Source: Nocardioides astragali
GTDB taxonomy: Bacteria; Actinomycetota; Actinomycetes; Propionibacteriales; Nocardioidaceae
Direction: 5' to 3'
Assembly: GCF_024436375.1 (NCBI RefSeq)
Contig: NZ_JAFMZM010000007.1
Coordinates: 192,731 to 256,730, forward strand
Length of the DNA: 64,000 nt
A program made the translations under genes and the position numbers. Every line of letters begins with the position of its first letter. Positions within the stretch are counted from its first letter, which is position 1. Below, piece by piece: positions 1 through 64,000 of this stretch. The notes beneath the pieces are model-generated. The model did not search any database and was not told the DNA's origin. It saw only the letters and a list, made by a program, of their open reading frames with translations.

Positions 1-953
1 GATCACCAGCCGTCTTCGGCTACGAAGGTGTCGGCGACGACGCGCGTCAGTGGCTCGACATCGCCTACGGCACCACCCTGCGCCTGACCGGCCCTCTCGG
101 CATGGTCCGGCACCACCGGGTGGACCACGGCAGCGTCGCCTTCGACCATCTCCGGATCGAGGCCAGGTTCACCTGGGACGCCGACCCCATGCCTGCGCTC
201 GTCGTCGTCGACATGCTCAACGGGATGGCGGAGTACACCCGCGATGGCGTGACCGATCGCATCCACGACGGCGACACCGTGCTGATGTCCGGGTGGGACA
301 TGCCGTTCTCCGGGCTCGCCGACCACATCGATGTACGAGGCACGAGCCTGACAGCGGAGGCTCTGGCGGCCGCGGTCGACGACGTCGACCCCGACTACCC
401 CTGGCAGGACCTCGCCTTCACCTCCTACGTCCCGCATTCGCCGGCCGCGGGCGCGCGCTGGCGGGCGACGGTGGACGAGCTCAGCTCGTCCTTCCCGGAC
501 GAGGACGACCCGGTGGCGCGCGACGAGGCGGTGCGCCTGCTCGGGCACACCCTCCTCCAGACCTTCCCCAACACCCTGGTGGCGGGCGGCAACCGACTGG
601 ACACCAACCTCGACGCCGGGGACGAGATGCCGTCGACGCTGCGACGTGCGCTCCACGCAATCGAGTCGCACGCCTTCGAGGGACTCAGCGTGGAGGAGCT
701 CGCCAGGGAGTGCGAGGTCACCCCCCGCGCCCTGCAGTACGCCTTCCGGCGCCACCTCGGCTGCACCCCCCTGGCCTACCTCCGCCGGGTCCGCCTCGAC
801 CTGGTGCGTCAGTCCCTGCGCGACGGGACGTCCCCGACGGTGAGCGATGCGGCCGCCAAGTACGGGTTCTTCAACCCAGGACGCTTCGCCTCCGAGTACC
901 GCCAGGTCTTCGACGAGAACCCTCGACAGACATTGGACAGATCGAACGCCTGA
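1..953 (+). CDS. AraC-family transcriptional regulator (5' end outside window)
   Basis: The frame is already open at the window edge (codons begin at base 3) and closes with TGA at 951-953, so the N-terminus is missing. The ATG at 102 is internal: the frame before it also reads like protein (GYEGVGDDARQWLDIAYG). The last 100 residues are an AraC/XylS double helix-turn-helix, with SVEELARECEVTPRALQ in the first unit and YGFFNPGRFASEYRQ in the second. The upstream 200 residues are probably the dimer or effector domain but carry no motif I can name. Effector and targets are unknown. The next gene starts 109 bp downstream; that gap contains a 13-bp palindrome at 993-1005 (ACCATG-T-CATGGT). Confidence 0.85.
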   Translation, partial: SPAVFGYEGVGDDARQWLDIAYGTTLRLTGPLGMVRHHRVDHGSVAFDHLRIEARFTWDADPMPALVVVDMLNGMAEYTRDGVTDRIHDGDTVLMSGWDMPFSGLADHIDVRGTSLTAEALAAAVDDVDPDYPWQDLAFTSYVPHSPAAGARWRATVDELSSSFPDEDDPVARDEAVRLLGHTLLQTFPNTLVAGGNRLDTNLDAGDEMPSTLRRALHAIESHAFEGLSVEELARECEVTPRALQYAFRRHLGCTPLAYLRRVRLDLVRQSLRDGTSPTVSDAAAKYGFFNPGRFASEYRQVFDENPRQTLDRSNA

Positions 954-1062
954 TCGGCTCGACTTCGCTTTGCGGCTGTCGTACTGGTCTGGACCATGTC
1001 ATGGTGAAAGCACTTGCTGGAGACCACGGTGAGCGCCCCACCCGCAGACAGGAACCGATCCC

Positions 1063-1902
1063 GTGGCTCACGTGTCGATCGTCCCCCAGCACTCTGATTC
1101 ACCCCCATCTCCCGCTCGTTCGCTCGTGTCCGTCGACGGCCTGGACCGGGCCCGCAGCACCGACCTGATCGTCGCCGAGCTCGGCTCGGCGGAGCCAGGC
1201 ACTCCCTACGCGCACCACCTCACCGACCAGCTGATCGGGGCCAACGTCGCCCTGGCGAAGTCCATGGCCGGGCGCTACCGCAACCGCGGCATCGACCTCG
1301 ACGACCTGGAGCAGGTCGCGCTGCTCGGCCTCACCAAGGCGGCGCAGCGTTTCGACCCGACGGCCGGCCACGACTTCCTGTCGTACGCCGTCCCGACCAT
1401 CCGTGGTGAGCTGCGCCGGCACTTCCGCGACGCCGGCTGGATGGTCCGTCCCCCTCGTCGGGTGCAGGACCTCCAGTCCCGCATCGCCCGCGCCCAGGAC
1501 GAGCTCGAGCCCACCCTTGGTCGCTCACCCCGTCCGAGCGAGGTCGCCGACCACATCGGCGTGGACCTGACCGACGTCGTGGAGGCGCTGGCGGCCGACG
1601 GCTGCTTCACCCCCACCTCGCTGGACGGTCCCGTCGGGGGCGGTACGTCCACGCTGGGCGACCTGATCGGCCAGGTCGACACCGGGCTCAGGTCCTCGGA
1701 GGCCCGGATCGTGCTCGAACCCGTCGTCCGCGCGCTGCCGGAGCGCGACCGTCGCATCGTGCACATGCGCTTCTACGAGGAGCGCACGCAGCAGGAGATC
1801 GCGGACGCCGTCGGCCTGACCCAGGCGCAGGTGTCGAGGGTGCTCACGCGCATCCTCGGTTCCCTGAAGGAGGGGCTGGGCGAGTCGATGTCCGTCGCCT
1901 GA
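1063..1902 (+). CDS. RNA polymerase sigma factor, SigB/SigF/SigG type
   Basis: A 279-residue group 3 sigma-70 factor. Region 2 spans roughly residues 50-125 (NVALAKSMAGRYRNRG, then DLDDLEQVALLGL, the core-binding helix, and FLSYAVPTIRGELRRHFRD). Region 3 follows with VRPPRRVQDLQSRI. Region 4 is at the end, with LPERDRRIVHMRFYEERTQ and the helix-turn-helix QQEIADAVGLTQAQVSRVL. This layout is that of actinobacterial SigB/SigF stress-response factors; region 1.1 is absent. The GTG at 1063 is preceded by AGGAA. No anti-sigma or anti-anti-sigma gene is adjacent, so its control must be encoded elsewhere. The exact subgroup cannot be settled by eye. Confidence 0.92.
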   Translation: MAHVSIVPQHSDSPPSPARSLVSVDGLDRARSTDLIVAELGSAEPGTPYAHHLTDQLIGANVALAKSMAGRYRNRGIDLDDLEQVALLGLTKAAQRFDPTAGHDFLSYAVPTIRGELRRHFRDAGWMVRPPRRVQDLQSRIARAQDELEPTLGRSPRPSEVADHIGVDLTDVVEALAADGCFTPTSLDGPVGGGTSTLGDLIGQVDTGLRSSEARIVLEPVVRALPERDRRIVHMRFYEERTQQEIADAVGLTQAQVSRVLTRILGSLKEGLGESMSVA

Positions 1903-1956
1903 GGCGCGGACGACCGGGCCTCGTGGGACTGGTCGTCGGTGCGTGGTGAGCGGGTC

Positions 1957-1990
1957 GAGGCGGGCGTCTGCGAGATTGGACGTCCGCCTC
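1957..1990. terminator. hairpin between the sigma factor and aldehyde dehydrogenase genes
   Basis: Two 12-nt arms (1957-1968 and 1979-1990) are complementary at 11 of 12 positions around a 10-nt loop. It lies 54 bp after the sigma gene stop and 25 bp before the next start. There is no T tract, so it could be a terminator of the sigma gene or a leader structure of the aldehyde dehydrogenase gene. Confidence 0.4.
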
Positions 1991-2015
1991 ACCAGTTCAC
2001 CGCACGGGAGCACCC

Positions 2016-3443
2016 ATGAGCGAGACGATCCGGAACTTCATCGACGGCGACCTCGTCGAGTCCGCCTCCGATGCCTTCATCGACCTCGTCGACCCGGTCA
2101 CCGGCGAGCCCGACGGCCGATCGCCGGTCTCGCTGCCCGAGGAGGTCGACCGGGCGTACGCCGCCGCCGAGCGCGCCTCCGAGTCGTGGAAGCGGCTCAC
2201 GCCCGGGCGCCGCCAGGCCTACCTGCTCGACCTCGCCACCGCCATCGCGGAGCGCCGCGACGAGATCAGCACCGTCCAGGCCCGCGACACCGGCCAGCCG
2301 GTGCGCTACATCGCCAGCGAGGAGGTCGACCAGGGCGTCGACCAGCTCCGGTTCTTCGCCGGCGCCGCCCGGTTGCTGGAGGGGAAGTCGGCGGGGGAGT
2401 ACCTCGCGGGTCACACCTCGAGCATCCGACGCGAGCCGATCGGCGTCGTCGGTCAGGTGACGCCGTGGAACTACCCGTTCGCGATGGCGATCTGGAAGAT
2501 CGCGCCCGCGCTGGCCGCGGGCAACACCGTCGTGCTCAAGCCCAGCGACACCACGCCGCGCTCGACCGTGCTGCTGGCCGAGATCGCCGGCGAGATCCTC
2601 CCCCCGGGCGTCCTCAACGTGGTCAACGGCGACGCCACGACCGGTCGTCACGTCGTCGAGCACCCCACGCCGGGCCTGGTCGCGATCACGGGGTCGGTGC
2701 GCGCCGGCACCGAGGTCGCCCTGTCGGCGGCGCGGTCGCTGAAACGTGCGCACCTCGAGCTCGGTGGCAAGGCTCCGGTCGTCGTGATGCCCGACACCGA
2801 CCTGCCGCGCGCGGCGGAGATGATCGCGGCGGCCGCCTACTTCAACGGCGGGCAGGACTGCACCGCCGCGACGCGGGTGATCGTGCACCGCAGCGTCCAC
2901 GACGAGCTCGTCGACCTGCTGGTGAAGGAGGCCGAGGGCACCCGTCCCGGCCCGCCGTCAGACACCGAGGCCGACTACGGCCCGCTCAACAACGCGGCGC
3001 ACTTCGCCAAGGTGGAGGCGTTCCTCACCGACCTCCCCGACCACGCGACCGTCCGCACCGGCGGGCGCCGCCACGGGGACGCCGGCTTCTTCTTCGCGCC
3101 GACCGTCGTCACCGGCGTACGACAGGACGACCGCATCGTGCAGGAGGAGGTCTTCGGACCGGTGCTCACCGTCCAGCCCTTCGAGGAGGAGGCCGAGGCG
3201 GTGCGGATGGCCAACGGGGTGCCCTTCGGGCTGGCCGGCAGCGTCTGGACCCGCGACCACGGGACCGCCGACCGGCTGACCCGCGAGCTCGACTTCGGGT
3301 GCGTGTGGGTCAACACGCACATCCCCTTCGTCTCGGAGATGCCGCACGGCGGCTTCGGGGCCTCGGGCTACGGCAAGGACCTGTCCGGCTACGGCTTCGA
3401 CGACTACACGCGCATCAAGCACGTGATGACCGCCCACTACTGA
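2016..3443 (+). CDS. NAD(P)-dependent aldehyde dehydrogenase, gamma-aminobutyraldehyde dehydrogenase-like
   Basis: A full-length 475-residue aldehyde dehydrogenase that oxidises an aldehyde to its acid with NAD(P)+. The fold markers are in order: GQVTPWNYPFAMAIWKIAPAL near residue 150, the general-base Glu248 in LELGGKAP, and the nucleophile Cys282 in GQDCTAATRV. The GQDCTAA context resembles PatD/YdcW gamma-aminobutyraldehyde dehydrogenases of putrescine catabolism, an inference from motif only. EEVFGPVL and the C-terminal FGCVWVNTH oligomerisation region are present. The start ATG at 2016 follows ACGGGAG. No aminotransferase or polyamine gene is adjacent, so the physiological substrate is open. 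Confidence 0.88.
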   Translation: MSETIRNFIDGDLVESASDAFIDLVDPVTGEPDGRSPVSLPEEVDRAYAAAERASESWKRLTPGRRQAYLLDLATAIAERRDEISTVQARDTGQPVRYIASEEVDQGVDQLRFFAGAARLLEGKSAGEYLAGHTSSIRREPIGVVGQVTPWNYPFAMAIWKIAPALAAGNTVVLKPSDTTPRSTVLLAEIAGEILPPGVLNVVNGDATTGRHVVEHPTPGLVAITGSVRAGTEVALSAARSLKRAHLELGGKAPVVVMPDTDLPRAAEMIAAAAYFNGGQDCTAATRVIVHRSVHDELVDLLVKEAEGTRPGPPSDTEADYGPLNNAAHFAKVEAFLTDLPDHATVRTGGRRHGDAGFFFAPTVVTGVRQDDRIVQEEVFGPVLTVQPFEEEAEAVRMANGVPFGLAGSVWTRDHGTADRLTRELDFGCVWVNTHIPFVSEMPHGGFGASGYGKDLSGYGFDDYTRIKHVMTAHY

Positions 3444-3485
3444 GAGGGTCCGTGGCCGCCTGTGGCGTTCGGGCATGCTGGAGCC

Positions 3486-3875
3486 ATGCGCTTCACCGAG
3501 CACGAGCTGACCGTCGCCGTGACCGCCGCCGCCAAGATCGTGGCCGGGGGGAAGTCCGTCCGCCGCGCCAAGGGCGAGGCGGCGTGGGACTCGATGAGCA
3601 AGCTCGACCGCTACCACCTCCTCGACGCCGTCGGCAGCCAGGTGCTCCCGGTGCTGCTCGCCCTGCCTGACGTCGAGGTGCCGGCCGGGACGCGTCCGAC
3701 CTTCACGGACGAGCAGATCGCCGCCGCGGTCCAGGAGACCATGGGCGAGAGCGGGGTCGGTCGCCTGCGGCAGAAGGTGGCCGTGGCCGCTCGCCTCACG
3801 CTCGTACGTACGGCGCTCGCGCAGCTGCCGATCCGGCAGGACCCGGACGCGTTGATCGTGCCCGACTCCCTCTGA
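3486..3875 (+). CDS. conserved hypothetical protein
   Basis: A 129-residue protein starting at ATG 3486; an in-frame GTG at 3462 would add 8 residues but lies in the 42-bp gap after the dehydrogenase gene. There is no signal peptide or membrane segment. The sequence is mostly helical, with a basic N-terminal half (KSVRRAKGEAAWDSMSKLDRYHLLDAVG) and a C-terminal half rich in Arg and Val. I recognise no named domain. Codon use matches its neighbours. It sits close behind the aldehyde dehydrogenase gene and may be co-transcribed with it. Confidence 0.65.
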   Translation: MRFTEHELTVAVTAAAKIVAGGKSVRRAKGEAAWDSMSKLDRYHLLDAVGSQVLPVLLALPDVEVPAGTRPTFTDEQIAAAVQETMGESGVGRLRQKVAVAARLTLVRTALAQLPIRQDPDALIVPDSL

Positions 3876-3898
3876 GCGGGACCGCCTTCGTGCGGGCG

Positions 3899-3922
3899 TC
3901 GAGCGGCCGTAGGGCCGCTCGA
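3899..3922. terminator. perfect hairpin after the hypothetical gene
   Basis: Ten-base perfectly complementary arms (TCGAGCGGCC and GGCCGCTCGA) flank a GTAG loop, 23 bp after the stop at 3875. There is no T run, as is common for terminators in very GC-rich actinobacteria. It separates this gene from the lipoprotein gene at 4048. Confidence 0.5.
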
Positions 3923-4047
3923 GCGGGGAGGTGGCTGGACACCCGGCGCGCTGATGCGCGGGCGACTGGATGCGCGCCGTGGTCGCTGGATGCGGCATGA
4001 CCGAACCTGAGGAGGGCACTCAGGTTGGGTCCGTACGGTCGATCGGG

Positions 4048-4842
4048 ATGACTCACACGATGCGAACCCGCGCCCGAACCGTCCTCGGCCTCGTCACGGC
4101 CGCCGCGATGCTCACCCTCTCCGCCTGCGGAGGCGGAGGCGGCAGCGACTCGGCCGGCGCCGACAAGGGCACCACGTCCAGCGACTCGTCGAGCCCCTCG
4201 CCGAGCGAGAGCGGGGACGCCGCACAGGGTGCCGAGCCCGACCTCGAGGGGATCCCGGACGTGGTCGCCGAGGTCAACGGCGAGCAGGTGACCAAGGAGG
4301 AGTTCACGCCCATCTACGAGGCGGCCTTCCAGCAGGCGGCCATGCAGGCCCAGGCGGGCGGGGCGGCTCCCGACGAGGAGGCCCTGCAGAAGCAGACGGT
4401 GGACGACCTCGTCGACACCGAGCTCCTGGTCCAGGAGGCCGACTCCCGCGGCATCACGGTCAGCGACGAGGACATCGACGCCGAGCTCACCGACCTCGCC
4501 GAGCAGAACCAGCTCGGCTCCGCGGAGGAGCTGCTCGCGGCCGTGGAGAAGCAGGGCGTCACCGAGGAGCAGGCGCGCTCACAGGTGGAGACCCAGGTCA
4601 TGGTCGAGCAGCTCGTCGCGGACGAGGACGGCGCGGCCGACCCGACCGAGAAGGAGCTGCGGGCTCTCTACGCGCAGGCGAAGCAGCAGGCGCAGTCGAG
4701 CCAGTCCGGTCAGGAGATCCCGCCGTTCGACGAGGTGCGCGACCAGCTCGAGCAGCAGGCGAGGTCGGAGCAGGTCGGCAGGGTCGCCGAGGCGCTGCTG
4801 GAGGACCTGCGCCAGGACGCGGAGATCGAGATCAACCTCTGA
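4048..4842 (+). CDS. SurA N-terminal domain lipoprotein
   Basis: A 264-residue lipoprotein. The chosen start, ATG 4048, gives a signal peptide (MRTRARTVLGLVTAAAM) ending in the lipobox LSAC, so the mature protein would be lipid-anchored outside the membrane. A low-complexity Ser/Gly/Asp linker follows to about residue 65. The rest (VVAEVNGEQVTKEEFTPIYEA, then VDDLVDTELLVQEADSRGI) matches the SurA_N fold found in extracytoplasmic foldases. No parvulin isomerase domain follows, so a chaperone-like rather than isomerase role is likely. Longer starts exist in frame upstream (3970) but would bury the signal peptide. Nothing nearby indicates a client protein. Confidence 0.85.
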   Translation: MTHTMRTRARTVLGLVTAAAMLTLSACGGGGGSDSAGADKGTTSSDSSSPSPSESGDAAQGAEPDLEGIPDVVAEVNGEQVTKEEFTPIYEAAFQQAAMQAQAGGAAPDEEALQKQTVDDLVDTELLVQEADSRGITVSDEDIDAELTDLAEQNQLGSAEELLAAVEKQGVTEEQARSQVETQVMVEQLVADEDGAADPTEKELRALYAQAKQQAQSSQSGQEIPPFDEVRDQLEQQARSEQVGRVAEALLEDLRQDAEIEINL

Positions 4843-4975
4843 GCACGAGCAGCAGGTCGAGAACGGTCTCCCCACGTGGCTCCTACGTGGCCGTTTGAGG
4901 CGCTAATGTTGAAAACGTGTGTCAGTTCCGGGTAGGCGAACATCTTGGGTGCCGGGACCGGCGCGGGGCTTGCGT

Positions 4976-7000
4976 ATGACCACGCGTACGGCACTCCCGC
5001 TCTCGCGGGCCCTGGCCTTCGGCGCGTCCTACGCCGTTCTCGCGGTCCTGGCGAGGCTGACGGTGGTGGACGGCCAGACAGTCAGCCTGGTGTGGCCAGG
5101 TGCCGGCGTGGCCCTGCTGTGGCTGCTCGCGGAGTCGCCGCACCGTCAGCGGTGGGTGCTGGGGCCGTTGATGGCGATCCACGCAGGGATCGCCTGGTTC
5201 ACGGGTGCTCCGCTCCTCGTGGTCTTCTTCGGCGCACTGTCGGTCACGTGGCAGACCTGGCTCGCGGTGGTGCTGCTCAGGCGCTGGTGCCCGACGCTCC
5301 TCGGGGCCGGCGGCACTGAGAGCTTCCGGTCACCCCGGGCGCTCGCCTACACGTGTGCGGCGGGGGTCCTGGCCAGCATCCTTGGTGCTGCCATCGGTGC
5401 CTTCGGCGTGTGGGCGTCCGGTTCCGGATGGGACTCATGGGTGCCGCTGGCATGGTTCGGGCGGCACTTCACGGGGATCCTCGTGGTGGGATGCATCGGG
5501 CACCTGGCGTGGGAGTGGCACACCCAGCACGTCGCACCGCGCGCACGGGGCGGGCAACGACTGGAGCTCGTCGTCCTGTGGGTGGCCTCGGCGGTCGTCG
5601 TGATCGCGATCTTCCTCCAGTCGCTCCCCATCATCTTCCTCATCGTGCCGCTCTGCGTGTGGTCAGCGGCCCGGTTCCCGACCTTCCTCGCTGCACTGCA
5701 CGCCCTCGCGCTAGGACTGGGCAGCCTGGTGCTGACCCTCGCCGGACTGGGCCCCGCTGCGAGGCTGGACGACCCGGTGCTGGCGATCCTGGTCGCCCAC
5801 GTCTTCCTGGTCGCCGTGCTGCTGACCGGTCTCACCGTGGGCACGCTGAGCGACCGCATCGACGAGCTCGTCGTGCGGATGGGACAGGCGCGAGCCAGGG
5901 CCGCCGAGCAGGCGGAGCTGCTCGCGGAGATGACCGAGAGCATGGACGAGGGGCTCATCGTCCTCGATCGCGCGGGCAGGATCGAGCGGAGCAATGGCGC
6001 GAGCCGGCGTCTGGCCCACCGGGTCAGCCCGGGTACGCCGGACGCGGTGGCCCTCGCCGACTTGGTGGAGCTCGTCCTCAACCCGGCCTCGGACCACACC
6101 GGCGCCTCGCGGGCCGAGCTCGGCGTCGGGGACGTGCAGGTGCCCCTCGACTCCGGTGACGACCTCGTGCTCTCGGTATCGCGCACCGTGCTGGCCAGTG
6201 AGCGGGGCGACGACGACGGCCCGGGCGTGCTGCTCGTGCTCAAGGAGGTGACCGAGCACCGGCAGGGCATCCGTCCGCTCGTCAGCTTCGCGTCGACGGC
6301 GGCGCACGACCTGCGTGGACCACTGACGGCGATCCGGGCGTGGCTGGACCTCGCCGCCGCCGATCTCGACCCCGACAGCGACACCTTGGCGTCACTCAGG
6401 CGCGCGCAGGGCGCAGCGGGTCAGCTGGCAGACCTGATCGACGACCTCCTGGCGCACGCCCTGGCCGAGGCGGGCGACCTGCTGGCGCGCGACGTCCCGC
6501 TCAGTGGGGCCGAGGGGGCGGTGACGCAGGCCTCGGTGTTGCTGGGTCCCGACGACGTGCTCGAGGTGGTCGACGCCGGGTTGCCGCCGGTGCACGCCGA
6601 CGAGATCGCGGTGAGGCAGCTCTTCGCGAACCTGGTCGACAATGCAGTCAAGTACGCCCGTCCGGGGGTGCCGGCCCGGGTCAGGGTCTCGGCGCGGCGC
6701 AGGGGCTCGCGCGTGGTCATCGACGTCGAGGACAACGGCGTCGGCGTCGACGAGCGCGAGCGCGCCCTCATCTTCCAGAGGTTCCACCGCAGCGACTCGG
6801 TGCGTGCCGGGTTCCGGGGCACCGGCATGGGGCTGTCGATCTGCCAGACCATCGTGCACCGCCACGGCGGGTCCATCGAGTGCCTGGCCGCCGAGCCCGG
6901 ACCGGGATCGGTGTTCCGGTTCGACCTGCCCGCGGCCACGTCCGACGGGGACCCGACCCCGCCGACCACGCCGCTGGACGACGCGCTCGCCAACGCGTAG
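4976..7000 (+). CDS. membrane sensor histidine kinase with MASE1 and PAS domains
   Basis: A 674-residue sensor kinase. Residues 1-290 contain about eight hydrophobic helices of the MASE1 type, with SLVWPGAGVALLWLL as the hallmark. A short coiled stretch (MGQARARAAEQAELLAEM) leads to a PAS-like domain (ESMDEGLIVLDRAGRIERSN). The kinase core follows: His444 in the H box AAHDLRGPLTAIRA, the N box LFANLVDNAVKYA, the G1 box DVEDNGVGVDE and the G2 box GTGMGLSICQTIVHRHGG. The ATG at 4976 has a GGGG ribosome site; a GTG at 4919 would add 19 residues. No response regulator lies beside it, so it is an orphan kinase in this window. The 132 bp upstream contain a short ACGT-armed palindrome at 4872-4890. 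Confidence 0.9.
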   Translation: MTTRTALPLSRALAFGASYAVLAVLARLTVVDGQTVSLVWPGAGVALLWLLAESPHRQRWVLGPLMAIHAGIAWFTGAPLLVVFFGALSVTWQTWLAVVLLRRWCPTLLGAGGTESFRSPRALAYTCAAGVLASILGAAIGAFGVWASGSGWDSWVPLAWFGRHFTGILVVGCIGHLAWEWHTQHVAPRARGGQRLELVVLWVASAVVVIAIFLQSLPIIFLIVPLCVWSAARFPTFLAALHALALGLGSLVLTLAGLGPAARLDDPVLAILVAHVFLVAVLLTGLTVGTLSDRIDELVVRMGQARARAAEQAELLAEMTESMDEGLIVLDRAGRIERSNGASRRLAHRVSPGTPDAVALADLVELVLNPASDHTGASRAELGVGDVQVPLDSGDDLVLSVSRTVLASERGDDDGPGVLLVLKEVTEHRQGIRPLVSFASTAAHDLRGPLTAIRAWLDLAAADLDPDSDTLASLRRAQGAAGQLADLIDDLLAHALAEAGDLLARDVPLSGAEGAVTQASVLLGPDDVLEVVDAGLPPVHADEIAVRQLFANLVDNAVKYARPGVPARVRVSARRRGSRVVIDVEDNGVGVDERERALIFQRFHRSDSVRAGFRGTGMGLSICQTIVHRHGGSIECLAAEPGPGSVFRFDLPAATSDGDPTPPTTPLDDALANA

Positions 7001-7012
7001 GAGCGTTCGCGT

Positions 7013-7043
7013 TGCCGGCCGATCGCTGCGCGACCGTCCGGCA
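7013..7043. terminator. terminator-like hairpin between convergent kinase and icmF genes
   Basis: The 46-bp gap between the convergent kinase and icmF genes is almost filled by an imperfect hairpin with TGCCGG and CCGGCA outer arms and an inner stem of GATCGC and GCGACC type around TGC. It could stop transcription from both sides. Confidence 0.5.
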
Positions 7044-7046
7044 GGC

Positions 7047-10000
7047 TCAGACGTTGCGGCGGTACTGGCCCCCGACCTCGAAGAACGCCTCGGTCACCTG
7101 CTGCAGGGAGCAGACCCGCGCGGCATCCATGAGGACGGCGAAGACGTTGTCACCGGAGACCGCCGCGTCCTTGAGCCGGGCCAGGGCCTCCTGCGCCTCG
7201 GCGCCGTGCGCGGCCTGGAAGGCACGCACCCGCGCGAGCTGGGACTCCTTCTCCGCCTCGGTGGCGCGGGCCAGCTCGATCTCCTGGGGCTGCGCGTCGG
7301 CCGCCGACTCCTTGACGAACGTGTTGACCCCGATGATGGGCAGCGAGCCGTCGTGCTTGCGGTGCTCGTAGAGCATCGACTCGTCCTGGATGCGGCCGCG
7401 CTGGTAGCCGGTCTCCATCGCGCCCAGCACGCCGCCGCGCTCGTTGATGCTGTCGAACTCGGCGAGCACGGCCGCCTCGACGAGCTCGGTGAGGTCGTCG
7501 ATGATGAAGGACCCCTGGAGGGGGTTCTCGTTCATCGCCAGGCCCCACTCGCGGTTGATGATCAGCTGGATCGCCAGCGCACGGCGTACGGACTCCTCCG
7601 TGGGGGTCGTCACCGCCTCGTCGTAGGCGTTGGTGTGCAGGCTGTTGGCGTTGTCGTAGATGGCGATGAGCGCCTGCAGCGTGGTGCGGATGTCGTTGAA
7701 GTCCATCTCCTGCGCGTGCAACGACCGCCCGCTCGTCTGGACGTGGTACTTCAGCTTCTGGGAGCGCTCCGAGGCGCCGTACTTCTCCTTCATCGTCACC
7801 GCCCAGATGCGGCGTGCCACTCGGCCGAGCACGGAGTATTCAGGGTCCATGCCGTTGGAGAAGAAGAACGACAGGTTGGGCGCGAAGTCGTCGATCTTCA
7901 TGCCGCGCGCGAGGTAGGCCTCGACGTAGGTGAAGCCGTTGGCCAGGGTGAACGCGAGCTGGCTGATGGGGTTGGCCCCGGCCTCGGCGATGTGGTAGCC
8001 GGAGATGGAGACCGAGTAGAAGTTGCGCACCTGCTGCTCGATGAACCACTCCTGGATGTCGGCCATCATCCGCAGGCAGAACTCGGTGGAGAAGAGCGCC
8101 GTGTTCTGTCCCTGGTCCTCCTTCAGGATGTCGGCCTGCACGGTGCCGCGCACGTTGGCGAGCGCGTACGCCGCGAGCTGCGCGCGCTCCTCGGCGCTGG
8201 GCTCGCGAGCCTCGCGCTCGACGAAGGCATCGACCTGCTGGTCGATCGCGGTGTTGAGGAAGAACGCCAGCACGGTCGGGGCCGGGCCGTTGATGGTGAG
8301 CGACACCGAGGTCGTCGGGGCGACCAGGTCGAAGCCGTCGAACAGCTCCTTCATGTCGTCGAGCGTCGCGACGGAGACGCCGGACGTGCCCACCTTGCCG
8401 TAGACGTCGGGGCGCGGGTCGGGGTCGCGGCCGTAGAGCGTCACCGAGTCGAAAGCCGTCGAGAGCCGCGTGGCGTCGTTGCCCTCGGAGAGGATCTTGA
8501 AGCGGCGGTTGGTGCGAGCCGGGTCGCCCTCGCCCGCGAACATCCGGGCGGGGTCCTCGTTGTCGCGCTTGAACGGGAAGACGCCGGCGGTGAAGGGGAA
8601 GTAGCCCGGCAGGTTCTCGTTGCGCCAGAAGCGGACGAGCTCGCCGTGGTCGTCGAACCGCGGCAGCGCGACGCGCGGGATGGCGCTGCCGCTGAGCGAG
8701 TTCTTGGTGAGCTTGGTGTGGATCTCCTTGTCGCGCACCACGACGACCTGCTCGTCGCCGGAGTAGGACTCGACGACGGCGGGCCAGCCGGCGATCTGGT
8801 CGGCGATCTCGTGCGGGACGGCCTTGCGCGCCGCCTCGAGCAGAGCGGGCACCCCACCGGCGTCGCCGTCGCCCAGCTGGTCGGCGACGTACTGCACGCG
8901 CTGCAGGTTGCGCGCCGCCTCGGCGAGCTCGGTCGTGCGGGCATGGTAGCCGCGGACGGTCTCGGTGATCTCGGACAGGTAGCGCACCCGGTCGGCCGGC
9001 ACGACCTGTCGGATGCCGGAGGAGTGGCGTACGTCGACGTGCGGCAGCGTGCCCTCCTGGACCTCGAGCCCGACGTCGGCGAGCTCGCCACGGAGGTGCT
9101 GGTAGAGCGCGGTGACGCCGTCGTCGTTGAAGGTGGCCGCGCTGGTGCCGAAGACCGGCATGTCCTGGGGCTGCTTGCCGAAGGCCTGCCGGTTGCGGAC
9201 CAGCTGGCGGCCGACGTCGCGCAGGGCGTCCTTGGCGCCGCGGCGCTCGAACTTGTTGATGGCCACGGTGTCGGCGAAGTCGAGCATGTCGATCTTCTCC
9301 AGCTGCGAGGCGGCGCCGAACTCCGGCGTCATGACGTAGAGCGAGTGGTCGACCAGCGGCACGATGCCGGCGTCGCCCTGGCCGATGCCGGGCGTCTCGA
9401 CGACCACCAGGTCGTGACCGGCCGCCTTCATCACGTCGATGACGTCGCCGAGGTGCTCGGGCACCTCGTGGGCGCCACGGGTGGCGAGCGAGCGGAAGAA
9501 GATGCGGTCGCCGTCGAGCGAGTTGGCGCGGATCCGGTCGCCGAGCAGCGCGCCGCCGCCCTTGCGACGGGTCGGGTCGACGGCGATGACCGCGATCCGC
9601 AGCTTGTCCTGCTGGTCGGTGCGGAAGCGGCGCACGATCTCGTCGGTCAGCGACGACTTGCCGGAGCCGCCGGTGCCGGTGATGCCGAGCACGGGCACGA
9701 CGCGGCGCGCGGCCGCCTTCCGGATCTCCTCGAGCATCGACTCGTCGAGGCGTCCGCCCTCGGCGCCGGTGACGGCGCGAGCCACCGCGAACCGGTCACC
9801 GGACAGGACGCCCTCGACCGTGACCGAGCCGTCGGACCACAGGTCGACGTCGCAGTCGGCGACGACGGAGTTGATCATGCCGACCAGGCCCATCTTCTGG
9901 CCGTCCTCGGGGGAGAAGATGGTGACCCCGGACGCACGGAGCCTGGCGATCTCGGACGGCACGATCACGCCGCCGCCACCACCGACCACCTTGACGTGGC

Positions 10001-10271
10001 CCGCGCCCGCCGCGCGCAGCGACTCGACGAGGTACTCGAAGTACTCCACGTGCCCGCCCTGGTAGGACGAGACCGCGACGCCCTGGACGTCCTCCTCCAG
10101 CGCGGCGTCGACGACCTCCTGCACGGAGCGGTTGTGCCCGAGGTGGATGACCTCGCAGCCCTGGCTCATGAAGATCCGCCGCATGATGTTGATCGAGGCG
10201 TCGTGGCCGTCGAAGAGCGCCGAGGCGGTGACGAGACGGATCGGGTTCTTCGGGGTGTGCAGCTCGGTCAT
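7047..10271 (-). CDS. icmF: fused isobutyryl-CoA mutase (B12-binding, G-protein chaperone and mutase in one chain)
   Basis: A 1,074-residue IcmF. It interconverts isobutyryl-CoA and n-butyryl-CoA with adenosylcobalamin; some family members also act on pivalyl- or isovaleryl-CoA. The N-terminal domain has the cobalamin ligand His23 in DGHDAS. The middle domain is a MeaB-like GTPase with the P-loop GTGGSGKSS near residue 200 and base-recognition motif NKFERRG. The C-terminal 520 residues are the methylmalonyl-CoA mutase-type barrel (ISGYHIAEAGANPISQLAF). The domain order matches IcmF rather than separate MutA/MutB plus MeaB. I choose ATG 10271 (MTELHTP) because the alternative ATG at 10289 lies inside an operator-like palindrome. 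It is downstream of marR in the same direction. Confidence 0.95.
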   Translation of the reverse strand: MTELHTPKNPIRLVTASALFDGHDASINIMRRIFMSQGCEVIHLGHNRSVQEVVDAALEEDVQGVAVSSYQGGHVEYFEYLVESLRAAGAGHVKVVGGGGGVIVPSEIARLRASGVTIFSPEDGQKMGLVGMINSVVADCDVDLWSDGSVTVEGVLSGDRFAVARAVTGAEGGRLDESMLEEIRKAAARRVVPVLGITGTGGSGKSSLTDEIVRRFRTDQQDKLRIAVIAVDPTRRKGGGALLGDRIRANSLDGDRIFFRSLATRGAHEVPEHLGDVIDVMKAAGHDLVVVETPGIGQGDAGIVPLVDHSLYVMTPEFGAASQLEKIDMLDFADTVAINKFERRGAKDALRDVGRQLVRNRQAFGKQPQDMPVFGTSAATFNDDGVTALYQHLRGELADVGLEVQEGTLPHVDVRHSSGIRQVVPADRVRYLSEITETVRGYHARTTELAEAARNLQRVQYVADQLGDGDAGGVPALLEAARKAVPHEIADQIAGWPAVVESYSGDEQVVVVRDKEIHTKLTKNSLSGSAIPRVALPRFDDHGELVRFWRNENLPGYFPFTAGVFPFKRDNEDPARMFAGEGDPARTNRRFKILSEGNDATRLSTAFDSVTLYGRDPDPRPDVYGKVGTSGVSVATLDDMKELFDGFDLVAPTTSVSLTINGPAPTVLAFFLNTAIDQQVDAFVEREAREPSAEERAQLAAYALANVRGTVQADILKEDQGQNTALFSTEFCLRMMADIQEWFIEQQVRNFYSVSISGYHIAEAGANPISQLAFTLANGFTYVEAYLARGMKIDDFAPNLSFFFSNGMDPEYSVLGRVARRIWAVTMKEKYGASERSQKLKYHVQTSGRSLHAQEMDFNDIRTTLQALIAIYDNANSLHTNAYDEAVTTPTEESVRRALAIQLIINREWGLAMNENPLQGSFIIDDLTELVEAAVLAEFDSINERGGVLGAMETGYQRGRIQDESMLYEHRKHDGSLPIIGVNTFVKESAADAQPQEIELARATEAEKESQLARVRAFQAAHGAEAQEALARLKDAAVSGDNVFAVLMDAARVCSLQQVTEAFFEVGGQYRRNV

Positions 10272-10277
10272 GCCTAG

Positions 10278-10297
10278 ATAGTAGGACATCCAACTAT
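10278..10297. promoter_or_regulatory. 20-bp palindrome at the icmF start, probable MarR operator
   Basis: The site reads ATAGTAGGACATCCAACTAT, arms ATAGT-n-GGA and TCC-n-ACTAT, symmetric at 16 of 20 positions. It ends 6 bp upstream of the icmF ATG and is strikingly A/T-rich for this genome. The adjacent marR product is the obvious candidate binder; that is inference from position and symmetry. Confidence 0.7.
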
Positions 10298-10347
10298 TAC
10301 TCGGAAGTCACAAGGCTGACGGCGCCACGGAAGCCGGCGGCGGTGGG

Positions 10348-10839
10348 TCAGAGGGCGTCGCCGAGCCCGGTGCGCAGCGCGGTGAGGCTGTCCGTCAGCC
10401 CACGCACGTCAGCCTCCGGCAGGCCGGGGTTCTCGAAGACCTCGGCGTTGAGCACCGCCGTCGCCTCCTCGACGGCCTCGCGGCCGGCATCGGTCAGCAC
10501 CGCTCGTACGACCCGCTTGTCCTGGTCGTCGCGCACCCGCTCGACGTAGCCCTGCGCGACCAGCCGGTCGACGGCGCTGGTGACGCTGGTGGGGTGCACC
10601 TGCAGCAGCGAGCCGAGCCGCGACATCGGCATCGCCGCATCACGGGTGAAGGAGAGCAGCCGCAGCACCTCGTAGCGGGCGAACGTCAGGCCGCGTGGCC
10701 GCAGCACCGCGTCGATGCGCTCCATCAGCAGCTGCTGGGCACGCACGACGGAGGTCACCATCGCCATCCCGTCGGCGGCGTCCGGCCAGCCGTGCGCCAC
10801 CCACTGGCGGTGGGCCTCACCGATCGGGTCGCGGGTCAT
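10348..10839 (-). CDS. MarR-family transcriptional regulator
   Basis: A 163-residue winged-helix regulator. Dimerisation helices occupy the first 55 residues. The DNA-binding part follows: FARYEVLRLLSFTRDAAM, the recognition helix region LLQVHPTSVTSAVDRLVAQG, and the wing VERVRDDQDKRVVRAVLTDAG. The wing keeps the DxR-type pattern (DDQDKRV) usual for MarR. The gene lies 76 bp upstream of icmF on the same strand and 9 bp downstream of a BtuF-like gene, so the three may share a transcript. It probably represses icmF through the palindrome at 10278-10297, with an acyl-CoA or related ligand as inducer; the ligand is a guess. Confidence 0.9.
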   Translation of the reverse strand: MTRDPIGEAHRQWVAHGWPDAADGMAMVTSVVRAQQLLMERIDAVLRPRGLTFARYEVLRLLSFTRDAAMPMSRLGSLLQVHPTSVTSAVDRLVAQGYVERVRDDQDKRVVRAVLTDAGREAVEEATAVLNAEVFENPGLPEADVRGLTDSLTALRTGLGDAL

Positions 10840-10848
10840 GGCTGGAGG

Positions 10849-11592
10849 TTAGCCAGTCAGTGCCGCCAGCATCGCGTGCGCCTCGACCATCGCCGGGCCG
10901 TACCAGGTCAGCAGCCGCCCCGAGACCAGCCGCGTCGGGGTCGTGAAGGCCTCCGGTCCGTCGTCGGCGGTGAAGACGTACGGCTCGTCCGGCAGCAGTA
11001 CGACGTCCGCGCCGGCGCGGTCGATCTCGCCGACGTCGACGGCCGGATAGCGCCCGTCGCGGTCGGCGAGCACGTTGGCCAGCCCCGCCCGGGTGAGCAG
11101 GTCGTCGGTGTAGGTCTGCGCGCCGACCACCATCCACGGGTCCCGCCAGATCGGCACGGCGACGGAGAGCCTCCGGGGCGAGGGGGTCGACCAGAGGTCG
11201 CGCGCCTGCACGAGCCACGCCGGGTCGGGGACGCCGAGCCCGGTGCCGAAGAGACGGGACAACGAGTCGAGCGACTCCTCGACGGTTTCGATCCGGGTGA
11301 CCCACACCGCGACGCCGGCCTCGCGCAACCGGCGTACGTCGAGCTCGCGGTTCTCCTCCATGTTGGCCACGACGAGGTCGGGGGAGAGGGCCCGGATCGC
11401 CCGCAGGTCGGGGTTCTTGGTGCCCCTGACCCGAGCCACGTCGAGGTCGCGCGGGTGGGTGCACCAGTCGGTCGCGCCGACGAGCCGGTCCGGCGCCGAC
11501 GCGGCCAGCGCCTCGGTCAGCGACGGGACGAGCGAGACCACGCGCGTCGCCGGGCCGGCCAGGGGGACGTCGGCTCCCAGGTCGTCCCGCAT
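10849..11592 (-). CDS. helical-backbone metal receptor, BtuF/FecB-like, without signal peptide
   Basis: A 247-residue protein of the periplasmic-binding helical backbone superfamily that normally captures cobalamin or ferric siderophores (TRVVSLVPSLTEALAA at the start, DLVVANMEENRELDVRRLREAGV in the middle, PYVFTADDGPEAF later). It starts directly with the fold (MRDDLGADVPLAGPATRVV) and shows no signal peptide or lipobox, so it should stay in the cytoplasm. No permease or ATPase accompanies it. Being first in a possible operon with marR and a B12-dependent mutase, a cobalamin-handling role is tempting but unproven. The stop is 9 bp from the marR start. Confidence 0.8.
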   Translation of the reverse strand: MRDDLGADVPLAGPATRVVSLVPSLTEALAASAPDRLVGATDWCTHPRDLDVARVRGTKNPDLRAIRALSPDLVVANMEENRELDVRRLREAGVAVWVTRIETVEESLDSLSRLFGTGLGVPDPAWLVQARDLWSTPSPRRLSVAVPIWRDPWMVVGAQTYTDDLLTRAGLANVLADRDGRYPAVDVGEIDRAGADVVLLPDEPYVFTADDGPEAFTTPTRLVSGRLLTWYGPAMVEAHAMLAALTG

Positions 11593-11686
11593 GGCACGAG
11601 GCTAGGACACGGCTAGTCACATGGGACGGGGCGAGTCGTACGACCGGCTGATGGGTGCGGACCCCCGGACGTGATGGAGTTGCCCC

Positions 11687-12820
11687 ATGAGGCATGCACT
11701 GTCGCGCTCTGGCCTGCCGGTGGCCGGCGTGGAGCGCACGACCGCTGAGGGATGGTCCTTCCCCGCGCGCAACCCCGCCACTGGCGAAGTGCTCTGGGAC
11801 GTGCCGGACGCCGGGGTCGCCGACGTCCGGTCGGCCACCGACGCGGCCTGGCGTGCCTTCCACGAGACCCAGTGGAGCACCGACTCAGCGCTGCGGGCCG
11901 ACACGATCGGCCGGCTCCAGGACGCGCTGGTCGCCCGGTCCGACGAGCTGGCCCTGCTCCTGGCCGCCGAGACCGGGGTCCCGGTCGCGTTGCGGGGCGC
12001 CCACCTCGATGCCGCGATCGCGTCCATGCGGCGCGAGCTGCGCGCGGAGCCGCCCGGCGTGACTGCCGTGATCACTCCCGCGACCTCGCCGCTGGCCGTC
12101 GCCCTCCACGAGGTCGGCCGGGTGCTCGCCGTCGGTGGCACGGTGGTGCTCAAGCCTGCCGCCGAGGCCGCGAGCGCCGCGCTCGAGCTCGGACGCATCG
12201 CCCTCGACGTCCTGCCTCGCGGAGTGCTCAACGTCGTGTCCACTCGCGACGTCGACGTCGCCACCGCGCTCGTCCTCGACCCCAGCGTCGACGAGGTGTC
12301 CTACACCGGTGCGGCCGTCAACGCCGAGCGCGTCCAGGTCGCCGCGGCGCGCGCCGGCAAGCGCGTACGCGTCGACGCCGGCGGGCCGGTGCCGGTCCGG
12401 GTGCGCGACGACGCCGACCTCGCCGCCGTCGTCGCGGGTGCGGCCGCCGCGGTCGCGGCCAACGCCGGCCAGGGCTGCCGCCTGCCGACCAGCGTGCTCG
12501 TGCCGCCGCACCGCTACGCCGAGGCGCTCCGGGCGGCAGTCACGGCGATGGAGGGGGTCGTCGTCGGCGACCCCGCGGACCCCGACACCCTCTGCGGCCC
12601 GCTGCGCTCCCCGGTCGCGCGGGACCGCGTCGCGCGCTACCTCGCCCTCGCGCGGTCCGAGGGCGGCGACATCGCGCTCGGCGGCCGGGTCCTCGACCGC
12701 GACGGCTGGTGGGTGTCGCCGACCGTGATCGGCGGGCTCAGCCGGCAGTCGCGGCTGGTGACGGAGGAGGTCCTCGGGCCGGTGCTCATGGTCGTCGCCG
12801 ACACATCGGCACGTGCATGA
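11687..12820 (+). pseudogene. aldehyde dehydrogenase family protein, catalytically altered and C-terminally truncated
   Basis: A 377-residue reading frame that aligns by eye to aldehyde dehydrogenases from the N-terminus (SFPARNPATGEVLWDVPDA) to EEVLGPVLMV, then stops after eight unrelated residues (VADTSARA). Complete enzymes continue for about 90 more residues covering the end of the catalytic domain and the oligomerisation strand. The general-base Glu of the ELGGK motif is replaced (VDAGGPVP), and the N-terminal WNYP substrate motif reads ATSPL. The nucleophile Cys survives in ANAGQGCRLP. Its 3' end overlaps the convergent GNAT gene by 35 bp. The frame is otherwise clean and codon use is normal, so it may be a recent truncation or a repurposed non-enzymatic protein. 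Confidence 0.75.
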
Positions 12821-13223
12821 CTCCGTCCTCGTCGAACTCCGGACCCGTGACCTCGAAGCCGTAGCCCTCGTAGAACGCGGTCAGCCCGGTCTGGGCGTCG
12901 AGTCGCACCTCCCGGTCCCCGCAGAGGGCGAGCGCCGCGTCCATCATCAGCGCGGCCAGCCCCCGGCCGCGGGACGCGGGTGCCACCGCGACACGACCGA
13001 TGCGCGCCCAGTCGCCGTCGTCGAGGACGCGCAGGCAGCCGACGAGCCTCTCGTCCTCGAGCAGCATCACGTGCTGGGTGGTGTCCTCGAGGTCGCGCCC
13101 GTCCAGGTCGGGGTAGGGGCAGTCCTGCTCGACGACGAAGACCTGCTGCCGCAGCCGCCACAGCTCGTACGCCAGCCGTGGCGCGAGCTCGTCGACGGGG
13201 ACCGTGAGGACCTGGGTGGACAT
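12786..13223 (-). CDS. GNAT acetyltransferase, ElaA-like
   Basis: A 145-residue acetyl-CoA-dependent N-acetyltransferase of the ElaA subgroup. YELWRLRQQVFVVEQDCPYPDLDG near the N-terminus is the ElaA signature region. The acetyl-CoA pyrophosphate loop is RVAVAPASRGRGLAALMM near residue 85, and the C-terminal strand has TAFYEGYGFEVTG. The acceptor substrate of ElaA proteins is not established. The gene converges on and overlaps the truncated aldehyde dehydrogenase frame, and its ATG at 13223 sits 45 bp from the thiamine riboswitch on the other strand. Confidence 0.9.
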   Translation of the reverse strand: MSTQVLTVPVDELAPRLAYELWRLRQQVFVVEQDCPYPDLDGRDLEDTTQHVMLLEDERLVGCLRVLDDGDWARIGRVAVAPASRGRGLAALMMDAALALCGDREVRLDAQTGLTAFYEGYGFEVTGPEFDEDGVMHVPMCRRRP

Positions 13224-13267
13224 GGCGTGAAGCCTACGGAGGGGGCGGGCTAGGCTGGCCGCAGAAG

Positions 13268-13354
13268 ACAGGGGAGCACGTGCGAGACGTGCTGAGAGTG
13301 CGGACCAGCCGCAGACCCTCCGAACCTGATCCGGCTAGCACCGGCGATAGGGAG
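13268..13354 (+). promoter_or_regulatory. TPP riboswitch (THI element)
   Basis: The leader of thiB carries the conserved thiamine pyrophosphate aptamer: GGGGAGC at 13271, GCTGAGAGTGCGGACC at 13291, then ACCCTCCGAACCTGATCCGG at 13315 and CTAGCACCGGCGATAGGGAG to 13354. These match the P1, P2/J3-2, P4 and P5 elements of the family. The GGGAG closing the aptamer is also the likely ribosome site 10 nt before the thiB ATG, which suggests that bound TPP blocks translation initiation. Confidence 0.96.
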
Positions 13355-13364
13355 TCCACCCACC

Positions 13365-14474
13365 ATGACGCACGCACGCGTTCGCGCTGCCCTCACCACG
13401 TCTGCTGTTGCGGCACTCGCCGCCCTGACGCTCGCGGGTTGCAGCCTCACCGGCACCGAGGATCCGTCGTCCCCGGCGACGTCCGCCGCCGAGGGCCAGG
13501 GCGAGGGCCAGGGCGAGGGGGCTGGCGGTGGCGGCACCGTCGTGCTCGCCACGCACGAGTCCTTCCACCTGCCCAAGAAGCTGGTGAGGTCCTTCGAGGC
13601 CGAGACCGGCTACACCCTCGAGGTGCGCGCCGCCGGTGACGCCGGCACCCTCGCCACCAAGCTCAGCCTGACCGCGGACAACCCGATCGCCGACGCCGCC
13701 TTCGGCATCGACAACACCTTCGCCTCGCGCCCGCTCGGCGAGGGCGCCTTCGCCGAGGTCACCCCCTCGGTCGCCCCGCCGGAGGAGTACGTCCTGCCCG
13801 AGGGCGGCGACCGCCTCGTCCCGGTCGACTCGGCGAGCGTCTGCGTCAACGTCGACACGGCGTGGTTCGCCGAGGAGGGGATCGAGCCCCCGCGCACCCT
13901 GGACGACCTCACCGACCCGGCGTACGCCGACCTCCTCGTCACGCCCGGCGCCTCCACCAGCAGCCCCGGCATGGCGTTCTTCCTGTCCACCGTCGCGGAG
14001 TACGGCGACGACTGGCAGTCCTACTGGACCGACCTGCTCGCCAACGGCGCCAAGGTGGTCGACGGCTGGGAGGACGCCTACTACGGCGACTTCACCGCCG
14101 GGTCCAAGACGGGCACCCGTCCGATCGTGGTCTCCTACGACTCCTCCCCGGCCTTCACCGTGGTCGACGGGAAGTCTACGACCGCGGCGCTGCTCGACAC
14201 CTGCTTCCGCCAGGTCGAGTACGCCGGCGTGCTCGCAGGGGCCGACAACCCGGAGGGTGCCGAGGCCTTGGTCGACTGGATGCTCTCCGACGAGGTGCAG
14301 AGCGCGCTGCCGGAGGCGATGTACGTCTTCCCGGTGATGCCCGACGTGACCGTGCCCGAGGACTGGGCGGCGTTCGCACCCCAGCCCACCGACCCCTACG
14401 AGGTCGCGCCCGAGGAGATCTCGGCCAACCGCGAGCAGTGGCTGACCGAGTGGACGGACGTCGTCTCGCGGTGA
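13365..14474 (+). CDS. thiB: thiamine ABC transporter substrate-binding lipoprotein
   Basis: A 369-residue extracellular binding protein for thiamine or its phosphates. Residues 1-25 are a signal peptide ending in the lipobox LAGC (ALTLAGCSLTG), followed by a Gly/Glu-rich linker. The mature part has the ThiB pattern: VVLATHESFHLPKKLVRSFE, YTLEVRAAGDAGTLATKL, then IEPPRTLDDLTDPAYADLLV and TGTRPIVVSYDSSPAF. It is controlled by the TPP riboswitch just upstream and translationally coupled to the permease (GTGA overlap at 14471-14474). No thiamine biosynthesis gene is in the window. Confidence 0.95.
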   Translation: MTHARVRAALTTSAVAALAALTLAGCSLTGTEDPSSPATSAAEGQGEGQGEGAGGGGTVVLATHESFHLPKKLVRSFEAETGYTLEVRAAGDAGTLATKLSLTADNPIADAAFGIDNTFASRPLGEGAFAEVTPSVAPPEEYVLPEGGDRLVPVDSASVCVNVDTAWFAEEGIEPPRTLDDLTDPAYADLLVTPGASTSSPGMAFFLSTVAEYGDDWQSYWTDLLANGAKVVDGWEDAYYGDFTAGSKTGTRPIVVSYDSSPAFTVVDGKSTTAALLDTCFRQVEYAGVLAGADNPEGAEALVDWMLSDEVQSALPEAMYVFPVMPDVTVPEDWAAFAPQPTDPYEVAPEEISANREQWLTEWTDVVSR

Positions 14475-16159
14475 GCACTCCTGTGGGTCGAGGAGGGCGC
14501 TCTGCGCCCGTCACGAGACCACAGGTGCGCCGACTCCTCGCCCTCCTCGCCCTGGCCGCCGCGCCGGTGCTGGTGCTCGGCGTCCTCTTCGTCCTGCCGG
14601 TGAGCGGCATGGTCGCCGAGGGGTTCGTGGCCGACGGCCGCTTCGCTCCCGGAGCAGTGCTCGACGTGCTCGCCCGTCCGCGTGTGCACCGGGTGGCGTG
14701 GTTCACGGTGTGGACCTCCGGGGCCGCGACCCTGCTGGCCGTCGTGCTCGGCCTGCCGGCGGCGTACGCCCTCCACCGCCTCGCGCTGCCGGGCCGAGCG
14801 GCGGTGCGTGCGGCGATGCTCGTGCCGTTCGTGCTCCCGACCGTCGTCGTCGGGGTGGCCTTCCGCCAGCTGCTCGGCGAGGGCGGGCCCCTCGGCTTCC
14901 TGGGCCTGGACGGGACTCCCGTCGCGATCGTCTGCGGACTGGTCTTCTTCAACGTCGCGGTCGTCGTCCGCACCGTCGGCGTCGCCTGGGAGTCGCTCGA
15001 CCCGCGCCCGGGGCAGGCGGCCGCTGCCCTCGGCGCCTCGCCGTGGCAGGTGCTGCGCACGGTGACCCTGCCTGCCCTGCGGCCGGCGATCGTCGGTGCC
15101 GCGAGCATCGTGTTCCTCTTCTGCGCCACGGCGTTCGGCATCGTGCTCACCCTCGGCGGGGTCAAGCACGCGACCGTCGAGACCGAGATCTACCTGCTGA
15201 CCACGACGATCTTCGACCTGCAGGCAGCGGCGGCGCTGTCGGTGCTGCAGATCGTCGTCGTGGTCGGCCTCCTGGCCCTCGCCGCGCGACTGCGCGCGAC
15301 TCCCGACCCGACGGCCCACCGCACCGTCACGCCCGTCCGTGCCGTACGACGCGGCGACGCCCCCGTGGTCGTCGCGACGCTGCTCGTGCTGGGAGCGATG
15401 CTGCTGCCGATCCTCACGCTGGTGCTCGGCTCGCTCAGCGTCGGCGAGGGCTGGGGGCTGGACAACTACCGCGCGCTCTCGACGTCCGGCGACGACCAGG
15501 CACTGCTGGTGCCGGTCACGACGGCCCTGGTGACGAGTCTGCGCACTGCCGTCGACGCGACCTGGATGGCCCTCCTGGTCGGTGTGCTGGTGGCCACGAT
15601 CGTCACCCGCCGCTCGCACTCGGTCGCCGAGCGGCGGGTCCGCTCGATCCTCGACGGCTTCTTCATGCTGCCCCTGGGGGTCAGTGCGGTGACACTCGGC
15701 TTCGGCTTCCTCATCACCCTCGACCGACCTCCCCTCGACCTGCGCGACTCGCCCCTGCTCGTGCCGATGGCCCAGGCGCTGGTGGCTCTCCCGCTCGTGG
15801 TGCGCACGCTGACGCCGGTGCTCGGTGGCATCGACGACCGTCAGCGGCAGGCGGCCGCGTCCCTCGGCGCGTCGCCCTGGCGCACCCTCCTCACCGTCGA
15901 CCTGCCGGTCGTGTGGAAGCCGATGCTCGCGGCCAGCGGGTTCGCGTTCGCCGCGTCGCTGGGCGAGTTCGGCGCGACGTCCTTCCTCGCCCGCGACGAC
16001 AGCCCCACCCTGCCGGTGGTCATCTTCCGGCTGATCGGTCACCCCGGTGAGATGAACTACGGCATGGCGCTCGCCGCCTCCGTCGTCCTCGCGGCCGCCA
16101 CGGCCGTGGTGATGCTCGCAGTCGAGCGGCTGCGCGTGCCTGGTGTGGGAGCGTTCTGA
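14471..16159 (+). CDS. thiP: thiamine ABC transporter permease, two fused half-permeases
   Basis: A 562-residue integral membrane protein with about 12 hydrophobic helices in two homologous halves, each with an EAA-type loop for the ATPase (GQAAAALGASPWQVLRTVTL near residue 185 and RQAAASLGASPWRTLLTVDL near 465). It forms the ThiP channel. The GTG at 14471 overlaps the thiB stop. However, codons 4-19 are read from a REP-type hairpin repeat (14481-14525), and an in-frame GTG at 14525 begins right at the first predicted membrane helix (VRRLLALLALAAAPVLVLG). The true start could be either; the latter lacks an obvious ribosome site. Confidence 0.93.
   Translation: MSTPVGRGGRSAPVTRPQVRRLLALLALAAAPVLVLGVLFVLPVSGMVAEGFVADGRFAPGAVLDVLARPRVHRVAWFTVWTSGAATLLAVVLGLPAAYALHRLALPGRAAVRAAMLVPFVLPTVVVGVAFRQLLGEGGPLGFLGLDGTPVAIVCGLVFFNVAVVVRTVGVAWESLDPRPGQAAAALGASPWQVLRTVTLPALRPAIVGAASIVFLFCATAFGIVLTLGGVKHATVETEIYLLTTTIFDLQAAAALSVLQIVVVVGLLALAARLRATPDPTAHRTVTPVRAVRRGDAPVVVATLLVLGAMLLPILTLVLGSLSVGEGWGLDNYRALSTSGDDQALLVPVTTALVTSLRTAVDATWMALLVGVLVATIVTRRSHSVAERRVRSILDGFFMLPLGVSAVTLGFGFLITLDRPPLDLRDSPLLVPMAQALVALPLVVRTLTPVLGGIDDRQRQAAASLGASPWRTLLTVDLPVVWKPMLAASGFAFAASLGEFGATSFLARDDSPTLPVVIFRLIGHPGEMNYGMALAASVVLAAATAVVMLAVERLRVPGVGAF
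14481..14525. repeat. REP-type hairpin repeat (family II) at the thiP start
   Basis: The core, GTCGAGGAG then GGGCGC-TCT-GCGCCC then GTCACGAGACC, resembles the element inside nadB at 49004-49042. The inner stem is perfect (14495-14500 with 14504-14509), and CTGTGG at 14481 pairs with CCACAG at 14519. It occupies the thiB-thiP junction and encodes the first residues of the longest ThiP frame. Confidence 0.7.
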
Positions 16160-16161
16160 CC

Positions 16162-17166
16162 GTGCTGTCACTGCGCGGGGTCTCGGTCCGCTACGGCGAC
16201 ACCGTCGCCGTCGACGAGGTGTCGCTCGACCTCGCCGCCGGTCAGGTGCTCGCCGTGCTCGGGCCTTCGGGGTGCGGCAAGTCCACCCTCCTGCGCGCCG
16301 TCGCCGGGCTCGAGCCGCTCTCCGGGGGATCGATCTCCGTCGACGACGCCGACCTCGCCGGCGTACCCACCCACAAGCGCGGCTTCGCCCTCATGTTCCA
16401 GGACGGCCAGCTCTTCGCGCACCTCACGGTCGCCCGCAACGTGGCGTACGCCCTCCGGCTGAGGCGTACGCCCTCGGCTCGCCTGGCCGCCCGGGTGCGG
16501 GAGCTGCTCGAGCTGGTCGGGCTGTCGGGCTACGACGACCGCCTGCCCGGCACCCTGTCCGGCGGCGAGCGGCAGCGCGTGGCCCTCGCGCGAGCCCTCG
16601 CCGTCGAGCCGCGGCTGATCCTGCTCGACGAGCCCCTGTCGGCGCTCGACGCGACCCTGCGCGAACGACTGGCCGCCGACCTGCGCGAGATCCTGCACGC
16701 CGCCGGCACGACCGCGTTGCTGGTCACGCACGACCACGACGAGGCCTTCGCGCTCGCCGACCGGCTCGCCGTCATGCGCGACGGACGCGTGGTGCAGTCG
16801 GGCGAGATCGACGAGGTGTGGCGCGAGCCGGTGGACGAGGAGACCGCGCTGTTCCTGGGCTACGCTCGGGTGGTCCGGGGCGAGGCGGCGAGCGAGGTGC
16901 TCGACGCGGCCGGCCTGCCGGCGGCGCCGGCGGTTGCCCTCCGGAGATCGGCTCTCGTGGCGGACGGGGCCGCCCGGGGGATCCGGGCGAGGGTCGAGTC
17001 GGCCCGCGTGACGCCCGAGCAAGTGCGCCTCGTGGTGCACGCCGACGGCATCGGCAGGCTGGACGCGGTCGCCCCGCTGGGCAGTCGGGTCTCGCCCGGC
17101 GACGAGGTCGCGCTCCGCGTCGACGTGACGCGTCTCGCGGTCCTGCCGATCACGCCCGGCGCTTGA
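16162..17166 (+). CDS. thiQ: thiamine ABC transporter ATP-binding protein
   Basis: A 334-residue ABC ATPase that powers thiamine uptake with ThiP. It has Walker A GPSGCGKST near residue 35, the Q loop LMFQDGQLFAHLTV, the signature LSGGERQRVALARAL, Walker B LILLDEPLSALDA and the switch His in LLVTHDHDEAF. The C-terminal 110 residues form a TOBE-like extension. GTG 16162 is two bases after the thiP stop, completing the thiB-thiP-thiQ operon under the TPP riboswitch. It is longer than the enterobacterial ThiQ, mainly through the C-terminal domain. Confidence 0.93.
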   Translation: MLSLRGVSVRYGDTVAVDEVSLDLAAGQVLAVLGPSGCGKSTLLRAVAGLEPLSGGSISVDDADLAGVPTHKRGFALMFQDGQLFAHLTVARNVAYALRLRRTPSARLAARVRELLELVGLSGYDDRLPGTLSGGERQRVALARALAVEPRLILLDEPLSALDATLRERLAADLREILHAAGTTALLVTHDHDEAFALADRLAVMRDGRVVQSGEIDEVWREPVDEETALFLGYARVVRGEAASEVLDAAGLPAAPAVALRRSALVADGAARGIRARVESARVTPEQVRLVVHADGIGRLDAVAPLGSRVSPGDEVALRVDVTRLAVLPITPGA

Positions 17167-17187
17167 CCCGTCCCTACACTGACGTCC

Positions 17188-18234
17188 GTGTACAGACCGG
17201 CCTATGCCCTTCTCGTGGGAGTCGCTGCCATCATGGGCGCGCTGGCTCTGACGGCCGCGTTCGTGCTCGACCGCCCGCTCGTCGACCCCGAGGGCTTCCT
17301 CGGCCCGTCGTGGCTGAGGCTGCCGCTGCTCGTGCTCGGCGCCTTCCTGCTCGACCTGCTGCCCCGCACCCTGTGGGCCTCGAAGATGAAGCCCGCGCTG
17401 ATGCCGGAGCTGGTGCGAGAGCGGATCCGCAGCCACTGGGACCGGGAGCGGGTCATCCTGGTGGTGCTGGGCCTGGTCTCCTTCTACATCACCTACGTCT
17501 GCTACCGGAACCTCAAGTCGTTCCTGCCCTTCATCATGGGCGAGGACAAGTACGACCGCGAGCTGCACCTCATCGACCGGGCGCTGATGTTCGGTCACGA
17601 GCCGGCGACGATCCTGCACACCGTCCTCGGCACCGGGATCTCCGCGCACTTCCTCTCCACGATCTACCTGTGGTTCCTGCCGCTGGTGCCGCTGGCGCTC
17701 GCGGCGTGGCTGGTGTGGTCGCGCAACATCACCTTCGGCTACTGGTTCGCCACCTCGCAGTGCCTCGCCTGGGCGCTCGGCACGGCGTCCTACTACGCGC
17801 TGCCGACCCTCGGCCCCGGCTTCCAGTACAGCTACCTCTACACCGACCTCGCCACCACCGGCTCGACCGCCTTGATGGAGTCCCTGTCCTACGGACGGTG
17901 GGGGGTGCTACGCAACGGCGCCGAGGGCTCGGTGCAGTCAGTGGCCGGCTTTGCGTCCCTGCACGTCGCGATCACCCTGCTCGTGGCGCTGATGGTGCAG
18001 TACACCCTCCGCAACCGGGTCCTGCACATCATCTTCTGGGCGAACTTCGCGATCACCGTCGTGGCCACCCTCTACTTCGGCTGGCACTACATCGCCGACG
18101 ATCTCGCCGGGGTGGTCATCGCCCTGTTCTCGTTCTGGCTCGGTGGTCTCGCGAGCGGGCAGAAGTTCGACAGGCACGGGCTGGCGTCCCACCCCACCTC
18201 CACGACTTCCCAGGTGCCCGTCGAGGTCGACTGA
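17188..18234 (+). CDS. PAP2-superfamily integral membrane protein (Aur1/Ipt1-like)
   Basis: A 348-residue membrane protein with seven or eight hydrophobic helices. The PAP2 active-site motifs are visible: YALPTLGPGFQYS near residue 205, the catalytic His in GFASLHVAITL near 255, and the His/Asp pair in GWHYIADDLAGV near 300. Such proteins dephosphorylate or transfer phospho-head groups on membrane lipids; actinobacterial relatives are often grouped with inositol phosphoryl transferases. The start GTG at 17188 leads directly into the first membrane helix. It lies 21 bp after thiQ and may be transcribed with it, though a functional link to thiamine is not evident. Confidence 0.85.
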   Translation: MYRPAYALLVGVAAIMGALALTAAFVLDRPLVDPEGFLGPSWLRLPLLVLGAFLLDLLPRTLWASKMKPALMPELVRERIRSHWDRERVILVVLGLVSFYITYVCYRNLKSFLPFIMGEDKYDRELHLIDRALMFGHEPATILHTVLGTGISAHFLSTIYLWFLPLVPLALAAWLVWSRNITFGYWFATSQCLAWALGTASYYALPTLGPGFQYSYLYTDLATTGSTALMESLSYGRWGVLRNGAEGSVQSVAGFASLHVAITLLVALMVQYTLRNRVLHIIFWANFAITVVATLYFGWHYIADDLAGVVIALFSFWLGGLASGQKFDRHGLASHPTSTTSQVPVEVD

Positions 18235-18260
18235 CCGTCGTACGGGGTCGCCCAACAGAG

Positions 18261-18334
18261 TCCCCGGATATCCGGTGACTTTCCTGCTTTGTAGGCAAAG
18301 CATCGGCTCCAAAGCAGGAGACTTGGGTGCAAAG
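18261..18334. repeat. left arm of 74-nt inverted repeat flanking the DUF559 gene
   Basis: The arm starts with TCCCCGGATATCCGG, contains a hairpin (CCTGCTTTG at 18283-18291 with CAAAGCAGG at 18310-18318, loop 18 nt) and ends GGGTGCAAAG. Its reverse complement recurs at 19373-19446 with no gaps. The stem differs between arms by paired changes that keep base pairing. It lies between two convergent genes and may also act as a terminator. Confidence 0.85.
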
Positions 18335-18338
18335 GGAG

Positions 18339-19286
18339 TCACTTCGACCGCGCGGCGAGCACTCCACGGATCCGGGCAGCGAGGATCTCTGGCCTCGCCA
18401 GGTCGGCCCAGGTCGCACGAAGGCACGTCCAGCCCGTGAGCTGGCACACCAGTCTCTCGCGCTCCTTCTCGCGCATCAGGTACTCCTCGAGGGACTCCCC
18501 GTCCTTGCGGTAGCGCTCGTACTTGATCTTGCCGTCGATCTCGAGGAAGGTCGCCAGCTCGGGCCATGCGAAGTCGAGACGCGCCACGAGGTTTCCCCAC
18601 TCGTCGCGCACCTCCCACTGCGGCTCGGGGCGCGGCAGTCCCTGCTTGTACGACAGGTAGGCGAAGCGATCCTCCGCTACCGACTCCAGTCGCGGATCGG
18701 CGAGCCGTAGCACGAGGTCAGCGGTGAGGCTCCCCGGCCAGCACTGGTGCTCCTCGACGGTCTGGGCAAACTCGGCGACGGTCATGGCACCCGCGTGCAG
18801 GAGTCGGTTCACCGCCACGAGTGACGCTTCCACCCCGGCGATGGTCGTCACCTCGAACGCCGAGCGCGCGGCCTTGCTGATGCGGACGCCGTTCACGACC
18901 TCGATGTCCGTCTCGCCCAGGACGCCACGATGGGGGATCCAGTCGGCACTCCGCCTGCCGGCACGCTCGGGGAGCTCGCGCGTGGTGTGTGCGACGTCGA
19001 GCGGAACGCCCCAGACCGGCACGCGGCGTTCGACGATCGAGGACACGTGGGTCAACGCCGTCGACGGGTGTGCCCGCGCCAGGACCGCGCGGCCCAGGAG
19101 CCTGTGCCGATCCTCGACGGAGAGGGACTCCCACACGTCGTACGGCACGTAGGCGCCGTACCGGATGCGGTGGAGCACCCGGGCACGTACGAGGCGAGCG
19201 ATCTGGTTGTCGGTCAGGCCCTCGGCCAGCAGGTCCCCTCGCAGGCGGACCAGGCCGTGGAGGTCAGTGTTGGTGTCATCGTGCAT
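18339..19286 (-). CDS. AbiEi-antitoxin-domain / DUF559 nuclease-fold protein
   Basis: A 315-residue protein in two parts. The N-terminal 60 residues (GLVRLRGDLLAEGLTDNQIARLVRAR, read in two pieces, then RIRYGAYVPYDVW) are the winged-helix AbiEi antitoxin-type domain. The C-terminal 110 residues resemble DUF559, a Vsr/PD-(D/E)xK-like fold: ARLDFAWPELATFLEIDGK gives the Asp, Glu-x-Asp and Lys spacing expected of the metal site. No AbiEii toxin gene is present, so it is not a classic toxin-antitoxin pair. Start ATG 19286 is chosen over an upstream GTG-rich extension to 19391. The gene alone is enclosed by 74-nt inverted repeats, its stop codon 5 bp from the left arm. Confidence 0.85.
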   Translation of the reverse strand: MHDDTNTDLHGLVRLRGDLLAEGLTDNQIARLVRARVLHRIRYGAYVPYDVWESLSVEDRHRLLGRAVLARAHPSTALTHVSSIVERRVPVWGVPLDVAHTTRELPERAGRRSADWIPHRGVLGETDIEVVNGVRISKAARSAFEVTTIAGVEASLVAVNRLLHAGAMTVAEFAQTVEEHQCWPGSLTADLVLRLADPRLESVAEDRFAYLSYKQGLPRPEPQWEVRDEWGNLVARLDFAWPELATFLEIDGKIKYERYRKDGESLEEYLMREKERERLVCQLTGWTCLRATWADLARPEILAARIRGVLAARSK

Positions 19287-19372
19287 GTTGGCGATGTCCC
19301 CGCTGCGCCTGCGCCCTACCCTCCCGGCACGCAGCCTGTGGACAACCGGGCTGTGAGCCCGCCGAAGCCAAC

Positions 19373-19446
19373 CTTTGCACCCGAGTCTCACGCTTTGGAG
19401 GTGAGATCTCGGCTACTAAGCGTGAGGGTCCCCGGATATCCGGGGA
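19373..19446. repeat. right arm of 74-nt inverted repeat flanking the DUF559 gene
   Basis: Read on the minus strand it begins TCCCCGGATATCCGG, has the stem CACGCTTAG with CAAAGCGTG, and ends GGGTGCAAAG, matching the left arm position for position over 74 nt. On this side the opening GATATC palindrome extends to a perfect 26-bp palindrome at 19425-19450. No flanking direct repeat of a target site is visible outside the two arms. Confidence 0.85.
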
Positions 19447-19561
19447 CCCTTCGCCCCATCCTGCGCGAATGACAGTCTTGTAGTTCGTCAAGCCGACACG
19501 CCGATGCAAAGTGAAAAAGTTGAGGAAAGTGTTCCCGGTGTGACGAAAGTTCACTAGCGTG

Positions 19562-19620
19562 CCTCGAGTTACCCGTGCGATGGGGAAGTCGCACGGGTCC
19601 AAGACCCGAGGGGAACCCCC
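19562..19620 (+). promoter_or_regulatory. structured 5' leader of the NlpC/P60 gene
   Basis: A perfect 10-bp stem (ACCCGTGCGA at 19571-19580 with TCGCACGGGT at 19589-19598) is enclosed by CCTCG at 19562 and CGAGG at 19607, and the run GGGGAACCCCC touches the GTG start. The GGGG is the likely ribosome site, so folding could gate translation. It does not show the conserved c-di-AMP (ydaO) riboswitch sequences that I know; it could be another cell-wall-gene leader. Confidence 0.55.
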
Positions 19621-21078
19621 GTGCTGTTCGCTCCACCGCTCGACCCCGCACCGGTGCCACGTCGTACGACGTCGCGCTGGGCGTCGGCGCTCGTGCTCGT
19701 CGCCGGACTGGCGCTGGGGGGACATGGCGTGGCGTTCGCGGACGACCACGACGGGAGTGACGTCCCCAGCGAGGCTGACATCGCCGCGGCCGAGAAGCAG
19801 GCGGCGGACAAGGGCCGTGACGTGGCGGACGTGCAGGCCGACCTGATCCGGGCCAACCTCGCCCTCGAGTCGGCGGGTGACACCGCGGCCCAGGCTGCCG
19901 AGGCCTACAACGGAGCCCGTTGGCGGGCCGAGGAGGCGCGCAAGGAGGCCACCCAGGCCGAGGCCGCGGCCGAGGAGGCCCGGGAGGACGTCGAGGCGCA
20001 GCGCGAGCTCTACGCCGACACCGTCGTGCGCTCCTACGAGGAGGCCTCACAGGTCCAGGGCCTCAGCGCCGTCGTCGACGCCGACGGCATCGAGTCCCTC
20101 ATCGACCGCAGCGTGAGCATGGGCAACACCTCCGACGCGCTGGACAGCCAGTACGACGCCTTCACGGCCGCCTCCGCGGTCGCCGACGTCACCGCCAGCA
20201 CGGCCGCCCAGGCGTCCGAGCGAGCCGCCGCGGCCGAGCTGGAGGCCGAGCAGGCGCGCGACGCGGCCGCTGCAGCCCAGGCCGACGCCGGCACCCAGGC
20301 GCAGCGGATCTCGTCGACCAAGGCCGACTTGATCGCCGAGCTCGCCGAGCTCGAGGGCATCAGCGTCCGGCTCGCCGAGAAGCGCCAGACCGCTCTCGAG
20401 GAGGCGGCCGCCGCCGCTGCTGCCGCGGCAGCACAGGCCGAGGCGGAGGCCCAGGCCCTCGCCGAGCAGCAGGCGCAGGCCCTCGCCGAGCAGCAGGCGC
20501 AGGCCCTCGCCGAGCAGCAGTCGACGCCGACGCCCACGCCGACCAGCAAGCCGACTCCCAGCGCGACGCCGATCCCCACGCCGACGCCGACGCCGACGCC
20601 GTCGCCGGTCCCCACGCCGACGCCGACGCCGACCCCCACCCCGACTCCGGCCCCGACGCCGACCCCCACCCCGACCCCCACCCCGACGCCCAGCCCCACC
20701 CCGACGGCACCGTCGGGCGACGCGTCTGCGGCGATCGCGTTCGCGCAGGCGCAGATCGGCAAGCCCTACCAGTACGGCGCCGCCGGTCCCGATGCGTGGG
20801 ACTGCTCCGGACTCACGTCCGCGGCGTGGGCACAAGGCGGCAAGTACCTCCCGCACTACTCGGTCGCGCAGTACACCCAGTCATCGAGGCTCAGCGTCAG
20901 CCAGCTGGCTCCCGGCGACCTCGTCTTCTGGGGCTCGTCGAGCAGTCCGAGCTCGATCTACCACGTCGCGATCTACATCGGTGGCGGGCAGATCATCCAC
21001 GCCCCACGCACCGGCCGGAACGTCAGCCAGGAGTCGATGTACTACTGGCGCGCGCCCAACTTCTTCGCGCGCCCCTGA
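19621..21078 (+). CDS. secreted NlpC/P60 (C40) peptidoglycan endopeptidase with coiled coil and PT-rich linker
   Basis: A 485-residue exported cell-wall hydrolase. Residues 1-40 are a signal peptide with a hydrophobic core ([18 protein letters not shown]). Residues 50-300 are an Ala/Glu-rich coiled coil as in RipA- and PcsB-like hydrolases, ending with three identical QALAEQQA repeats. Residues 301-360 are a Pro/Thr linker that probably spans the wall. The catalytic C40 domain fills the last 120 residues, with Cys in [14 protein letters not shown], His in [13 protein letters not shown] and a third polar residue near IIHAP. It should cut the stem peptide of peptidoglycan. GTG 19621 directly follows a structured leader. 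Confidence 0.93.
20452..20520 (+). repeat. 24-bp in-frame tandem repeats in the NlpC/P60 coiled coil
   Basis: Nearly three exact copies of a 24-bp unit encode (QALAEQQA)n at the end of the coiled coil. A GC-rich run of CCNACNCC units coding for Pro-Thr follows at about 20521-20708. Both stretches are likely to vary in length between strains. Confidence 0.85.
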
Positions 21079-21096
21079 TCGTGGGCAGGGGCGCGC
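21067..21096. terminator. bidirectional terminator between convergent nlpC and sulfotransferase genes
   Basis: Perfect 11-bp arms (GCGCGCCCCTG at 21067-21077, CAGGGGCGCGC at 21086-21096) surround an 8-nt loop. The hairpin overlaps the end of the NlpC/P60 gene and stops 1 bp before the end of the convergent gene. There is no long T tract on either side. Confidence 0.7.
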
Positions 21097-21097
21097 G

Positions 21098-21964
21098 TCA
21101 CTTCACCTTGCGCGCGAACCGCGCTGCCAGCTCGCCCGGGTCGAGATCGCCGTCGAGGACCAGCCGCGTCGGCCAGGCCGACGTGTCGATCTTCGAGAGC
21201 TCCTCGAACAGGTCCAGGTCCTTGGCGTAGAGCTCGGCGAGCCGGGCGACGTCCTCGGCGGTCGGAGCCGTGCCGGGGATCTGCTCGGCACCGGCATGCC
21301 AGTTCTTCAGCGGCGGGACGCGCTCGAAGCGCGGCAGCCCGAGGAATTCGGTGGTGCGGTGGACGGTCTGTTCGAAGTCACCCAACATCTCGCGCAGCTC
21401 GAGCAGCAGCCACTGGTGGCGCGGGAACAGCTCGAGGCCACGCTGCAGCTGCTCGCCGTAGAACCCGCGGGCGAGCCCGGTCATGTGCCGCCACCGCATG
21501 GTGCGTACGCCGTCCGGCACCGCGTCGGGCAGCGAGGTGTGCGGCCACTCGGTGAGGAAGTCGGGCCAGTCCGGCCAGGCCAGGTTGCGCGAGCGCAGCA
21601 TCACCCAGTGCGAGAACAACCGCTCGAGCGGGTCGCGGAAGACGGCGATGAGGGGCATGCCCGGGTTGTAGGCCCGCATCCGCTCCAGGGCGTGCGGCCA
21701 GTAGAGGTAGGTCGGGGTGGCATCGCCGACCAGCTGGTGGATCGGTGCCCGCCGCGGCGCGGTGTAGTCGCGGGCGTAGTCGGGAGCGGACCAGTCGACG
21801 GTCTCGTCGTCGAAGTAGTGCCGCTCCTTGTCCGGGGGCTGGCAGACGAGGCGGTGCTGGTTGAGGGTGACCGCCAGCGTCGACGTACCGCCCTTCTGCA
21901 CGCCGACGACCGCGTAGTTGTAGGCCATCTCGCCCAGTGGCGTGGAGGGGGCGCGCTCGTTCAT
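21098..21964 (-). CDS. PAPS-dependent sulfotransferase
   Basis: A 288-residue sulfotransferase that moves sulfate from PAPS to a hydroxyl acceptor. The 5'-phosphosulfate loop is VGVQKGGTSTLAVTL near residue 20, and the 3'-phosphate site is AVFRDPLERLFSHWVMLRS near residue 110. The start ATG 21964 is clear from the conserved N-terminus; the frame open further upstream on this strand is only the antisense of the acyl-CoA oxidase gene. It is divergent from that gene with 36 bp between start codons. Acceptor unknown; cell-surface glycans or lipids are typical for this family. Confidence 0.9.
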   Translation of the reverse strand: MNERAPSTPLGEMAYNYAVVGVQKGGTSTLAVTLNQHRLVCQPPDKERHYFDDETVDWSAPDYARDYTAPRRAPIHQLVGDATPTYLYWPHALERMRAYNPGMPLIAVFRDPLERLFSHWVMLRSRNLAWPDWPDFLTEWPHTSLPDAVPDGVRTMRWRHMTGLARGFYGEQLQRGLELFPRHQWLLLELREMLGDFEQTVHRTTEFLGLPRFERVPPLKNWHAGAEQIPGTAPTAEDVARLAELYAKDLDLFEELSKIDTSAWPTRLVLDGDLDPGELAARFARKVK

Positions 21965-22000
21965 CGCGGCGAACCTACCCCCATCGCTAATCTCGGTGCC

Positions 22001-24058
22001 ATGCCCACCGACGAGGTCCCGCCCATCGCCGAGATGCCCACCGTCGAGCCCGAGGCGCCCCAGGTCGAGCACGTCGACGACGACGCCGTCCATGCGGACA
22101 CCACGGGCTACCGGCAGCCCGAGGTCGACGTCGATGCCGTCCGCACCCTCCTCGACGGGCGCTACGGCGAGGTCCGCGACCTGGTGCGCGCCAACCTCGC
22201 CGAGCACGCGCGGATCCTCGTCGACGAGGAGGAGATGAGCACCGCCGACTTCCGCGAGAGGGTCAAGGACGTCGTGGTGATGATGGCGTCCACCGGCCAG
22301 ACCGGGATGGGCTTCCCCCAGTCGTACGGTGGTGGCGGCGACATCGGCGCCTCGATCGCGGCCTTCGAGACCCTCGCCTTCGGCGACCTGTCGGTCCTGG
22401 TGAAGGTCGGCGTGCAGTTCGGCCTGTTCGGCGGCGCGATCCTCCAGCTCGGCACGAAGCCCCACCACGACGCCCACCTCGCCGACCTGGTGAGCGGGCG
22501 GACCATGGGCTGCTTCGCGATGACCGAGACCGGCCACGGCTCCAACGTGCAGGCGCTCGGCACCGTCGCGACCTACGACGTCGAGGCCCAGGAGTTCGTG
22601 ATCACGACCCCCGACGACGCCAGCCGCAAGGACTACATCGGCAACGCGGCGGCCCACGCGGAGCTCGCCGCGGTGTTCGCCCAGCTCGAGGTCGACGGCG
22701 TCCGGCACGGCGTGCACGCGTTCGTCGTGCCGATCCGCGAGGGCGGTCGCGTCGTCGACGGCGTACGCATCGAGGACTGCGGGCCCAAGATGGGCCTCAA
22801 CGGCGTCGACAACGGGCGCATCTGGTTCGACCACGTGCGGGTCCCGCGCACCGCCCTGCTCAACCAGTTCGCCGAGGTGACCCCGGAGGGTCGCTACCTC
22901 TCGCCGATCGACAACCCCAACAAGCGCTTCTTCACCATGCTCGGCACGCTCGTCCAGGGTCGCGTCTGCGTCGGCGGCGCGGCGATCAACGCGGCGAAGG
23001 TGGCGCTGACGATCGCGACGCGCTACGCCGTACGCCGACGCCAGTTCGAGGCGACCTCGCCCGACGAGGAGCAGCTGCTCCTCGACTACGGCATGCACCA
23101 GCGCCGCCTCTTCCCGCTCATCGCCCGGACGTACGCCCTCCACTTCGCTCAGGAGGTCGTCGCCGGCCAGCTGCACGACGTGTTCACCGGCCCGGGTCCG
23201 ATCGAGGAGGGCAACGACGAGCACGCCCGCCGGATGCTCGAGTCGCGCGCCGCCGGCACCAAGGCCCTCGGCACCTGGCACGCGACGCGCACCATCCAGG
23301 AGTGCCGCGAGGCGTGCGGGGGAGCGGGCTACCTCAGCGAGAACCGGTTCGCCGCGCTCAAGGCCGACACCGACGTGTTCACGACCTTCGAGGGTGACAA
23401 CCACGTCCTGCTGCAGCTGGTCGCCAAGGGGCTGCTGACCGACTACGCCAGCGAGTTCGAGGACATGGACCAGTTCGGGATGGTCCGGTTCGTGGCCGGC
23501 CTGGCCGTCGAGACCGTCATCGAGCGCACCGCCGTGCACAAGCTCGTCCAGTCGGTCCGCGACCTGCTCCCCGGCGGCGACCGGTGGGACCAGGAGGCCG
23601 GCCTCCTCGACCCCAACTACCAGCTCGCCATGCTGCGCTTCCGAGAGGAGCACATGCTCGGCGGCGTCGCGCGTCGCCTCAAGCGCGGCATCGACCAGAA
23701 GATGAATCCTGGCGCCGTCTTCTCCCGGGTGCAGGACCACGTGATCGCGGCGGCCCGCGCCCACACCGAGCGGCTCGTGCTGGAGGCGTTCGTCGCCAGG
23801 ACGGCAGCGCTGCCCGACGGCGACCTCAAGGTCGCCCTCAACCTGCTCAGCGACCTGCACGCCCTGACCACGATCGAGGCAGACCGGGCGTGGTTCATGG
23901 AGCACGGCCGCCTCTCCAGCGCCCGCTCCAAGGCGATCAGCCGGGAGATCAGCTCGTTGTGCCGCAAGATCCGCCCGCTCGCCGTCGATCTCGTGGACGC
24001 CTTCGGGGTGCCGGAGGAGATGCTGCGCAGCCCCGAGCTCCTGACGTGGGGTGAGTGA
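22001..24058 (+). CDS. acyl-CoA oxidase-like acyl-CoA dehydrogenase
   Basis: A 685-residue flavoenzyme of the acyl-CoA dehydrogenase superfamily. Its length and layout fit acyl-CoA oxidases rather than the 380-residue dehydrogenases. GCFAMTETGHGSNVQALGT near residue 170 binds FAD and substrate, RVPRTALLNQFAEVTPEG follows, and the catalytic-base region is FTTFEGDNHVLLQLVAKGLL near residue 465. It would catalyse the first step of fatty acyl-CoA beta-oxidation, passing electrons to O2 or to a carrier. ATG 22001 is preceded by a short A/T-containing gap shared with the sulfotransferase. The alpha/beta hydrolase gene follows after one base. Confidence 0.92.
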   Translation: MPTDEVPPIAEMPTVEPEAPQVEHVDDDAVHADTTGYRQPEVDVDAVRTLLDGRYGEVRDLVRANLAEHARILVDEEEMSTADFRERVKDVVVMMASTGQTGMGFPQSYGGGGDIGASIAAFETLAFGDLSVLVKVGVQFGLFGGAILQLGTKPHHDAHLADLVSGRTMGCFAMTETGHGSNVQALGTVATYDVEAQEFVITTPDDASRKDYIGNAAAHAELAAVFAQLEVDGVRHGVHAFVVPIREGGRVVDGVRIEDCGPKMGLNGVDNGRIWFDHVRVPRTALLNQFAEVTPEGRYLSPIDNPNKRFFTMLGTLVQGRVCVGGAAINAAKVALTIATRYAVRRRQFEATSPDEEQLLLDYGMHQRRLFPLIARTYALHFAQEVVAGQLHDVFTGPGPIEEGNDEHARRMLESRAAGTKALGTWHATRTIQECREACGGAGYLSENRFAALKADTDVFTTFEGDNHVLLQLVAKGLLTDYASEFEDMDQFGMVRFVAGLAVETVIERTAVHKLVQSVRDLLPGGDRWDQEAGLLDPNYQLAMLRFREEHMLGGVARRLKRGIDQKMNPGAVFSRVQDHVIAAARAHTERLVLEAFVARTAALPDGDLKVALNLLSDLHALTTIEADRAWFMEHGRLSSARSKAISREISSLCRKIRPLAVDLVDAFGVPEEMLRSPELLTWGE

Positions 24059-24059
24059 G

Positions 24060-24644
24060 ATGACGTTCGGCGGACTGCCGACCCGGTGGGAGCCGCTGCA
24101 GGCGAGCCGCGGCCTCGCCATCGTCGCGCCCGGCCGCGCCTACCCGCCCAGCGCGCCGCTGCTCGACCTCACCCGTCGGGCCCTGGTGCAGCACGGCTTC
24201 GCCGTGCAGGAGCTGTGGTGGGACTCGACGTCCCGGACCGAGCAGGAGGTCGCACAGCCCGAGCCGTGGGTCCGCCGTCACGTGGCGGCCGCCCTCGCCG
24301 ACGAGGACGCAGACCACGTGCTGCTGGTCGGCAAGTCGCTCGGCACCCGCGCCGCGTCGTACGCCGCCGAGCGTGGGCTGGACGCGATCTGGTTCACCCC
24401 GCTGCTGGTCGAGCCGGCGCTCGCCGAGGCCATCGCGGCCAACGCGGGCAGGCAGCTCCTCGTCGGCGGTCTGGCCGACGACCTGTGGGACGCCGCGATC
24501 GCCCGCGAGCTGGCCGACAACGGGTGCGACCTGCTGGAGGTCCTCGACGCCGACCACGGCATGGGCACCGATGACGCCGTGCGCACTGCCGAGATCCACC
24601 TCGAGGTGGCGCGAGCGGTCGACGCCTTCCTCCGTCAGACCTGA
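24060..24644 (+). CDS. small alpha/beta hydrolase
   Basis: A 194-residue single-domain hydrolase. The nucleophile elbow is VLLVGKSLGTRAASYAAERG near residue 90, the acid is likely in QLLVGGLADDLWD, and the catalytic His is in VLDADHGMGTDD near residue 170. It begins one base after the acyl-CoA oxidase stop, with GTGAGTGAG serving as overlap and ribosome site; a GTG at 24051 could add three residues. Translational coupling suggests that it acts on a product of the same pathway, perhaps as a thioesterase or esterase. That is inference only. Confidence 0.8.
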   Translation: MTFGGLPTRWEPLQASRGLAIVAPGRAYPPSAPLLDLTRRALVQHGFAVQELWWDSTSRTEQEVAQPEPWVRRHVAAALADEDADHVLLVGKSLGTRAASYAAERGLDAIWFTPLLVEPALAEAIAANAGRQLLVGGLADDLWDAAIARELADNGCDLLEVLDADHGMGTDDAVRTAEIHLEVARAVDAFLRQT

Positions 24645-24650
24645 CCGAGC

Positions 24651-25364
24651 TCAGCGCCGGAGCAGGGTGAGGAACCGCTCTGCGTCGCCGGGGCGCGGGA
24701 TGTTGTTGAACAGGACGTAGGGCGAGGGCCGGCCGACGACCAGCTCGCGCAACCGCCGCAGCTCCTCGTCGGTGTGGACGTGCCGTGAGCCAGTGGTGCC
24801 GTGCAACCGGTAGTAGGTCTGCTCGGGCGTCACCGTCTCGGTCTGCATCGGGTCGACGACGTGGACCAGGTCCAGCTCGGCGCAGAGCTCGGCGAGCAAC
24901 GGGGTCGGCCAGTCCCCTCGGGGCTCCCAGAGCAGCCGCCCGTCCGGCCGCTCCACCTGCGTCAGGAAGGTGCGCATCCGGGCGACGTTGTCGGCCGTCG
25001 GACGGAAGCTCCTGGGGCACTGCAGCAGCACGGCGGTGGCCCGCAGGATGCGCGCGCACTCGAGCGTCCGCTGCCAGCCCGCGATGACGGGAGTCGTGGT
25101 CCGGAAGGCGCCGACCTGTCCGCGGGCGCTGTCGGGGAGCGGGCGCTTCAGGCGACGGTAGGTCGGGCTGCTGGACTCGTGCGTGACGACCTGCCACGCC
25201 TTGATGGTGAACTCGAAGCCGGCGGGCACCTGTGCCCGCCACCGCTCCAGCACGGCGTTCGCTGGCGGCTCGTAGAACGTGTGCTGCACCTCGACCAGGC
25301 GGAAGCGGCGCACGTACGACGCCTGCGACACCGTCCAGCCACACAGCCCCACGCGAACGTCCAC
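24651..25364 (-). CDS. DUF72 family protein (YecE-like)
   Basis: A 237-residue member of the YecE/DUF72 TIM-barrel family, whose biochemical role is unknown. The family features are visible: VRVGLCGWTVSQASYVRRFR at the start, VEVQHTFYEPP, PAGFEFTIKAWQVVTH, then LLWEPRGDWPTP and the C-terminal YVLFNNIPRPGDAERFLTLL. Start choice is uncertain: GTG 25364 gives the family-typical N-terminus, while TTG 25379 adds five residues. It converges with the hydrolase gene, 6 bp apart, and is divergent from the decarboxylase-sigma pair. Confidence 0.85.
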   Translation of the reverse strand: MDVRVGLCGWTVSQASYVRRFRLVEVQHTFYEPPANAVLERWRAQVPAGFEFTIKAWQVVTHESSSPTYRRLKRPLPDSARGQVGAFRTTTPVIAGWQRTLECARILRATAVLLQCPRSFRPTADNVARMRTFLTQVERPDGRLLWEPRGDWPTPLLAELCAELDLVHVVDPMQTETVTPEQTYYRLHGTTGSRHVHTDEELRRLRELVVGRPSPYVLFNNIPRPGDAERFLTLLRR

Positions 25365-25395
25365 GGACCCAGCATCCAACTTTCTCGCTCCGATC

Positions 25396-25422
25396 TGTCA
25401 CAGGCCCCGCCGGCCCGGTGTC
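25396..25422 (+). promoter_or_regulatory. ECF41-type promoter (TGTCACA-N16-TGTC)
   Basis: A -35-like TGTCACA at 25396-25402 is separated by 16 bp from TGTC at 25419-25422, 41 bp before the decarboxylase ATG. ECF41 sigma factors recognise TGTCACA with a CGTC-type -10 at this spacing and drive the carboxymuconolactone decarboxylase gene beside them, so this is the expected autoregulated promoter. Confidence 0.75.
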
Positions 25423-25463
25423 TCCATGGGTGACACCGACCGAACCGACGGAGGAGACACACC

Positions 25464-26039
25464 ATGTCCAGCAAGTTCCGCGTCCCGAAGGCCACCATCG
25501 ACGGCGCCTACGGCGCAGTGATGACCCGCGTCGCCAAGCGCATGTGGGGCCAGGTGCCCGACAACGCCTACGTGCTGTGGCACAACAAGCCGGTCCTGAA
25601 GGCGCTGTTCGGCTTCGAGAACAAGGTGCAGAAGTGGAAGGCGCTCGACCCGCACCTCAAGACGTACGCCGAGATGGCCAGCGCGGGCGTGATCGGCTGC
25701 TCGTGGTGCATGGACTTCGGCTACTTCATGGCGCACACCAAGGGGCTCGACGAGGCCAAGGTGCGCGAGGTGCCCCGATGGCGCGACTCCGACGTGTTCA
25801 CCGACCTCGAGCGCGAGGTGATGGCGTACGCCGAGGCGATGACGGTCACGCCCCCGACCGTGATCGACGAGATGGTCGCCCACCTCGACGAGCAGCTCGG
25901 GCACGCGGCGATGGTCGAGCTGACGATGATGGTCGCCATCGAGAACGAGCGGTCGCGCTTCAACTCCGCCATGGGCCTGGCCAGCCAGGGCTACAGCGAC
26001 GTCTGCGAGCTGCCGCTGGCCGTATCCTCGGCGCCGTGA
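25464..26039 (+). CDS. carboxymuconolactone decarboxylase/AhpD-family protein
   Basis: A 191-residue all-helical CMD/AhpD protein. The redox-type pair CSWC lies in VIGCSWCMDFGYFMAHTKG near residue 75, with the usual downstream His. Such partners of ECF41 sigma factors are thought to be peroxidase- or oxidoreductase-like, but their substrates are not established. It is translated from ATG 25464 under a TGTCACA-type promoter and its stop overlaps the sigma gene start (GTGA). The pair is the conserved ECF41 arrangement. Confidence 0.9.
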   Translation: MSSKFRVPKATIDGAYGAVMTRVAKRMWGQVPDNAYVLWHNKPVLKALFGFENKVQKWKALDPHLKTYAEMASAGVIGCSWCMDFGYFMAHTKGLDEAKVREVPRWRDSDVFTDLEREVMAYAEAMTVTPPTVIDEMVAHLDEQLGHAAMVELTMMVAIENERSRFNSAMGLASQGYSDVCELPLAVSSAP

Positions 26040-26965
26040 GCACGAACGGGGAGTCGGCCGAGCAGTCCACGCAGGAGTCCACTGGGGAGCTCACCCGAGA
26101 TTTCCTGGCGCACCGCAACCTGCTCTTCACGGTCGCCTACGAGATGCTCGGCTCGGCGGCCGACGCCGAGGACGTGCTGCAGGAGGTCTGGCTGCGGTGG
26201 GCCTCGGCGCGGTCCGGGGAAGCGGCCGAGGAGGTGCGCGACCCGCGGGCCTACCTGGTCAGGATCACCACCCGCCTCAGCCTGAACCGGCTGCGGACCC
26301 TCGCCCGGCGCCGCGAGGACTACGTCGGTCCCTGGCTGCCCGAGCCGCTCCTCACCGCGCCGGACGTCGCCGACGACGTCGAGCTCGCCGACAGCGTGTC
26401 CACCGCCATGCTGCTGGTGCTGGAGACGCTGACGGAGACCGAGCGGGCAGTGTTCGTGCTGCGCGACGTCTTCGACCTGCCGTACGACGAGATCGCCGAG
26501 GCGGTCGGCAAGACGCCCGCGGCGGTACGGCAGATCGCGCACCGCGCCCGGTCGCACGTGGAGGCGCGCCGGCCCCGGGCGGCGGCGTCGGCGGCGGAGC
26601 AGCAGGCGGCGATCGAGCGGTTCCGCGAGGCGACGGCGACGGGCGACCTGCAGGCGCTGCTGGACGTGCTGTCGCCGGACGTCGTGCTCGTCACCGACGG
26701 CGGCGGCAAGAGGCAAGCGGCGCTGCGGCCGATCGTGGGCGTGGAGAAGGTGCTGCGCTTCCTCACGGCCGTGCGCCCGGAGTCGGTCGAGCTGGTGCCG
26801 ATGTGGCTCAACGGCCAGCCGGCGATGCAGTTCGTGATCGACGGGGTCACCGACGGCGTGGGCACCGCCCTGATCCAGGACGGCGTCGTGACCGCCCTCT
26901 ACCTCGTCCGCAACCCCGACAAGCTGGGCCGCCTGGGCGAGGAGGTCGCGCTGGCGCGCAGCTGA
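26036..26965 (+). CDS. sigJ: ECF41 RNA polymerase sigma factor with SnoaL-like regulatory domain (SigJ-type)
   Basis: A 309-residue extracytoplasmic-function sigma factor. Sigma2 covers residues 25-95 (LLFTVAYEMLGSAADAEDVLQ and VWLRWASA), sigma4 residues 120-180 (LTETERAVFVLRDVFDLPYD, then EIAEAVGKTPAAVRQIAHRA). The linker has the ECF41 marker WLPEP. A C-terminal SnoaL_2-like domain of about 110 residues carries the two ECF41 motifs DGGGK and NPDKL that tune activity without a separate anti-sigma factor. GTG 26036 overlaps the decarboxylase stop. The signal sensed is unknown for the group; oxidative stress is one proposal for mycobacterial SigJ. Confidence 0.94.
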   Translation: MSTNGESAEQSTQESTGELTRDFLAHRNLLFTVAYEMLGSAADAEDVLQEVWLRWASARSGEAAEEVRDPRAYLVRITTRLSLNRLRTLARRREDYVGPWLPEPLLTAPDVADDVELADSVSTAMLLVLETLTETERAVFVLRDVFDLPYDEIAEAVGKTPAAVRQIAHRARSHVEARRPRAAASAAEQQAAIERFREATATGDLQALLDVLSPDVVLVTDGGGKRQAALRPIVGVEKVLRFLTAVRPESVELVPMWLNGQPAMQFVIDGVTDGVGTALIQDGVVTALYLVRNPDKLGRLGEEVALARS

Positions 26966-26981
26966 CGCCGACCGGCAGACC

Positions 26982-27521
26982 TCAGGCGTCCGCGCCGAGG
27001 CTCTCGTCGGCGATGTTGTCGAGGTCGTTGCCGTGGCCCTCGACCTTGAAGCGCTCGAAGGAGGCGTGGACCTCGGCCTCGGCCTCGACCCGGCCGACCC
27101 AGTCGGCGCCCTCGACGGACTTGCCGGGCTCGAGGTCCTTGTAGACCTCGAAGAAGTGCTGGATCTCGAGCCGGTCGTACTTGGAGACGTGGTTGATGTC
27201 GCGCAGGTGCTCCAGGCGGGGGTCGTGGCTGGGGACGCACAGGACCTTGTCGTCGCCGCCGGCCTCGTCGGTCATCCGGAACATGCCGATGGCGCGGCAC
27301 TCGATGAGGCAGCCCGGGAAGGTCGGCTGCTGGAGGATCACGAGCGCGTCGAGCGGGTCGCCGTCCTGGCCGAGGGTGTTCTCGATGAAGCCGTAGTCGG
27401 CCGGATAGGCCGTCGAGGTGAAGAGCATGCGGTCCAGGCGGATGCGCCCGGTCTCGTGGTCGACCTCGTACTTGTTGCGCTCACCCTTGGGGATCTCCAC
27501 CAGCACGTCGAACGTCAGCAC
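26982..27521 (-). CDS. ppa: inorganic pyrophosphatase
   Basis: A 179-residue family I soluble pyrophosphatase that hydrolyses PPi to two phosphates, pulling biosynthetic reactions forward. The catalytic and metal residues are conserved in [40 protein letters not shown] and the Asp-rich [15 protein letters not shown] 27521 is selected: it has a GAGGAA ribosome site and gives the family-typical N-terminus; the frame is open 15 residues further upstream. It is divergent from the PBP4 gene with a 105-bp gap. The C-terminal acidic tail is a little longer than in E. coli. Confidence 0.95.
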
Positions 27522-27626
27522 GTCTTCCTCCACACTCTCGGCACGCCTTCGGGCCGTCAACGACATCGAGCTCCGCCACGTCCGGCGAGGGCCCGACGCG
27601 CACTTCTAGGGGCAGTGTCGCGCACA

Positions 27627-29108
27627 ATGGCCCCGATGCGCGAAGCGGGAGGGTCCAAACGGCGACGTGACGTACGCCACCTCGTGGTGACGTGGCTGCC
27701 GACACTGCTGGTGCTCGCCCTGCTCGCTGCCGGGGTCGGAGCCCACCGCTACGAGTGGGGTCCGCGCTACCTGCCCTGGCTCGCGGCCGACCCGGTCACC
27801 GAGCCCGAGGCCGTGCTGCCGCCGGCAGGGCTCGACCTCCCCGACTGGTCCGCCCCGGAGATCGGGGCGGAGGTCGTGGACGGATCGAGGGCGATCGCTC
27901 CGGAGAAGGTGGCGGCGGCCGTGACCCCCGAGCTGTCCGACCCCGACCTCGGTCGCCACGTCGTCGGCGCGGTGACCTCCCTGACGCCGGGCTCCGAGAC
28001 GTGGACCTCGGGCGACGGGCGCTACCTCCCAGCCTCGACCACCAAGCTGCTGACCCTGGGCGCGGCGCTCGCGACGCTCGGCCCGGACCACCGGTTCACC
28101 ACCCGCGTCGTGCGCGGGGAGAAGCCGCGCGAGATCGTGCTGGTCGGCGGAGGAGACCCGCTCCTGGCGAGCAAGCCGCTCACGATCGCCGAGGCCGAGT
28201 CCACCTACCCCGCCCGCGCCGACGTCAGCTCGCTCGCGCTGGCGGCCGCCGACGCGCTCGACGGGCGGGGGCGGGTCAGGGTGCGCTTCGACGACAGCCT
28301 CTTCTCCGGTCCCACGGACAACCCGGCGTGGCGCAAGGACTACGTGCCCGACGACATCGTCAGCCCGATCACCGCGCTCATGGTTGACAGCGGCCGGGAG
28401 CCGGACGGCGACGACCGGTCCGACGACCCCTCCCTGGCCGCCGCCCGGGCCTTTGCCGCGGCCCTCGACGCCGCCGGCCTGACCGTGGCCGGCGAGCCGC
28501 AGCGGGTCGTCGTACCTCCGGGGACGGAGGAGCTGGCCTCGGTCCAGAGCGCCCCGCTGTCCGAGATCGCCGAGCGCATCATCGACGTCAGTGACAACGA
28601 GGGCTCCGAGGTCGTCGCCCACCACGTCGGGCTCGCGACGTCCGGGACGGGCTCGTTCGAGGCGGGGGCGGCCGGCGTCGTCGGCACCCTCGGGGAGCTG
28701 GGGATCGACGTGGGCGGTGACGAGCTGTACGACGGCTCGGGCCTCTCGCGCCGCAACCGGGTCGCCGCCACCACCGTCCTCGCGCTGCTCCAGCACGCGG
28801 CCGGCCCGGACGGCGAGGCGATGCGCAGCCTCGTCACCGGCCTGCCGGTCGCCGGCTTCACGGGCTCGCTGACCTACCGGTTCGCCGAGGGGCCGGCGGT
28901 CGCCCGCGGGATGGTGCGAGCCAAGACCGGGACCCTCACCGGCGTCCATGCCCTCGCCGGGATCGCGGCCGGGCGCGACGGCGGGCTGATGGCCTTCGTG
29001 TTCGCGGCCGACAAGACCAGGCCCGAGGACATGTACGACGCCCCCGAGGCGCTCGACCGCGCGGCCGCCGCTCTCGCGGCGTGCCGGTGCTCGCGAGGCC
29101 CCGGCTAG
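27627..29108 (+). CDS. dacB: D-alanyl-D-alanine carboxypeptidase/endopeptidase (PBP4, S13 family)
   Basis: A 493-residue low-molecular-mass penicillin-binding protein. A basic N-terminus and one membrane helix (HLVVTWLPTLLVLALLAAGV) export or anchor it. The active-site motifs are SxxK in LPASTTKLLTLG near residue 135, SxN in IDVSDNEGSEVVAHH near 325 and KTG in VRAKTGTLTGVHALAG near 435. The long insert after SxxK is characteristic of S13. It trims or cuts peptidoglycan cross-bridges outside the membrane. ATG 27627 and ATG 27636 are both possible starts. It heads a run of same-strand genes through tilS and hpt. Confidence 0.93.
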   Translation: MAPMREAGGSKRRRDVRHLVVTWLPTLLVLALLAAGVGAHRYEWGPRYLPWLAADPVTEPEAVLPPAGLDLPDWSAPEIGAEVVDGSRAIAPEKVAAAVTPELSDPDLGRHVVGAVTSLTPGSETWTSGDGRYLPASTTKLLTLGAALATLGPDHRFTTRVVRGEKPREIVLVGGGDPLLASKPLTIAEAESTYPARADVSSLALAAADALDGRGRVRVRFDDSLFSGPTDNPAWRKDYVPDDIVSPITALMVDSGREPDGDDRSDDPSLAAARAFAAALDAAGLTVAGEPQRVVVPPGTEELASVQSAPLSEIAERIIDVSDNEGSEVVAHHVGLATSGTGSFEAGAAGVVGTLGELGIDVGGDELYDGSGLSRRNRVAATTVLALLQHAAGPDGEAMRSLVTGLPVAGFTGSLTYRFAEGPAVARGMVRAKTGTLTGVHALAGIAAGRDGGLMAFVFAADKTRPEDMYDAPEALDRAAAALAACRCSRGPG

Positions 29109-29117
29109 GGTCCCTGT

Positions 29118-30134
29118 ATGAACCTGGTCGACTGGGACTTCGCCGTCACCGTGGGGACCCGGGTCGCCGGGCCCGGACCCGACGTGTCCGCCGACGAGGC
29201 GGCAGCCGCCGTGGTCGAGCTCCGGGAAGGGGCCGACCGGTCCACACCCCTGGTCCGCGAGTTCACCGGCCTCCAGACCGCCGAGGGCACCGCACCTGTC
29301 CTCGTCGTCGACCGGTCCGGCTGGGTCCAGGCCAACGCCGACGGCTTCGCGAAGATCCTCTCGCCGATCGTCCACAAGCTCACCGAGAAGAAGGGCGCCC
29401 CCTCCCCGTTCGCGGAGGCCATCGGCTCGCGCGTCACCGGCGGGGAGGTGGGGCTGATGCTCGGGTTCCTCGGCACCAAGGTGCTGGGACAGTTCGACCC
29501 GTTCTACTCGCCCCACGGCCGGCTGCTGCTCGTCGCTCCCAACGTCGTCCACGTCGAGCGCGAGATCGACGCCGATCCGCGCGACTTCCGCCTCTGGGTG
29601 TGCCTGCACGAGGAGACCCACCGCGTGCAGTTCACCGCCAACCCGTGGCTGGGCGAGCACCTGATGACCCAGATGAACGCCATCGCCGACTCGATCGAGC
29701 CGACCGCGATCATCGACGCGCTGCGTCGCGGCGCGGAGGCCATCCGGGGCGGCAACGGCAGCATGCTCGACCTCGTCTCCACGCCCGAGCAGAAGGAGAT
29801 CCTCGACCGCGTCACCGGGGTGATGTCCCTGCTGGAGGGCCACGCCGACGTGGTCATGGACGGCGTCGGACCGACCGTCATCCCGTCGGTGGCCCAGATC
29901 CGCACGAAGTTCAACCAGCGCCGGCAGGGCGTCGGCACGCTCGACAAGCTGTTGCGACGCCTGCTCGGCCTCGACGCCAAGATGGCGCAGTACCGCGACG
30001 GCGCCGTCTTCGTCCGCCACGTCGTCGACCGCGTCGGGATGGAGGAGTTCAACGCCGTCTGGAGCGGACCCGACTCCCTGCCGTCCAAGGCCGAGATCAC
30101 CGACCCCGACGCCTGGGTCGCCCGCGTGCTGTGA
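29118..30134 (+). CDS. DUF2342 zinc-dependent metalloprotease-like protein
   Basis: A 338-residue protein of the actinobacterial DUF2342 family, annotated variously as a zinc metalloprotease or coenzyme F420 biosynthesis-associated protein. The zinc-binding HExxH is in VCLHEETHRVQFTANPWL near residue 170, with a downstream Glu in LLEGHADVVMDGVGP near 245. There is no signal peptide. ATG 29118 is 9 bp after dacB and its stop overlaps the tilS start (GTGA at 30131-30134). The constant linkage to tilS and hpt in actinobacteria suggests a housekeeping role, but the substrate is not known. Confidence 0.85.
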   Translation: MNLVDWDFAVTVGTRVAGPGPDVSADEAAAAVVELREGADRSTPLVREFTGLQTAEGTAPVLVVDRSGWVQANADGFAKILSPIVHKLTEKKGAPSPFAEAIGSRVTGGEVGLMLGFLGTKVLGQFDPFYSPHGRLLLVAPNVVHVEREIDADPRDFRLWVCLHEETHRVQFTANPWLGEHLMTQMNAIADSIEPTAIIDALRRGAEAIRGGNGSMLDLVSTPEQKEILDRVTGVMSLLEGHADVVMDGVGPTVIPSVAQIRTKFNQRRQGVGTLDKLLRRLLGLDAKMAQYRDGAVFVRHVVDRVGMEEFNAVWSGPDSLPSKAEITDPDAWVARVL

Positions 30135-31105
30135 CGCTCCACCCCTCCATCGCCGCGGTCCGGGTCCCGGTCCGGGCCGCTCTGTCGCGGCTCTCGGAGG
30201 GCGACGTCGTCGCCGTGGCGTGCAGCGGCGGCGCCGACTCGCTCGCGCTGGCCTCGGCCGCCGTGTTCGAGGGCCACAAGCTCGCCCAGCGGATCGTCGG
30301 GGTGACCGTGGACCACGGGCTGCAGCCCGGCTCGGCCGAGCAGGCGGACCGCGTCGTCGCCCAGCTCGCGGCCATGGGCGTCGACGAGACGCTGACGGCG
30401 CGCGTCGAGGTCGCCAACGCCTCCGGCCTCGGCCCCGAGGCAGCGGCCCGTGAGGCGAGGTACGCCGTGCTGGAGGAGGTGGCCGAGCGGCTCGGCGCCC
30501 GCGCGGTCCTGCTCGGCCACACCCTCGACGACCAGGCCGAGACCGTCCTGCTCGGCCTGACCCGCGGCTCGGGCGGTCGCTCGCTGCAAGGGATGCGGCC
30601 GGACTTCGGCGTCTTCGCGCGCCCGCTGCTCGGCGTACGTCGTGACGACACGATCACCGCCTGTCAGGTCGAGGGCCTGGGGTTCTGGGACGACCCCCAC
30701 AACCACGACCCCGGCTACACGCGCGTCCGGGTGCGCGACCGCGTGCTGCCGGTGCTGGAGGCCGAGCTCGGGCCGGGGATCGCCGAGGCCCTCGCGCGCA
30801 CCGCCGACCAGCTGCGCGAGGACACCCTCCTGCTCGACGAGCTCACCGGTGAGGCGCTGGCTCGCGCCCGCAGGCCGGGCGGCCTCGACATCTCGACCCT
30901 GCGCCTCGAACAGCCGGCACTGCGCCACCGGGCGATCCACCGCACGGCCCTCGAGGCAGGCGTACCCGCCTCCGAGCTGACCCGCGGACACGTGCTGGAC
31001 GTCGACAAGCTGGTCGTCGGCTGGCGCGGCCAGCGCTGGGTCGACCTGCCCGGCCACCGGCGGGCCCTGCGCCGCGAGGGGCTGCTCGTCGTCGAACCCG
31101 CCTGA
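30131..31105 (+). CDS. tilS: tRNA(Ile)-lysidine synthetase
   Basis: A 324-residue TilS that attaches lysine to C34 of the CAU-anticodon tRNA-Ile with ATP, switching its codon from AUG to AUA. The PP-loop is VVAVACSGGADSLALASA near residue 30, and GHTLDDQAETVLLGLTRGSG near residue 130 is the second family signature. The N-terminal domain is complete and the C-terminal region is short, as in other actinobacterial TilS. GTG 30131 overlaps the preceding stop. The essential function and the position just before hpt and ftsH match the usual actinobacterial order. Confidence 0.95.
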   Translation: MTLHPSIAAVRVPVRAALSRLSEGDVVAVACSGGADSLALASAAVFEGHKLAQRIVGVTVDHGLQPGSAEQADRVVAQLAAMGVDETLTARVEVANASGLGPEAAAREARYAVLEEVAERLGARAVLLGHTLDDQAETVLLGLTRGSGGRSLQGMRPDFGVFARPLLGVRRDDTITACQVEGLGFWDDPHNHDPGYTRVRVRDRVLPVLEAELGPGIAEALARTADQLREDTLLLDELTGEALARARRPGGLDISTLRLEQPALRHRAIHRTALEAGVPASELTRGHVLDVDKLVVGWRGQRWVDLPGHRRALRREGLLVVEPA

Positions 31106-31183
31106 GGCGCGGGCCGGCCCGCCGAGCGGAAATCCATCGGGTCCCGGTCGAGCGACCCCGGGCAGCGCCCTAGGCTGCCTCCC

Positions 31184-31735
31184 ATGGACTCGTCCCACGT
31201 GGAGCACGAGCTGGTCAACATCCTCTTCACCGAGGCTCAGATCCAGCAGCGACTGGCCGAGATGGCCGAGCAGATCAGCGCCGACTACGAAGGACGCGAC
31301 CTGCTCGTGGTCGGCGTGCTGCGCGGCGCGGTGATGGTCATGGCCGACCTCTCGCGGGCGATGCCGGGCCACCTGGAGATGGACTGGATGGCGGTCAGCT
31401 CCTACGGCTCCGGCACCAAGTCGAGCGGGGTGGTCCGGATCCTCAAGGACCTCGACACCGACATCAGCGGGCGCGACGTGCTGATCGTCGACGAGATCAT
31501 CGACACCGGCCTGACGCTGAGCTGGTTGGTCAACAACCTCTCCAGCCGCAACCCCGCCAGCGTGGAGATCGCCACCTTGCTGCGCAAGCCCGAGGCACTG
31601 TCGATGCCGGTCGAGCCGAAGTACGTCGGGTGGGACATCCCCAACGAGTTCGTCGTCGGCTACGGCCTCGACTACCGCGAGCGCTACCGCAACCTGCGCG
31701 ACATCGGCACCCTCGCGCCGCACGTCTACTCCTGA
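31184..31735 (+). CDS. hpt: hypoxanthine phosphoribosyltransferase
   Basis: A 183-residue type I PRTase for purine salvage: hypoxanthine or guanine plus PRPP gives IMP or GMP. The PRPP loop is DVLIVDEIIDTGLTLSWLVN near residue 105, and the flexible-loop region is DWMAVSSYGSGTKSSGV near 70. The pyrophosphate loop is VVGVLRGAVMVMADL and the base-binding end is IPNEFVVGYGLDYRERYRNL. ATG 31184 follows a 78-bp gap after tilS. Downstream 114 bp separate it from ftsH. Confidence 0.96.
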   Translation: MDSSHVEHELVNILFTEAQIQQRLAEMAEQISADYEGRDLLVVGVLRGAVMVMADLSRAMPGHLEMDWMAVSSYGSGTKSSGVVRILKDLDTDISGRDVLIVDEIIDTGLTLSWLVNNLSSRNPASVEIATLLRKPEALSMPVEPKYVGWDIPNEFVVGYGLDYRERYRNLRDIGTLAPHVYS

Positions 31736-31849
31736 ACCGGGCGCCCTCTCGCCCTGTCAGGTCGCCCCGCTTCACCCCGCCTGAAACAATGGGCGCCCGA
31801 GCGGCCTGTACCGTCGCCCCACCAACTCCCGAACCGGTGAAAGCTACCT

Positions 31850-33904
31850 GTGAAGCGCATATTCAAGGGTCCCTGGCTGTGGATCGTCCTGTCCGCCTTC
31901 GCGGTGCTGCTGGCGATCCAGTTCCTCGCGCCCAGCGACGGATACGACGAGGTCAAGACCTCGACCCTCTCCAAGTACATCGCCGCCGGTGAGGTCAAGG
32001 AGATCGAGTTCAACGGCGTGGACTTCGAGATGCGGGCCACGCTCGACGACGGCGTCCGCGACAGCGGCGACAAGGTCTTCTCCACCTACGTCGCCGGTCA
32101 GGAGGAGACCCTGATCGCGGCCGCGGAGGAGCAGGTGGCCGCCGAGACCATGGAGTCCTACAAGGCCGACACCCCGCAGCCGAGCTTCCTCGGCTCGCTG
32201 CTCGCCACGCTCCTGCCGTTCGCGCTGATCATCCTGCTGTTCCTCTTCCTGATGAACCAGGCCCAGGGCGGCGGCGGTCGCGGGGTCATGCAGTTCGCCA
32301 AGTCCAAGGCCAAGCTGATCACCAAGGACATGCCGAAGACGACGTTCAGCGACGTCGCCGGCTGCGAGGAGGCGATCGAGGAGCTCGGGGAGATCAAGGA
32401 GTTCCTCCAGGAGCCGGCCAAGTTCCAGGCCGTCGGCGCCAAGATCCCCAAGGGCGTCCTGCTCTACGGCCCGCCCGGCACCGGCAAGACCCTGCTGGCC
32501 CGCGCTGTCGCCGGTGAGGCAGGCACCCCCTTCTACTCCATCTCCGGGTCCGACTTCGTCGAGATGTTCGTGGGTGTCGGCGCCAGCCGCGTCCGCGACC
32601 TCTTCGAGCAGGCCAAGGAGAACGCCCCGGCCATCGTCTTCATCGACGAGATCGACGCCGTCGGCCGTCACCGTGGCGCCGGCATGGGCGGCGGGCACGA
32701 CGAGCGCGAGCAGACCCTCAACCAGCTGCTGGTCGAGATGGACGGCTTCGACGTCCGCGGAGGGGTCATCCTCATCGCCGCCACCAACCGGCCCGACGTG
32801 CTCGACCCTGCGCTGTTGCGCCCGGGTCGCTTCGACCGCCAGATCCAGGTCGACGCGCCCGACCTCAACGGTCGTCACCAGATCCTCAAGGTGCACTCGC
32901 GGGGCAAGCCGATCGCCCCCGACATCGACCTGCTCGGCATCGCCCGACGCACTCCCGGCTTCACCGGTGCCGACCTGGCCAACGTGCTCAACGAGGCCGC
33001 GCTCCTCACGGCCCGCACCAACGCCAAGATGATCGACAACGCGGCCCTCGACGAGGCGATCGACCGCGTCATCGCCGGCCCGCAGCGGCGTACGCGCCTG
33101 ATGAGCGAGCGCGAGAAGCTGGTCACCGCCTACCACGAGGGCGGCCACGCCCTGGTCGCCGCGGCGCTGCCCGGCACCGACCCGGTGCACAAGGTCACCA
33201 TCCTGCCGCGCGGTCGCGCGCTGGGCTACACGATGGTGCTGCCCGACCGCGACAAGTACTCCCAGACGCGCAGCGAGATGCTCGACTCCCTCGCCTACAT
33301 GCTCGGCGGCATGGCCGCGGAGGCGCTGATCTTCCACGACGTGACCTCCGGTGCCGGCAACGACATCGAGAAGGCGACCGGCCTGGCGCGGGCGATGGTC
33401 ACGCAGTACGGCATGACCGAGCGCCTCGGTGCGGTCAAGCTGGGCGACAGCAACTCCGAGCCCTTCCTGGGGCGCGACATGGGCCACACGCGCAACTACT
33501 CCGAGGAGACCGCCGCCGCGGTCGACGGGGAGATCAAGGCGCTCCTGGGCCACGCCCACCAGGAGGCCTTCGAGATCCTCCACGAGAACCGCGACGTCCT
33601 CGACGCGCTCGTGCTGGCGCTCCTCGACAAGGAGACCCTCGACAAGGCCGAGATCGCCGAGATCTTCGAGCCGCTGCGCAGGCGCCCCACGCGACCTGCC
33701 TGGACCGGCTCCCCAGAGCGGGTGCCGTCGTCGATCCCGCCGGTCGACGTCCCGCAGGAGATCCGCGACCGCGTGAGCGCCGAGGCTGCTGCCCAGGCCG
33801 AGGGCGGCGCCATCCTCACGCCCCCGGGGCCCGGGGGAGACGTCCACGGCGCGCCAGGTGTGCACCCGGACACCCCGACCCCCCCGTCGCCGGACGCCCC
33901 GTGA
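31850..33904 (+). CDS. ftsH: ATP-dependent zinc metalloprotease FtsH
   Basis: A 684-residue membrane AAA+ protease for quality control of membrane and regulatory proteins. Two membrane helices ([16 protein letters not shown] near residue 10; [18 protein letters not shown] near 120) flank the extracytoplasmic segment. The AAA module has Walker A GPPGTGKT, Walker [16 protein letters not shown], the pore motif [12 protein letters not shown] and [22 protein letters not shown]. The protease has HEGGHAL for zinc. The C-terminal 60 residues are a Pro/Gly/Asp-rich tail. GTG 31850 is the start; its stop overlaps folE (GTGA at 33901), linking ftsH to the folate genes. Confidence 0.97.
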
Positions 33905-34521
33905 CCGACCCGATCACCATGCCCGAGCGCGCGCCCGAGGACGTACCCGCCTTCGACCACGCGCGTGCCGAGGCTGCGGTCAGGGAGCTGCTCGCCGCGA
34001 TCGGGGAGGACCCCGAGCGCGAGGGCCTGCGCGACACCCCGGCCCGTGTGGCGCGCGCCTACGCCGAGCTGACCCAGGGCCTGCGCCAGACCGCTCATGA
34101 GGTGCTCACCACCACCTTCGACATCGGTCACGAGGAGATGATCCTGGTGCGCGACATCGAGCTGTGGTCGATGTGCGAGCACCACCTGGTGCCGTTCACG
34201 GGCGTGGCGCACGTCGGCTACATCCCGGCGGTGACCGGCAAGATCACCGGGCTGTCCAAGCTGGCCCGGCTCGTCGACGTCTACGCCAAGCGCCCGCAGG
34301 TCCAGGAGCGGCTGACCACGCAGGTCGCCGACTCCCTCATGGAGATCCTCGAGGCGCGCGGCGTGATCGTGGTGATCGAGGCCGAGCACCTCTGCATGAC
34401 CATGCGCGGGGTCAAGAAGGCCGGTGCCCGCACCATCACCTCGGCGGTCCGGGGCACGATGCTCACCAACCAGGCCACCCGCGCCGAGGCGATGGCGCTG
34501 ATCCACTCGGCGGCCAGGTGA
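33901..34521 (+). CDS. folE: GTP cyclohydrolase I
   Basis: A 206-residue GTP cyclohydrolase I, the first enzyme of tetrahydrofolate synthesis (GTP to dihydroneopterin triphosphate). Zinc and catalytic residues are conserved: the Cys/His pair in [20 protein letters not shown] near residue 90 and the second Cys in [18 protein letters not shown] near 160. [20 protein letters not shown] and [14 protein letters not shown] form the usual core. GTG 33901 overlaps the ftsH stop and the gene's own stop overlaps folP, so the fol genes are read as one operon. Confidence 0.97.
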
Positions 34522-35384
34522 TCGAGGGCTCGCGGCCTCGAGCTCCCCGGGTGATGGGGATCGTCAACGTCACCCCCGACTCCTTCTCCGACGGCGGCCG
34601 CCACGACACCACCGAGGCGGCCGTCGCCCACGGCAGGGCCCTGCTGCGGCAGGGCGCCGACATCCTCGACATCGGGGGCGAGTCCACCCGCCCCGGCGCG
34701 ACCCGGCCGCTCGTCGCGGAGGAGCTCGAGCGGGTCGTCCCGGTGATCCGTGAGCTCGCCGCGGCCGGGGCCCTGGTGTCGGTCGACACGATGCGCGCCG
34801 AGGTGGCCGAGGCAGCGCTCGAGGCCGGTGCGCGGATCGTCAACGACGTCTCCGGCGGCCTGGCCGACCCGCGGATCCTCGACGTCGTCGCCGGCAGTGA
34901 GGCGTCCTACGTCGCGATGCACTGGCGTGCCCACGCCGACCGGATGCGCGACTTCACCGACTACGGCCCCGACGGTGTCGTCGAGTCCGTACGCCGTGAG
35001 CTGGGCGATCGGCTCACCGCCATCGAGGCGGCCGGCATCCCGCGCGAGCGGATCATGCTCGACCCGGGGCTGGGCTTCGCCAAGCAGCCCCACCACAACT
35101 GGGAGCTGCTGCGCGCGCTCGACGTGCTGGCCGGGCTGGGCTGCCCGCTTCTGGTCGGAGCGAGCCGCAAGTCCTTCCTGGGGACCCTCCTCGTGCCAGG
35201 TGGCCCTCCGCGACCGATCGAGGAGCGCGAGCACGCCCACGCGGCGCTCGTGGCGCTGCTCGCCGCACGGGGGGTCGACTGCCTGCGCGTGCACGACGTA
35301 CGCGCAACGCGCGACGCGTTGGCGGTGGCCGCGGCGTTGGCGGGCGAGGGGTCGAGGGACCAGCCGCGAGAGGGGACGCGATGA
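34518..35384 (+). CDS. folP: dihydropteroate synthase
   Basis: A 288-residue TIM-barrel enzyme that joins p-aminobenzoate to the pterin pyrophosphate; it is the sulfonamide target. The family signatures are [19 protein letters not shown] near residue 12 and [17 protein letters not shown] near 50. [33 protein letters not shown] and the final [19 protein letters not shown] are also intact. GTG 34518 overlaps the folE stop. The C-terminal tail ([13 protein letters not shown]) is polar and its last codons overlap the folB start. Confidence 0.97.
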
Positions 35385-35755
35385 CCGACGAGCTGTCCGT
35401 GAAGGGCATCGAGTGCTTCGCCCACCACGGCGTCTTCGACTTCGAGAGGCGTGAGGGGCAGACGTTCGTCGTCGACCTCGTGCTCGGCCTCGACACGCGC
35501 CCGGCAGCCGAGTCCGACCACCTCGAGGAGACCGTCAACTACGGGACCCTGGTCATGGACGTGAAGGCCGCCGTCGAGCGCGACCCCGTCGACCTGATAG
35601 AAACCGTCGTCCAGCGCATCGCCGATGTGTGCCTCAAGGACCGTCGTGTTGAATGGGCGCGAGTCACGCTGCACAAACCTGATGCACCCATCGACGCGAC
35701 GTACTCGGACGTCGCGCTGACGATCACCAGAACGCGAGGCAACGCTCATGACTGA
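35381..35755 (+). CDS. folB: dihydroneopterin aldolase
   Basis: A 124-residue FolB that converts dihydroneopterin to 6-hydroxymethyl-dihydropterin. The start, LSVKGIECFAHHGVFDFERR, includes the pterin-anchoring and Tyr/His region; EETVNYGTLVMDVKAAVE and the C-terminal VEWARVTLHKPDAPIDATYS with the catalytic Lys are conserved. ATG 35381 overlaps the folP stop and the 3' end overlaps folK by 8 bp. Length is normal for the family. Confidence 0.96.
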   Translation: MTDELSVKGIECFAHHGVFDFERREGQTFVVDLVLGLDTRPAAESDHLEETVNYGTLVMDVKAAVERDPVDLIETVVQRIADVCLKDRRVEWARVTLHKPDAPIDATYSDVALTITRTRGNAHD

Positions 35756-36317
35756 ATCCCCCAACCCCAACATGGTGGACACCGACTCCCTCACCGGTGA
35801 GATGCACCCGATCCGCCGTGTGGTGGTGGCGTTGGGCTCCAACCTCGGGGAGCGACTGGCCACGCTTCAGGGCGCAGTGGAGGCCCTGGCCGACACACCG
35901 GACTTCTTCGTCACGGGCGTCTCCCCGGTCTACGAGACCGAGCCCGTCGACTCGCCGGACGGGTCCGGCCCCTACCTCAACGCCGTCCTCCTGGCCGACA
36001 CCACGCTGCCGGCCGCGCGGCTCATGGAGCGCGCCCTCGCGGTCGAGGACGCCTTCGAGCGTGAGCGCAGCGAGGTCCGCAACGCGCCGCGCACCCTCGA
36101 CGTCGACCTCATCGTGGTGGGCGACCGCCGCTCCAACGAGGACTTCCTCCGGCTGCCGCACCCCCGGGCGCACGAGCGTGCCTTCGTCCTGCAGCCCTGG
36201 CACGACCTCGAGCCCGACGCCGTCTTCCCCGAGCGCGGCCCCATCGCCGACCTGCTCGAGTCGGCGGACGCCTCAGGCGTGAAGAAGCGCGAGGACCTGC
36301 TGCTCGAGGTCGAGTGA
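35748..36317 (+). CDS. folK: 2-amino-4-hydroxy-6-hydroxymethyldihydropteridine pyrophosphokinase
   Basis: A 189-residue HPPK that pyrophosphorylates the pterin for FolP. Conserved parts are RRVVVALGSNLGERLATLQG near residue 25, VSPVYETEPVD near 60 and the Asp pair of the magnesium site in RTLDVDLIVVGDRR near 120, followed by LRLPHPRAHERAFVLQPW. The N-terminal 20 residues are extra relative to E. coli FolK. A repeat hairpin (36321-36376) begins directly after the stop codon. It is the last fol gene of the operon. Confidence 0.96.
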   Translation: MTESPNPNMVDTDSLTGEMHPIRRVVVALGSNLGERLATLQGAVEALADTPDFFVTGVSPVYETEPVDSPDGSGPYLNAVLLADTTLPAARLMERALAVEDAFERERSEVRNAPRTLDVDLIVVGDRRSNEDFLRLPHPRAHERAFVLQPWHDLEPDAVFPERGPIADLLESADASGVKKREDLLLEVE

Positions 36318-36320
36318 GCA

Positions 36321-36376
36321 CCCCACGACGTCCTGCTCCTCCGCTGCGCTCCCCCGCACGACGCCGCGGGGACCCC
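36321..36376. repeat. palindromic repeat family I, copy A (plus truncated copy at 36386-36409)
   Basis: Arms CCCCACGACGTCCTGC (36321-36336) and GCACGACGCCGCGGGG (36356-36371) fold around a 19-nt loop beginning TCCTCCGCTGCG and ending CTCCCCC. Copies B (46525) and C (50631) share the loop and the closing GGGGACCCCG but have different, still complementary stems. Immediately after, 36386-36400 repeats the first 15 bases of this copy, a truncated second element just before the DUF3180 start. Confidence 0.85.
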
Positions 36377-36410
36377 GAGTGACCACCCCACGACGTCCTG
36401 GTGACGCCGG

Positions 36411-36902
36411 GTGAGCGACCCCGGCCCGGACGAGCCGCCGCAGCGGCGCGGCACCCTTCGCCCCACCTCGGCGCGCGCCCTCACCGCGTGCATCGTCATC
36501 GGGCTGGCGCTCGGGTGGGGCATGCACCCGCTGGTGAGCCGGATCGCGGGTCGATCGCCCCTCGTGTCGTGGACGCAGGCGCTAGCGCTGGTCCTCGTCG
36601 CCGGCATCATGGCATTCCTCGCCTGGCACACGTGGCAGACCGTCCAGGTGCGCGGCGAGCGACTCGAGGTGCAGCAGGCCGTCAACCGGCTCGTGCTGGC
36701 ACGGGCCTGCGCCCTGGCCGGCAGCCTGGTCGCGGCCGGCTACGTCGGGTACGCCGTCGGCTGGCTGGGTGATGGGTCCCAGTACGCCGACCGGTGGATC
36801 CTCCGGGCCCTGGTCGCGGCGGCCGGAGCGTGCGGTGTGGCGCTTGCCTCGCTGGCGCTGGAGCGTGCGTGTCGCGCGGACGGCGACGAGCCGCGGCCCT
36901 AG
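36411..36902 (+). CDS. DUF3180 membrane protein
   Basis: A 163-residue protein of the actinobacterial DUF3180 family, almost always located after folK. Four hydrophobic helices are visible: ALTACIVIGLALGWGMHPLV, ALALVLVAGIMAFLAW, ACALAGSLVAAGYVGYAVGW and LVAAAGACGVALASLAL. A charged loop (VQVRGERLEVQQAVNRLVLA) lies between the second and third helices. Function is unknown. GTG 36411 follows a truncated repeat copy, which supplies its upstream sequence. Confidence 0.85.
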   Translation: MSDPGPDEPPQRRGTLRPTSARALTACIVIGLALGWGMHPLVSRIAGRSPLVSWTQALALVLVAGIMAFLAWHTWQTVQVRGERLEVQQAVNRLVLARACALAGSLVAAGYVGYAVGWLGDGSQYADRWILRALVAAAGACGVALASLALERACRADGDEPRP

Positions 36903-36911
36903 TCTGACCTC

Positions 36912-37508
36912 ATGCCTTCCCAGCAGCCCCAGCAGTCACAGGCGTCCCGGACGCCCGCTCGCCGCCGCCAGCGCAGCACGCGCCTGGTGGTCGCCGTCGC
37001 CCTTCTCGCCGTGGCTGCCGCGGTCGTGATCGGCGCCCTGGTGTCCTCGTCGGCCGGCCTGACCGCGATCGCCGCAGTCGTGGCCCTGCTCGCCGGCGCC
37101 GCCGCGACCCGGATCACCCATTCCGAGCTGATGGCGTCGCGCCGCGAGGCAGCGCAGGACCGCGCCGTCCAGGCCCAGGACTACCGCGCGCTCACGGAGC
37201 GTCGTACGGCTGAGTCGGCGGCCTTCGCCGCTGACATGAGGCGCAAGATCTCCGACCGCGAGGAGGCCATCGACGTGCTCGAGCGCGCCCTCTCGTCGGC
37301 TCAGAAGAACGCCGCCGAGCAGACCCTCAAGCGCGGTCAGGAGGCCCGTCGGGCCGACGCCGCCGAGCGAGGTCGCGACGACGCGGAGACCCGTGCCGCC
37401 GAGGCGATCGTGGCGGTCGCCGAGCTCGAGGCCGAGATCGACGTGCTCCGCGCGGAGGTCCAGTCGCTGCGCGCCGCGGCTGCTCAGCGCGCGCACCGCA
37501 GCGCCTGA
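36912..37508 (+). CDS. hypothetical membrane protein with C-terminal coiled coil
   Basis: A 198-residue protein. A Gln/Ser/Arg-rich N-terminus (QQPQQSQASRTPARRRQRS) precedes two closely spaced hydrophobic helices (LVVAVALLAVAAAVVIGALV and AIAAVVALLAGAAAT). From residue 75 to the end it is a long Ala/Glu/Arg coiled coil with heptad character (AIDVLERALSSAQKNAAEQT, IVAVAELEAEIDVLRAEVQ). This is a membrane-anchored cytoplasmic coiled coil with no named domain that I recognise. ATG 36912 is 9 bp after DUF3180, so it likely belongs to the same transcript. Confidence 0.75.
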   Translation: MPSQQPQQSQASRTPARRRQRSTRLVVAVALLAVAAAVVIGALVSSSAGLTAIAAVVALLAGAAATRITHSELMASRREAAQDRAVQAQDYRALTERRTAESAAFAADMRRKISDREEAIDVLERALSSAQKNAAEQTLKRGQEARRADAAERGRDDAETRAAEAIVAVAELEAEIDVLRAEVQSLRAAAAQRAHRSA

Positions 37509-37568
37509 TCGACGTACGCCACCCCACCCGGGGGCACCACCCCCCGGGGTGCGGAACAATGGTTGCCC

Positions 37569-38660
37569 GTGATCCCCGAGGACAACAGGTTCGAGAGCGA
37601 CCCAACCGACGTCCTGCCCGAGGACCCCGGACTCCCCGACGGCTGGGTCGCCGAGACGCCTGACGGGCACGACCGCGCGACCGTCGAGAGGCTGACCGAG
37701 CTGCTGCGCGACCACGAGCGTGCCGGTCGCGGCTGGGCCGGCTCGGGCGAGGAAGACGTGCTGGTGGAGGTCTCCGAGCGCGGCGCGGCCATGCGCGAGA
37801 ACCTCGTCGTCCGTGACCCGGCCGGCCGGATCCAGGCGTGGGGCAGCGTGCACGACCGCGCCGAGGGGCGGATGCTGTTCGTCCACGTCGTCGACCGCGA
37901 GCTCGACGAGCCCCTGGCCGACAGGTGCAGCGACGTGCTCTTCGAGTGGGCCGAGGCGCAGGCCAGGTCGGTGGGCGCGGCCCGCGGCCGCTCGGTGCAG
38001 CAGATCGACACGGGTTCCTTCGCCGACGACGAGCGGCAGCATCGCTGGCTGGCCGATGCCGGCTTCGAGAAGGTCCGCACCTGGTGGCAGATGAGCCGCT
38101 CGGTGGAGGCGGAGGAGGCCGAGCTGGTCCCCGACCCGGAGCGGTGGGAGCGCAAGGGCGTGGTCTTCCGGCTGGTGGAGCGGCAGGGCGACGGGATGCC
38201 CGACGAGGCGGACCTCCGTTCGATCCACGACGTGCTCGAGGGCGCGTTCACCGACCACTTCAACTCCGCGGAGGAGACCTTCCACGAGTTCATCCACCGG
38301 CTGCGTGAGGACCCCGGTCACCGCTGGGACCACTGGTGGCTCGCCGAGATCGTCAGGGAGGAGGGCGACCACGTGGTCGAGCCCGCGGGCGCCCTGGTCG
38401 GGACGGTCAGCGAGTCGGCCACCGGACCGGCGGGGTCGTACGTCTCCTACCTGGGCGTGCTCGAGTCCGCCCGCGGCCGCGGCGTCGCCACTGGCCTCCT
38501 GCGCACGATCATCGCGGACGCCGCCGCCCGCGGGCGCGACCGTGTCGGCCTCGAGGTCGACGCCGATTCACCGACCGGGGCCGACGGGCTCTACACCGCG
38601 ATGGGCTGGGGCACGAAGTACGTCACGGAGTCCTGGCACCGGGATGTGCCGGTCAGCTGA
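37569..38660 (+). CDS. tandem GNAT-domain acetyltransferase, mycothiol synthase-like
   Basis: A 363-residue protein with two GNAT repeats. The N-terminal one (residues 40-180) is degenerate (NLVVRDPAGRIQAWGSVHD; GAARGRSVQQIDTGSFADDE). The C-terminal one (residues 205-360) is intact with the acetyl-CoA loop GVLESARGRGVATGLLRTII and GLYTAMGWGTKYVTESWHRD. The architecture recalls MshD, but MshD identity would require sequence comparison; the substrate is unassigned. GTG 37569 is chosen; a TTG two codons earlier is possible. It converges with the osmoprotectant ATPase gene 15 bp downstream. Confidence 0.8.
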   Translation: MIPEDNRFESDPTDVLPEDPGLPDGWVAETPDGHDRATVERLTELLRDHERAGRGWAGSGEEDVLVEVSERGAAMRENLVVRDPAGRIQAWGSVHDRAEGRMLFVHVVDRELDEPLADRCSDVLFEWAEAQARSVGAARGRSVQQIDTGSFADDERQHRWLADAGFEKVRTWWQMSRSVEAEEAELVPDPERWERKGVVFRLVERQGDGMPDEADLRSIHDVLEGAFTDHFNSAEETFHEFIHRLREDPGHRWDHWWLAEIVREEGDHVVEPAGALVGTVSESATGPAGSYVSYLGVLESARGRGVATGLLRTIIADAAARGRDRVGLEVDADSPTGADGLYTAMGWGTKYVTESWHRDVPVS

Positions 38661-38675
38661 CCCGACCCTGACCGC

Positions 38676-39692
38676 TCAGCGCAGCGACTCCCGCAGCGCG
38701 CGGTGCACCCCGGCAGGAGTGAGCACGCCGAGGAACCGCGGGCCGCGTCTGACACCGATCATCGGCTTGTCGTCACGCAGCATCGCGGCCAGCGCGTCCT
38801 CCAGCGAGGAGTCGATGTCGATCGCCGCGCCGAGCTCGCCGGCGGAGACGCCGTCGATCGGCTCGAGGTGCTCCTCACGCAGGCGGGTGACGGTGAGGGT
38901 GCGCAGGCCGCCCGCGCCGACGAAGTCGGCCACCTGCTCGTCGGCGGGGTGGGCCAGCAGCTCGGCCGGGGTGGCGTACTGGGCCAACCGGCCGCCCGCG
39001 GCGAAGACCGCCACCCGGTCGCCCATCCGGATCGCCTCGTCGATGTCGTGGGTCACCAGCACCACTGTCTTGCCGAGCTCGGCCTGGAGCCGTCGGAACT
39101 CGTCCTGCAGCCGGCCGCGCACCACCGGGTCGACCGCGCCGAAGGGCTCGTCCATCAGCAGGACCGGGGGATTGGCGGCCAGCGCCCGCGCGACGCCGAC
39201 GCGCTGCCGCTGCCCGCCCGAGAGCTCGTGGGGGTAGCGCCGGGCGTACAGCTCGGGGTCGAGCCCCACCGTCGTGAGCAGCTCGTGGGCGCGCTCGCGG
39301 GCGGTCGCCTTCGACTCGCCGTAGAGCAGCGGCACGGTCATCACGTTCTGCTCGATCCGCTGGTGCGGGAAGAGGCCGATCTGCTGGATGACATAGCCGA
39401 TCCCGCGGCGCAGCTCGACCGGGTCGACGTCGGTGACGTCGCTGCCGTCGAGCCAGATCCGGCCGGTCGTCGGCTCGATGAGCCGGTTGATCATCTTGAG
39501 CGTCGTGGACTTGCCGCAGCCCGACGGACCGACCAGGCAGACCATCTCGCCTCGAGCCACCTCGAGGTCGAGCTCGTGGACCGCGACCGTCCCGTCGGGG
39601 TAGGTCTTGCCGACCCCCTCCAGACGGATCATCGCCTCGGCGTCGTCCGCGACGGGTGAGGCCGGTGGTGCCGAGGAGGCGGTAGCGTCCAT
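38676..39692 (-). CDS. osmoprotectant (betaine/choline-type) ABC transporter ATP-binding protein
   Basis: A 338-residue ATPase of the OpuCA/ProV group. It has Walker A GPSGCGKSTTLKMINRL near residue 60, the Q loop YVIQQIGLFPHQRIEQNV, the signature LSGGQRQRVGVARAL and Walker B VLLMDEPFGAVDP. The C-terminal 90 residues include one CBS-like unit (IDSSLEDALAAMLRDDKPMI), a possible ionic-strength sensor. ATG 39692 has an AGGG ribosome site; ATG 39632 gives a shorter protein starting MIRLEGVGKTYPDG. It is transcribed away from the two permease genes, with only 3 bp between start codons if the longer start is used. Confidence 0.92.
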   Translation of the reverse strand: MDATASSAPPASPVADDAEAMIRLEGVGKTYPDGTVAVHELDLEVARGEMVCLVGPSGCGKSTTLKMINRLIEPTTGRIWLDGSDVTDVDPVELRRGIGYVIQQIGLFPHQRIEQNVMTVPLLYGESKATARERAHELLTTVGLDPELYARRYPHELSGGQRQRVGVARALAANPPVLLMDEPFGAVDPVVRGRLQDEFRRLQAELGKTVVLVTHDIDEAIRMGDRVAVFAAGGRLAQYATPAELLAHPADEQVADFVGAGGLRTLTVTRLREEHLEPIDGVSAGELGAAIDIDSSLEDALAAMLRDDKPMIGVRRGPRFLGVLTPAGVHRALRESLR

Positions 39693-39695
39693 GCG

Positions 39696-40391
39696 GTGAC
39701 CCTACTGGTGAGCGCGGCGGAGCCGAGCTGCTACAGCCGGTTCGTCAACGAGTGGTTCTGCTGGCAGTACGTCGACGACCGGCGCGGCCAGATCATCGAT
39801 GCCCTCCTCGAGCACGTCGCCATCACCGTCGCCGCACTGCTGCTGGGCGTTCTGCTGGCCTTCCCGCTCGCGCTGCTCGCCCGTCGCCACACGCGACTCG
39901 AGTCGATGGTGCTGGGATTCAGCGCGGGGCTCTACACCATCCCCTCGTTGGCCCTGCTGCCACTGCTGGTGCCCTTCACCGGCCTCGCCCCGGCGACCGT
40001 CGTCATCGGGCTCGGGCTCTACGCGCTGACGATCCTGGTACGGGCGCTCCTCGACGGCCTGCGCTCCGTGCCCGACGACGTCCGTGAGGCGGCGCGCGGC
40101 CTGGGCTACGGCCGGGCACGGATGCTCACCCGCATCGAGCTGCCGCTGGCGCTGCCCGTCGCGATGGCCGGGCTGCGCGTCGCGGCGGTCTCCACGATCG
40201 CGCTCACGACCGTCGGCACCCTGGTGTCCTACGGAGGACTCGGCGACCTCATCTCGCACGGCGTCCAGCGCGACTTCCGCGCCGAGCTGATGACCGCAGC
40301 CGTGCTGTGCGTCGTGCTGGCGCTGCTGCTCGACGTCGTGCTCGTGGTGGTGCAACGGGTGCTGACGCCGTGGACGCAGGGGGCGCGCTGA
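39696..40391 (+). CDS. osmoprotectant ABC transporter permease 1
   Basis: A 231-residue OpuCB/ProW-type permease with five or six membrane helices. The ATPase-contact loop is DDVREAARGLGYGRARMLTR near residue 128, followed by ALPVAMAGLRVAAVSTIAL. The start is uncertain (GTG 39696 or GTG 39708), and no ribosome site is well placed. Its stop overlaps the next permease start (TGATG). The promoter must overlap the start of the divergent ATPase gene. Confidence 0.92.
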   Translation: MTLLVSAAEPSCYSRFVNEWFCWQYVDDRRGQIIDALLEHVAITVAALLLGVLLAFPLALLARRHTRLESMVLGFSAGLYTIPSLALLPLLVPFTGLAPATVVIGLGLYALTILVRALLDGLRSVPDDVREAARGLGYGRARMLTRIELPLALPVAMAGLRVAAVSTIALTTVGTLVSYGGLGDLISHGVQRDFRAELMTAAVLCVVLALLLDVVLVVVQRVLTPWTQGAR

Positions 40392-41149
40392 TGGAGCTGT
40401 TCGCCGAGACCTGGCACTACCTCCTCGACGCCGACAACTGGTCGGGTGGTGGCGGCTTCGTCGCCCGACTGCTGGAGCAGCTGCTGCTCACCGCGACGGC
40501 GCTCGTCGCGGCGATGCTGCTCGGCCTGCCGCTCGCGCTCTGGCTCGGGCACGTCGGACGTGGCGGCTTCCTCGCCGTCAACGTGTCCAACGTCGGCCGC
40601 GCCGTGCCGACGTTCGCGCTGCTCGCCCTCCTGGTCGCCGCCGACTGGCCCGGGTCGGCGGACTTCGGCCCCTACGGACGCGCCGGGCTCGCGACCCTGA
40701 TCGCCCTCGTGCTCTTCGCCCTCCCGCCGCTCATCACCAACGGCTACGTCGCGATGCGTGAGGTTCCGAAGGATGTGCTGGAGGCCGCCGACGGCATGGG
40801 GATGTCCGAGGGGCAGCGCTTCTGGCGGGTCGAGCTGCCGCTGGCGCTGCCGGTCGTCGCGTCGGGCGTACGCCTCGCGCTGGTGCAGGTGTGGGCGACG
40901 GCCACCATCGCGGCCCTCGTCGCGGGGCCCGGGCTCGGCCGGATCATCACCGAGGGCTTCGCCCGCAACGACTACGCCCAGGGCATGGCCGGCGCGGTCG
41001 TCGTCGCCCTCGTGGCGCTGGTCCTCGAGCTCGCCGCCGCGACCCTGCAACGTGCGGTCGACCCGATGCCGCAGTCACCGTCGCCAGATCGTGATGATGC
41101 GCTGTCGGTGCGCTCGGCTACGGTGACGGAAGCTCCCACCGGGGGCTGA
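40391..41149 (+). CDS. osmoprotectant ABC transporter permease 2
   Basis: A 252-residue permease of the same family as the preceding one, forming the second half of a heterodimeric channel. Membrane helices include LTATALVAAMLLGLPLALWL; the coupling loop is KDVLEAADGMGMSEGQRFWR near residue 135, followed by VELPLALPVVASGVRLALVQ. ATG 40391 overlaps the previous stop. The polar C-terminus (DPMPQSPSPDRDD) is cytoplasmic. The binding protein gene follows after 63 bp. Confidence 0.92.
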   Translation: MELFAETWHYLLDADNWSGGGGFVARLLEQLLLTATALVAAMLLGLPLALWLGHVGRGGFLAVNVSNVGRAVPTFALLALLVAADWPGSADFGPYGRAGLATLIALVLFALPPLITNGYVAMREVPKDVLEAADGMGMSEGQRFWRVELPLALPVVASGVRLALVQVWATATIAALVAGPGLGRIITEGFARNDYAQGMAGAVVVALVALVLELAAATLQRAVDPMPQSPSPDRDDALSVRSATVTEAPTGG

Positions 41150-41212
41150 GCGGCACCGCTCTCATCACCGGACACGCGTGGCTTCGCCACGGGACACAGA
41201 AGGTTGGACGAC

Positions 41213-42169
41213 ATGCCCCTACGACGTCCGCTCATGGCGGTCACTGGTCTGGCGCTCGCGGCGCTGCTGACCGCTTGCGCCGGCGACGACCTCGCCGAGG
41301 ACAACGACGACCCCACCTCGGGCTCCGGCTCCGGGGGCTCCGGCGAGGGCACCTCCGTGGTGATCGGCAGCCAGGCCTTCGACGAGGCTGCCCTCGTCAC
41401 CGCGATGTACCAGGAGGTCCTCGAGGCGGAGGGCTACGAGGTCGAGACCCGCCTCGTCGACTCCCGCCCGGTCTATCTCAACGAGATGCCCGACGCCGTC
41501 CAGATCGCTCCTGAATACGTCGCCGGCATCATCGACCAGCTCAACACCGACGCCAACGGTCCTGACGCCGAGCCGATCTCCACGAGCGACGCCCAGGAGA
41601 CCGTCGACGCGGGTGCGTCCCTGCTGGAGGAGAAGGGCATCACCCTGCTCGAGCCCTCCGAGGCGTTCTCCGCCAACGGCTACTTCACCAGCCAGGAGTT
41701 CTCCGACGCCGAGGGCGTCACCAAGCTGTCCGACCTCGAGGGCCAGGCAGTCACGCTGGCGGCCGCCCCGGACTGCAAGGGCCGCGCCGACTGCGAGAAG
41801 GGCCTCGTCGACACCTACGGCATCGACGTCACCCTCGAGCCGCTGGGCTACGCCTCGACCGAGACCTTCCAGGCGGTGCTCGACGGGGAGGCCCAGCTCG
41901 GCCAGACGAGCACTCTCGACGGGACCCTGGCCGACCAGGGCCTGCTGCTCCTCGAGGACGACAAGGGCATCCAGCCCGCGCAGAACCTCGTCCCGGCCGT
42001 GTCGTCGGAGTTCCTCGCCGACCACCCCGACATCGAGGGGCCGCTCAACGACCTGATGGCCGCGCTGGACAACGAGACGCTCGCGGAGCTGCTCGTCCAG
42101 GTCCAGATCGACCGCGAGCAGCCCGCCGACGTGGCTCAGGAGTTCCTGGAGTCTGAAGGCCTGCTCTGA
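41213..42169 (+). CDS. osmoprotectant ABC transporter substrate-binding lipoprotein
   Basis: A 318-residue OpuAC-domain lipoprotein. The signal peptide MPLRRPLMAVTGLALAALL ends in the lipobox LTAC; a Ser/Gly linker follows. The ligand domain begins SVVIGSQAFDEAALVTAMYQ and contains RPVYLNEMPDAVQIAPEY and a Cys pair in APDCKGRADCEKG. It should capture glycine betaine, choline or a similar quaternary amine outside the cell. ATG 41213 is chosen over TTG 41204 because AAGG precedes it. A hairpin inside the convergent gene's 3' end (42198-42221) probably terminates the operon. Confidence 0.92.
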   Translation: MPLRRPLMAVTGLALAALLTACAGDDLAEDNDDPTSGSGSGGSGEGTSVVIGSQAFDEAALVTAMYQEVLEAEGYEVETRLVDSRPVYLNEMPDAVQIAPEYVAGIIDQLNTDANGPDAEPISTSDAQETVDAGASLLEEKGITLLEPSEAFSANGYFTSQEFSDAEGVTKLSDLEGQAVTLAAAPDCKGRADCEKGLVDTYGIDVTLEPLGYASTETFQAVLDGEAQLGQTSTLDGTLADQGLLLLEDDKGIQPAQNLVPAVSSEFLADHPDIEGPLNDLMAALDNETLAELLVQVQIDREQPADVAQEFLESEGLL

Positions 42170-42184
42170 GCTGAGCAGTCGAGA

Positions 42185-43297
42185 TCACACCTCGTGGTCC
42201 CGCAGCCTGAGGGCTGCGGGATCCACGGTGGCCTCGTCGACCACCGAGTGCGGCACCGAGAGGCGCCAGTCGCCGGTCGCCACGTCCTGGGCGCGTGGGG
42301 GAGGGCCCTCGAGTGCGCTCGCCCACTCCATGAGGGAGCTCACCTCCGCCCTGCGGTCCTGCTCGACGAGCCAGCCCGCGAGCCGGTGGACCGGCGGCAG
42401 GCCGCTGTGCACGAGGGACCGCTGGCCCCAGAACTCGAGCACGCCGGCGCGCAGCAGCCGCCACCACGCCTCGGACGCTCCCGGCACGAGCAGGAAGTAG
42501 CGCCACAGGTCGCCGGCCAGGACCCGGTCGACGAAGACGTCCTCGACCTCCGCCGACCCGTGCGCCCGGACCGATGCGAGGGCCTGTCGCTTGGTCTCCC
42601 AGCGGTCCGACAGGTCCTGCACCGATGAGGCGCGGGTCTGGGTGATCGACCCTTCCCGGATCCGCCATCGGTAGACGACCTCGTCCAGCACGTCGAATGT
42701 TCCCTCGAGGAACGACCGGGTCGTCGTGGGCTGGTCCTCGTAGCGCACACCCTCGGGCCAGGCCAGCCCCGCCGCCTCCCAGAAGGAGCGGCGCCACACC
42801 TTGTTCCACGCGAACACGTCGCCGAGGATCTCGGGCCGGTCCTCGACCCGGGCGCCGCGCAGCGGCCGGTGGAGACGTCGCATCCAGGGCGGCTCGACGT
42901 GGTCGCCGTCCTCCCAGCGCACGATCGACCCGGTGGCGAAGTCGGAGCCCGACTCGCTGAGCGCCCCCACCAGGTCGGCGTACGCCGTCGACGGCAGGAC
43001 GTCGTCGGAGTCGAGGAAGGCGAGGTAGTCGCCGCGCACCTGCTGGACGCCGAGATTGCGGGCTGCGCCCAGGCCGCCGTTGACGGAGTGGATCACGGTG
43101 ATCCGGCTGTCTCGGTGGGCCCACTCGTCGGCGATCTCGCCGGTGCGGTCGGTCGACCCGTCGTCGACGATCACCGCCTCCCAGCGCCGGTGCGTCTGTG
43201 CCAGGAGGGAGCGGATGCAGTCGTCGAGGTAGTCCTCCACGCCCCACGCGGGGATCACCACGCCGAGGAGGGGCGCCCGGGAGAACAACCGCTTCAT
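42185..43297 (-). CDS. family 2 glycosyltransferase
   Basis: A 370-residue GT-A fold glycosyltransferase. The nucleotide-sugar site is VVIPAWGVEDYLDDCIRSLL near residue 12 and VIVDDGSTDRTGEIADEWA, and the metal-binding DxD is YLAFLDSDDVLPS near 95. The C-terminal 150 residues are a variable acceptor domain with VYRWRIREGSITQTRAS. There is no membrane segment, so it works on the cytoplasmic face. Start ATG 43297 gives MKRLFSRAPLLGVVIPAWG; the frame continues upstream as antisense of the sulfotransferase gene. It is divergent from the sulfotransferase-glycosyltransferase pair, and the three may build a surface glycan. Confidence 0.9.
   Translation of the reverse strand: MKRLFSRAPLLGVVIPAWGVEDYLDDCIRSLLAQTHRRWEAVIVDDGSTDRTGEIADEWAHRDSRITVIHSVNGGLGAARNLGVQQVRGDYLAFLDSDDVLPSTAYADLVGALSESGSDFATGSIVRWEDGDHVEPPWMRRLHRPLRGARVEDRPEILGDVFAWNKVWRRSFWEAAGLAWPEGVRYEDQPTTTRSFLEGTFDVLDEVVYRWRIREGSITQTRASSVQDLSDRWETKRQALASVRAHGSAEVEDVFVDRVLAGDLWRYFLLVPGASEAWWRLLRAGVLEFWGQRSLVHSGLPPVHRLAGWLVEQDRRAEVSSLMEWASALEGPPPRAQDVATGDWRLSVPHSVVDEATVDPAALRLRDHEV
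42198..42221. terminator. hairpin within the 3' end of the glycosyltransferase gene
   Basis: Ten-base perfect arms (TCCCGCAGCC and GGCTGCGGGA) around TGAG lie 29 bp past the stop of the osmoprotectant binding-protein gene and inside the last codons of the convergent gene. It probably ends transcription of the transporter operon. Confidence 0.65.
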
Positions 43298-43355
43298 GGG
43301 CCGAGACCCTAGTCGGACGGGAGGGGCGGCCCGTGCCGCCGGTAGGCTCCCTGCC

Positions 43356-44465
43356 GTGACTGAGCAGGCCAGAGCGATCGACGAGATGAACCCCGACGGA
43401 GTGCCGCGGAAGGTCCTGTTCGTCGCCGGTGCCGGACGCAGCGGCACCAGCACGCTGGCGGGCATCGTGTCCAGGCTCGGCATGCACGTCCCGCTGCCCG
43501 AGGTACCCCCGGACGACTCCAACCCGCGCGGCTTCAGCGAGCCGCAGTGGGTGGTCGACGTCCACGACGAGTGGCTGGCCGAGGCGCTCGTGCAGGTCAG
43601 CGACTCGCGACCCAACGCGTGGTTCGACACCGGCCGCATCTGCAGCCGCGAGCCCGCCCGGATCCGGGTCAGCGAGTGGCTCGAGCCGCACTTCGCCGAG
43701 CACCCCGAGCTGGTGGTCAAGGACCCCCGGCTGAGCTGGTTCCTCGGCCTGTGGCGCGTGGCGGCGATCCGCACCGGCGCCACCCCGGTCTTCGCGACGA
43801 TGCTGCGCCCGCCGGCGGAGGTGGTCGGCTCGAAGCAGAAGTACTACGCCAACAAGCTCGGCTCGGCCCACCTCGCCGCGAGCTGGGTCAACATGCTGCT
43901 GCACACCGAGCGCGCCACCCGCCCCGCCGAAGGTGACGGCGGCCGCGTGTTCGTCCGCTACGAGGACCTGCTGAGCGACTGGGTGAAGACGACCACCGCA
44001 CTGGGCCACGCCCTCGACCTGCAGACGATCATCCACACCCGCAGCGACCAGATCCGCGAGGTGCACCGCTTCATCGACCCCGACCTGCGCCGGGTCACCG
44101 CCACGCTCGACGACCTCGCCCTGCCCAAGCGCCTGCACGACCTCACCGGCCAGACGTGGGAGGAGCTCAACAAGCTGGCCGTCGAGGGCAGCGACACCGC
44201 CGACGCCCACGCGACGTTCGACCAGCTCCGCGCCGCCTACGTCGAGCTCTACGAGGAGGCGGAGGCGATGAGCCGCTCCACGGCCGAGCACGCCCGTCTC
44301 CAGGCCCGCCGCCGTGCGCTCGCCGAAGGTGCCCAAGGAGCGCCGCCCCGCTCGCTGACCGACCGGGTTCCCCACGACGTACGCGCTGCCATCCCGCCGT
44401 CCGTACGCCGCGGGGTGCGCAAGGCGCTCGGCCGCACGCGCGACTCGGCGGGCGACGAGCAGTGA
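43356..44465 (+). CDS. sulfotransferase family protein
   Basis: A 369-residue PAPS-type sulfotransferase. The phosphosulfate loop is KVLFVAGAGRSGTSTLAGIV near residue 22, and VVKDPRLSWFLGLW plus TMLRPPAEVVGSKQKYYANK near residues 120-155 form the 3'-phosphate and acceptor region. The C-terminal 80 residues are a charged helical extension ending in a basic tail (RRGVRKALGRTRDSAGDEQ), longer than the family core. GTG 43356 starts the conserved sequence. Its stop overlaps the next glycosyltransferase (GTGA), implying coupled synthesis and a shared surface substrate. Confidence 0.87.
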   Translation: MTEQARAIDEMNPDGVPRKVLFVAGAGRSGTSTLAGIVSRLGMHVPLPEVPPDDSNPRGFSEPQWVVDVHDEWLAEALVQVSDSRPNAWFDTGRICSREPARIRVSEWLEPHFAEHPELVVKDPRLSWFLGLWRVAAIRTGATPVFATMLRPPAEVVGSKQKYYANKLGSAHLAASWVNMLLHTERATRPAEGDGGRVFVRYEDLLSDWVKTTTALGHALDLQTIIHTRSDQIREVHRFIDPDLRRVTATLDDLALPKRLHDLTGQTWEELNKLAVEGSDTADAHATFDQLRAAYVELYEEAEAMSRSTAEHARLQARRRALAEGAQGAPPRSLTDRVPHDVRAAIPPSVRRGVRKALGRTRDSAGDEQ

Positions 44466-45412
44466 CGGTCCCGATCGGCTCGGGTCACGGGCTGACCAAC
44501 CTCGAGGGCCACACGGACTTCGACATCGTCTGGCCGTGGAACCAGCCCGGGGGACTGCGCCGCGGCGCCACCGCAGTGCTGCGGGTGAAGAACGAGGCCC
44601 CCGGCCTGCGGTTCGTGCTGCCGCCGCTGCTGCGGGCCTGCGACCACGTCCTGATGGTCGACAACGGGTCCGACGACGGCACGGGTGAGGAGGCGCTGCG
44701 CGTGGCCGCTGCGCACGGCCTGGAGGACCACTTCACGCTGAAGGAGTACCCCTTCCAGGTCGCCCGCGCCGGCGCCGAGCACCTCGCGGTCAACGAGCGC
44801 TCGGTCCACTCGCTGGCCTACTTCTACAACTGGTGCTTCTCCCACGTCCGCACCCGCTACTCGTGGAAGTGGGACGGCGACATGGTCCTCACCACCGAGG
44901 GCGAGGTGTCGATGGCCGACCTGTCCTGGCAGGTCGGCATGGCCGAGGCGGTCATCCGCTTCCCGCGCCACGGGCTCTACATCGAGTCCGACCGGCGCGC
45001 CTTCCTCGACCTCGGCCTGCGCAACATCGAGGAGTGGGGCTTCCCGATGGGCCCTGACTTCGTCTACTCCAAGGCGCCGGAGTGGGAGATCCGCACCACG
45101 CCTGACCGGATCGAGCAGTTCGCGCTGCCGCAGGGCCTGTGCGTCGAGCTCAAGTGGCTGGACGGCGACGAGTTCGCCCACTGGACCAACCCGGAGTCGT
45201 TCGCGACCTCGATCCGCAACCGCCGCAAGCGCCGCGAGTGGCTGGTCTGGAACGCCCTGCACTCGGGCGAGGTGCCCGAGGGCGTCGTCGAGATCCTCGC
45301 CCCCGACGGCGTCCACGTCGTCGACCACGTCACCCACGCCTGGCTGCCGCGTGCCCCGCGCCCGTTCGTGGTCGACGACCCCGACCACGCCAAGCTGCAC
45401 CTGCGCGCCTGA
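44462..45412 (+). CDS. glycosyltransferase family 2-like protein
   Basis: A 316-residue GT2-like protein. Key segments are TAVLRVKNEAPGLRFVLPPL near residue 40, MVDNGSDDGTGEEALRVAAA near 65 and the DxD in SWKWDGDMVLTT near 140. The KNEA...DNGSDDGT pattern is typical of beta-glycosyltransferases that act on lipids or polysaccharides. GTG 44462 overlaps the sulfotransferase stop. A large imperfect hairpin begins 14 bp after the stop. Acceptor and donor are not predictable from the sequence. Confidence 0.85.
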   Translation: MTVPIGSGHGLTNLEGHTDFDIVWPWNQPGGLRRGATAVLRVKNEAPGLRFVLPPLLRACDHVLMVDNGSDDGTGEEALRVAAAHGLEDHFTLKEYPFQVARAGAEHLAVNERSVHSLAYFYNWCFSHVRTRYSWKWDGDMVLTTEGEVSMADLSWQVGMAEAVIRFPRHGLYIESDRRAFLDLGLRNIEEWGFPMGPDFVYSKAPEWEIRTTPDRIEQFALPQGLCVELKWLDGDEFAHWTNPESFATSIRNRRKRREWLVWNALHSGEVPEGVVEILAPDGVHVVDHVTHAWLPRAPRPFVVDDPDHAKLHLRA

Positions 45413-45426
45413 CTCATGCCCCCGGC

Positions 45427-45492
45427 GGATATCTAGGGACCTTTTGGTAGGCCCGGAGCGCGTTCTTACGACCAGAACCTCCCTAGATACCC
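45427..45492. repeat. long imperfect hairpin with GATATCTAGGG arms
   Basis: Two 22-nt arms (45427-45448 and 45471-45492) are complementary at 18 positions, with GGATATCTAGGGA at one end and TCCCTAGATACC at the other, around a 22-nt loop. The middle mismatch is CC opposite CC. It sits after the glycosyltransferase gene with no T tract. GGATATC, GGGAC and GTAGGC recall the arms at 18261 and 19373, but identity of the family is uncertain. Confidence 0.7.
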
Positions 45493-45611
45493 ACGGGTGG
45501 CGTGGCGCGCGTCACGCTCCCGATCCGTTCCACCACGGAATCCGCGGGCGTAGGGTCGAGGTTGATCGCAGTAGATCGGTACCCGCGAGGGACTGAAACG
45601 AAGAGGTCGAC

Positions 45612-46520
45612 ATGACGAAGCTCAAGATCGGCGTGGTCGGTGCCGGCCGCGTCGGCGCCGTGCTGGCCGCGGGCCTCCGCGCCGCCGGGCACGAGATCGT
45701 GGCCGCCGCCGGCGAGTCCGACGCCTCTCGTGGACGCATCGCGGCGCTGCTTCCCGGCGTCCCGGTCGCCAAGCCCACCGACGTCGCCCGCGCGTGCGAC
45801 CTCCTGCTGCTGACGGTCCCCGACGACATGCTGTCCAACGTCGTCACCATGCTCAGTGCGAGCGGCGCGATCCGCGAGGGCCAGGTCGTCGTGCACACGA
45901 GCGGCCGCCACGGGCTCGCCGTGCTCGAGCCCGCCCGTGAGGTCGGCGCCCTGACACTCGCCATGCACCCCGCCATGACGTTCACCGGCACGGCGGTCGA
46001 CCTGCCGCGCCTGGCCGGCTGCGTCTTCGGCGTGACGGCCGCCGAGGCCGACCGCACGCTGATCGAGGGCCTCGTCGACGACCTCGGCGGACGTGCCATG
46101 TGGGTCCCCGAGGACCGCCGTACGCTCTACCACGCCGGCCTCGCGCACGGCGCCAACCACCTCGTCACCCTCGTCGCCGAGGCCATGGAGATCCTCTCCG
46201 CAGCCGGAGCCGAGGACCCCGCCGCCACGCTGCGCCCGCTGCTGACCGCCGCCCTCGACAACGCGCTCGAGCAGGGCGGCGACGCTGCCCTGACAGGTCC
46301 GATCGTGCGCGGGGACGTCGAGACCGTGCGGGCCCACGTCGCCGGCCTGGTCGCCGACGCGCCGCAGACGTTGGCGTCGTACGTCACCATGGCGCGCGCC
46401 ACCCTCGACCGGGCCGTCACCGACGGCCGGCTCCTGCCGATCCGTGCCCGCAGGATGCTGCAGGTGCTCGACGCAGCAGAGGCATCGGCCGCGGCTCCGC
46501 TCGGCCAGCAGGCGCGATGA
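45612..46520 (+). CDS. Rossmann-fold DUF2520 protein
   Basis: A 302-residue NAD(P)-binding protein. The dinucleotide loop is KIGVVGAGRVGAVLAAGLRA near residue 5, and VHTSGRHGLAVLEPARE and ALTLAMHPAMTFTG near 105-125 resemble the F420-dependent and ketopantoate-reductase-like dehydrogenases. The C-terminal half is the helical DUF2520 (LAHGANHLVTLVAEAMEILS). Its steady position before panC in actinobacteria raises a ketopantoate reductase role, since no panE is nearby; this is not established. It has no recognised ribosome site other than GAAGAGGTCGAC before ATG 45612. Confidence 0.85.
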   Translation: MTKLKIGVVGAGRVGAVLAAGLRAAGHEIVAAAGESDASRGRIAALLPGVPVAKPTDVARACDLLLLTVPDDMLSNVVTMLSASGAIREGQVVVHTSGRHGLAVLEPAREVGALTLAMHPAMTFTGTAVDLPRLAGCVFGVTAAEADRTLIEGLVDDLGGRAMWVPEDRRTLYHAGLAHGANHLVTLVAEAMEILSAAGAEDPAATLRPLLTAALDNALEQGGDAALTGPIVRGDVETVRAHVAGLVADAPQTLASYVTMARATLDRAVTDGRLLPIRARRMLQVLDAAEASAAAPLGQQAR

Positions 46521-46524
46521 ACCA

Positions 46525-46586
46525 CCCCACGAAGTTCTCGTTCTCCTCCGCTGCGCTCCTCCGCCCGACGACTTCGCGGGGACCCC
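46525..46586. repeat. palindromic repeat family I, copy B
   Basis: Arms CCCCACGAAGTTCTCG (46525-46540) and CGACGACTTCGCGGGG (46566-46581) enclose a 25-nt loop containing TCCTCCGCTGCGCTCC. The element fills nearly the whole 67-bp gap between the DUF2520 stop (46520) and the panC ATG (46588). Stem positions 9, 12, 15 and 16 differ from copies A and C with matching changes in the opposite arm. Confidence 0.85.
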
Positions 46587-46587
46587 G

Positions 46588-47565
46588 ATGACCTCGAGCC
46601 CCGTCCTCGCGAGCACCCGCGAGGAGCTGGCCGACCTGCTGGCGCACGCGCGCCGGTCGGGTAGGCGCGTCGAGACCGGCGCAGGGCGCCCTCCTGAGGA
46701 CGAGCGCGTCTGCCTCGTGCCGACCATGGGCGCCCTCCACGAGGGTCACGCCAGCCTGATCCGCACCGCCCGCGAAGCCACGGCCGGCCCCGTGGTGGTG
46801 AGCATCTTCGTCAACCCGATGCAGTTCGCCCCGACCGAGGACCTCGACCGCTACCCCCGGACGCTCGACGCCGACCTCGAGGTCTGTGCCGCGGAGGGGG
46901 CCGACGTGGTCTTCGCGCCGAGCGTCGAGGAGATGTACCCCGGCGGCTTCAGCCACGACTCCGTCCGCGACGGCGTCACGGTCGCACCCGGCGCCCTGGG
47001 CGAGATCCTCGACGGTGCCTCACGTCCGGGGCACTTCGACGGGGTGCTGACCGTGGTCGCCAAGCTGTTCGGGCTGGTCCGTCCGGACCTCGCGGTCTTC
47101 GGCGAGAAGGACTACCAGCAGCTCACCCTCATCCGCCGGATGGTGCGCGACCTCTGCATGGGAATCGAGATCGTCGGCGCCGAGACCGTGCGCGAGCCTG
47201 ACGGCCTGGCGATGTCGAGCCGCAACCGCTACCTCGATGCCACCGAGCGCCGGACCGCGGTCGCGCTCAGCCGGGCGCTGCGGGTGGCACAGGAGCGTGC
47301 TCCGTACGGCGTACCTGCCGCACGCTGGGCCGCGATGTCGATCCTCAACGTCGAGCCGGGCCTCGAGCTCGACTACCTCGCCCTCACCTCGACCGACCTT
47401 GGCGAGGCCCCGGAGACCGGCGAGGGCCGGATCCTCGTGGCCGCGCGGGTCGGCACCACGCGCCTGATCGACAACATGCCGATCGCCTTCGACCGGCTGA
47501 CGCCGGACCTCATGACGGCGGGGACCGCCCCTGCGGCCTCGACCTACGAAGAAAGGGACAGCTGA
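46588..47565 (+). CDS. panC: pantoate-beta-alanine ligase (pantothenate synthetase)
   Basis: A 325-residue PanC that condenses pantoate and beta-alanine with ATP to give pantothenate. The HIGH-type motif is [20 protein letters not shown] near residue 45, then [20 protein letters not shown], the [15 protein letters not shown] region near 180 and the KMSKS-like [17 protein letters not shown] 46588 comes directly after repeat copy B, which provides GGGGACCCCG as the upstream sequence. Its stop overlaps the panD ATG. Confidence 0.96.
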
Positions 47566-47981
47566 TGCTGCGCACGATGATGAAGTCCAAGATCCACCGG
47601 GCCACCGTGACCCAGGCCGACCTCCACTACGTCGGCTCGGTGACGGTCGACGAGGACCTGCTCGACGCCGCCGACCTGCTGGCCGGCGAGCTCGTCCACA
47701 TCGTCGACGTCACCAACGGTGCCCGCCTCGAGACCTACACGATCGCCGGCGAGCGCGGCTCCGGCGTGATCGGCATCAACGGTGCCGCCGCCCGGCTGGT
47801 GCACCCCGGCGACGTGGTGATCCTCATCGGTTACGCCCAGATGGAGACCGCGGAGGCCAAGGAGCTCAAGCCGCACGTGGTCTTCGTCGACGCCGACAAC
47901 AAGGTGATGGCCACCGGCTTCGACCCCGCCGAGACGTTCGGTGACAAGGCGCTGACCCGCGGCGACTTCCTCGCTCGCTAG
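47565..47981 (+). CDS. panD: aspartate 1-decarboxylase (pyruvoyl enzyme)
   Basis: A 138-residue PanD precursor that makes beta-alanine from aspartate. Self-cleavage at Gly-Ser in [17 protein letters not shown] (Gly24-Ser25) creates the pyruvoyl group. [20 protein letters not shown] and [20 protein letters not shown] carry the other active-site residues (Arg, Tyr, Asn). ATG 47565 overlaps the panC stop (TGATG). Length is typical for actinobacteria. Confidence 0.97.
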
Positions 47982-47990
47982 CCTGCACGG

Positions 47991-49742
47991 ATGACAGACC
48001 ACCGGCCGGTCCCGGGCCGCCTGCGCGCGCCCCCACCCGGGTGGACCACCCGAGCCGACGTGGTCGTGGTGGGTTCCGGCATCGCCGGGCTGACCGCGGC
48101 CCTCCGGATCCACGCTGCCGCCCCGTCCCTCCACCTTCTGGTGGTCACCAAGGACGTGCTCGCGGCCGGCTCCACCCAGTGGGCCCAGGGCGGCATCGCC
48201 GCTGCACTCGGGCCCGAGGACACCCCCGAGCAGCACGAGCGCGACACCCTCGTCGCAGGTGCCGGGGTGTGCGACGTCGACGCGGTCCGGGGCCTGGTGA
48301 CCGAGGGCGCCGAGGCGGTGCGGGAGCTGATCGCGCTCGGCACCCAGTTCGACCACCACCCCGACGGCGAGCTCTCGCTGACCCGCGAGGGCGGCCACCT
48401 GCGCGACCGCATCGCCCACGCCGGCGGCGACGCGACCGGCGCGGAGATCCAGCGGGCCCTCATCGCCGCCGTTGATCGCGCACCGGAGATCGAGGTCGTC
48501 CAGCACGCCCTGGCCGTCGACCTGCTCCTCGGCGACGACGGCGGGGTCGCGGGCCTGACGCTCCACGTCCTCGGCGAGGGGCAGCACGACGGTGTCGGAG
48601 CCGTGCACTGCCGTGCCGTGGTGCTCGCCTCCGGTGGCCTCGGTCAGGTGTTCAGCCAGTCCACCAACCCGAGCGTCTCGACCGGCGACGGCATGGCGGT
48701 CGCGCTGCGCGCCGGCGCGCGGCTCCGCGACCTCGAGTTCGTCCAGTTCCACCCCACCGTGATGTGGCTCGGACCCGAGTCCCAGGGCCAGCAGCCGCTC
48801 ATCTCGGAGGCGGTGCGCGGCGAAGGCGCGTTCCTCGTCGACTTCGAGGGCAACCGCTTCATGCAGGGCCAGCACGAGCTCGCCGACCTGGCACCGCGCG
48901 ACGTGGTCGCCAAGGCCATCACCCGCCGGATGCTCGAGACCGGGCACCCGCACATGTGGCTCGACGCCCGGCACCTGGGGCTGGACGCGAGCGGAGCGAG
49001 CCCCCTCGATGATCGAGGAGGTCGCGAAGCGACCGTCACGAGATTCTGGGAGCGTCGCTTCCCGACCATCCTCAAGGTCTGCCGCGAGCACGGCGTCGAC
49101 CCGGTCACCGAGCTGATCCCGGTCGCGCCCGCCCAGCACTACGCCTCGGGTGGGGTCGCCACCGACCTGTGGGGACGTACGTCCGTGCCGGGGCTGTACG
49201 CGACCGGTGAGGTCGCCTGCTCCGGCGTCCACGGCGCCAACCGGCTGGCGTCCAACTCCCTGCTGGAGGGCCTGGTCTTCTCGCGGCGGATCGCCGACGT
49301 GCTGCCGGGCGAGCTCCGGGAGTGGGGCGAGCCAGCCGCCGACGAGCGTCCGGAGGGGCTCGTCTCGGGCGAGCGCCGCCGGTCCATGCAGGACGTGATG
49401 ACGAGCCGGGTGGGCGTGCTCCGCCACGCGGAGGGGTTGGCGGAGGCGCTCGACTTCCTGGGCTCGCTGGAGCCGGGTGACGCGGAGGTCGGTCCCGCCG
49501 CCTGGGAGACCACCAACCTGCTCGCGATCAGCACCGCGCTCGCCGAGGCCGCCGCGCTCCGCACGGAGACCCGCGGGTCCCACTGGCGCGAGGACCACCC
49601 CGAGCGCGACGACACCAAGGCCGGCCACATCGACTCGTGGCTCGACGACGGAACCGTCCGGGTCGAGTGGACCTTCTCTCCCTCGACCGATCCCTCCACC
49701 GATCCCTCGACCGATCCCAGCGCCAGTGAGGTCCTGACATGA
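47991..49742 (+). CDS. nadB: L-aspartate oxidase with in-frame repeat insertion
   Basis: A 583-residue FAD enzyme that oxidises aspartate to iminoaspartate, the first step of de novo NAD synthesis. FAD binding is VVVVGSGIAGLTAALRIHAA near residue 23 and ASGGLGQVF; the catalytic region includes GVHGANRLASNSLLEGLVFS near 410. Between DARHLG and FWERRFPTI about 20 residues (LDASGASPLDDRGGREATV) are encoded by a REP-type hairpin repeat and absent, as far as I can judge, from ordinary NadB. The C-terminus ends in STDPSTDPSTDP from a 12-bp tandem repeat. No nadA lies in the window. Confidence 0.95.
   Translation: MTDHRPVPGRLRAPPPGWTTRADVVVVGSGIAGLTAALRIHAAAPSLHLLVVTKDVLAAGSTQWAQGGIAAALGPEDTPEQHERDTLVAGAGVCDVDAVRGLVTEGAEAVRELIALGTQFDHHPDGELSLTREGGHLRDRIAHAGGDATGAEIQRALIAAVDRAPEIEVVQHALAVDLLLGDDGGVAGLTLHVLGEGQHDGVGAVHCRAVVLASGGLGQVFSQSTNPSVSTGDGMAVALRAGARLRDLEFVQFHPTVMWLGPESQGQQPLISEAVRGEGAFLVDFEGNRFMQGQHELADLAPRDVVAKAITRRMLETGHPHMWLDARHLGLDASGASPLDDRGGREATVTRFWERRFPTILKVCREHGVDPVTELIPVAPAQHYASGGVATDLWGRTSVPGLYATGEVACSGVHGANRLASNSLLEGLVFSRRIADVLPGELREWGEPAADERPEGLVSGERRRSMQDVMTSRVGVLRHAEGLAEALDFLGSLEPGDAEVGPAAWETTNLLAISTALAEAAALRTETRGSHWREDHPERDDTKAGHIDSWLDDGTVRVEWTFSPSTDPSTDPSTDPSASEVLT
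49004..49042. repeat. REP-type hairpin repeat (family II) inside nadB
   Basis: Two perfect hairpins follow one another: CCTCGAT-G-ATCGAGG (49004-49018) and GGTCGC-GAA-GCGACC (49020-49034), then GTCACGAGAT. The second hairpin and its flanks match the copy at 14487-14520 with a paired stem change (GGTCGC/GCGACC against GGGCGC/GCGCCC). The insertion keeps the nadB frame open. Confidence 0.75.
49683..49718 (+). repeat. 12-bp tandem repeat at the nadB 3' end
   Basis: Three units, TCGACCGATCCC, TCCACCGATCCC and TCGACCGATCCC, encode the Ser-Thr-Asp-Pro tail of NadB. The tail is beyond the enzyme fold and probably neutral. Confidence 0.85.
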
Positions 49743-50698
49743 CCAGCCTCGACGACGTACCAGTCGAGCTCCGAGACGAGCTGACCGCGGCCGGTCTCGA
49801 CCTCGACCACCTGTGGGACACGATCCGCCGCGCCGCCGAGGAGGACCTGCCGGACAGGTCCGGGATCGACCCGACCAGCTGGGCCACCATCCCCGAGGAC
49901 GCGACGGGCGAGGCCGTGTTCGCCGCCCGGGAGCCCGGTGTGGTCGCCGGCCTGGGTGTCGCGGCCGTCGTCTTCTACATGGTCGGGACCCAGGTGACCG
50001 ATCGGCTACCCGACGGCACCCACGTGGCCGAGGGCGACGTCGTGATGCGGGTCTCCGGCCACACCCGTCAGCTCCTGGTGGCCGAGCGCACCGCCCTCAA
50101 CCTGGCCTGCCACCTGTCCGGCATCGCCACCGCGACCGCGCGGTGGGTCGAGGCGCTGGACGGTTCGCCGACACGAGTGCTCGACACCCGCAAGACCCTG
50201 CCCGGCCTCCGCGCCCTCCAGAAGTACGCCGTCCGGTGCGGCGGAGGCGTCAACCACCGCACCAGCCTCCAGGACATGGCGATGGTGAAGGACAACCACG
50301 TCATCGCCGCCGGGGGAGTGCTCCCCGCCCTCGACGCCATCCGGAGCCGGTTCCCGGGGTTGCCGGTCGAGGTCGAGGTGACGAGCCTCGACCAGCTCGA
50401 CGCGCTCCTGGCGCTGCCCGAGCCCCCGGAGCGGATCCTGCTCGACAACATGACCGACGAGCTGATGACCGAGGCCGTACGTCGTACGGCGGGGCGGGTG
50501 CCGCTGGAGGCCAGCGGCGGGATCACCCTCGAGCGAGCCGCCCGGATCGGGGCGACCGGCGTCGACTTCGTGTCCGTCGGGGCGCTGACCCACTCGGTGG
50601 TCGTCTTCGACATCGGCATGGACTTGGCCACCCCACGACGTTCTTCTCCTCCGCTTAGCTCCCCCGAACAACGCCGCGGGGACCCCGGACTCCGATGA
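49739..50698 (+). CDS. nadC: nicotinate-nucleotide pyrophosphorylase (quinolinate PRTase), repeat-extended
   Basis: A 319-residue NadC that converts quinolinate and PRPP to nicotinate mononucleotide. Conserved segments are LLVAERTALNLACHLSGIAT near residue 115, TRKTLPGLRALQKYAVRCGG near 150 with HRTSLQDMAMVKDNH, VEVEVTSLDQLDALL and ASGGITLERAARIGATGVDF near 260. The enzyme proper should end at VVFDIGMDLA; the last 20 residues (TPRRSSPPLSSPEQRRGDPG) are translated from repeat copy C, which seems to have displaced the stop codon. ATG 49739 overlaps the nadB stop. Confidence 0.95.
   Translation: MTSLDDVPVELRDELTAAGLDLDHLWDTIRRAAEEDLPDRSGIDPTSWATIPEDATGEAVFAAREPGVVAGLGVAAVVFYMVGTQVTDRLPDGTHVAEGDVVMRVSGHTRQLLVAERTALNLACHLSGIATATARWVEALDGSPTRVLDTRKTLPGLRALQKYAVRCGGGVNHRTSLQDMAMVKDNHVIAAGGVLPALDAIRSRFPGLPVEVEVTSLDQLDALLALPEPPERILLDNMTDELMTEAVRRTAGRVPLEASGGITLERAARIGATGVDFVSVGALTHSVVVFDIGMDLATPRRSSPPLSSPEQRRGDPGLR
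50631..50686. repeat. palindromic repeat family I, copy C, read through by nadC
   Basis: Arms CCCCACGACGTTCTTC (50631-50646) and GAACAACGCCGCGGGG (50666-50681) enclose the 19-nt loop TCCTCCGCTTAGCTCCCCC. The stem pairs at position 15 as T-A, where copy A has G-C and copy B C-G. The nadC frame runs through the element to TGA at 50696-50698. Confidence 0.85.
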
Positions 50699-50708
50699 AG
50701 GTGCAGTG

Positions 50709-51479
50709 ATGACGCTCCTGGCCGCCGACATCGGCAACAGCCACACCTTCCTCGGCCTGCTCGACGGCGAGGAGGTCACCGCCCACTGGCGGGTCAACAC
50801 CGACGAGCGCCGCACCGCCGACGAGTGGTCGGTGCTGCTCCGCGGCCTGCTCGACGACCGCGTCGACGACGTGGACGGCATCGCGGTGTGCGCCACCGTC
50901 CCCGCAGTCCTCCACGAGTGGCGCGAGATGCTCGAGCGCCACTTCGGTGACGTGCCTGCCATCGTGGTCGAGCCGGGCGTCCGCACCGGGATCTCGGTGC
51001 TGATGGACAACCCGCGCGAGGTCGGCTCGGACCGGATCGTCAACTCCCTGGCCGCCGCGACCCTGCACGGCGGCCCTGCGATCGTGGTGGACTTCGGCAC
51101 CGCCACCACCTTCGACGTGGTCAATGCCTTGGGCCAGTACGTCGGCGGCGCGATCTCGCCCGGCATCGAGATCTCCCTCGAGGCGCTCGGGCGGCGCGGT
51201 GCCCAGCTGCGCAAGGTCGAGCTCGTCCGCCCGAGGTCGGTGATCGCCAAGAACACCGTCGAGGCCCTGCAGAGCGGAATGTTGTTCGGCGTCGCCGCCC
51301 AGGTCGAAGGCCTGGTCGCCCGGATGATCGCGGAGCTGGGAGTGCCGGAAGAGGACGTCACCGTCATTTCCACCGGCCATCTGGCGCCGCTGCTGGTGGA
51401 CGACTGCGGGTGTTTCACCGTGCATTCTCCGTGGTTGACACTTCAAGGTTTGCGACTCGTCTTCGAACGCAATTCCTGA
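50709..51479 (+). CDS. coaX: type III pantothenate kinase
   Basis: A 256-residue CoaX that phosphorylates pantothenate, the first committed step of coenzyme A synthesis. The ATP site is LLAADIGNSHTFLGLLDGEE at the N-terminus, and the pantothenate site is RTGISVLMDNPREVGSDRIV near residue 95, with IVVDFGTATTFDVVNALGQY near 120 and GAISPGIEISLEAL. ATG 50709 is preceded by AAGGTGCAG; an overlapping GTG at 50706 adds one residue. It lies ten bases after the extended nadC, so pantothenate made by PanC/PanD is used by the same operon. Confidence 0.95.
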   Translation: MTLLAADIGNSHTFLGLLDGEEVTAHWRVNTDERRTADEWSVLLRGLLDDRVDDVDGIAVCATVPAVLHEWREMLERHFGDVPAIVVEPGVRTGISVLMDNPREVGSDRIVNSLAAATLHGGPAIVVDFGTATTFDVVNALGQYVGGAISPGIEISLEALGRRGAQLRKVELVRPRSVIAKNTVEALQSGMLFGVAAQVEGLVARMIAELGVPEEDVTVISTGHLAPLLVDDCGCFTVHSPWLTLQGLRLVFERNS

Positions 51480-51552
51480 CGTTTGTGAAGAGCGGTTGAA
51501 TTCCTGCAAGAATGCGGTTACCCCCGAATCGCATCAAGCAAAGGAATTCGTC

Positions 51553-51876
51553 ATGGCGCAAAAGGTCAGCATTCTCCTGGTGGACGACCTCGATGGCACC
51601 GAGGCCACCGAGACCGTCACGTTCGGCCTCGACGGAACGTCGTACGAGATCGACCTCAACGACGCCAACGCCGCCGCTCTCCGCGAGGCGTTGAGCGGCT
51701 ATGTCGGCCACGCCCGCAAGGTCACCGGCGGGGGCCGGCGAGGCCGCAAGTCCGGCGGCGGCTCGTCGTCCAACACCAAGGACGTCCGCGAGTGGGCCAA
51801 GGCGCAGGGCATGGAGGTCTCCGAGCGGGGCCGCATCTCGGCCGACGTCCAGCAGGCCTACGACGCCGCCCACTGA
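51553..51876 (+). CDS. lsr2: Lsr2-family nucleoid-associated protein
   Basis: A 108-residue Lsr2, the actinobacterial H-NS analogue that bridges DNA and silences AT-rich or foreign genes. The N-terminal oligomerisation domain is VSILLVDDLDGTEATETVTF and TSYEIDLNDANAAALREALS. A Gly/Lys/Arg linker leads to the C-terminal DNA-binding domain VREWAKAQGMEVSERGRISA with the AT-hook-like RGR. ATG 51553 gives the conserved MAQKVSILLVDD start; the frame extends upstream to 51496 without similarity. The 70 bp upstream are unusually A/T-rich for this genome and probably hold its own promoter. It is the last gene of the pan-nad-coaX run. Confidence 0.95.
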   Translation: MAQKVSILLVDDLDGTEATETVTFGLDGTSYEIDLNDANAAALREALSGYVGHARKVTGGGRRGRKSGGGSSSNTKDVREWAKAQGMEVSERGRISADVQQAYDAAH

Positions 51877-51890
51877 GCCGGACGACGGTC

Positions 51891-51955
51891 GCACACGTGT
51901 CCGAGATGTTGCCCCGGGTGTGATGCCGGAGGGGCCGCAGCTCGGACACGTGTGC
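51891..51955. terminator. perfect 15-bp inverted repeat between lsr2 and clpC
   Basis: Arms at 51891-51905 (GCACACGTGTCCGAG) and 51941-51955 (CTCGGACACGTGTGC) match perfectly across a 35-nt loop, 14 bp after the lsr2 stop. It could be a terminator; a loop this long and the ACACGTGT core in each arm also suit a protein-binding site for the clpC promoter. Confidence 0.55.
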
Positions 51956-51977
51956 TGTTCGGGCCCTTGTGGACGTT

Positions 51978-51988
51978 CGCTGTGAGCG
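51978..51988 (+). promoter_or_regulatory. probable ClgR-binding box upstream of clpC
   Basis: CGCTGTGAGCG lies about 115 bp before the clpC ATG. Actinobacterial ClgR activates clpC and clpP through a CGC-N5-GCG palindrome with Y and R flanking the spacer, which this fits. A possible -10 (TAGGCT) is at 52018-52023, leaving the box just upstream of the -35 as expected for an activator. Confidence 0.6.
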
Positions 51989-52104
51989 GACGGGCTCGTG
52001 TGTGGGGCAGGAACACGTAGGCTGATGTCGGGCGTTGAGCCCAGTGTCCGCATCCCGGCCGCCTGCGTCGGACCAGCGGACCACGCAGACGTAGAGGAGC
52101 GCAC

Positions 52105-54684
52105 ATGTTCGAGCGGTTCACCGACCGAGCCCGGCGAGTTGTCGTGCTGGCCCAGGAAGAGGCCCGCATGCTCTCCCACAACTACATCGGCACCGAGCAC
52201 ATCCTGCTCGGGCTGATCCACGAGGGCGAAGGCGTCGCTGCCAAGGCGCTGGAGTCCCTCGACATCTCCCTGGAGGCTGTGCGCGCCCAGGTCGAGGAGA
52301 TCATCGGCCAGGGCCAGCAGGCCCCCTCGGGCCACATCCCGTTCACGCCGCGCGCCAAGAAGGTGCTCGAGCTCTCGCTGCGCGAGGCGCTCCAGCTCGG
52401 CCACTCCTACATCGGCACCGAGCACATCCTGCTCGGCCTGATCCGGGAGGGCGAGGGCGTCGCTGCCCAGGTCCTGCAGAAGCTCGGCGCCGACCTCAAC
52501 CGGGTCCGCCAGCAGGTCATCCAGCTGCTCAGCGGGTTCCAGGGCAAGGAGTCGGCGGCGTCCGGCGCCCAGACGACCGGCTCCGGCGGCGAGGCGCCGT
52601 CCAGCTCGCTGGTGCTCGACCAGTTCGGCCAGAACCTCACCCAGGCCGCGCGCGAGGGCAAGCTCGACCCGGTCATCGGGCGTGAGCAGGAGATCGAGCG
52701 CGTCATGCAGATCCTGTCGCGCCGCACGAAGAACAACCCCGTCCTCATCGGCGAGCCCGGCGTCGGCAAGACCACCATCGTGGCCGGCCTCGCGCAGGAC
52801 ATCGTCAAGGGCAACGTGCCCGAGACGCTGAAGGACAAGCAGATCTACACGCTCGACCTCGGTGCCCTGGTCGCCGGCTCGCGCTACCGCGGTGACTTCG
52901 AGGAGCGCCTCAAGAAGGTGCTCAAGGAGATCCGCACCCGCGGCGACATCGTGCTGTTCATCGACGAGATCCACACCCTCGTCGGTGCCGGCGCGGCCGA
53001 GGGCGCGATCGACGCCGCCAGCATCCTCAAGCCGATGCTGGCCCGTGGCGAGCTGCAGACCATCGGTGCGACGACGCTCGACGAATACCGCAAGTACCTC
53101 GAGAAGGACGCCGCGCTCGAGCGCCGCTTCCAGCCGATCCAGGTGCAGGAGCCCTCGATCGCGCACACCATCGAGATGCTCAAGGGCCTGCGCGACCGCT
53201 ACGAGGCGCACCACCGCGTCACCATCACCGACGAGGCCCTGGTCTCCGCGGCGACTCTGGCCGACCGCTACATCTCCGACCGGTTCCTGCCGGACAAGGC
53301 CATCGACCTCATCGACGAGGCCGGGTCGCGACTGCGTATCCGCCGGATGACCGCGCCGCCGGACCTGCGCGAGTACGACGAGAAGATCGGCGACGTGCGC
53401 CAGCGCAAGGAGGCCGCGATCGACGGGCAGGACTTCGAGGCCGCGGCCCGCCTGCGTGACGAGGAGAAGCAGCTCTCGGCCCGCCGTGCGGAGCGCGAGA
53501 AGCAGTGGCGTGCCGGTGACCTCGACGAGATCGCCGAGGTCGACGAGGAGCTGATCGCCGAGGTCCTGGCGGTCGCCACGGGCATCCCGATCGTCAAGCT
53601 GTCGGAGGAGGAGTCCACCCGTCTGCTCAAGATGGAGGACGAGCTCCACAAGCGCGTGATCGGCCAGGAGGAGGCGGTCAGGGCCCTCAGCCGCGCGATC
53701 CGTCGTACGCGTGCGGGTCTGAAGGACCCCAAGCGCCCCGGTGGGTCCTTCATCTTCGCCGGTCCGTCGGGTGTCGGAAAGACGTGGCTGTCCAAGACGC
53801 TCGCCGAATTCCTCTTCGGTGACGAGGACGCGCTCATCCAGCTCGACATGAGCGAATTCTCCGAGAAGCACACGGTGTCGCGGCTGTTCGGTTCGCCGCC
53901 CGGATATGTCGGTTACGAAGAGGGCGGCCAGCTCACCGAGAAGGTGCGCCGCAAGCCGTTCTCCGTGGTCCTTTTCGACGAGGTCGAGAAGGCCCACCCC
54001 GACATCTTCAACAGCCTGTTGCAGATTCTCGAGGAAGGTCGCCTGACCGATTCGCAGGGACGCGTGGTCGACTTCAAGAACACCGTCATCATCATGACCA
54101 CCAACCTCGGCTCGCGTGACATCGCCAAGAGCGTCAACCTCGGCTTCGGAGCAGTCGGTGCCGATGCGGCCGGCTCCTACGAGCGGATGAAGAGCAAGGT
54201 CTCGGAGGAGCTCAAGCAGCACTTCCGCCCCGAGTTCCTCAACCGTGTCGACGAGATCGTCGTCTTCCCGCCGTTGTCGCAGGAGCAGATCGTGGCGATG
54301 GTCGACAACATGATCGCCGGTGTCGAGCTCCGCATGAAGGACCGCGACATGTCGCTGGAGCTCACCCATGGCGCGAAGGCCCTGCTGGCCGAGCGCGGCT
54401 TCGACCCGGTGCTCGGTGCGCGCCCGCTGCGCCGGACGATCCAGCGCGAGATCGAGGACGTGCTCGCCGAGAAGATGCTCTTCGGCGAGGTCGGCCCCGG
54501 CCAGATCGTGCTGGTGGACGTCGAGGGCGAAGGCCCGACGGCGACCTTCACCTTCAGGGGCCAGAAGAACTCGACGGTGCCCGACATGCCTCCGCTGGAG
54601 ACGGTGGACGCCGAGGGCACTCCCGTCGTCGGTCCCGACGACTCCGAGGGTCCGACCGACGTCCCCAAGGCCAACGAGGCCTGA
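52105..54684 (+). CDS. clpC: ATP-dependent Clp protease ATP-binding subunit ClpC
   Basis: An 859-residue Hsp100 unfoldase that feeds substrates to ClpP. Two N-domain repeats are visible ([19 protein letters not shown] and the matching [19 protein letters not shown]). D1 has Walker [19 protein letters not shown] near residue 215, D2 has [17 protein letters not shown] near 555. The UVR coiled segment ([19 protein letters not shown]) separates them and the ClpP-docking loop with the GFGA-type motif (VNLGFGAVG) is present. ATG 52105 follows GAGGAG. It is monocistronic: terminators lie on both sides. Confidence 0.97.
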
Positions 54685-54698
54685 CCTGCAACCCCCGG

Positions 54699-54730
54699 CT
54701 CGGCGCTCCCGCACACGCGGGGGCGCCGAG
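54699..54730 (+). terminator. rho-independent terminator after clpC
   Basis: CTCGGCGC (54699-54706) pairs with GCGCCGAG (54723-54730), with an inner CCCGC-ACAC-GCGGG stem, followed by the T-rich TTGTTGGTTG. It is the clearest terminator in the window and separates clpC from convergent mutY. Confidence 0.85.
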
Positions 54731-54744
54731 TTGTTGGTTGTGCG

Positions 54745-55644
54745 TCAGCTCGGCAGCGCGTAGGCGAGGACCTCGTCCAGCTCGCTGCCGATCGCGACGA
54801 GCAGGCCGTCGGCGACCAGGCCGGCCAGGCAGCGTTGCCGCTGCTCGGCCACGGGCCAGGCGCCCTCGATCCGCCCCAGGGGCACCGAGCCGTCGGTCTC
54901 GCGCGCCAGTGCCATGATGCGGCCCCGGCACTGGCGGTCGGTGCCGGCCCAGGCCTGACCCCGGCGTGGTGGCCCGTCGTACGCCGGGAAGCCGGCGCGA
55001 CGCCACGCGCACAACCCGGCGACCGGGCAGGCGTCGCAGGACGGCTGGCGTGCCGTGCAGACCAGGGCCCCGAGCTCCATCGTCGCGACCGCCCACGTCG
55101 CGGCGGTGGCGGGGTCGACCGGGAGCAGTGACGTCGCCACGTCCCGCTCGACGCGCGTGACCGCCGGCGACGGGAGCTCCGCACCCGAGACGACGCGAGT
55201 GAGCACCCGGCGGACGTTGGTGTCGAGGACCACGTGCCGCTCCCCGAAGGCGAAGCTGGCGATGGCCGATGCCGTGTAGTCACCGACGCCGGGCAGGGCG
55301 AGGAGGTCGTCGTACGACGCGGGCACCTCGCCGCCGTGGCGCTCCGCGATCGCGACGGCCGCGGCGTGGAGGCGCAGCGCGCGGCGTGGGTAGCCCAGCC
55401 GGCCCCACATCCGCACCGCCTCGCCGGTCGGCTCCGCGGCGAGGGCGGTCGGGGTCGGCCACCGTTCGAGCCAGGTGCCGTGCACGGGCAGCACCCGCGC
55501 GACGGGAGTCTGCTGCAGCATGAACTCGCTGACCATCACCGACCACGCGGTGGCCTCGACGCCCCGCCACGGGAGGTCCCGCGCGTGGTCGTCGTACCAG
55601 TCGAGCACGGCCGCGTGCAGCGCGCTGGGGAAGGGGGCGTCCAT
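54745..55644 (-). CDS. mutY: A/G-specific adenine glycosylase
   Basis: A 299-residue MutY that removes adenine mispaired with 8-oxoguanine. The N-terminal helices include DLPWRGVEATAWSVMVSEFM with the minor-groove Gln in LQQTPVARV. The helix-hairpin-helix is LLALPGVGDYTASAIASFAF near residue 115, with the catalytic Asp in VLDTNVRRVLTRV, and the 4Fe-4S ligands are Cys-X6-Cys-X2-Cys-X5-Cys in CTARQPSCDACPVAGLC near 195. The C-terminal NUDT-like 8-oxoG domain is replaced by a short winged-helix-like region (70 residues), as in actinobacterial MutY. It is divergent from the secreted-protein gene. Confidence 0.95.
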   Translation of the reverse strand: MDAPFPSALHAAVLDWYDDHARDLPWRGVEATAWSVMVSEFMLQQTPVARVLPVHGTWLERWPTPTALAAEPTGEAVRMWGRLGYPRRALRLHAAAVAIAERHGGEVPASYDDLLALPGVGDYTASAIASFAFGERHVVLDTNVRRVLTRVVSGAELPSPAVTRVERDVATSLLPVDPATAATWAVATMELGALVCTARQPSCDACPVAGLCAWRRAGFPAYDGPPRRGQAWAGTDRQCRGRIMALARETDGSVPLGRIEGAWPVAEQRQRCLAGLVADGLLVAIGSELDEVLAYALPS

Positions 55645-55711
55645 CGCGACGATCGTAGGTGAGCCGGTGCGCCTCCGCCGAGACGGGCCGGTTGCTACCT
55701 AACCTGACCCC

Positions 55712-56506
55712 ATGCCGTCGACCGTGCGACCCCGCGGGCCGCTTCCGGCCCGGGTCTACTGGACCCGACGACTCGTCGTGCTCGGCATCCCGCTGCTGCT
55801 CGTCATCGTGCTGGCGCGTGTCCTCGGCGGTTCCTCCGACGGCAAGGACGCCGGGACCCCCACGGCAGCACGGGCCGGCGCCACCATCGACCAGACGTCG
55901 CAGGCGCCCACGTTCGGCCCGACCGCCGAGGTGAAGACCGGTAAGAAGCGCAAGTCGCGGCAGCAGGAGACGACGCCGCCCGAGCCCGTCCTGGCCGAGC
56001 CCACCGGTCCCTGCACCGACTCCGACATCGTCGCCACGCCGGCCATCACCTCGGCGGTCGGCGGATCGGACGTCCCGATCACCGTCAACCTCCGCACCGG
56101 GGTCACGGAGGCGTGCACCTGGCAGGTCTCCCCGCAGACGCTGACCTTGACCATCACCAGCGGCAGCGACTTCATCTGGAGCACCCGCGAGTGCCCCCAG
56201 GCCATCCCGGTCCAGGACGTGGTCGTCCGGCAAGCCGTCGACACGCCCGTCGTGGTCACCTGGGCCGAAGGCAAGCGCTCAGATGAGAGCTGCTCGGGCC
56301 TGGCGGGTTGGGCGAGGCCGGGCTTCTACCACGTGCAGGCGGCTGCCCTCGGCGGCAACGAGACCGACGTCCAGTTCGAGCTGGTCGCGCCGACGGCGCC
56401 CGTGATCACCAAGACCGCGGACCCGCAGCAGGGTGGCAAGAAGAACAAGAACGGCGAGACGTCCCACACTCCCGGTGAGGACGGCGGGGGCAACTCCGCC
56501 GGCTGA
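55712..56506 (+). CDS. hypothetical membrane-anchored extracellular protein
   Basis: A 264-residue protein of unknown function. A basic N-terminus and one membrane helix (RLVVLGIPLLLVIVLARVLG) anchor it; a low-complexity Thr/Pro/Lys linker reaches residue 95. The folded part (residues 98-225) is beta-rich with four Cys (GPCTDSDIVATPAI, EACTWQVSP, WSTRECPQ and SDESCSGL) that could form two disulfides. LVAPTAPVITKTADPQQGGK begins a polar tail. It lies between mutY and disA on the opposite strand and is convergent with disA by 3 bp. Its lone position inside the conserved radA-disA-mutY block suggests lineage-specific insertion. Confidence 0.75.
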   Translation: MPSTVRPRGPLPARVYWTRRLVVLGIPLLLVIVLARVLGGSSDGKDAGTPTAARAGATIDQTSQAPTFGPTAEVKTGKKRKSRQQETTPPEPVLAEPTGPCTDSDIVATPAITSAVGGSDVPITVNLRTGVTEACTWQVSPQTLTLTITSGSDFIWSTRECPQAIPVQDVVVRQAVDTPVVVTWAEGKRSDESCSGLAGWARPGFYHVQAAALGGNETDVQFELVAPTAPVITKTADPQQGGKKNKNGETSHTPGEDGGGNSAG

Positions 56507-56509
56507 CGC

Positions 56510-57592
56510 CTATATGTAGCGCTCGGTGATGCTCGACTCCGCGAGCCGGGAGAGTCCCTCGCGCACGCTCCGCGCGCGCAGCTCGCCGACGCCCTCGACG
56601 GCCTGGAGGTCGTCGATGCCGGCGGAGAGCAGCTGCTGGAGTCCGCCGAAGTGGTCGACCAAGCGGTCGACGACCGCGGCCGGAAGGCGCGGGACCTTGG
56701 CCAGGAGCCGGTAGCCGCGGGGGGCGACAGCGGCGTCGAGGTGCTCCGCGCCGCCGAGTCCGATGGTCCTCGCGACCGCAGCGGGGTCGACGAGCTCGGT
56801 GGGGGACAGGCCCTCGAGCTCGGCGAGGTGCGACTCGGGGCTGGCGTGGCGTCGCCGGCCGCCGGGGAGGTAGTCGCGGACGACCAGCTCGCGCTCGGCG
56901 TCGACCCCGGTCACCAGCTCCTCGAGCTGGAGCGACAGGAGACGACCGTCGGTGCCGAGCTCGAGGACGTAGTCCTCGATCTCCCGCGCGATGCGGATGA
57001 CCATCTCCAGGCGCTGGGCGACCACGGCCACGTCACGCACGGTGACGAGGTCCTCGATCTCGAGGGCCGACAGCGTCGCGGACACCTCGTCGAGGCGGAG
57101 CTTGTAGCGCTCGAGGGTGGCCAGGGCCTGGTTGGCGCGCGACAGGATCTTGCCGGAGTCCTCCAGCACGTGGCGGATGTCGCCGACGTAGGCGGCGATG
57201 ATCTGCATCGACTGCGAGACGGAGATGACGGGGTGCCCGGTCTGCTTGGCGACCCGCTCCGCCGTACGGTGCCGGGTGCCGGTCTCCTCCGACGGAATGG
57301 TGTGATCGGGCATCAGGTGGACCGCGGCCCGGTGCACCCGGGTGATGTCCTTGTCGAGGATGATCGCGCCGTCCATCTTGGCCAGCTCGCGCAGGCCGGT
57401 GGCGGTGAAGGGCACGTCGAGGGTGAAGCCGCCGGTCGAGATCGAGTCGACGGTCTTGTCCTGCCCCAGCACGATCAGTGCGCCGGTGCGGCCACGGAGG
57501 ATCCGCTCGAGGCCGTCGCGCAGCGGCATGCCCGGGGCGATGGACGCCAGGGTGGCGCGCAGCCGGAGCTGGTCGTCGCTGCGCTCTGCCAC
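56510..57592 (-). CDS. disA: DNA integrity scanning diadenylate cyclase
   Basis: A 360-residue DisA that makes c-di-AMP from two ATP and scans DNA for lesions. The DAC domain has the two family motifs DGAIILD near residue 75 and RHRTAER near 108. A helical spine (residues 150-285) follows, and the C-terminal helix-hairpin-helix ([20 protein letters not shown]) binds branched DNA. GTG 57592 with GGAGGA before it gives the usual length; the frame remains open upstream. It lies 82 bp downstream of radA in the same direction, the conserved arrangement in which RadA modulates DisA. Confidence 0.96.
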
Positions 57593-57674
57593 CGGTCCTC
57601 CACGTGCATCTCTCAGGGCGCCCCCGTGCGCCGTCGGGTGAAGTGTAGGGGCGTGGAGGTCTGTGACGTGACTT

Positions 57675-59081
57675 TCAGGCGGGCGGCGTGAGCTCGAGCG
57701 TGAGCAGGGCGCCGAACACGTCGTCGACCTCCACCACCCGCAGACCGTCAACGGTCCGGCGTGTGGGGATGCCGCGCTCGCGCCCAACGGCGCGGTCGCG
57801 CGGGACGACGGCGACCTTGAACCCCTGTCGAGCAGCCTCGGCGATGCGCTGGGGAAGGTCGCGGACCCGGCGCAGCTCGCCGGCCAACCCGATCTCGCCG
57901 ATCGCGACGGCACCACGCGGCGGCGGCACCCCGAGGTGGGAGCTGGCCACGGCGACCGCGACGGCCAGGTCGGCGGCCGGGTCGTGCAGCTTGGCGCCAC
58001 CGACGGTCGCGACGAAGACGTCGCTGCCGGCGATGCGCAAGCGGGCATGGCGCTGGAGGACCGCCAGGGCCATGTCGACGCGGGAGGACTCCACGCCCGA
58101 GACGGTGCGCCGCGGCCGCTCCAGCGGCGAGGGCGTCAGGAGGGCCTGGACCTCGGCGAGCAGCGGGCGGCGTCCCTCCATCGTCACCGCGACGCACGTG
58201 CCGGACACGTCCTGCGTGTGGTGCTCGACGAACAGCCCGGTGGGGTCGGTGACGGCCAGGATCCCCTCGGACGACAGGTCGAAGCACCCGACCTCGTCGA
58301 CCGGGCCGTAGCGGTTCTTCATCGCCCGGACCATCCGGAAGCGGGAGTTGCGGTCGCCCTCGAAGTGGAGGACGACGTCGACGAGGTGCTCGAGCACGCG
58401 CGGTCCGGCGATGGAGCCGTCCTTGGTCACGTGGCCCACGATCATCGTGGTGATGTTGCGGGTCTTGGCGACCCGGATGAGCGCGGCGGCGACCTCCTTG
58501 ACCTGGGTGACGCCCCCGGGCACGCCGTCGATCCCGGAGGCACCGATGGCCTGGACCGAGTCGACCACCAGCAGGCTCGGGCGTACGTCCTCGATGTGGG
58601 TCAGCACCGCACCGAGGTCGGTCTCGGCGGCGAGGAACAGCTCGTCGTGGACTCCGCCCGTGCGGTCGGCACGCAGCCGCACCTGGGCCGCCGACTCCTC
58701 GCCGGTGACGTAGAGGGTGCGCTGGCGCGTGCGGGCGGTCTGCGCCGCGACCTCCAGCAGGAGCGTGCTCTTGCCGACGCCGGGCTCCCCGGCCAGCAGG
58801 ATCGCCGCACCGGGGACGAGCCCGCCGCCCAGGACCCGGTCGAGCTCCGGCACGCCGCTGGAGCGGGCGACCGACTCGGTGATCGCGACCTGGCCGATCG
58901 GGACCGCGGGGGTCGACACCGGCCCGGCCGTGGCCCGCATCGTCGGCGCGCCGGCCTCGGCGACCGAGCCCCAGGCCTGGCACTCGCCGCAGCGACCGAC
59001 CCACTTGCCCGTCTCCCACCCGCACTCGGAGCAGCGGTAGGTGGAGCGGATCTTCTGTCGGGACTGCGCCTTGGTCGACAT
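57675..59081 (-). CDS. radA: DNA repair protein RadA
   Basis: A 468-residue RecA-like helicase/branch-migration protein. The N-terminal zinc ribbon has two CxxC pairs ([20 protein letters not shown]). Walker A is [17 protein letters not shown] near residue 95, and the RadA-specific KNRYG is in [16 protein letters not shown] near 250. The C-terminal Lon-like domain ([18 protein letters not shown]) is present but is not a protease. ATG 59081 ([10 protein letters not shown]) is used; a GTG at 59090 adds three residues. It is followed by disA on the same strand. Confidence 0.96.
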
Positions 59082-59320
59082 GGACGCCACGCTAGGTCAG
59101 GGCACCGACAGGACGGCCTCGCGCCGCGCGGGGACCACCACCGCTGGTCTGGGCCACCTCTCCACAGCGCGCCGCGCCGACCTGTGGACCAGGCGCGAGA
59201 TCTGTGGACAAGAGGGTCCGTTGCTGGGGATGGGAGCCCGCTTCTGGTGGACGAACCCGTGGACAGGAAAACCGTGTCAGGAAGGCCTTGCGCGACCCCG
59301 TCCGGACCCCGTAGAACTTC

Positions 59321-59516
59321 TCCCACGCCGCCCCGCAAGGGGAGGCGGGATGGCTCGGAGACGAGGATCCATCCGGGCAGGTCGCTTCGGCGAGCTGCCC
59401 GCCGCGACTGGGTGACGCAGGCGCGGGGATCGTCGGCGAAGAGACGTCGACCGGAGGTCGTCACACGATCCGGTCACCCGAAGGGCCCTTGCGACTCATA
59501 CTCGCAAGGGCCCTTC
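59321..59516 (+). ncRNA. candidate structured RNA ending in a terminator hairpin
   Basis: Four hairpins occur in series. The first (59326-59347) closes on CCCC-GCAA-GGGG, a GNRA tetraloop. The second (59374-59401) closes on CGC-TTCG-GCG, a UUCG tetraloop. The third (59411-59478) is nested: GGTGAC with GTCACC, GGATCGT with ACGATCC, and CGACC-GGA-GGTCG. The fourth (59480-59516) has perfect 15-base arms around CTCATAC, then CACCTGTTTCCC. Both tetraloops are canonical only when read on the plus strand. No gene precedes the terminator on this strand, so it needs another transcript. I cannot match it to a family I know (not RNase P, tmRNA or SRP). Confidence 0.55.
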
Positions 59517-59579
59517 ACCTGTTTCCCACCCCTTCGTGCGGGCGTGTGCCCCGGTGGCCAGGGCTTATGCTGACGATCA

Positions 59580-59592
59580 TTGGATCGATCAA
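59580..59592. promoter_or_regulatory. probable LacI-family operator
   Basis: TTGGATCGATCAA, centred on the palindrome GATCGATC, lies 12 bp before the ATG and 8 bp after a candidate -10. Position and symmetry suggest autorepression by the adjacent regulator. Confidence 0.55.
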
Positions 59593-59604
59593 GGGGGAGG
59601 CGGC

Positions 59605-60648
59605 ATGGGGCGCAGCGACCACCGACCGGGCAGCCAGCTGCCGGTCACCCCGACGACCCTCGCCGACGTCGCCGAGCGCGCCGGCGTCTCGCGCCAGACG
59701 GTCTCCAACGCGGTCAACAACCCCGACCTTCTCCGCCCCGACACCCTCGAGCGGGTCCGGCAGACGATCGCCGAGCTGGGCTACTCGCCCAACCGCGCGG
59801 CACGCAACCTCCGCACCCGTACGTCGTCCCTGATCGGGCTGCGGTTCACCCCGGCCCAGGAGGGCACGGCCAACGCGATGATGGACCGCTTCGTCCACTC
59901 GCTGGTGGAGGCGAGCGCGGAGGCCGGCTACCACGTGCTGCTCTTCCCCAGTGACGACGAGGACCCGGTCGGCGGCTACGACAACCTGCTGCGCTCGACC
60001 GCGGTGGACGCCTTCGTCGTCACCGACACCTACCTCGGCAACCCTCAGGCGGCCTGGCTGAGCCAGCAGCGGGCGCCCTTCGTGGCGTTCGGCCGGCCCT
60101 GGGACGACGACGAGGCCCGCCACGTCTGGGTCGACGTCGACGGCGCCGCAGGCATGCGGCTCGCCACCCAGCACCTCATCGACCGCGGCCACACCCGCAT
60201 CGCCTGGATCGGCTGGCGCAAGGACTCCCCGATCGGCGAGGACCGCCGCTCGGGCTGGCTCTCGACCATGCACGCCAACGGCCTTTCCACCACCGGCCTG
60301 GCGTCCCGGGTCGAGGACGTCGTGCACAGCGGTGCGGAGGCCGCCGCGGTGCTGCTCGACGAGTCCGAGCCGACCGCGTTCCTCTGCGCCTCCGACACCC
60401 TGGCGATGGGCGTGCTCCACACGTTGTGGATCCGCCAGCTCGCCCCTGGCCGTGACATCGCGGTGGTCGGCTTCGACGACTCCCAGGTGGCGCAGGTCTA
60501 CCCGGTCGGCCTGACGTCCGTGCGCCAGCCGCTCGAGGACGTGGCGGTGGAGATCGTCCGTTCCCTGCGCGCGTTGCTGTCGCACCAGCCCGTCGAGAGC
60601 CGCGGGGTCCTGCTGGAGCCGACCCTGGCCATCCGAGAGTCCAGCTAG
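59605..60648 (+). CDS. LacI-family transcriptional regulator
   Basis: A 347-residue regulator. The DNA-binding domain is TLADVAERAGVSRQTVSNAV near residue 18, with the hinge helix region GYSPNRAARNLRTR at 55-70. A periplasmic-binding-type sensor domain follows (SLIGLRFTPAQEGTANAMMD, GHTRIAWIGWRK, CASDTLAMGVLHTLW and IAVVGFDDSQVAQVYPVGLT) that should bind a sugar. ATG 59605 follows GGGGGAGG. No sugar transporter or hydrolase is in the window, so the ligand and main targets lie elsewhere. The last 12 bases of the gene are duplicated just after the stop. Confidence 0.93.
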   Translation: MGRSDHRPGSQLPVTPTTLADVAERAGVSRQTVSNAVNNPDLLRPDTLERVRQTIAELGYSPNRAARNLRTRTSSLIGLRFTPAQEGTANAMMDRFVHSLVEASAEAGYHVLLFPSDDEDPVGGYDNLLRSTAVDAFVVTDTYLGNPQAAWLSQQRAPFVAFGRPWDDDEARHVWVDVDGAAGMRLATQHLIDRGHTRIAWIGWRKDSPIGEDRRSGWLSTMHANGLSTTGLASRVEDVVHSGAEAAAVLLDESEPTAFLCASDTLAMGVLHTLWIRQLAPGRDIAVVGFDDSQVAQVYPVGLTSVRQPLEDVAVEIVRSLRALLSHQPVESRGVLLEPTLAIRESS

Positions 60649-60664
60649 CCGCGAGTCCAGCTAG
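60637..60664 (+). repeat. 12-bp direct duplication over the regulator stop codon
   Basis: GAGTCCAGCTAG occurs at 60637-60648, ending in the TAG stop, and again at 60653-60664 with 4 bp between. A short slip duplication that carries a second in-phase-independent TAG. Confidence 0.8.
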
Positions 60665-60678
60665 GCCCCTCCCACGAG

Positions 60679-61362
60679 CTAGAACTCCCGCCACCACAGG
60701 TTGACGGCGTAGTCGACCTCGGTGCCGGAGTGCGAGGCGAGCGCCTCCTCGGCGGCGGTCGGCGGCAGCTCGATCCGCACCACCGCCTCGAGGTCCTCCC
60801 GCGTGCCGAACGACCAGCCCATCTCGATCGGCCGGCGGCGCCAGCCATGCATCGACCAGAACGTCTCGACCGCGACCGGGTCGACGTCGGGGAAGCCGCG
60901 GCGGAACCAGCGCCCGAAGGTGGAGCGGGTCGCGTCGTTGTCGATCACGAACGCCGTGCCGCCGCGGCGCACCACCCGGTCGAGCTCACGCAGCCCCGGC
61001 TCGCTGCCCGGCCCGAAGAAGTACGCCCACCGCGCGTGCGCCACGTCGACCGACGCGTCGGGCACCGGCAGTGACTCGGCCGTCCCATCGAGGACCGCGA
61101 CGTGGTCGAGCGACCTCGTACGACGACGCGCGAGCGCGGCCAGCGGGGGGTGGGGCTCCACCCCGATCACGCGCTCCGCCGACTCGACCCACAGGGGGAG
61201 GTGGAAGCCGCTGCCGCAGCCGATGTCGAGGACCGTGCGACCGGTCCAGTCGGCGATGTCGCGCATCGCGGCCGCGATCCGGCCGTGCGGGTCGGCGGCC
61301 CGGTTCTCGAGCTCGTACAGCTCGGGGGTGTTCCAGATGTTGGGGGAGGGGCGTGGCTTCAA
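60679..61362 (-). CDS. class I SAM-dependent methyltransferase
   Basis: A 227-residue methyltransferase of the UbiE/type 11 group. The SAM-binding loop is GRTVLDIGCGSGFHLPLWVE near residue 45, followed by RVIGVEPHPPLAALARRR and LPVPDASVDVAHARWAYFFG, and GLRELDRVVRRGGTAFVIDN near 130. The start is TTG 61362 (MKPRPSPNIWNTPELYELE), 2 bp after the VOC gene stop; the longer open frame upstream is antisense-like. Substrate unknown. It converges with the LacI-type gene and follows the VOC gene on the same strand, so the two may be co-expressed. Confidence 0.85.
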   Translation of the reverse strand: MKPRPSPNIWNTPELYELENRAADPHGRIAAAMRDIADWTGRTVLDIGCGSGFHLPLWVESAERVIGVEPHPPLAALARRRTRSLDHVAVLDGTAESLPVPDASVDVAHARWAYFFGPGSEPGLRELDRVVRRGGTAFVIDNDATRSTFGRWFRRGFPDVDPVAVETFWSMHGWRRRPIEMGWSFGTREDLEAVVRIELPPTAAEEALASHSGTEVDYAVNLWWREF

Positions 61363-61364
61363 GC

Positions 61365-62003
61365 TCAGATGCGCACGAGGCCGCGAGGCGTCTGGAGCTG
61401 GACCGCGACGATGCCGGGGGTGCCGTTGGGGGCGACCCACTCCACCTTCACGTCCTCCAGCGGCGCCTCGACGGTCTCGCCCAGCCACTCGCTGACGCGC
61501 TGTGGGTCGCCGGCGATCTCCAGGCAGGCCAGGGAGTAGTCACCGTTGGCGCCGTTGCTCGGGTGGAGCTCGGCCGGGGAGTCCCACTGGATGAAGAAGG
61601 GCAGCTGCGGGTCGGAGATCAGGCCGTGGATGCCGATCTGCTTCCACAACAGCTCGGTGCCGTCCGGGCGGTGGCGGTTGCCCTTGGCGGCCTCACGGCC
61701 CAGCCGTGCCTCGAAGGGGGCGAGGTCGTCCACCGACACGACCCAGCCCATCCAGCCGCCGCCGAGGGCGGACCTGGCGCGCACGGCCTGGCCGAAGGGG
61801 GCCTTGTCGCTCGCCGGGTGGTCGAGCACCTCGACGATCTCCATGTAGGTGTTGCCCGCAAGGGGCAGGATCCGGTTGCGGGTGCCGAAGCGAGGGTGCA
61901 CCCCGCCGTCGACGAACTCGGTGCCGAGCAGCCCCCCGATGCGCTGGGCGGTGCTGGCAAGTCCATCAGGTCCGGCGGCGAAGCTGACGTGGTCCAGGCG
62001 CAT
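61365..62003 (-). CDS. VOC-superfamily glyoxalase-like protein
   Basis: A 212-residue protein of the glyoxalase-like (vicinal oxygen chelate) superfamily. MRLDHVSFAAGPDGLASTAQ carries the first metal-ligand His; the second half has LPFFIQWDSPAELHPSNGAN and a final VEWVAPNGTPGIVAVQL strand. YMEIVEVLDHPASDKAPFGQ holds the conserved Glu. ATG 62003 gives the family start. Reaction unknown; members include isomerases, dioxygenases and resistance proteins. The methyltransferase start is 2 bp after its stop. Confidence 0.85.
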   Translation of the reverse strand: MRLDHVSFAAGPDGLASTAQRIGGLLGTEFVDGGVHPRFGTRNRILPLAGNTYMEIVEVLDHPASDKAPFGQAVRARSALGGGWMGWVVSVDDLAPFEARLGREAAKGNRHRPDGTELLWKQIGIHGLISDPQLPFFIQWDSPAELHPSNGANGDYSLACLEIAGDPQRVSEWLGETVEAPLEDVKVEWVAPNGTPGIVAVQLQTPRGLVRI

Positions 62004-62078
62004 GCAGAGATTCTGGGCCTGCTCCTCCGGGACGTTGACACCGGGGTCGGGTTTTCTTGATGTCGAGCCATCCGACAC

Positions 62079-62095
62079 CGAGCCGCTGCGGCTCG
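62079..62095. terminator. short hairpin at the end of the Cys-rich gene
   Basis: CGAGCCG-CTG-CGGCTCG abuts the stop of the minus-strand gene ending at 62096. With no T tract it is a weak terminator candidate separating that gene from the VOC gene. Confidence 0.4.
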
Positions 62096-62872
62096 TCAGC
62101 GTGGATCGGCCGGGTGCAGCGCGAGCGCCGAGCGGGATCGGACGTGCGCCTCGCAGTGGCGGACCAGCTCGGCGTACCCCTCCGGCCCCATCAGCTCCAC
62201 GAGCTCGGGCTCGTGGGTGACGTAGACCGGCTCGAGGGCCACGTGCGCCTCGGTGTTGCCCGAGCAGTACCAGTCCAGGTCGTGACCGCCGGGGCCCCAG
62301 CCGCGCCGGTCGTACTCGCCGATCGACACCTCGGTGTACGACGCCCCGTCCTGCTGCTCGACGGTGCGGTACTGGCGGCGGATCGGCAGCTGCCAGCACA
62401 CGTCAGGCTTGGTCTCGAGCGGGTTGCGGCCCTGTCGCAGCGCGAGGCCGTGCAACGCGCAGCCCGCGCCGCCGGGGCCCCCGGAGGGGGCGAAGTCCGT
62501 GCGGTTGTGGAACACGCACGCCTGCTGGCCGTCGTACTCGATCGCCAGGGTCTTGCGCTCGCCGTCGTCGTCGGTCTCGATCCAGTCGGACTTCTTGACC
62601 GCCCGTCGGGGGTGCATCTGCCAGTCGTCGGGCGTGAGCTGGGCGACGAAGCCGGCGACCCGCCGCTCGTCGTCCCGGTCGGCGAAGTGCGCGCCGAGCG
62701 TGCAGCAGCCGACGTCGGGGGCGTCGGCGTAGATCCCCTGGCAGCCCTGGCCGAAGATGCACATGTAGGCCGAGGTCAGCCACGTGAGGTCGCAGCGGAA
62801 CACCTGGCTCTCGTCGGCGGGGTCGGCGAACTCGACGAACGCTCGGGGGAAGACCAGGTCCACTTCAGGCAC
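62096..62872 (-). CDS. conserved Cys-rich protein of unknown function
   Basis: A 258-residue cytoplasmic protein with nine or more Cys. Clusters are [20 protein letters not shown] near residue 27, [14 protein letters not shown] near 55, CVFHNRTDF near 117, GGAGCALHG near 136 and KPDVCWQLP near 155, a pattern like the Cys/His clusters of YkgJ/DUF3109 proteins that may bind metal or an iron-sulfur centre. [10 protein letters not shown] and QLPIRRQYR appear to be family-level conserved blocks. GTG 62872 starts [12 protein letters not shown]. It is divergent from the Ppx/GppA gene. I cannot assign a function. Confidence 0.8.
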
Positions 62873-62955
62873 CCCACAACCCTAGAGCGCACCCCCTGAC
62901 CCGAGCCTGCTGCGCGCCGCCCGGCACGCACGCTTGCTGCGTTGTCGTCAGTCGC

Positions 62956-62970
62956 CATGGCTCCGCCATG
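62956..62970. repeat. perfect hairpin in the divergent gap before ppx
   Basis: CATGGC-TCC-GCCATG lies in the 185-bp gap between divergent genes. The surrounding 60 bp (TTGTCGTCAGTCGCCATGG to TCTCCCTCCTCCGCCTTGCC) is pyrimidine-rich and unlike coding DNA, and may be one copy of a dispersed repeat. No other copy is in the window. Confidence 0.45.
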
Positions 62971-63057
62971 TCTCCCTCCTCCGCCTTGCCATCGCACGCG
63001 CCGGACGCCGCTCGCGACGGCACGGCCCAGCGGGCCCGCTCTAGTAGCGTGGCGGGC

Positions 63058-64000
63058 ATGCGCCTGGGCGTCCTCGACATCGGATCCAACACCGGCCACC
63101 TGCTGGTGGTGGACGCGCACGGTGGCGCCGCGCCGCTCCCCGCCTCCTCGCACAAGCAGCCCCTGCGCCTGGCCGAGCACCTGGACGAGGAGGGCGCGGT
63201 CACCAAGAAGGGCATCAAGGCCCTCACCGACTTCTGCGCCACGGCCACCGAGATCGCCGAGGACAAGGGCTGCGAGGAGATGCTGGGCTTCGCGACGTCG
63301 GCCGTGCGTGACGCGGTCAACTCCCACGAGGTCCTGGCCCACGTCGAGGAGCACACCGGCGTCGAGCTGGAGGTGCTCTCCGGTGAGGACGAGGCGCGGC
63401 TGACCTTCCTGGCCGTACGCCGCTGGTTCGGCTGGTCGGCCGGCCGGCTGGCGGTGTTCGACATCGGCGGCGGCTCGCTCGAGATCGCGGCGGGCACCGA
63501 CGAGGCGCCCGACGTGGCGTGGTCGCTCCCCCTCGGGGCCGCCCGGATGGCTCGCCTGTGGTTCGACGGCGGTCAGCCCGGTGAGGCCGAGATCCGAGAG
63601 CTGCGCAAGCAGATCCGCGCCGAGATCGCCCGCGACGCCGGCCACCTGCTGCGTCCCGGCGTGCCCGACCGGGCCGCGGCCACGTCGAAGACCTTCCGCT
63701 CGCTGGCGCGCATCTGCGGCGCGGCGCCGAGCGGCGACGGGCCTCTGGTGCCGCGGGTGCTCGAGCTCGAGGCGCTGTCCGACTGGATCCCCAAGCTGAT
63801 GGCGCTCTCCGCCGACGAGCTCGCCGCGCTCCCGGGCGTCTCGCCGAGTCGTACGCACCAGATCGTGCCGGGCGCGCTGGTGGCCGAGGCGTGCATGGAC
63901 ATCTTCGACCTGGGGGCCCTGGAGGTCTGCCCCTGGGCGCTGCGCGAGGGCGTGATCCTCGAGCGCCTCGACCAGATCTCGGTCGTCACGAGGCTGGGCT
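63058..64000 (+). CDS. Ppx/GppA-family phosphatase (3' end outside window)
   Basis: The first 314 residues of an exopolyphosphatase/guanosine-pentaphosphate phosphohydrolase-type ASKHA enzyme; the frame is open at the right edge. The phosphate loops are RLGVLDIGSNTGHLLVVDAH at the start and LAVFDIGGGSLEIAAGTDEA near residue 140, with the catalytic Glu region FATSAVRDAVNSHEVL near 80. GVSPSRTHQIVPGALVAEAC near 262 completes the second domain. It degrades polyphosphate or pppGpp; actinobacteria usually carry two copies, and which one this is cannot be told. Start ATG 63058. Confidence 0.93.
   Translation, partial: MRLGVLDIGSNTGHLLVVDAHGGAAPLPASSHKQPLRLAEHLDEEGAVTKKGIKALTDFCATATEIAEDKGCEEMLGFATSAVRDAVNSHEVLAHVEEHTGVELEVLSGEDEARLTFLAVRRWFGWSAGRLAVFDIGGGSLEIAAGTDEAPDVAWSLPLGAARMARLWFDGGQPGEAEIRELRKQIRAEIARDAGHLLRPGVPDRAAATSKTFRSLARICGAAPSGDGPLVPRVLELEALSDWIPKLMALSADELAALPGVSPSRTHQIVPGALVAEACMDIFDLGALEVCPWALREGVILERLDQISVVTRLG

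Follow-up and report, generated by a model that had tools for sequence, protein, structure and literature searches.

Within the window, a stretch of 64,000 nt from Nocardioides astragali, a gene for a nuclease-like protein is enclosed, as the only gene, by an inverted pair of 79-nt elements, each made of two hairpins and a tail. The architecture of this locus, its conservation, the dispersal of the element and its co-occurrence with the gene were all observed directly in the genomes compared. We consider it likely that the nuclease gene and its elements constitute a REPtron-like pair of nuclease and repeat that is built around an unrelated enzyme, in which the protein would bind and cleave the element and the element would be mobile. 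A broader reading, which we also favor, if with slightly less assurance, is that such pairs are REP-like replicators of a second class, which evolved independently. A cognate nuclease of the winged-helix/Vsr-fold type, not an HUH transposase, would then maintain the dispersed two-hairpin elements and spread them across Actinomycetes, and enzyme and element would coevolve as gene-specific pairs.

Architecture of the locus

The two arms are 79 nt long each, 77% complementary to one another and separated by 1036 nt (Table 1). They form the longest inverted pair between positions 17800 and 19900. An earlier note on this DNA had described an ungapped alignment of the arms over 74 nt, which was borne out, the ungapped pair extending to the full 79 nt. 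The sequence TCCCCGGATATCCGG is present in both arms, and both end near GGGTGCAAAG. The outer end of each arm is a short palindromic hairpin (H1), which is followed by a longer imperfect hairpin (H2) and then by a tail. The compensatory changes between the left and right stems that the note had pointed out were found as stated, and the right-arm stem additionally contains one unpaired A/A position.

Table 1. Features of the nuclease locus. Positions refer to the window. Both arms were among those used to build the covariance model R1, from which the bit scores derive; A2 is the alignment of 20 arms.
Feature	Positions	Strand	Remarks
Left arm	18257..18335	+	79 nt; downstream of nuclease gene, 3 nt past stop codon; R1 match 75.5 bits
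Left arm hairpin 1 (H1)	18260..18279	+	near-palindrome GTCCCCGGATATCCGGTGAC; A2 columns 4-23
Left arm hairpin 2 (H2)	18282..18319	+	A2 columns 26-63
Left arm tail TTGGGTGCAAAG	18323..18334	+	A2 columns 67-78; like inner 3' half of relatives' H2
Right arm	19372..19450	-	79 nt; 85 nt upstream of gene start; inverted relative to left arm; R1 match 85.8 bits
Right arm H1	19428..19447	-	perfect palindrome
Right arm H2	19388..19425	-	from aligned arms
Right arm tail TCGGGTGCAAAG	19373..19384	-	A2 columns 67-78
Nuclease gene	18339..19286	-	315 aa; AbiEi-like winged helix and Vsr/I-Bth0305I-fold PD-(D/E)XK domain
PAP2-family gene, flanking	17188..18234	+	context; retained in relatives with or without nuclease unit
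NlpC/P60-family gene, flanking	19621..21078	+	context

Local alignment of one flank of the gene with the reverse complement of the other gave a score of 69, whereas the maximum for 950 random spans of 960 nt from the same window was 35. When folded as DNA, the window arms are more stable than their dinucleotide shuffles (z from -3.6 to -7.7); for the right arm on the minus strand, the tail takes part in an alternative pairing in the lowest-energy fold. The displayed flanks of the locus are consistent with the absence of a target-site duplication.

A separate palindrome around GAACTACAT..ATGTAGTTC lies upstream of the NlpC/P60 gene at window positions 19467-19487, where it is degenerate. The same place is occupied by this palindrome in L008-L016 and L255, with or without the nuclease unit, and it is perhaps an operator.

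The nuclease-like protein

The gene is the only one inside the arms and encodes 315 residues, as had been claimed. The fold assignment made at the time, an AbiEi-type winged helix together with a Vsr-like nuclease fold, also held when it was compared with profile matches of family members and with the predicted structure. Structure comparison of the C-terminal domain (residues 202-315) gave a Z of 12.0 over 97 residues for the catalytic domain of the homing endonuclease I-Bth0305I and a Z of 10.1 over 107 residues for Vsr. The predicted structure of the window protein is of middling confidence (pLDDT 70.5), and residues 68-128 are poor. The top Foldseek match of the whole model is an AbiEi antitoxin with a weak E of 0.017, and none of the Foldseek E-values for this model is significant when taken alone.

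AbiEi_4 of Pfam is matched by 15 of the 23 family members examined, and the PADLOC AbiEi models are matched by 22 of them, the match of the window protein being weak (E 0.004). DUF559 (PF04480) is matched by a single member (E 0.00099) and not by the window protein. Taken alone, the window protein has no match in Pfam or NCBIfam, and none of the 23 members matches an NCBIfam model.

Nine residues, E205, D238, E249, D251, K255, E273, R276, R290 and W293, are identical in all 41 proteins of an alignment from which L023 and L043 were excluded. The first five are also identical in all 23 sequences of alignment A4, from which L023 was excluded because of a frame error. Judging by the motif, E205, D238, E249, D251 and K255 are probably catalytic, and since they are invariant in 41 out of 41 proteins, the presumed active site has been retained. 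An AbiEii nucleotidyltransferase toxin gene does not adjoin the window locus, where the neighbors are the PAP2 and NlpC/P60 genes.

Both hairpins vary in a compensatory manner

Alignment A2 is almost gap-free over its 79 columns. In its 20 arms, 92.5% of the H1 cells are paired, 13 of the 16 H2 pairs have changed on both sides, and the structure of the whole arm contains 55 doubly changed cells as compared to 25 in shuffled alignments. A second alignment, A5, holds 49 dispersed copies, which are asymmetric 79-nt copies fetched from five genomes and a subset of all copies. In A5, H1 is paired in 97.4% of the cells; for the structure as a whole this value is 86.7%, as opposed to 32-51% when the structure is slid along the alignment, and there are 133 doubly changed cells against 67 in shuffles. 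The structure was built without these copies, but the model used to find them includes it, and this favors pairing. Symmetric copies (L137-L139, L152, L153, L155 and L160) were left out of A5, as were L140, which belongs to another family, L141 and L154. The pattern of double changes shows that both hairpins are maintained by compensatory change.

The tail repeats the H2 motif at p<0.05 in 11 of 40 loci, the window locus having a p of 0.115; as a universal feature the tail repeat was rejected on this count. Pairing of the tail with the 5' strand of H2 was likewise considered, with 67.9% of the cells paired and covariation not above that of shuffles, and the tail was kept as a recurring motif only.

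Inverted arms accompany the gene family

Inverted arms are found at 72 of the 80 unique family loci with usable flanks, the window included, so the bracketing of such genes by inverted pairs, which the earlier note had seen at one locus, extends to the family. Three more loci have direct arms only. By rank, inverted arms are present at 51 of 52 loci in the genus, 8 of 8 in the same family, 5 of 9 in the same order (plus two direct), 8 of 8 in the same class and none of three other-genus loci (plus one direct). The loci are the top-scoring matches of each search and were not drawn at random; of the 43 unique loci in the first flank set, 30 came from a DNA search whose query included the arms, and protein searches supplied all others. 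After a first look, the score threshold was set to 42; at this value, none of the 950 random spans, which were drawn from the window only, passes. Excluded were L218 and L221, whose flanks are short, a duplicate protein, which was skipped, and, in one flank test, L037 as a duplicate of L007.

Arms were not detected next to the family gene at L041, L043, L191 and L208, and L203 has only a pair below the threshold. At L042, L202 and L207 the threshold is passed in direct orientation only. The direct and inverted scores are 164 vs 78 at L039, 104 vs 23 at L202 and 85 vs 41 at L207.

The arms are specific to their own locus and gene. When arms of different loci were combined, only 84 of 1806 mismatched pairs reached the threshold, and the three family genes of the window genome each have different arms. 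The two arms of one locus are mutual nearest relatives in 6 of 20 cases in the R1 clade. A general rule to this effect was dropped; the low number is due to sister-species orthologues often being closer.

These controls bear on the possibility that the repeats are spread by some other enzyme, a RAYT or another transposase, and that the nuclease gene is simply a frequent landing site. REP-like dispersed hairpins are known to associate with RAYTs (PMC2817692). However, landing on both sides of the gene by chance is excluded by the random spans. Furthermore, the HUH/Y1 tyrosine transposase of the REPtron (Y1_Tnp, PF01797) has no Pfam match in the window protein and is absent from 19 of the 20 genomes searched, the exception being G115 with nine matches. 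Hence, a RAYT cannot explain the repeats in general, and we regard this explanation as extremely improbable.

Dispersed copies of the element

The arms were turned into a covariance model, R1, which was searched in 98 genomes of the genus. Strong matches (best E below 1e-20) are present in exactly the 10 genomes that carry the syntenic gene, and the best match outside of these has an E of 5.3e-14; the hypergeometric value for this co-occurrence ignores phylogeny. Places with at least 57 bits were counted by eye in seven of the ten genomes, with opposite-strand matches at the same palindrome merged. Their numbers, followed in brackets by the count without the gene's own arms, are 2 (0) in the window genome (G000), 12 (10) in G012, 11 (9) in G022, 18 (16) in G030, 35 (33) in G071, 18 (16) in G089 and 19 (17) in G084.

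The earlier note had likened the arms to REP elements, a view that fits neither arms confined to this locus nor arms that are widespread without a link to the gene. Both alternatives are ruled out, the former by further copies in all but one of the ten genomes that carry the syntenic gene and the latter by the restriction of strong matches to the ten gene-bearing genomes and by the inverted arms at 72 of 80 loci. The scattered solo arms that it had envisaged in related Nocardioides genomes were found with the covariance model, although none of them in the window genome. Together, the frequency of inverted arms, the dispersed copies and the co-occurrence with the gene support the REP/RAYT-like layout with an unrelated enzyme that it had proposed.

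The copies that were read are solo arms and not full units of gene and arms, and the asymmetric copies fetched have a common length of 79 nt. Symmetric H1-H2-H1' forms are represented by L137-L139, L152, L153, L155 and L160. Among the six copies read in G071, H2 has a mean similarity of 94%, which is also the level at which one gene arm matches these copies. Gene arms have their closest counterparts among the dispersed copies of the same genome in 5 of 10 cases only, since repeats are shared between close species. Closely spaced pairs or triplets, direct or inverted, were seen at G071:C2:1093605 and 1093781, at G243:C1:4321316 and 4321418, and at G132:C1:2139510-2139880, and are BIME-like. In G071, the regions C1:1669-2747 and C2:4505283-4506361 at two contig ends are identical over 1079 nt, which is probably an assembly overlap; the element in it was counted once.

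The window genome has no R1 copy beyond the two gene arms, apart from one bare H1 palindrome. This solo palindrome, TCCCCGGATATCCGGGGA (L006:3752-3769, G000:C8:325751), is without H2 or tail and is possibly a decayed element; we take the gene preceding it to resemble miaB. The arms of the two paralogues in the same genome recur at about 11 (L039) and about 8 (L038) further places, as counted by eye.

A query made of eleven arm families from ten genomes gave 5 to 93 matches per genome when run on the same ten (E<=1e-3, both strands). Among the matches listed, each one lies on the arm segment of the genome concerned, apart from overhangs reaching over the query joints by up to about 35 nt, and copies outside the gene's own arms are present in nine of the ten genomes, while G144 has its own two arms only. 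Dispersed H1-H2-tail elements also occur in G059 (L054, L272, L276 and L280) and G087 (L066, L273, L277 and L281), and yet neither genome has a family gene at E<=1e-20. The gene is either lost or divergent in these two genomes.

With crude gene calls, 37 of 56 copies were placed between genes as compared to 96 of 1004 random places. The former number is probably an underestimate because such calls over-extend the 5' ends of genes. The intergenic copies lie between convergent genes in 16 cases, between tandem genes in 16 and between divergent genes in 5.

This distribution is relevant for two readings in which the element is not a replicator. The protein could be an AbiEi-like repressor that regulates its own gene, with the arms as operators, the dispersed copies as a regulon or nucleoid sites, and the nuclease domain serving another purpose, e.g. 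defense. Family members do match AbiEi models, and AbiEi antitoxins are described as binding to inverted repeats within the promoter from which they are expressed (PMC3985639). Nevertheless, the gene has an arm on either side, one being directly past the stop codon, an operator does not need two covarying hairpins, divergent genes flank only the 5 intergenic copies counted above, and the presumed catalytic residues are invariant in the 41 proteins. We regard the repressor explanation as unlikely. Alternatively, the arms might be bidirectional terminators or mRNA-stabilizing hairpins that repeat by chance, given that hairpins adjoin stop codons and that convergent genes account for 16 of the 37 intergenic copies. 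The fixed length of 79 nt, the conserved unpaired tail, the genome-specific sequence families and the gene-specific pairing of two arms speak against this, as does the lack of any match at the Rfam gathering score for the four loci searched, making it very improbable. For these four loci, an Rfam search at E up to 1 returned two microRNA-family matches on a palindromic element, which are far below the gathering scores and were taken as chance.

Gain and loss in the genus

The syntenic unit is present in 10 of the 98 genus genomes, 90 of which have a completeness of 90% or more and a contamination of 5% or less. In the nine genomes other than that of the window, the gene is 67-73% identical, both arms are inverted around it, and the neighbors are the PAP2 and NlpC/P60 genes. 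The nuclease gene, with a mean identity of 70.4%, is more diverged than its PAP2 neighbor (89.0%), and it is no more diverged than the NlpC neighbor (70.6%, from partial alignments). The other 42 fetched family loci, which comprise relatives in other genomes, the two paralogues of the window genome and some loci fetched twice, have no PAP2 or NlpC neighbors in the fetched DNA. The family therefore occupies many places in the genus. In the ten genomes, however, the nuclease gene stays at one locus and does not itself look mobile.

In eight genomes the ABC-PAP2-NlpC neighborhood exists without the nuclease gene. The comparison of occupied and empty sites suggested by the earlier note thus succeeded in part: such gene-less syntenic loci exist, and the R1 arm is absent from the gap in the three that were displayed, but one of these gaps is not empty. 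It belongs to G087 (L254) and holds, between the PAP2 and NlpC/P60 genes, a solo two-hairpin element of another family that is like the other elements of G087.

These loci are of importance for a further explanation, namely that the gene and its arms move as a whole, as a classical insertion sequence or homing element would. Inverted ends combined with a nuclease, the fold similar to that of a homing endonuclease, the eight syntenic loci without the gene and the many places occupied by family members would all suit such an element. Against it, the orthologous gene is fixed at one locus in 10 genomes, the dispersed copies read are solo arms, and the three family genes of the window genome bear different arms. 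Moreover, searches of 72,556 plasmid and 50,697 phage records gave no match. As the gene stays put in ten genomes and is not matched on plasmids or phages, a whole-unit insertion sequence is decidedly unlikely, and transposition of the whole unit was rejected as having no support.

In the PAP2 tree, the gene-less G017 groups with G084, G089 and G030, all of which have the unit, with a support of 87/94, which is moderate and below the tree tool's own mark for a firm grouping. The label "occupied" needs two changes on this tree. The nested position of G017 among occupied genomes suggests that it lost the unit. G017 has four weak R1 matches in three places (best E 5e-7), as compared to 19 strong places in its sister G084, and one of these, which consists of H1 and a few more bases, is likely a truncated relic. 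Being a single event in a genome with 9% contamination, this co-loss of gene and elements is supporting rather than decisive.

Individual copies are also present or absent between close species. The query comprised 21 loci whose partner regions were guessed from collinearity, did not distinguish insertion from deletion, and led to seven displayed sites, of which three are simple (L149/L174, L161/L176 and L122/L178, the last also missing about 60 nt beyond the element). The remaining displayed sites show further intergenic changes. At the divergence of these sites, neither a target-site duplication nor a target sequence can be read.

Proposed mechanism

We propose the following explanation for the nuclease-repeat pair. 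The AbiEi-type winged helix would recognize a motif of about 11 nt that makes up both H2 strands and is clearly repeated by the tail in some families. Nicking or cutting of the DNA at the element would be the task of the PD-(D/E)XK domain, perhaps when the element is extruded as a hairpin or cruciform, and repair or strand transfer might then spread the element or convert its copies. The elements would thus depend on the enzyme as non-autonomous passengers, and the gene would be kept because it maintains them.

REPs and REPINs have long been puzzling components of bacterial genomes, and the enzyme class connected with them in the literature consulted is the RAYT tyrosine transposase. If our explanation is true, the arrangement of a static gene for an enzyme enclosed by its own scattered hairpins evolves repeatedly, convergently with RAYT. 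It would also assign a role to a large set of AbiEi/DUF559-type genes whose annotation is poor and account for one class of actinobacterial repeats. Many natural pairs of enzyme and element are available for tests of hairpin recognition. In the open-licence PMC literature, which does not include preprints, a link between DUF559-type genes and inverted repeats was not found.

Comparison with known systems

Short non-autonomous copies that share their ends with an enzyme-coding unit are characteristic of MITEs and of the terminal inverted repeats of insertion sequences, and the elements described here resemble them in this respect. However, no mobile full-length copies were seen, and it is the arm alone that is dispersed, not an internally deleted unit.

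Vsr is an endonuclease and I-Bth0305I is a homing endonuclease. The C-terminal domain of the window protein shares its fold with Vsr and with the catalytic domain of I-Bth0305I (Z 10.1 and 12.0, respectively), but its active site is D...ExD..K and dispersed repeats are associated with it. The N-terminal winged helix, with AbiEi_4 matched in 15 of 23 members, is similar to that of the AbiEi antitoxin of the AbiE type IV toxin-antitoxin system, which binds inverted repeats (PMC3985639). Unlike that antitoxin, the protein has a C-terminal nuclease domain, and at the window locus there is no adjacent toxin gene, the gene standing alone between the arms.

The closest resemblance is to the REPtron. 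RAYT genes are described as being invariably accompanied by two inverted REPs, as coevolving with REPs and as conditioning REP abundance (PMC2817692). As in a REPtron, one gene lies between two inverted palindromic repeats (at 72 of 80 loci), the cognate repeats are dispersed between genes (R1 in the window genome excepted), and repeats and gene are mutually specific and co-occur. The enzyme of the REPtron is an HUH Y1 transposase, whereas the one described here combines an AbiEi winged helix with a Vsr-fold PD-(D/E)XK domain. The elements also differ, being 79 nt long with two hairpins and a tail, and the system is seen here in the taxonomic class of the window. Because the defining enzyme is absent, the system is not a REPtron by membership, and it is filed as a new class of nuclease-associated repeat, whose composite symmetric H1-H2-H1' forms are reminiscent of REPINs.
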